Source: an uncultured bacterium | GTDB lineage: Bacteria; Actinomycetota; Coriobacteriia; Coriobacteriales; Coriobacteriaceae | Assembly: GCA_905215095.1 (NCBI GenBank) | Contig: CAJMOL010000006.1 | Coordinates: 1 to 18,217, forward strand | DNA: 18,217 nucleotides | Direction: 5' to 3' | Shown here: one piece after another, positions 1 to 18,217 of the stretch | How the letters are laid out: the number at the start of each line of letters is the position of its first letter | Position numbering within the stretch: position 1 is the first letter of the stretch | Program-made: the position numbers and the translations under genes | Notes under the pieces: model-generated | Told to the model about the DNA's origin: nothing | The model's input: the letters and a program-made list of their open reading frames with translations, nothing else | Database searches by the model: none

Positions 1-1404
1 GTCGGCCTTCACGGCCTCGGCAGCAGCGCCGGCGGCAACGCTCTTGGCGTCAGCCTTGCCCTGGAAGGCATCGTTGAGCTTGGCGGCCTTCTCGGCGTTC
101 TTGGCGGCGAGCTCCTCCTGGGAGATCTCGGCCTCCTCGGCGCACTTCTGGGCGTCATAGGCACGGAAGAACGGGTAGTACAGAACGAAGTCGACGACCA
201 GGATAAGGGCGAGCATCACAAAAGCGAGCGGCTGGAAGCCCAGGCCCATGATGGTGCCGATGGGGCCGGGGACGGTCCAAGGCAGGGTGTACATAAAGCC
301 GTTCATGCCCAAGAAGTCGATAAAGATCTTGAGGATCCAGATGTTGGCGATCGGGGCAAAGACAAACGGGACAAAGAAGACGGGGTTGAGCACGATGGGC
401 GCGGCGAACAGCAGCGGCTCGTTGACGGCAAAGCAGACGGGGACGATGGCGGCCTTACCGACGGCGCGCATCTCCTGAGACTTGGCCAGGAAGCAGAACA
501 TAAAGACCAGGACGAGCGTGGCGCCGGTGCCGCCCATGCAGACGACGAAGTACTGGGCACCCTGGGTCAGGACAGCGGAAGCGTGCTGGCCGGCCTGGAA
601 CGCAGCCAGGTTGTCGGTCATGTTGGCAACGAGGGCGGCGGCGATGGCGGGCTCGACGATCGAGGGGCCGTGGACGCCGACGAACCAGAAGAGGCTCATG
701 GCGCCGTAAATTACAGCGAGGCCAATATAGCCGTCGGCAGCGGTGAACAGGGGCTGGAACACCTGGATGACGCCCTGGGCAAAGCAGAAGCCAAAGGCAG
801 CGCGGAAGACGATGTCACAGACCCAAAAGACGGTGATGCAGACGGAGAAGGGGATGATGTCCTTAAAGGTCTGCGAGATGTTGGGCGGGACCTGCTCGGG
901 CATCTTGACGGTGATGTTGCGCTTAATGAAGAACTTGTAGATGATGCCGGTCACAAACGCAGCGATGAAAGCAGTCAGCAGGCCCTTGGAACCAAGGTAG
1001 GTGGTGTTGAAACCACTGGCAGCGTCCGTGGCGATGGTGTCGCTCGAAAGGAGCAAGAAGCCGATGATAGCTGCGCACATGCACGAGATGAAGTTGATCT
1101 GGTTGTTCTTGGGCAGATCGCGGTTCTGAGCGTCGGCGAAGTGCTTGGCCGTGGTGGCGGCGCAGGCGATGGCCAGGATGCCCATGGAGTAGTTGTAGCA
1201 CTTCCACAGGGCGTTGTTGATGTCATCGGGCCAGTAGAAACCCCAGATGTTGGGGACCGAGGCTACCAGGCAAAAGATGGACGAGAAGATGATGATGGGG
1301 ATGACGGAGATAAAGCCGTCGCGGATCGCCTTGAGGTACTTGTTGCGGGCGATCGCGTTGAAAAAGGGCTGGCCCTTTTCGATGATGGCGATAAGTTGCT
1401 CCAT
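1..1404 (-). CDS. lacE: PTS lactose/cellobiose-family EIIC permease, LacE-like (partial, 3' end outside window)
   Basis: The frame is open for 468 codons from ATG at 1404 to the window edge. TAGGAG lies 6 nt upstream of the start. The product resembles the Lac-family PTS membrane subunit, which carries a disaccharide across the membrane while EIIB phosphorylates it. Hydrophobic segments begin near residues 31-52 and continue to about 415. Family landmarks are GVHG at 243-246, with His245, and VNEP at 327-330, with Glu329; in crystallised family members these His and Glu residues contact sugar. After residue 415 there is a Lys/Ala/Glu-rich linker (about 417-468) of the kind that joins EIIC to EIIB in LacE-type EIICB proteins, so a fused EIIB may lie beyond the edge. 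It is divergent from the LacI-family gene. The EIIA, LacA, LacB and LacC genes nearby make lactose or galactose-type sugars the likely substrate. Specificity is inferred, not shown. Confidence 0.87.
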   Translation of the reverse strand, partial: MEQLIAIIEKGQPFFNAIARNKYLKAIRDGFISVIPIIIFSSIFCLVASVPNIWGFYWPDDINNALWKCYNYSMGILAIACAATTAKHFADAQNRDLPKNNQINFISCMCAAIIGFLLLSSDTIATDAASGFNTTYLGSKGLLTAFIAAFVTGIIYKFFIKRNITVKMPEQVPPNISQTFKDIIPFSVCITVFWVCDIVFRAAFGFCFAQGVIQVFQPLFTAADGYIGLAVIYGAMSLFWFVGVHGPSIVEPAIAAALVANMTDNLAAFQAGQHASAVLTQGAQYFVVCMGGTGATLVLVFMFCFLAKSQEMRAVGKAAIVPVCFAVNEPLLFAAPIVLNPVFFVPFVFAPIANIWILKIFIDFLGMNGFMYTLPWTVPGPIGTIMGLGFQPLAFVMLALILVVDFVLYYPFFRAYDAQKCAEEAEISQEELAAKNAEKAAKLNDAFQGKADAKSVAAGAAAEAVKAD

Positions 1405-1437
1405 GCAATGCTCCTAAGAGTCGGTGGGTTAACAACG

Positions 1438-1465
1438 ATGGTAGCTTTTGGCGTTCGGTTGCCAA
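1438..1465 (-). promoter_or_regulatory. Putative promoter of lacE
   Basis: On the minus strand TTGGCA (1465-1460) and TACCAT (1443-1438) are separated by 16 nt, followed by a short leader to the lacE ribosome site. The -35 box directly abuts a CG-centred operator-like sequence (1468-1481), which would suit repression. Box matches are moderate, so this is a proposal. Confidence 0.45.
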
Positions 1466-1604
1466 AATGTTGACGTTGCCATTTTGCGACACAAAAAAAG
1501 ACGCGAACCGGTGGTTCCTGTGCCTGCGAACCGTCGATTCCTTACGCGTAAACGTTTGAGCCGCCCGGTGGCTCTGTGTTTGCGCAATGGCAACGTTAAC
1601 ATTT
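1465..1604. promoter_or_regulatory. Divergent lacE/lacI control region with three CG-centred operator-like palindromes in an inverted arrangement
   Basis: The 357-nt gap between lacE and the LacI-family gene holds two copies of one 17-mer in opposite orientation: 1465-1481, and 1588-1604 read on the other strand, 16 of 17 identical. Each contains a 14-mer with a central CG (TGTTGACGTTGCCA, TGGCAACGTTAACA), the usual centre of LacI-family operators. A third AAACGTTT-type site is centred at 1553/1554. The centres are 79 and 41 bp apart. The neighbouring LacI-family protein is the obvious candidate binder. A TATACT at 1690-1695 may be the -10 of that gene, but I see no good -35. Confidence 0.6.
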
Positions 1605-1761
1605 GGGTGCCAAAAGCCGTTTGGGGAAGCAAAAATGTCGGTGAACGGTAGGTTTTGGGTGGTGAGCGTATGGTGGGGGAGGCGTTGGATATACTTGAAG
1701 GCGCTAAAAATGACTGCGCAAGGTGCCGCCAATGGCATCGTTGACATAGAAAGATCGACCT

Positions 1762-2766
1762 ATGGCCGCTGTTAAAAAATCGGTATCCGTTAAGGATGTG
1801 GCGCGTCTCGCGGGCGTCTCGGAGCAGACGGTCTCGCGCACCGTGCACGATTCGCCCAGCGTGCGCCCCGAGACCAAGGAACGCGTGCGTGCCGCCATGC
1901 GCGAGCTGGGGTATCGCCCCAATTTTGCCGGTCGATCGCTGCGCCGTGGCAAGTTTAAGACCGTCGGCGTCGCCATGTTCAACATTACCGGCACCGGCAA
2001 CCTCGACCGTATGGAGGGCTTTGCCGCCGCGGCCGACAAACACGGCTATGCCATCACCCTCACTAAAGTAGACGGGCATCCGTATACCCTCGAGAGCGCA
2101 TCGTCGCGTATGAGCGCACTGCCGGTGGACGGTATGGTCGTGATTATGAATCGCATGCCGGCGGACTTTGGCACCTTCGAGCCGCTACCTGGCATGCAGA
2201 CGGTGCTCGTTACCATGCTGGAGCACCCGCTCTGTTCAACGGTCGATAACGACCAGTTCGATTGCTCGCGCCAGGTGGTCGAGTATTTGCTGGGGAGGGG
2301 GCACAAGACTGTGCACTTTATCTCATGCCCCGAGCGCTCGCTTTCGGGCATGCGGCGCGAGGAAGGCTGGCGTGAGACATTGCGTGCGCATGGCATTGAG
2401 CCCCCGCAGCTCGTGCGCGGCGACTGGACGGCACAGAGCGGGTATGCCGCAGGCCAGGCTCTGGCGGATGATCCGACCTGCACGGCCATTTATGCCTCCA
2501 ACGATGCCATGGCATATGGCTGTATCCGTGGGCTCGAGTCGCGCGGGAAGTGCGTGCCCCAGGACGTGAGCGTGGCGGGTGTTGACGATAGTCTGGGCGA
2601 TATCGTGCCCGACCGTCGCCTGACCACGGTGCGCTTTGACAACAAGCGCGTCGGCATGTGGGCGGTCGACAAGATTGCCGGCGCCGAGGGCGTTGAACCC
2701 GGTGTGGAGCACATGCTGTTTCCGGGCGTGCTCGTCGAGGGCGATACGGTGCGCGATGTGCGCTAG
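1762..2766 (+). CDS. LacI/GalR-family transcriptional regulator
   Basis: 334 aa, the usual length of the family. The N-terminus has the LacI-type helix-turn-helix (about 8-27, VKDVARLAGVSEQTVSRTV) followed by the hinge-proximal LGYRPN and a variant hinge. The rest is a periplasmic-binding-protein-like effector domain, with family landmarks YASNDAMAYG and VSVAGVDDS in the C-terminal half. It is expected to bind DNA as a dimer and release it when a sugar or sugar phosphate binds. Its divergence from lacE, and the CG-centred palindromes between them, suggest it controls lacE and itself. The ribosome site is weak (AAAGA 8-9 nt upstream of ATG 1762). No terminator is visible after it. The effector cannot be told from the sequence. 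Confidence 0.92.
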   Translation: MAAVKKSVSVKDVARLAGVSEQTVSRTVHDSPSVRPETKERVRAAMRELGYRPNFAGRSLRRGKFKTVGVAMFNITGTGNLDRMEGFAAAADKHGYAITLTKVDGHPYTLESASSRMSALPVDGMVVIMNRMPADFGTFEPLPGMQTVLVTMLEHPLCSTVDNDQFDCSRQVVEYLLGRGHKTVHFISCPERSLSGMRREEGWRETLRAHGIEPPQLVRGDWTAQSGYAAGQALADDPTCTAIYASNDAMAYGCIRGLESRGKCVPQDVSVAGVDDSLGDIVPDRRLTTVRFDNKRVGMWAVDKIAGAEGVEPGVEHMLFPGVLVEGDTVRDVR

Positions 2767-2797
2767 GGCGCGGGTCTGTTTGGGTTGCCGCTAATTG

Positions 2798-2883
2798 TGT
2801 TCGATATTGTTCAGATTGGTTTAAAAACCGTTCACGGGTGAAAAGTGACCGTTCATAGTTCGAAATTACGTTTTGCGCTGTTC
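2798..2883 (+). promoter_or_regulatory. Phased GTTC operator array upstream of lacF
   Basis: GTTC occurs at 2799, 2809, 2830, 2851, 2858 and 2880, all on the plus strand. The first steps are 10, 21 and 21 bp, and 2858 to 2880 is 22 bp, so most sites lie one or two helical turns apart. The first pair, TGTTCGATATTGTTCA, matches TGTTCGAATGTGTTCA upstream of lacA at 13 of 16 positions. GTTC half-sites are typical of DeoR-family operators (GlpR is a known example), so a LacR-type DeoR repressor encoded elsewhere is a reasonable guess. No clear -35/-10 pair is visible here. Confidence 0.55.
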
Positions 2884-2980
2884 TTTTTTGTTTGAATGTT
2901 AATGTTTCTGTCATACAGAACGCAGCGCGTATGCCCGGACGCGATGCTCTCCATTGGTTCATATGTGAAAGGAACGCAAT

Positions 2981-3319
2981 ATGGCAACCAAAGAAGAAAT
3001 CTCGATGGTTGGATTCGAGATTGTCGCATACGCAGGTGACGCCCAGACCGATCTGCTTGCAGCGCTCGATGCTGCTCGCGAGGGTGACTTTGAGAAGGCC
3101 GAGCAGCTGCACAAGGATGCCAGCGATGCGCTCATCGGTGCCCACGACACGCAGACCAAGCTGCTTTCGCAGGAGGCCGGCGGTGGCGAGATGGAGATGA
3201 CCTTCATCATGGCTCACGCTCAGGACACTCTCATGACCACTATGATCCTGGAGAAGCAGACCCGCTTTACCATCGATGCCTACAAGCGCATCGCCGAGCT
3301 CGAGGCCAAGCTCGCCTAA
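2981..3319 (+). CDS. lacF: PTS lactose/cellobiose-family EIIA component (LacF-like)
   Basis: 112 aa, a typical length for the Lac-family EIIA, an all-helical trimer in the cytoplasm. It passes phosphate from HPr to EIIB. The active-site segment MAHAQDTLMT gives His79 as the phosphorylation site and Asp82 as the metal ligand, matching His78 and Asp81 of characterised LacF proteins. AAAGGA lies 7 nt before ATG 2981. It stands alone between its own GTTC-rich leader and a strong terminator (3351-3380), separated from lacE by the regulator gene and transcribed in the opposite direction. In lactococcal and staphylococcal lac operons lacF lies next to lacE on one transcript, so the split here is a difference. 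A cellobiose-type EIIA cannot be excluded, but the lacABC neighbours favour the lactose role. Confidence 0.9.
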   Translation: MATKEEISMVGFEIVAYAGDAQTDLLAALDAAREGDFEKAEQLHKDASDALIGAHDTQTKLLSQEAGGGEMEMTFIMAHAQDTLMTTMILEKQTRFTIDAYKRIAELEAKLA

Positions 3320-3350
3320 CGAGCCCTCACAACCAAGTCCCCTTCCAAAA

Positions 3351-3380
3351 GCTCTGCCGCTACCCGCGGCAGGGCTTTTT
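3351..3380 (+). terminator. Intrinsic terminator of lacF
   Basis: The stem pairs GCTCTGCCGC (3351-3360) with GCGGCAGGGC (3366-3375), closed by one G-T pair and a short TACCC loop, and is followed by a run of five T at 3376-3380. Confidence 0.9.
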
Positions 3381-3393
3381 CTGTCCTCCTCCA

Positions 3394-3460
3394 AGTTGCG
3401 GTGAAATAGGGACTGAATAGGGGCCGACGGGCGCAAAACAATCCCTATTCCACCGCAACT
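3394..3460. repeat. Inverted repeat, REPIN-like
   Basis: Arms of 19 nt (3394-3412 and 3442-3460) are reverse complements with one mismatch, around a 29-nt centre. The arm reads AGTTGCGGTGAAATAGGGA. A further partial copy of AATAGGG lies in the centre. It follows the lacF terminator and has no T-run, so it is not a normal terminator. It resembles paired REP-type dispersed repeats. Confidence 0.7.
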
Positions 3461-3470
3461 CATCCGGAGA

Positions 3471-3490
3471 TAGTCATTGGGGACAGTCTT
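3471..3490 (+). repeat. Single copy of TAGTCATTGGGGAC-type repeat
   Basis: The first 14 nt are identical to the start of the tandem repeat at 8344-8370, and the rest (AGTCTT versus GTTCTT) is similar. This supports a dispersed repeat family. Confidence 0.5.
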
Positions 3491-3577
3491 GGTGCGCTCT
3501 GTTCGTCTTCCCGTTCGTTTTTTGCTCGGTGGGTATACTTCCTTTCGCATTAAGCCCCGGACTGAGGAGGTATCCAA

Positions 3578-4609
3578 ATGCCGGATAACGGGTCAATACA
3601 AAAAAGAGACGCGCACGAGATGGCTCATGGGCGTCCTGTCCAGATAACCGAGCACACGGCGGTAACCGAGCTGCAGCCCAGTCTGTCCGATGTCGTGTGC
3701 GCAAACAAAAAGCTGCAGATTGGCTTTATCGTTGCGCTCGTGGTCCTGGCGCTGCTGTCGGGCTTTGTAGCTCGTCCGCATTTCGCCGATACCAAAACTT
3801 GGGACTCCACCATCGAGGTCATCGACCAAAAGAAGGGTAACGTACTGGCGCTCACGACCTCGTGCGTTGCCCTGTCTGCGGGTATCACTGCGCTGCCGGG
3901 CGATACGGGAACGCCAGTCGCCGAGCAGCTCGCGCAGCTTTCAGGCAACCTTGGTATCGTGCTTGCCGTGCTCTACCTCGAGAAATACCTGCTAACCATT
4001 TTGTGGTCGGTTGGCTTGGGCATCTTAATCCCGTTTGCGTTGGGGCTCTTTGCGGTGTCGCTCGGCATTCACGGGCGCTGGAGCACGAGCGCTGTCCTGC
4101 GCCGTGTGGCGACGCGCGTGCTGGTGGTCGCCATAATTGGCATGGCGTTGGTGCCTGCAAGCGTTTGGGTGTCGCAGAAGGTCGATGAAACGTATCGCGT
4201 AAGTATTGAGCAAGCTGAGCAAAAGGCTGCGGACGCTGCGGACGCGGCCGACACCACGGACAAGTCAGCCGAGACCAGCTCAAAATCGAACAAGAAAAAA
4301 TCCGAGGCCACGGAGTCCAAAAACGTGCTCGAGCAGCTGACCGATGGGGCGTCGAGCCTTGTTACGTCGGTGACCAGCGGTGCCAAGCAGATGACCGACG
4401 AGATCGTGCAGCAGGTGACCGACCTCATCGAAGGCGTCATCGTGATGATCGTGACTTCGTGCGTTATCCCGCTGCTGGTGCTCGTGGCGTTCCTGTGGCT
4501 GGGACACGTACTGCTAGGGATCGATATTTCCGGCCCGGCGAACTATTTGACGGGTCGTTTCTTGAGCGCTCCTTCCAAGCACGCCAAAAAGGGCGGGCAG
4601 TCCGAGTAG
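3578..4609 (+). CDS. Membrane protein of unknown function
   Basis: 343 aa, not recognised. AGGAGG lies about 8 nt before ATG 3578, and TATACT at 3534-3539 is a likely -10. The hydrophilic N-terminus (1-45) is followed by hydrophobic segments at about 48-66, 124-163 (long enough for two passes), 178-199 and 286-314. Between the last two lies a soluble stretch with an Ala/Asp run (216-226), a Ser/Lys-rich low-complexity part (228-248) and an amphipathic Thr/Val/Ser-rich region (250-285). The C-terminus is short and Lys-rich. Four or five membrane passes are likely. The gene sits between lacF and lacA but has its own promoter-like element and terminator, so a link to sugar use is not implied. 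I see no catalytic or transport motif. Confidence 0.85.
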   Translation: MPDNGSIQKRDAHEMAHGRPVQITEHTAVTELQPSLSDVVCANKKLQIGFIVALVVLALLSGFVARPHFADTKTWDSTIEVIDQKKGNVLALTTSCVALSAGITALPGDTGTPVAEQLAQLSGNLGIVLAVLYLEKYLLTILWSVGLGILIPFALGLFAVSLGIHGRWSTSAVLRRVATRVLVVAIIGMALVPASVWVSQKVDETYRVSIEQAEQKAADAADAADTTDKSAETSSKSNKKKSEATESKNVLEQLTDGASSLVTSVTSGAKQMTDEIVQQVTDLIEGVIVMIVTSCVIPLLVLVAFLWLGHVLLGIDISGPANYLTGRFLSAPSKHAKKGGQSE

Positions 4610-4643
4610 CTAAAACAGCTGTATATACCGGGGAATACCGCCG

Positions 4644-4680
4644 AAGGGCGGCCGAGACACGTTCTTGGCCGCCCTTTTGT
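4644..4680 (+). terminator. Intrinsic terminator of the membrane protein gene
   Basis: AAGGGCGGCC (4644-4653) pairs perfectly with GGCCGCCCTT (4667-4676), and the tail is T-rich (TTGTTTG). The stop codon is at 4607-4609. Nothing else is seen between here and the lacA operators. Confidence 0.88.
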
Positions 4681-4746
4681 TTGTTGAACACGTGGTCGCT
4701 ACGTCCGCGCCCGGCTCAAACGGTCAGCAATCATCCGTGAACGATA

Positions 4747-4831
4747 TTTGTTCAAAAAAGAACAAAGATAAACAAATAGTTGTTGCAGTTACTGTTCGAA
4801 TGTGTTCAAATAAACATGAACAGTGAAGAAC
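4747..4831 (+). promoter_or_regulatory. lacA operators: perfect palindrome plus nested GTTC/GAAC double palindrome
   Basis: The first site is TTTGTTC (4747-4753), six A, then GAACAAA (4760-4766), a perfect inverted repeat. The second has GTTC at 4794 and 4804 and GAAC at 4818 and 4828. Both GTTC/GAAC pairs share one centre, 4812.5, and each pair of like half-sites is 10 bp apart. The second site contains TGTTCGAATGTGTTCA, a near copy of the element upstream of lacF. Weak boxes TTGCAG (4783-4788) and TCAAAT (4806-4811) would place the promoter under this site, so repression is likely. A DeoR-family LacR is the inferred binder. Confidence 0.6.
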
Positions 4832-4916
4832 CGCACATTCAGATGCCCGGACCTGAACGCGATTCAACACTTCCAAACAGAAACTACGCACCTGCGTATC
4901 TCTCAAGGAGGATGTC

Positions 4917-5345
4917 ATGAGGGTTGTAATCGCTTCCGATGCCGACGGTATGTCGATGAAGGAGTCTATCAAGGAGATGCTCATCGCCGACGGTCACGAG
5001 GTCGTCGACTATTCCGAGACCCCTGCCGCGGACTTTGTCGATTCCGCGACCGCCGTTGCCAAGGACCTGCTGGAGCACAAGGATTCCCAGGGCTTCGCAT
5101 TCGATAAGTACGGCGTCGGCTCCTATATGGCCGCCGTCAAGATCAAGGGCATGGTCGTCGCCAACATTTCCGACGAGCGTTCTGCCTACATGACCCGCGA
5201 GCACAACGGCTCGCGCATGGTCACCATGGGCCCGGGCGTTGTGGGCACCGAGGTCGCCAAGAAGATCGCCCGCGAGTTCCTGCGTGCACAGTACGCCGGC
5301 GGCCGTCACCAGATCCGTGTCGACATGCTCAACAAGATGGCCTAA
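4917..5345 (+). CDS. lacA: Galactose-6-phosphate isomerase subunit LacA
   Basis: 142 aa, RpiB/LacAB family. With LacB it forms the cytoplasmic isomerase that converts D-galactose-6-phosphate to D-tagatose-6-phosphate. It matches known LacA proteins in length and key stretches: SDADG at 7-11, VAVKIKGM-type sequence at 72-79, ISDERSAYMTREHNGSRM at 84-101 and the C-terminal GGRHQIRVDMLNKM. As expected for LacA rather than LacB or RpiB, the Cys-containing CGTG loop is absent and the equivalent region reads FDKYGVGSYM. AAGGAGG at 4905-4911 gives a strong ribosome site. It heads a unit with lacB, 63 nt downstream. Confidence 0.96.
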   Translation: MRVVIASDADGMSMKESIKEMLIADGHEVVDYSETPAADFVDSATAVAKDLLEHKDSQGFAFDKYGVGSYMAAVKIKGMVVANISDERSAYMTREHNGSRMVTMGPGVVGTEVAKKIAREFLRAQYAGGRHQIRVDMLNKMA

Positions 5346-5408
5346 CGAGAGCCACCGAGAACTCGAACTTCTACCTCAACTTGTGAATTCAGACGAAAGG
5401 ACGTTCTG

Positions 5409-5933
5409 ATGAAGAAGACCATCGCAATCGGTTGCGACCATATCGTTACGGACGAGAAGATCTATCTGGCCGACCGCCTGGAGCAGGCTGGTTACAAGGT
5501 GCTCGACTGCGGCACCTACAGCCACACCCGTACGCACTACCCCATCTACGGTAAGGCCGTGGGCGAGGCTGTTGCCAGCGGCAAGGCCGACTTTGGCGTG
5601 GCCCTTTGCGGCACCGGCATCGGCATCACCAACGCCGTCAACAAGGTTCCCGGCGCCCGCTGCGCCCTGGTCCGCGACATGACCTCTGCCCTGTATGCCC
5701 GTCGCGAGCTCAACGCCAACATCGTGGGCTTTGGCGGCAAGATTACCGGCGAGTTCCTGATGGCCGATATCATGCTTGCCTTCCTGGAGGAGCCCTACGA
5801 GAAGACCCCCGAGCACGATGCCCTGATCGCCAAGATCGATGCCTGCAATAAGGCCGACGCCGAGGCTCAGGCTGACCCGCACTTCTTTGACGAGTTCCTC
5901 GAGAAGTGGGACCGCGGCGAATACCACGATTAA
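5409..5933 (+). CDS. lacB: Galactose-6-phosphate isomerase subunit LacB
   Basis: 174 aa, close to the usual 171 of LacB. It carries GCDHIVTD at 8-15, [10 protein letters not shown] at 40-49, the catalytic-loop motif CGTGIGI with Cys67, [20 protein letters not shown] at 79-98 and the very conserved ending [20 protein letters not shown]. These separate it from ribose-5-phosphate isomerase RpiB. LacB is thought to supply the active-site Cys while LacA completes the site. GAAAGGA lies 7 nt before ATG 5409. The stop codon is followed after only 5 nt by the first hairpin of the structured element at 5939-6079. Confidence 0.97.
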
Positions 5934-5938
5934 GGGGT

Positions 5939-6079
5939 TCCGGCGTTCTACCGAACGCCGGACCGGCCGACGCTGCGAAGCCATCTGGCGGGCAATCTGC
6001 CGTTCAGCTTCGGCGGCATGACCAGAAGGTCAATGCCGCCTCGCTTCACGGCACCTTGCCTCGCCAGCTGACTTCTCGC
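5939..6079 (-). ncRNA. Unrecognised structured RNA element, copy 1 (partner of 8179-8322)
   Basis: Helices, by plus-strand coordinates: P1 5975-5980 with 6072-6079 (2-nt bulge 6075-6076); P2 5985-5990 with 6062-6067 and 5991-5994 with 6057-6060 (bulge 6061); P3 5998-6002 with 6049-6053; P3a 6003-6008 with 6043-6048; P4 6012-6019 with 6033-6040 and 6020-6023 with 6028-6031 (bulge 6032, 4-nt loop). A separate 10-bp hairpin (5939-5948 with 5953-5962, loop TACC) begins 5 nt after the lacB stop, and CGACGCTGCG (5968-5977) follows it. Copy 2 keeps every helix, bulge and loop size while most paired bases differ. On the minus strand the non-paired positions become tandem G-A (UGAA opposite UGAA) and G-U pairs, which favours that strand. 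The GAAA-type loop of copy 2 on the plus strand is the counter-argument. No T-run follows on either strand. I cannot assign an RNA family. Confidence 0.72.
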
Positions 6080-6082
6080 TGA

Positions 6083-6306
6083 CGTTGGGGGTACCTGTGG
6101 GGTTACCGCTGTTGTTGCGAAGCTTTCTGGTTCAGTAAGCTGCTCCGATAACACGTTTGCTTGCTGAGCTTGTGGGCTTCGTTTTGGCGGGACCCAGTAT
6201 TCTGCAGCTTTTCAATTGACGGCTCGCGTTTCTGTGAGGGGGCGCGGGCCGGTTTTCTATCAGCCCTATTGACTTGGCGGGCTGTCATAAGAAAGGGAAG
6301 GCTCCT
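6083..6306. other. Leader region before the aldose epimerase gene, no feature seen
   Basis: 224 nt between the structured element and the epimerase start. I looked for -35/-10 pairs: TTGACG (6216-6221) and TTGACT (6269-6274) occur, but neither has a -10 at a usual distance. No coding frame with a ribosome site and no strong hairpin are seen. Confidence 0.4.
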
Positions 6307-7188
6307 ATGGAGTTTGTTCTTGATAACGGTTCTATCCGCGTAGCACTGAGCACGGCGGGCGGCTCGTTCACCTCAATTGTGGCCGACGGTCGCGAGTATC
6401 TGTGGCAGGGCGATCCTTCGGTCTGGTCGGGCCAGGCACCCATTTGCTTCCCGATCTGCGGCGGCCTTCGTGATGGTCGCGCAATGGCCATGGGCGGCCG
6501 CGAGGTAAAGCTCGCCCGTCACGGCTTTGCGCGCAAACAGGAGTGGAAGCTCGAGGAGCAGGGCGACAACATGGTTGCGCTGAGCCTAAGCTCTGCCGAC
6601 CATGCCGAGTTGCTCGAGCAGTACCCGTATCCGTTTAAGATCGTTGCTCGCTACACGATTGATTCGGAAAAGGTGGTCGTGTCGTACGAGGTGACCAATG
6701 AGGGCACCGAGGACATGCCGTTCTTTGTGGGCGGTCATCCCGGCTTTAAGTGCCCGCTCGACGAGGGCGAGTCCTATGACGACTACGAGCTCCGTTTTGA
6801 GCAGCGTGAGGCCGCCGAGCTCTGTACTGCCGTTCCCTCGACGGGCCTGATTGATGTTGAGCATCGCAGCAAGAATCCCATGATCGGCCAGAACCTGCCG
6901 CTTACCCACGAACTCTTCGACTTCGCGGAGACCATCTTCGACGTGCTCGAGAGCCGCGTGGTTACGCTGACCAAGAAAACCGAGGACAAGGGCGTGCGCC
7001 TGACGTTCCCCGATATGCCGTACCTGATTGTATGGAGCAAGCCCGAGGGCGACTTTGTGGCAGTTGAGCCGTGGGGTGGTCTGTCCACCTGCTCCGATGA
7101 GGACGATGTTCTGGAGCACAAGCGTGGCTGCCTGGTGGCCAAGCCGGGGGAGACCGTTACCCGCGGCTTTGAGATCGAGATCCTTTAA
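6307..7188 (+). CDS. lacX: Aldose 1-epimerase family protein, LacX/GalM-like
   Basis: 293 aa. The start is ATG 6307 because GGGAAGG lies 5-6 nt upstream; an in-frame ATG at 6274 lacks a ribosome site. The protein has the galactose-mutarotase-like beta-sandwich signatures: ICFPICGGLRDGR (47-59), RHGFAR (about 72-77), GGHPGF with the conserved His, and VEPWGG near the C-terminus, whose Glu is the expected catalytic base. The family interconverts alpha and beta anomers of aldoses, in the cytoplasm here since no signal peptide is visible. A protein of this type, LacX, closes the lactococcal lac operon, and the placement here just before lacC supports the same role, possibly on a phosphorylated hexose. 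The symbol follows that resemblance, and exact substrate is unknown. Only 53 nt separate it from lacC, so they are probably co-transcribed. Confidence 0.88.
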   Translation: MEFVLDNGSIRVALSTAGGSFTSIVADGREYLWQGDPSVWSGQAPICFPICGGLRDGRAMAMGGREVKLARHGFARKQEWKLEEQGDNMVALSLSSADHAELLEQYPYPFKIVARYTIDSEKVVVSYEVTNEGTEDMPFFVGGHPGFKCPLDEGESYDDYELRFEQREAAELCTAVPSTGLIDVEHRSKNPMIGQNLPLTHELFDFAETIFDVLESRVVTLTKKTEDKGVRLTFPDMPYLIVWSKPEGDFVAVEPWGGLSTCSDEDDVLEHKRGCLVAKPGETVTRGFEIEIL

Positions 7189-7205
7189 CGAGTTATCGTA
7201 TGTTT

Positions 7206-7225
7206 GGGGCGGGTCATGCCGCCCC
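7206..7225 (+). other. Small GC-rich hairpin in the lacX-lacC gap
   Basis: GGGGCGG (7206-7212) pairs with CCGCCCC (7219-7225) around a 6-nt loop and ends 3 nt before the AGGAG ribosome site of lacC. There is no T-run, so it is not a terminator. It may protect the downstream message or tune lacC translation. Confidence 0.55.
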
Positions 7226-7241
7226 GGAACAGGAGTTCAAC

Positions 7242-8177
7242 ATGATTCTGACCGTTACCATGAACCCGTCGATTGATACGCGCTATCAGCTCGACAAGCT
7301 GATTATCGACGATGTTAACCGTGTGACGCCCGAAAAGACCGCTGGCGGCAAGGGCCTCAACGTGAGCCGTGTGCTGCTGCAGTTGGGCGACGATGTGCTC
7401 GCGACCGGTCTGCTCGGCGGTCACATGGGTGCCTATATGGCCGAGCTCATGGATGCCGATGGCGTCAAGAACGACTTTGTGCCCATCGCTGGCGAGACAC
7501 GCATCTGCCTGAATATCCTGCACGAGGGCAACCAGACCGAGCTGCTGGAGAGCGGCCCGCAGATCGCCCCGGCCGAGCTCGAGGCCTTTACGGCCAAGTT
7601 TGCCGAGCTTGCAGCGAAGGCGGACGTTGTGACGCTTTCGGGCTCGCTGCCGCGCGGCGTCGATGCCGGCTACTATGCCGAGCTCGTCAAGATCGCTGAG
7701 GAGGCGGGCGCCAAGGTGCTGCTCGATACCTCGGGTGCATCGCTGGAGGCCGCGCTTGAGTCCGACGCTAAGCCTGAGCTCGTAAAGCCCAACCTGACCG
7801 AGACTAACGGCCTGCTGGGTACGTCCTTTACGACTGATGATGTCGATGCCCTGCGCGAGGCGCTCGCCGCCGATGGCCGCTTTGCCGGTATTCCCTGGGT
7901 TGTCGTTTCGATGGGCGCTGCCGGTTCGGTGGGCTTCCATGAGGGTCGCGCGTTCCGCGCCAAGACGCCTGCGATTGCGGCTGTGAACGCGACGGGTTCC
8001 GGTGACTCGACCATCGCCGGCTTTGCACATGCCATTGCTGCTGGCGCCGACGACGTCACGGTGCTCAAGACCGCCAATACCTGCGGCAAGCTCAACGCCA
8101 TGGATCCCAAGACCGGCCACCTGGTCATGGACCGCTGGGATGAGATCTTCAACAACGTTGAAGTAACGGAGCTTTAG
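7242..8177 (+). CDS. lacC: Tagatose-6-phosphate kinase LacC (PfkB family)
   Basis: 311 aa, the normal size for LacC. Start ATG 7242 is chosen because AGGAG lies 6 nt upstream and MILTVTMNPSID is the family N-terminus; an in-frame ATG at 7200 has no ribosome site. PfkB features appear in order: TMNPSIDTRYQLD at the start, GGKGLNVSRVL (about 37-47), LSGSLPRG (about 131), and the C-terminal signature NATGSGDSTIAGF with Asp255 as catalytic base. It phosphorylates tagatose-6-phosphate to tagatose-1,6-bisphosphate with ATP. 1-Phosphofructokinase is the nearest alternative, but the lacAB neighbours and the TGSGD variant favour LacC. The aldolase that should follow (LacD) is absent from the window. 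The stop codon is followed after 1 nt by the hairpin of the second structured element. Confidence 0.93.
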   Translation: MILTVTMNPSIDTRYQLDKLIIDDVNRVTPEKTAGGKGLNVSRVLLQLGDDVLATGLLGGHMGAYMAELMDADGVKNDFVPIAGETRICLNILHEGNQTELLESGPQIAPAELEAFTAKFAELAAKADVVTLSGSLPRGVDAGYYAELVKIAEEAGAKVLLDTSGASLEAALESDAKPELVKPNLTETNGLLGTSFTTDDVDALREALAADGRFAGIPWVVVSMGAAGSVGFHEGRAFRAKTPAIAAVNATGSGDSTIAGFAHAIAAGADDVTVLKTANTCGKLNAMDPKTGHLVMDRWDEIFNNVEVTEL

Positions 8178-8178
8178 A

Positions 8179-8322
8179 GTTACGCGGTTTTACCAAACCG
8201 CGTAACGGCTCGACGCTGCGCGGGCCGCATTTGGACAATCTGACGTTCAATTTCAAGGGCGCGACCGAAAGGTCAGCGCCCTTTCATTTCACGTCACCTT
8301 GTCTCAAATGCGACCCGCTCGC
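8179..8322 (-). ncRNA. Unrecognised structured RNA element, copy 2 (partner of 5939-6079)
   Basis: Same architecture as copy 1. P1 8218-8224 with 8314-8322 (bulge 8318-8319); P2 8226-8233 with 8305-8312 and 8234-8237 with 8300-8303 (bulge 8304); P3 8241-8245 with 8292-8296; P3a 8246-8251 with 8286-8291; P4 8255-8262 with 8276-8283 and 8263-8266 with 8271-8274 (bulge 8275, loop GAAA). C8225 opposite A8313 repeats a mismatch seen in copy 1 and is a G-U pair on the minus strand. The separate hairpin has 12-bp arms (8179-8190, 8195-8206) and again the loop TACC, then CGACGCTGCG. It starts 1 nt after the lacC stop. Paired bases differ from copy 1 in most helix positions, always with the partner changed too. 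The strand assignment is inferred and less certain than the fold. Confidence 0.72.
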
Positions 8323-8343
8323 TCACAAGCCAAAACATCGGGG

Positions 8344-8421
8344 TAGTCATTGGGGACGTTCTTAAATGACTAGTCGTTGGGGACGTTCTTAAATGACTAG
8401 TCAAACAAGAACGTCCCCAAC
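8344..8421. repeat. Two tandem 27-nt repeats plus an inverted partial copy
   Basis: 8344-8370 and 8371-8397 differ at one base (TAGTCATTGG versus TAGTCGTTGG start). The 15-mer GTTGGGGACGTTCTT (8376-8390) then recurs inverted at 8407-8421, so the last unit can form a 15-bp hairpin with a 16-nt loop. No T-run follows directly. A related sequence occurs at 3471-3490. The rest of the gap to lspA holds only a possible -10, TATAAG (8496-8501), without a good -35. Confidence 0.75.
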
Positions 8422-8551
8422 GTCTACTTTCGTCACTTTTTAGCTGGTTATTTCGCTTGCGTTGGTGGATATGTCGTGCGTTCTGCTTATGGCAATATAA
8501 GATGGATTATTGCGTAAACGGAATTTGATTATCTGAGGGTAGGGGATTGAT

Positions 8552-9151
8552 TTGGGTCGCACTGGGGATATGACGCCGCCTTTGCGTTGGCGGTTGGGAG
8601 TTGCTGGTGGGGTAGCGCTCGTTGTGCTGCTTGTTGACCAGCTGACCAAGCTTGCGGTTCGTGCCGTGGGCGATGCGCTGCATATGACTGTTATCCCCGG
8701 TGTGATCGACTTTATGTTTGTCCGCAATATCGGTGCTGCCTTTAGCATGGGCGAGGGGCATGGCATCGCGTTTGCCGTGCTGGCGTTGGCGGTCATTATC
8801 GCTATTGCCGTGTACCTCGTTCGTGCACCCCAGCTCGCCCATCTTGAGGTTGTGGGCATGGCGATGGTTGCGGGCGGTGCTATCGGCAACGCTATCGATC
8901 GTTTGGCCTTTGGCTTCGTGACCGATTTTATTGCAACCACCTTCATCGACTTCCCCGTCTTCAATGTGGCCGATATCGGCATTACCTTGGGCGTCGTGCT
9001 CGCCCTCTTCGGCTACATGTTCTTGAGTCCCGCGGCCCGTGAGGTCGATGCGACCGCCGAGCTTAACGCCCGTGACGAGGCCCGCGCTAAGCGCAAGGCC
9101 CAGCAACGCGGGGAGCGTGCCCGCAAGATTCGCGAAAGGAACGAGCGCTAA
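8552..9151 (+). CDS. lspA: Lipoprotein signal peptidase (signal peptidase II)
   Basis: 199 aa with a TTG start at 8552, supported by AGGGG 6 nt upstream; the first in-frame ATG (8570) has GGGG only 2 nt away. LspA removes the signal peptide of diacylglyceryl-modified prolipoproteins in the cytoplasmic membrane. Four hydrophobic segments are seen (about 17-34, 71-91, 101-116, 141-160). The aspartyl dyad lies in GNAIDRL (Asp116) and FNVADIGI (Asp141), with the conserved RNIGAAFS at 58-65. The C-terminal tail (about 165-199) is unusually charged, rich in Ala, Arg, Lys and Glu, and longer than in most LspA proteins. The stop overlaps the next start (TAATG), which points to translational coupling with the pseudouridine synthase, a common pairing. 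Confidence 0.95.
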   Translation: MGRTGDMTPPLRWRLGVAGGVALVVLLVDQLTKLAVRAVGDALHMTVIPGVIDFMFVRNIGAAFSMGEGHGIAFAVLALAVIIAIAVYLVRAPQLAHLEVVGMAMVAGGAIGNAIDRLAFGFVTDFIATTFIDFPVFNVADIGITLGVVLALFGYMFLSPAAREVDATAELNARDEARAKRKAQQRGERARKIRERNER

Positions 9152-10164
9152 TGGCCGACATCCATATTCTTGTTGCCGACGATGCCGCTGGTCAGCGTCT
9201 TGACGCTTATCTGGGCGCCAATGACGGCTGCCCTACACGTTCTGCCTGCGCGCATCTGATTGAGGGCGGTGCCGTATGCGTCAATGGCGAGACCTGCCTG
9301 TCCAAAAAGTACGCCGTGCGAGCCGGCGATCGTATTTCGGTCGATTTGCCCGAGCCGCACGATCCCACCGATGTGATTCCCGAGGCCATCCCGCTCGACA
9401 TTCGCTATGAGGACGATTATCTCATTGTGCTCTCCAAGCAGCGCGGCCTGGTGTGCCATCCCGCGCATGGTCATGAGAGCGGTACGCTCGCGAATGCCCT
9501 GGTCTATCACTGCGGTATCGACCATCTGGGCACCGTGCAGGGCGAGGACCGCCCCGGCATCGTGCATCGTTTGGATCGCGATACCTCGGGTCTCATGCTT
9601 GCGGCAAAGGACGACGACACCCAGCGCGCGCTCCAAAATCTCATCCGCACGCGTACGCTCGATCGTCGTTATATCACGCTCGTTCACGGTCATATCGCTA
9701 TGGATGAGGGCACCATCAACACCGGCATTGCCCGTTCTACGCGTGACCGTGTCAAGATGGCGGTTTCGGACGATCCTTTCGCGCGCCAGGCCATTACGAC
9801 CTTTAAGGTCCTCGAGCGCTTTGATTCCACGCGTTTTGACGACGGCTATACGCTCGTCGAGTGCCACCTGTTTACGGGCCGCACACATCAGATTCGCGTG
9901 CATATGCGCCATATCAACCACGCCTGTGTGGGTGATCCACTCTACGGCAAGTGCGATGCACGCGCCGATCAGGGGCTGACCAGGCAATTCCTTCATTCCT
10001 GGCGCGTCGCGTTCGACCATCCCGTTACGGGGGAGCGCATTGAGTGCCGCGACGAGCTGCCGTGGGACCTTGCGGCGGTTCTGGATGATTTGGCCCCGCG
10101 TTCGCTCGGCCGCACCGCTGCCGGCGACGAAATCGTCCCGCAGCTCGGTCTTCTCGAATCCTAA
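9151..10164 (+). CDS. rluD: RluA-family 23S rRNA pseudouridine synthase (RluD-like)
   Basis: 337 aa. An S4-like RNA-binding domain occupies about residues 13-70, and the RluA-type catalytic domain follows from about 83 to 300. The signature GIVHRLDRDTSGLML (136-150) holds the catalytic Asp142, and the later motif GRTHQIRVHM is also in place. The enzyme isomerises specific uridines in large-subunit rRNA to pseudouridine. RluD is the best fit from the S4 domain and the lspA neighbour, but RluA/C/D subtypes cannot be separated securely by eye. It begins on the last base of the lspA stop codon, so it has no leader of its own. After the gene there is only a short weak inverted repeat (CCTAA/TTAGG), not a clear terminator. 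Confidence 0.92.
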   Translation: MADIHILVADDAAGQRLDAYLGANDGCPTRSACAHLIEGGAVCVNGETCLSKKYAVRAGDRISVDLPEPHDPTDVIPEAIPLDIRYEDDYLIVLSKQRGLVCHPAHGHESGTLANALVYHCGIDHLGTVQGEDRPGIVHRLDRDTSGLMLAAKDDDTQRALQNLIRTRTLDRRYITLVHGHIAMDEGTINTGIARSTRDRVKMAVSDDPFARQAITTFKVLERFDSTRFDDGYTLVECHLFTGRTHQIRVHMRHINHACVGDPLYGKCDARADQGLTRQFLHSWRVAFDHPVTGERIECRDELPWDLAAVLDDLAPRSLGRTAAGDEIVPQLGLLES

Positions 10165-10182
10165 CCAGTATTAGGTGGTTTC

Positions 10183-10212
10183 TTGAACTCGGTTAGCCTG
10201 CGGTAAGATATA
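10183..10212 (+). promoter_or_regulatory. Possible promoter of the glycosyltransferase gene
   Basis: TTGAAC near 10183 is followed by TAAGATATAC near 10204-10213. Either TAAGAT (spacer 15) or GATATA (spacer 18) could be the -10. This is a weak assignment. Confidence 0.3.
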
Positions 10213-10246
10213 CGGTTGTTTACGTAACGCGTTCTCGGGAGCCTGC

Positions 10247-11542
10247 ATGCTCGCCTTTTTACAAACCAACACACCCATCGTGATCTTCAACCAGATTGTC
10301 GTCACGCTGCTCACGGTCTGCTTTCTGTACCAGGTGGTCTTCTTTGTCATTGGCGCTCTTCGTGGCGAGGTCGCGCCTCCCAAGGCCAAAAAACTCCATC
10401 GCTATGCCTTTTTTATCGCGGCGCATAATGAGGAAGCCGTGATCGCCAACCTCGTACGCTCCATCAAGGACCAGGATTATCCGTCCGAGCTCATCGAGGT
10501 TTTCGTGGTCGCCGATGCCTGCACCGACAACACGGCGCAGCTCGCGCGCGAGGCCGGTGCCATTGTTTACGAGCGCAACGACCTGGCCCGCAAGGGCAAG
10601 AGCTGGGTCATGGACTATGGTTTCGATCGCATTCTCAACGAGTATCCCGACACGTTTGAGGGCTACTTTATCTTCGATGCCGACAATGTTATCTCCCGCG
10701 ATTACGTCTCCAAGATGAATGATGCCTTTGACCAGGGTTTCCATGTGGTCACGAGCTACCGCAACTCTAAGAACTTCGGCAGTTCGTGGATTTCGTCTGC
10801 CAACGCCACCTGGTATCTGCGTGAGGCCCGCTTCCTTAACAACGCGCGTAACATCTGCAAGACGTCTTGCGCCGTCTCGGGTTCGGGCTACCTCATCTCC
10901 GCAAGCGTTATCGAGGGCATGCACGGTTGGCAGTTCCATACGCTGACCGAGGATATCCAGTTCACCACGTTCTGCGCCATTCACGGCATTCGCATTGGCT
11001 ATGCGCCGGCGGAGTTCTTTGATGAGCAGCCGGTGACGTTTAAGGCGTCCTGGAAACAGCGCATGCGTTGGACCAAGGGCTTCTACCAGGTGTTCTTTAC
11101 TTATGGTAAGCACTTGGTCAAGTCGACCTTCCGCTATCATCGCTTTGCCGCTTATGACATGTTTATGACCATCGCTCCGGGTATGCTGCTGTCCCTGATC
11201 TCCATGCTCGCCAACGCGACCTTCCTCATCGTGGGCGGGCTTTCGCACGGCTTCTTGGCCACCGAGGTCGAGATGCAGGCTTGCGCCGCCTCGCTCATTA
11301 TGACCTTCGTGATGATGTACCAGACCTTCTTTATCCTGGCGCTACTCACGACCATCTTCGAGTACAAGCACATTCATTGCGCGCAAAAGTGGCGTTTGGT
11401 GACCAACCTGTTTACCTTCCCGATCTTTATGTTCAGCTATATCCCCATCACGGTGGCCGCTCTGTTCCTAAAGGTCGACTGGGTCCCGACGCAGCATGCC
11501 GTCAACGTTACCCTCGACGAGGTCATGCAAGGCGCCAAATAA
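10247..11542 (+). CDS. Family 2 processive glycosyltransferase, membrane-bound
   Basis: 431 aa with GGGAG upstream of ATG 10247. An N-terminal membrane segment (about 13-37) is followed by a cytosolic GT-A catalytic domain: AHNEE (59-63), VVADACTDNT (87-96), the DxD-type DADN (144-147), TED (234-236) with the likely general base, and QRMRW (271-275), the Q-x-x-R-W motif of processive enzymes such as cellulose, chitin and poly-N-acetylglucosamine synthases. Three or four C-terminal hydrophobic segments follow (about 303-325, 340-365, 385-410). It probably transfers sugar from a nucleotide donor to a growing surface polysaccharide or glycolipid. Donor and product cannot be told. No other polysaccharide genes adjoin it, and it seems to be a single-gene unit ended by the terminator at 11551-11592. 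Confidence 0.9.
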   Translation: MLAFLQTNTPIVIFNQIVVTLLTVCFLYQVVFFVIGALRGEVAPPKAKKLHRYAFFIAAHNEEAVIANLVRSIKDQDYPSELIEVFVVADACTDNTAQLAREAGAIVYERNDLARKGKSWVMDYGFDRILNEYPDTFEGYFIFDADNVISRDYVSKMNDAFDQGFHVVTSYRNSKNFGSSWISSANATWYLREARFLNNARNICKTSCAVSGSGYLISASVIEGMHGWQFHTLTEDIQFTTFCAIHGIRIGYAPAEFFDEQPVTFKASWKQRMRWTKGFYQVFFTYGKHLVKSTFRYHRFAAYDMFMTIAPGMLLSLISMLANATFLIVGGLSHGFLATEVEMQACAASLIMTFVMMYQTFFILALLTTIFEYKHIHCAQKWRLVTNLFTFPIFMFSYIPITVAALFLKVDWVPTQHAVNVTLDEVMQGAK

Positions 11543-11550
11543 TCACCGCC

Positions 11551-11592
11551 AAAACCACCGCAAAGGGGACAGGCACCTTTGTGGTGGTTTTT
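11551..11592 (+). terminator. Terminator hairpin built on a GGGGACAGGCACC-type repeat
   Basis: AAAACCACCGCAAAGG (11551-11566) pairs with CCTTTGTGGTGGTTTT (11576-11591) with one G-T pair and a 9-nt loop (GGACAGGCA). It ends in TTTTT. The flanking A-run makes it usable on both strands. The centre resembles a short dispersed repeat also hinted at by GGGGAC in the repeats at 3471 and 8344. Confidence 0.85.
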
Positions 11593-11623
11593 GCGTTTGA
11601 GCAGCTGCCCAAGGAGGTGCACA

Positions 11624-12046
11624 ATGTCCTACATCCCATTTTGGATTTGCATCTTTGCCGGTGCGGTGGTTGATGCTCGTGAGCGGCGGTTTCCCAATGA
11701 GCTTGCCGGCGCATGTGCCGTGGCGGCGTTAGCAGGCGTTTGGCTCGACAGGGGCGTTAACACTGCACTTGATCATGCCGGTCTTGCGGTTATCGTCTAC
11801 CTTGCCCTTGTGCTCACTGAGTCGCTCTGGCGGCACCTCCGTCAAGCCCCCGGCATTGGCATGGGGGACGTCAAGGCGCTCTTCGCGCTTTGCACGCTCG
11901 ACCCTCTGGGCGGCATCGTGGCATTTGCCGTCGCGCTCCTGGCCCTGGCCCTCTCCTGCCTCTTCACAAAATCGCGCTCCCTGCCATTGCTGCCATTTTT
12001 GGTGCCGATATTTGCCATAATCGAGGTCGTGGGCTGCACATTGTAA
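11624..12046 (+). CDS. Small A24-family prepilin peptidase
   Basis: 140 aa from ATG 11624, chosen for AAGGAGG 6 nt upstream. It is a short form of the type IV prepilin peptidase fold, like TadV/CpaA or archaeal FlaK, without the N-methyltransferase domain of PilD. The two catalytic aspartates fit Asp17 in VDARERRFPNE and Asp82 in the GIGMGDVKAL motif (78-86). Hydrophobic segments lie at about 3-16, 28-41, 52-68, 84-110 and 118-137. It would cleave leader peptides of pilin-like proteins at the membrane. No pilin, Tad or Com gene lies in the window, so its substrate is unknown. It is followed after 31 nt by the HD hydrolase gene. Confidence 0.87.
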   Translation: MSYIPFWICIFAGAVVDARERRFPNELAGACAVAALAGVWLDRGVNTALDHAGLAVIVYLALVLTESLWRHLRQAPGIGMGDVKALFALCTLDPLGGIVAFAVALLALALSCLFTKSRSLPLLPFLVPIFAIIEVVGCTL

Positions 12047-12077
12047 CTGATTGCGCATCCTTTTTAAGGAGCATGCC

Positions 12078-13325
12078 ATGGCAATCAATCAACAGACAGC
12101 CGCCATCAAGGCGCGTATGGATCGCATTCCCGCGGCGTTGTCGCCCGAGCTGGTCGAGCGCATTGCCGCTGACCGCGACTCGGGTACCGTCAACCCGTAT
12201 CGTTGCAACGACGATCAGGTCATTCGTCGTATTGATCGCGCTGCCGACAAAGGCACGCTTATGCGTCCGGCCTTTATGCGCGATACCGAAAAGATTCTGC
12301 ATCTGCCCGCATACACCCGCTATGCAGGCAAAACGCAGGTCTTTAGCTTCCGTAGTAACGACGACCTGTCTCGCCGCGGTTTGCACGTGCAGCTTGTCTC
12401 GCGCATCGCTCGCGATATCGGACGCGCTCTGGGGCTCAACTGCGATCTGATCGAGGCAATTGGCTTAGGCCACGACTTGGGCCACACGCCCTTTGGCCAT
12501 GCCGGTGAGCGCTTTCTCAACGATATTTACCACGAGCGTACCGGCCGCTTCTTTTTCCATAACGTGCAGTCGGTCCGCGTGCTCGATGCGCTGTACGGCC
12601 GCAACGTGTCGCTCCAGACGCTCGACGGCGTACTGTGCCACAACGGCGAGTACGAGCAGCGTGTTTTTGAGCTTTCGGACATGGGTTCCTTTGACCAGTT
12701 CGATCAGACGGTTGAGGGCTGCATTGCCAAGGGCTATAGCGCAATTGAGCACCTGCGTCCCATGACGCTCGAAGGCTGCGTGGTCCGCATCTCGGATATC
12801 CTTGCCTACGTTGGGCGCGATCGCCAAGACGCCATTGCGGCGGGCCTGCTGTCGCCCGACGCCTTTGACGATGGCCTGGGCGGTGCATACAACAGCTGGA
12901 TCCTCACGCACGCCTCCATCGATATTGTTGAGCACAGCTATGGCAAGCCGCGCATCGAGATGAGTGAGGAGCTGTTTGAGGAAATCCGCCGAGCCAAGCG
13001 CGAGAACTACGTAAAGATCTATAGCAAGGGCGGCATCGAAGGCGACTCCGAAGCGGAGCTGCGCGAGGCCTTTGAAAAGCTCTACGACCGTTGCCTGCAG
13101 GATATAAACGAAGGCGACGAGTCCTCTTACATCTTTAAGCACCACATCTCTCGCATTGAGCAGCAGCTTTCCTACTACGATCGCACCTATGCCTGGCAGG
13201 GCGATAAAGACCAGGCGGTCGTGGATTACATTGCTAGCATGACGGACGGTTATTTCTGCGAACTTACGAGCAAGCTTTTCCCGGGATTGAAGTTTCCGCA
13301 CCGTACTTATATTAACGAACGGTAG
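12078..13325 (+). CDS. dgt: dGTPase-like HD-domain triphosphohydrolase
   Basis: 415 aa from ATG 12078, with AAGGAG 6 nt upstream. The HD-domain metal ligands are visible: His103 in SRRGLHVQLVSRIAR, His132-Asp133 in GLGHDLGHTPFGHAGE, and Asp240 in VVRISDILAYV. HNVQSVRVLD (161-170) is also typical of the dGTPase group. Members cut dNTPs to the deoxynucleoside and tripolyphosphate, lowering the cellular dNTP pool. The sequence before residue 90 is less standard, and the usual RLxxKTQV-type N-terminus appears as RYAGKTQVF (81-89). Substrate preference among dNTPs cannot be read off. The C-terminal half is helical and acidic. A small hairpin overlaps the stop codon, and rarA follows. Confidence 0.88.
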   Translation: MAINQQTAAIKARMDRIPAALSPELVERIAADRDSGTVNPYRCNDDQVIRRIDRAADKGTLMRPAFMRDTEKILHLPAYTRYAGKTQVFSFRSNDDLSRRGLHVQLVSRIARDIGRALGLNCDLIEAIGLGHDLGHTPFGHAGERFLNDIYHERTGRFFFHNVQSVRVLDALYGRNVSLQTLDGVLCHNGEYEQRVFELSDMGSFDQFDQTVEGCIAKGYSAIEHLRPMTLEGCVVRISDILAYVGRDRQDAIAAGLLSPDAFDDGLGGAYNSWILTHASIDIVEHSYGKPRIEMSEELFEEIRRAKRENYVKIYSKGGIEGDSEAELREAFEKLYDRCLQDINEGDESSYIFKHHISRIEQQLSYYDRTYAWQGDKDQAVVDYIASMTDGYFCELTSKLFPGLKFPHRTYINER

Positions 13326-13330
13326 TTCGT
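13315..13330 (+). other. Short perfect hairpin over the dgt stop codon
   Basis: ACGAAC (13315-13320), loop GGTA, GTTCGT (13325-13330), followed by ATTTATT. It is too weak for a confident terminator. TATACT at 13341-13346 is a likely -10 for rarA. Confidence 0.4.
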
Positions 13331-13379
13331 ATTTATTCGGTATACTGTTGGTCAACAACGATTTTGATTGACGCACGGG

Positions 13380-14735
13380 ATGGCTATGGACGACCTTTTT
13401 TCTGCCTCGACGCGCGAGCGTTCCTTTAAAAATGCGCCGCTTGCGGTTCGCATGCGCCCCAATTCGCTCGACGAGTATGTGGGCCAGCAAAAGGCCGTCG
13501 GTAAGGGCTCGTGGTTGCGTGCCGCAATTGAGCACGACGTGCTGTCGAGTGTGATTCTGTACGGGCCGGCCGGTACGGGCAAGACGACGCTGGCACATAT
13601 TATCGCCAACCATACCAAGAGTGAGTTTGTCGAGGTCAGCGCCGTGACGGGCACCGTGAAGGACTTGCGCCGCGTGATTGACGAGGCCAAGACACGTCTG
13701 AATACGTACGACCGTCGCACCATTCTTTTCATCGACGAGATTCACCGCTTTTCCAAGTCGCAGCAGGATGCGCTGCTGCATGCAGTTGAGAACCGTACCG
13801 TCATTATGATTGGCGCTACGACGGAGAATCCGTACTTCGAGGTCAACTCGGCGTTGCTCTCGCGCGGTCGCGTCGTGGAACTTGAGCATCTTAAAGACGA
13901 GGATATCGCCACGCTGATCGAGCGTGCGCTCGAGGCGCCGCAGGGCCTGAACGGCAAGTTCTCGGCCGATGAGGATACGGTTAAGACCATCTGCACGCTG
14001 GCCGCGGGTGATGCTCGCTCGGCGCTCACGACGCTCGAGCTTGCAAGCGAGATTGCCGTAACGCGTCCCGATACCGAGGGAACGCCAGCGCCGGCGGCGG
14101 GGGAGCGCTATCCCATCACCGTGGATGACGTGAAGATTGCCAACCCGCGTCGTGGCTTTTCGTACGACAAAAACGGTGACATGCACTACGACATTATCAG
14201 TGCGTTCATCAAGTCTATGCGCGGAAGCGACCCCGATGCCACCATTTATTGGCTCGCGCGCATGATCGATGCAGGAGAGGATCCCAAGTTTATTGCTCGC
14301 CGCATTATGATCCACGCTTCCGAGGACGTCGGCAACGCCGATCCGCAGGCGCTTTTGGTGGCACATGCCGCGTTTAAGTCTGCCGAGGTCATTGGCTACC
14401 CTGAATGCCGCATTAACCTAGCTCAGGCTGCGCTCTATGTTTGCCTGGCGCCTAAATCTAACGCGTGCGAGGCTTCAATCGATGCGGCGCTGGCCGATAT
14501 CCATTCAAGTGGGCTGCGCGAGGTGCCGAGTTATTTGCGCGACCGTCATCGCCCGGGCAGCGACGAATACGGTGTGTATAAGTATCCGCATGATTATCCC
14601 GAAGGCTGGGTCGATCAGCGTTATTTGCCCGAGGGGCTTGAGCACGGCGCGTTTTGGCAGCCTGCCGGCCGCGGTTGGGAAGAGTGGCGCGTAGAACAAA
14701 GCGAACGCGACCGTAGCGGCAATGCTCCCAAGTAG
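13380..14735 (+). CDS. rarA: Replication-associated recombination protein A (RarA/MgsA), AAA+ ATPase
   Basis: 451 aa from ATG 13380. Other possible starts are TTG 13368 and ATG 13386, and no strong ribosome site decides between them. The AAA+ clamp-loader-like core shows Walker A GPAGTGKTT (62-70), Walker B ILFIDEIHR (115-123), sensor 1 GATTENPYF (145-153) and an SALLSR arginine finger (Arg162). The C-terminal part has the RarA oligomerisation region, including RGSDPDATIYWLARMIDAGEDP and the ending VYKYPHDYPEGWVDQRYLPEG. No ubiquitin-binding zinc finger is present, as in bacterial RarA. RarA acts at stalled replication forks with SSB and RecA-linked repair. It has its own -10 (13341-13346). 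Confidence 0.95.
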   Translation: MAMDDLFSASTRERSFKNAPLAVRMRPNSLDEYVGQQKAVGKGSWLRAAIEHDVLSSVILYGPAGTGKTTLAHIIANHTKSEFVEVSAVTGTVKDLRRVIDEAKTRLNTYDRRTILFIDEIHRFSKSQQDALLHAVENRTVIMIGATTENPYFEVNSALLSRGRVVELEHLKDEDIATLIERALEAPQGLNGKFSADEDTVKTICTLAAGDARSALTTLELASEIAVTRPDTEGTPAPAAGERYPITVDDVKIANPRRGFSYDKNGDMHYDIISAFIKSMRGSDPDATIYWLARMIDAGEDPKFIARRIMIHASEDVGNADPQALLVAHAAFKSAEVIGYPECRINLAQAALYVCLAPKSNACEASIDAALADIHSSGLREVPSYLRDRHRPGSDEYGVYKYPHDYPEGWVDQRYLPEGLEHGAFWQPAGRGWEEWRVEQSERDRSGNAPK

Positions 14736-14830
14736 GTCATTGGCGCCTCGCACATTCCCTTTGGGTATCTTTCCCCTTCTTTGGGGTACCATAAAAAGCG
14801 TCTGTATTTCGATTTCTTCGGGAGGCTTGT

Positions 14831-15424
14831 ATGAGTCCCATTCAAATCGCCCTGCTGCTGCTCGCCGTTGCCGGCGTGTGGGCTGTTATCGAGCTCGCGC
14901 TCACGCTGCGCAAGACCCGCACCGTCGTTGATTCGCTCGACAAGACAGTCAGCGACCTCAACAACACCATCGCCGAGGCTCAGCCCGTGGTGGCAAAGCT
15001 CGATGGCGCCGTTGACGAGCTTACGCCGGCACTTGCCCAGGTTGAGCCACTCCTCAAATCGAGCAAGACCGCTGTCGACGCCCTTACTTCCAATCTCGTA
15101 GAGGTCGAAGCCGTGGTTCGCGACATCTCCGAGGTTACGGGCAGTGTGGCCGAGGCCAGCAATGCCGTATCGAGTGTGACCGACTCTGCCGCCGGCGCCG
15201 TGCAGAAGCTTTTCAATAAGGTGAAGGCTCCTGCAGCCGACGCCGATCGCAAGCTCGCCGCTGCCGCCGCCGAGGCCGAGCAGCCTACCGAGCGTGTTCT
15301 GATTGATGGGGCTGAGGACGAGGCCGCCGATGGTGCGGATGCGGCTCAGAAGCCCGCAGCCAAGCCAGCTCAGTATTACACCTATACGCCCGCCGAGACC
15401 TCCGAGGAGTCCTGCGATGAGTAG
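14831..15424 (+). CDS. DUF948-like membrane-anchored coiled-coil protein
   Basis: 197 aa with GGGAGG 6 nt before ATG 14831. A single N-terminal membrane segment (about 4-24) is followed by a long heptad-like region (about 28-125), rich in Val, Leu, Asp and Ser and in repeats such as LDKTVSDLNNTI. The tail (about 130-197) is Ala/Glu-rich and low in complexity. This layout fits the DUF948 family of Gram-positive proteins, whose function is not established; links to general stress responses have been suggested. It opens the operon that includes the RsbW-like protein and sigma factor, and overlaps the next gene by 8 nt. A stress-response role here is an inference from neighbours. Confidence 0.82.
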   Translation: MSPIQIALLLLAVAGVWAVIELALTLRKTRTVVDSLDKTVSDLNNTIAEAQPVVAKLDGAVDELTPALAQVEPLLKSSKTAVDALTSNLVEVEAVVRDISEVTGSVAEASNAVSSVTDSAAGAVQKLFNKVKAPAADADRKLAAAAAEAEQPTERVLIDGAEDEAADGADAAQKPAAKPAQYYTYTPAETSEESCDE

Positions 15425-15794
15425 CGAAGCAACCTGCCCCATTACGCTGAGCGTTGCCGGTGATCCGCGTCTCGCGCGCTTGGTGCGCATGACGGCCGCC
15501 AACGTTGGCGCCCTGTGCTCTATGTCCGTCGATCGAATCGAGGACATCCGTATGGCTGCCGAGGAAGCCTTCATCTTTGGCTGCACGGCCGTTGATTCCG
15601 ACGATATCTCGATTAAATTCGACGTCGACGAATCACACGTGGGCATGACCTTTACCTTTGGTGACCAGGCGACTGTCGATGAGGATGACCAGGCTGCCGT
15701 ATATGCCGAGCTCATTTTGGCGAGCGTGTGCGATTCCTACGAAAAGACTGCGGCGCCCCTAACGCTTTCCCTCGACCTCAAGGCGGATATCTAA
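15417..15794 (+). CDS. RsbW/SpoIIAB-like protein, degenerate (putative anti-sigma factor)
   Basis: 125 aa from ATG 15417, with GAGGAG 7 nt upstream; the start lies inside the end of the preceding gene. Size, position just before a SigB/SigF-type sigma gene, and the helix MSVDRIEDIRMAAEEAFIFG (36-55) match the N-box helix of RsbW-type GHKL kinases. However, the Asn expected six residues into that box (EAxxN in RsbW) is Phe54, and I see no DxGxG or glycine-rich ATP lid; the segment after FGD (81-83) is acidic (TVDEDDQ). It may bind the sigma factor without kinase activity, or bind ATP in a changed way. The stop is 1 nt from the sigma start, so equal dosage through coupling is likely. Confidence 0.75.
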   Translation: MSSEATCPITLSVAGDPRLARLVRMTAANVGALCSMSVDRIEDIRMAAEEAFIFGCTAVDSDDISIKFDVDESHVGMTFTFGDQATVDEDDQAAVYAELILASVCDSYEKTAAPLTLSLDLKADI

Positions 15795-15795
15795 T

Positions 15796-16587
15796 ATGAC
15801 CGAACGTTCCCGGAGCGGTAAGACCGCTTGGGACAAGGAGAAAACCCGCGAGCTGTTTCGTCGCTACAAAGAGACCGGTGATCCGGACGCACGTGAGCAG
15901 CTCGTCATGTCCCATATGAACCTGGTAAGGTTTCTTGCCAACAAATTTAAGAACCGCGGCGAGCCGCTCGATGACCTTTTGCAGGTCGGCTATCTGGGCT
16001 TGCTCAAGGCTATCGACCGTTTTGACCCCGAGCGCGGACTCGAATTCACGACGTTTGCCACACCTACCATTCTGGGTGAGATTAAGCGTCACTTCCGCGA
16101 CAAAGGCTGGAGTGTGCGCGTGCCCCGTCGCTTGCAGGAGCTCTCTGCCAAGGTCAATCAGGCTACCGACAAGCTCACTAACGAGCTTCAGCGTTCGCCC
16201 AAGGTTGAGGAAATCGCCGATTACCTGGGCGTGACCGTCGACGAGGTGCTCGAAGCCATGGAATCGTCCTCGGCCTATACCTCGGTGCCTATCGAGGCTC
16301 CCGGCGCGTCCGACTCCGACGATGCGCCTTCGATTCTCGATCGCTACGCCGACGACGACAACGAGCTCGACTTTACCGATGATCGCCTGGTGATCGAGGA
16401 AGCCATCCGCGATTTCTCGCCGCGCGAGCGCGAGGTAATCGAGCTGCGCTTTGTGAAGGGCATGACCCAGATCGAGATTGCCAAGAAGCTGGGCATCTCG
16501 CAGGTACAGGTCTCGCGTCTGCTGCGTCGTACCCTTAAGAAGATTCAGGACAAGATCGACCCCGACGGAGTGATGGTTCGTTCATGA
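15796..16587 (+). CDS. SigB/SigF/SigG-family RNA polymerase sigma factor
   Basis: 263 aa, the usual length for the group. Region 2 covers about 34-110, with DDLLQVGYLGLLKAIDRFDP and the promoter-melting stretch FTTFATPTILGEIKRHFRDKGW. Region 3 covers about 115-165 (SAKVNQATDKLTNELQRSPK). Region 4 covers about 205-255, with SPREREVIELRFVKGMTQ and the helix-turn-helix IAKKLGISQVQVSRLLRR. It directs core polymerase to a subset of promoters, typically for general stress in non-sporulating Gram-positives. The ribosome site AAGGCGG lies inside the upstream gene. Control by the preceding RsbW-like product is expected from synteny. No RsbV-like anti-anti-sigma gene is in the window. I cannot say which of SigB, SigF or SigG is closest. 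Confidence 0.93.
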   Translation: MTERSRSGKTAWDKEKTRELFRRYKETGDPDAREQLVMSHMNLVRFLANKFKNRGEPLDDLLQVGYLGLLKAIDRFDPERGLEFTTFATPTILGEIKRHFRDKGWSVRVPRRLQELSAKVNQATDKLTNELQRSPKVEEIADYLGVTVDEVLEAMESSSAYTSVPIEAPGASDSDDAPSILDRYADDDNELDFTDDRLVIEEAIRDFSPREREVIELRFVKGMTQIEIAKKLGISQVQVSRLLRRTLKKIQDKIDPDGVMVRS

Positions 16588-17996
16588 ATGAGCACCCCCA
16601 ACAAACCGACCGAACGCTGCGCGATACCCGTATTCTGACGTTGCGCATTTGGGGCGTCGTCGGCTGCATTGTCATCGCCGCCGTCATCTTTAACCTTATG
16701 GGCATCCTGGCGCCGGTTATCGAGTTTTTGGCAGTCGGTTCCATCATCGCTTTTGTGATGTCGCCGATCACCAATTGGCTTGAGCACCATGGCGTGAATC
16801 GCGGCATCGGTTCGCTTGTTGCGCTTATTGTGGTCGTTGCCGTGCTCGTCGGCGTCGTTTGCATCTTGTCGCCGATTCTCTTTGGTCAGATCATGGAAGT
16901 CCTGAGCCGCCTGCCCGAGCAGCTTCGTGTTGCTGGTGGCGACCTCAACGAGATGATCTCGCATGCCAAGACGCTCAATAACACGCCGCTCAAGGAGTAT
17001 CTGGACGATAACCTTTCTTCGCTCGTCACGGTGGCGTCCAAGTATGTCTCACAGATTGCCGCCGAGCTTGGCCGCGGTGTATTCCCGCTCATTACCAATA
17101 CGGCCTCGCAGCTGTTTGTTATCTTCCTGGGCTTGGTGCTTGCTTACTGGCTTGCCTGCGATTATCCCCGCATGCACCACGAGGTCTGCACAATCATCGG
17201 TCAGGAAAAGGAGACCTCGTACCGCTTTATGGTTGCGATTCTTTCGCGCTCGGTCGGCGGTTATATGCGTGGCATGGTCGTGACGTCCATCTGCGGTGGC
17301 ATCCTCGCCTTTATCGGCTTTACGCTCATTGGCCATCCATACGCAGCACTCATGGCCATCTTCACCGGCATTATGCATTTGGTCCCGGTTGTCGGTCCCT
17401 GGGTGAGTGCTGCGATTGCCACGGTGCTCGGCTTTATGTTCAGCCCGATGCTGGCGTTGTGGACTTTGATCGTGACCATGGTGGCCCAAAACGTCACCGA
17501 CAACGTCATTTCGCCCAAGGTCATGCAAAGCTCGGTCCAGGTGCATCCCATCATGAGCCTGACGGCCCTCGTTATTGGTTCGGCACTCATGGGCCCCATC
17601 GGCATGGTCATCGCCATCCCGTTGTGCGCGGCCCTCAAGGGCATTTTCGTCTACTACTTTGAGAACGAGACCGGCCGCCAGCTCGTGGCATACGACGGCG
17701 CCGTGTTTAAGGGAACGCCGTATCGCGATGCCGAGGGCAACCCGGTCGCCGCCTATGACGCGCTTGGAGACGATACATTCATCTATGAGTCCGAGCTCAT
17801 TGGCAACGAGACCGCGCCCGAGGCTAAGGCTATGCCCAAGCCCGAGCTCGATAATCCCTGGATCAAGCTCTCGGGACTGCAGCCCGATGCGACGGGTTTC
17901 TTCAAGAACCCCTTCGCCAAAGATGATGATTCCAATATGGACGACGACACCAAAACCGGCATCGACGGTTCCATGGACGATTCGGATTCTAAATAG
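16584..17996 (+). CDS. AI-2E/PerM-family (UPF0118) membrane protein
   Basis: 470 aa. The start ATGA overlaps the sigma factor stop by 4 nt. Hydrophobic segments lie at about 21-41, 44-62, 76-98, 160-185, 218-245, 250-275, 280-310 and 325-355, giving the seven or eight passes of the family. Landmarks are IAFVMSPITNWLE near 55, GLVLAYWLACDYPR near 185, MHLVPVVGPWVSA near 265 and QNVTDNVISPKVMQ near 305, all typical of this family. The long C-terminal tail (about 365-470) is soluble and acidic and ends in an Asp/Ser-rich stretch. Members export the AI-2 signal (TqsA) or act as Na+/H+ antiporters, so substrate is open. Being coupled to a stress sigma gene suggests a membrane or ion-stress role, as inference. 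Confidence 0.88.
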   Translation: MNEHPQQTDRTLRDTRILTLRIWGVVGCIVIAAVIFNLMGILAPVIEFLAVGSIIAFVMSPITNWLEHHGVNRGIGSLVALIVVVAVLVGVVCILSPILFGQIMEVLSRLPEQLRVAGGDLNEMISHAKTLNNTPLKEYLDDNLSSLVTVASKYVSQIAAELGRGVFPLITNTASQLFVIFLGLVLAYWLACDYPRMHHEVCTIIGQEKETSYRFMVAILSRSVGGYMRGMVVTSICGGILAFIGFTLIGHPYAALMAIFTGIMHLVPVVGPWVSAAIATVLGFMFSPMLALWTLIVTMVAQNVTDNVISPKVMQSSVQVHPIMSLTALVIGSALMGPIGMVIAIPLCAALKGIFVYYFENETGRQLVAYDGAVFKGTPYRDAEGNPVAAYDALGDDTFIYESELIGNETAPEAKAMPKPELDNPWIKLSGLQPDATGFFKNPFAKDDDSNMDDDTKTGIDGSMDDSDSK

Positions 17997-18002
17997 GTCC
18001 TA

Positions 18003-18217
18003 TTAACGTTTCTTGAAGTTGTAAATGACAAGAAACGCGAGCAAAGCGATTGATAAGGGGCCGGCGACATAGAAAAAGAGAACGTCAATTGCGCGTAGAG
18101 TGTAATAAGCCTTATCGCCGGACATTACTGCATACAATACGTAGCCAAATGCTGGTTGGTTTGCGTACCAGCATGAGAAGGCCAAGAGCGCTAAAAGTGC
18201 TACAGCCAGAAGTGCAT
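18003..18217 (-). CDS. C-terminal part of an unidentified small-membrane-protein gene (partial)
   Basis: On the minus strand the frame is open from the window edge to TAA at 18003-18005, giving the last 70 or so residues. They contain a hydrophobic segment at the edge (ALLAVALLALLAF), a polar loop (YANQPAFGYVLYAVMSGDKAYYTLR) and a final membrane segment (about VLFFYVAGPLSIALLAFLVIY) with a basic end NFKKR. A TTG at 18185 is in frame but has no ribosome site, and the hydrophobic run continues upstream, so the start is probably outside. It is visibly less GC-rich than its neighbours. Its stop is only 6 nt from the stop of the convergent PerM-like gene. Family not recognised. Confidence 0.6.
   Translation of the reverse strand, partial: ALLAVALLALLAFSCWYANQPAFGYVLYAVMSGDKAYYTLRAIDVLFFYVAGPLSIALLAFLVIYNFKKR

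Follow-up and report, generated by a model that had tools for sequence, protein, structure and literature searches.

The window, an 18,217-nucleotide stretch of DNA that carries the lac gene cluster of a Collinsella, contains two copies of an element which probably belongs to a ∼190-bp non-autonomous, REP/MITE-like mobile DNA family of Collinsella and many genera of its order, recognized as a folded single strand. Mobility of a folded bottom strand would explain the copy number of the element, its polymorphism, the different subfamilies found at the same site, the unrelated neighboring genes, and the strand bias. Members of Collinsella are common in the human gut, and MITEs are a known kind of element. 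REPs and CGTC-tagged REPs have likewise been described, according to the accessible part of PMC3733652. The Collinsella family differs from REPs and MITEs in being a two-hairpin composite, in its anchoring at stop codons, in its one-strand bias, and in its distribution across three families within a single order.

Anatomy of the element in the lac gene cluster

The nearest lacX loci were those of uncultured Collinsella and C. aerofaciens, and all lacX-related loci with names came from Collinsella, except for one weak match in Lachnospiraceae. An earlier note on this DNA had described two copies of one structured element beside the lac genes; both exist, with the helices, bulges, and 4-nt loop that it had assigned to them (Table 1). 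Hairpins A and B are linked by 3 to 4 nt at the lacB and lacC copies, and most well-matched copies elsewhere have the order stop codon, ∼0 to 5 nt, hairpin A, CGACGCTGCG, hairpin B, CTCGCTGAC.

Table 1. Positions of the two element copies and their anchoring stop codons in the window
Feature	Position	Strand	Remarks
lacB stop codon TAA	5931..5933	+	Anchor of copy 1; ORF 5409-5933, Pfam LacAB_rpiB
Hairpin A, copy 1	5937..5964	+	TACC loop; begins 3 nt past the lacB stop codon
Hairpin B, copy 1	5968..6084	-	Borders CGACGCTGCG and CTCGCTGACG; bottom strand is the better folder
lacC stop codon TAG	8175..8177	+	Anchor of copy 2; Pfam PfkB
Hairpin A, copy 2	8179..8206	+	TACC loop; begins 1 nt past the lacC stop codon
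Hairpin B, copy 2	8211..8327	-	Borders CGACGCTGCG and CTCGCT; bottom strand is the better folder

Hairpin A was recognized in only 153 of 204 rows. In two genomes (G001 and G003), 28 of 32 pattern-matching A hairpins were located 3 to 5 nt from a match to the two-copy model, as judged by eye. Visual inspection of copies from the G230 lineage found them without hairpin A, several of them still positioned a few nucleotides behind a stop codon. In the sequences inspected by eye, neither hairpin A nor hairpin B was directly followed by the T-run that marks an intrinsic terminator.

Conservation of the base-paired structure

Comparison of the lacB and lacC copies by RNAalifold yielded 40 pairs, 16 of which had undergone double compensatory changes while none was broken, so that the stems indeed differ but covary as first proposed. 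When the copies were folded singly, hairpins A and B together reached z values of -7.8 and -9.9, and none of 200 shuffles folded as well. Across 74 distinct relatives, 94.2% of the cells paired (30 to 43% with partners slid by 1 to 3 columns), and changes on both sides were found in 30 of the 40 pairs. Double-changed cells numbered 621, compared to a shuffle mean of 187, and the covariation score was reached by none of 500 shuffles; one measure, for further pair types, was matched by 20 of 500. Chance or an artefact of drawing could be considered as long as two copies alone had been seen, but is refuted by the 500 shuffles and by the finding that 33 of the 43 genus genomes contain matches, and we assign it practically no probability. 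Strong covariation between two copies can arise from a mobile DNA palindrome.

In agreement with the earlier impression of an unrecognized family, no Rfam family fits either copy. A search of Rfam 15 over all 18,217 bases gave no match above the curated thresholds, and at E values up to 10 over positions 5700 to 8600 there were three weak matches, none of them on the elements. The Collinsella-1 RNA motif (RF01700) is likewise known from Actinobacteria and the human gut, as given in the accessible part of PMC2864571, but the window held no match reaching its cut-off.

Copy number and taxonomic range

The homologue search that had been suggested as a check was carried out with a covariance model built from the two lac copies (R1). 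It gave 29 matches in the nearest genome searched and, at E values up to 0.1, 32 matches at 31 places in a closed genome; such counts may include the antisense double of one palindrome, as occurred once among these 32. Within the genus, the 33 positive genomes comprised 21 with 20 to 34 matches each and 12 with 1 to 8, and the remaining 10 had none. With this many copies per genome, a pairing of copies specific to the lac genes does not hold.

A broader model, built from 75 copies, had matches in at least 130 of 396 genomes of the class, representing at least 35 of its 153 genera. These numbers are lower bounds, since 9 candidates were scored per genome; 14 genomes searched at 150 candidates each had 1 to 26 matches. 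Among the positive genomes listed, all but one (G063) fell within three families of the Collinsella order, a range that relies on taxonomic kinship labels and on the position of Collinsella in Coriobacteriales. Before counting, 11 antisense matches were removed; also left out were two weak matches of family f6 (L270 and L283), two loci with short flanks (L259 and L262), and L285.

Placement behind stop codons of unrelated genes

After removal of 5 duplicates from the 204 rows, 199 distinct sites remained, and at 119 of these a frame of at least 100 codons ended 28 to 40 nt before CGACGCTGC, compared to a background of 6.2 per equal-width window at 60 to 200 nt. A Pfam scan of ten neighbor proteins, nine upstream and one downstream, found them unrelated. 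The upstream proteins were lacB, lacC, lysyl-tRNA synthetase, release factor 1, and gyrase B (matches adjoin the stop codons of the last three genes in various genomes), as well as an alpha/beta hydrolase, an anaerobic ribonucleotide reductase, Hsp90, and one protein without a family; the downstream protein was an ABC-2 membrane protein. The element is therefore unlikely to act as the switch of a single pathway. No recurring transposase was noticed when the clusters of neighboring ORFs, which were unannotated, were inspected by eye.

The distance of ∼0 to 5 nt from the stop codon also favors the main alternative, namely, a sense-mRNA 3′ untranslated region (3′ UTR) element in which hairpins A and B stabilize the end of the transcript or delay ribosomes when they reach the stop codon; the element would then be kept under selection for this function, and mobility would be its history. 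The accessible part of PMC12306157 lends support to this possibility, as it reports ribosome stalling by REPs located no more than 15 nt from a stop codon.

With respect to replication, one closed genome was considered on the basis of 16 of its 18 matches; 14 of the 15 elements in two arcs agreed in orientation, compared to 91 of 132 genes (p = 0.07). This agreement is suggestive only, as the arcs were picked after seeing the data.

Polymorphic sites

At one clean site (L017), 9 of 20 informative loci were empty, with only 4 nt (CTAG, TTAA, or TTAG) common to two convergent stop codons; 10 of the 30 loci lacked a right-hand anchor and were left out. In the 11 filled loci, the 4 nt were replaced by 197 nt in seven cases, by 196 to 204 nt in three, and by 256 nt in one. 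Filled alleles were bounded by CTAG or TTAG on the left and by CTAC, CTAT, or CTAG on the right, and on our reading both convergent genes retain their stop codon. This single clean site, on which the ends of the element and its target rest, gives a typical insertion of 193 bp with a possible duplication of 3 to 4 bp. No inverted terminal repeats were found there.

Both lac sites were likewise variable among 17 relatives. The lacB site was full in 4, truncated in 1, and empty in 12, and two of the loci examined (L064 and L068) bore a full element of a subfamily other than that of the window. Hence, the positions of the copies on either side of lacX-lacC are real, as first described, but the flanking arrangement is incidental. 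The lacC site held a full element in 13 relatives, belonging to three subfamilies, remnants in 2, and none in 2. A further site (L007) was compared in 21 loci, after exclusion of 9 of 30 below 75% identity: 8 contained the full element, 6 hairpin A only, 6 neither hairpin, and 1 another hairpin.

The clean absences in close relatives at the lacB and L017 sites speak against a sense 3′ UTR function; the site L159, in contrast, offers an observation in its favor. Among the 20 closest of 30 loci, the element was present in 10, 4 of which are cut off at the end of their contig, and absent from 10; all 9 more distant readable loci were without it. Inspected by eye, the 10 close element-free loci carried a terminator-like hairpin behind the stop codon, whereas none was noticed in the 6 element alleles whose flank was readable.

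Two genomes (G001 and G003) had 15 sites in common, whereas 13 and 14 sites, respectively, were without a partner in the other set, which may also stem from gene content or contig ends. At least 6 of the common sites bore hairpins of different subfamilies. In the pair L002/L176, the outer part of hairpin B was alike and the inner part was not. Some sites even recurred across genera (L149, L152, and L175 with L287; also L290, L318, L353, and L366). Sites common to several genera count in favor of a sense 3′ UTR element, but fit repeated insertion as well as selection for presence.

Strand preference of hairpin B

Folding of the mRNA strand should leave more G.U pairs than A.C mismatches in its stems. 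Counted on the bottom strand of hairpin B, however, G.U exceeded A.C by 41:16 distinct contexts in Collinsella (p = 0.0013) and by 87:32 in other genera (p = 5e-7), although mismatch counts are phylogenetically non-independent. The ratios on the mRNA strand are thus reversed (16:41 and 32:87), and the wobble excess lies on the bottom strand. Mutation commonly favors C-to-T changes on the leading or coding strand, which would act in the opposite direction. As a control, terminator-like stems, which act as RNA on the strand that encodes them, had more G.U than A.C on that strand, a borderline result (26:13, p = 0.053). In hairpin A, neither strand was favored (2:3 and 9:9). Previously, a count based on the model alignment had revealed no asymmetry (71 G.U versus 73 A.C); 37 of those 71 G.U were at one pair displaced by a bulge, and because this single bulge had shifted 37 cells, direct alignment of the arms replaced the model-alignment counts. 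A simple count of G.U versus A.C can hint at the strand that folds.

Predicted stabilities pointed in the same direction as the wobble pairs. Under RNA parameters, 194 of 196 distinct elements folded more stably on the bottom strand, and under DNA parameters 193 of 196 did. In the window, the copies reached -75.8 and -72.4 kcal/mol on the bottom strand versus -63.9 and -62.2 kcal/mol on the top strand, so that the strand originally drawn was the less stable one. The top-strand internal loops UUCA/UUCA and AUCU/ACCU correspond to tandem G.A-type loops when the bottom strand is folded. With the sense strand being the worse folder and the mismatch bias of hairpin B being wrong for it, we regard a sense 3′ UTR function as the reason for conservation of the element as unlikely.

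The preference for the bottom strand, in both G.U pairs and fold stability, would also suit a family of small RNAs transcribed from that strand, in antisense orientation to the terminal part of the upstream gene. For such RNAs, no conserved promoter at a fixed distance was detected (at most 0.11 bit mean information per 10-nt window beyond 20 nt, a scan that a promoter at varying distance would escape), and no T-run was seen by eye after hairpin A on the bottom strand. Moreover, there are many copies per genome with different flanks, and we consider small RNAs a distinctly unlikely explanation. The earlier note had ascribed the covariation to selection on RNA structure. While a precise base-paired structure is conserved, selection on RNA is not the best reading of it, because the wobble pairs favor the strand opposite the mRNA, the copies follow unrelated genes as insertion-polymorphic repeats, and there is no promoter-like conservation at a fixed distance beside them.

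Comparison with known systems and candidate mobilizers

Like REPs and BIMEs with their RAYT (TnpA-REP), the Collinsella element is a multicopy intergenic palindrome downstream of genes and forms composites with other repeats. It differs from them in consisting of two dissimilar hairpins of ∼150 nt in total, in its fixed orientation, in its insertion of ∼193 bp, in favoring one strand, and in being found beside Y1 transposase genes only once in 30 loci. REP palindromes measure 20 to 40 bp according to the accessible part of PMC3733652; hairpin A has 28 nt but in G001 and G003 mostly occurs next to a hairpin B, and the insertion typically has 193 bp. The Y1 transposase domain (PF01797) was present in 37 of the 43 genus genomes, and the six genomes without it had no R1 match at E values up to 0.001. 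Among 30 Y1 transposase loci examined, a single one (L183) held an R1 match, so that the flanking of RAYT genes characteristic of REPs was not observed; of two RAYT loci read, one (L200) was flanked by GGGACGGGG-type repeats.

RAYT was rejected as the mobilizer, given this one match in 30 loci and 1 to 2 matches of the broader model in each of three PF01797-free genomes (G015, G017, and G039). Carriage by phages was likewise rejected: a search of 50,697 phage records at an E value of 1e-5 returned nothing similar to copy 1, and IMG/VR yielded 3 matches to one pattern, which were chance-like and without the hairpin.

Miniature elements derived from IS200/IS605 may resemble the Collinsella element in their one-strand hairpins, the lack of inverted terminal repeats, and a tetranucleotide at the insertion point. 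They differ in that no matching TnpA was located for the Collinsella element and that a target duplication of 3 to 4 bp is possible in it; the IS200/IS605 family is not known for target duplication. CGTC-tagged REPs are, in the accessible part of PMC3733652, a palindrome family without a known transposase, with stems of 8 to 9 bp, loops of 4 to 5 nt, A-T first pairs, and a CCA-type tail; five phyla are named there, Actinobacteria not among them. By eye, CGTC was also present a few nucleotides before hairpin A on the bottom strand; hairpin A has a ∼12-bp stem and different first pairs.

Another comparison concerns attC sites of integrons, which are imperfect bottom-strand hairpins by a stop codon, with structure conserved over sequence. 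That integron recombination uses the bottom strand of attC is stated in the accessible part of PMC2117344. A set of attC-like recombination sites of an integron-like system would thus agree with a structure kept while its sequence changes, with the adjacency to stop codons, and with the bottom strand as the better folder. Neither cassettes nor arrays were seen, however; single copies are located behind core genes, to which the scanned flanking genes belong, the clean site L017 gains the element alone, and R and L boxes were not seen by eye. We therefore judge attC-like sites to be very improbable.

Proposed mode of mobility and possible effects on host genes

For the mobile, REP/MITE-like family proposed here, a candidate recombinase or transposase would recognize hairpin B while the bottom strand is single, in analogy to IS200/IS605 transposases and integron integrases. 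Copies near stop codons may survive since no gene is broken there, or the target itself may be a stop-codon motif, which would read YTAR at the clean site L017. Within each genome, the set of copies would presumably be kept alike as they recombine with one another. If the family is mobile, it would provide a tractable system in which to study single-strand-guided insertion and to assay its recombinase.

More tentatively, and with considerable doubt, the family may represent a new mobile class that transposes in the form of a folded bottom strand, targets stop codons, and has been maintained throughout the Collinsella order, with an enzyme from outside the groups linked to such repeats. Stop-codon anchoring, the two-hairpin composite, and the one-strand bias appear undescribed in the literature searched; we found no published description, although the supplementary candidate RNAs of PMC8040213 may contain the element. 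In its accessible part, that source has thousands of candidate RNAs, among them 20 palindromic ones not predicted as terminators.

By analogy with E. coli REPs, hairpin A could, as a 3′ UTR passenger ∼0 to 5 nt past the stop codon, slow termination on the upstream mRNA. This side effect of the element is plausible in view of the ribosome stalling by stop-codon-proximal REPs reported in the accessible part of PMC12306157. If hairpin A does slow termination, the element would constitute a ready-made, strain-variable modulator of gene output.

Variation within the element and possible distant relatives

At L303, L347, and L357, which belong to three genomes from a different family (f5) within the order, the upstream gene seems by eye to continue into hairpin A and to end within the loop, so that its C terminus would come from the element. 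At locus L024, CGTAG replaces CTACG in the loop of hairpin A, which gives the impression of an inversion of the hairpin between its arms. Behind lacC in C. stercoris and C. intestinalis (L119 and L121), hairpin B appeared by eye to be relaxed or in tandem, with hairpin A missing. At L417, an element of another subfamily precedes the tail of an apparent older element at the same site, which suggests replacement or nested insertion. Two weak matches with similar long hairpins (L270 and L283) were present in genome G063, from another family of the class (f6); these hairpins may be distantly related to the element.

Neighboring repeats and genes

Copy 2 is followed by inverted repeats of the TTGGGGACGTTCTT type (window positions 8344 to 8424), which also occur after several copies in the Collinsella genome G001 (L004, L005, L012, L013, L014, and L024). 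A match of this window segment to mir-4880, at 34.5 bits against a cut-off of 100, looks like a palindrome artifact. Elsewhere in G001 (L200, C8), GGGACGGGG palindromes flank a gene for a RAYT-like Y1 transposase, and gene and palindromes likely constitute a REP-transposase pair of Collinsella. Many Collinsella genomes carry a second lacX (L103 to L118), 78 to 80% identical to that of the window and with its own adjoining lacC.
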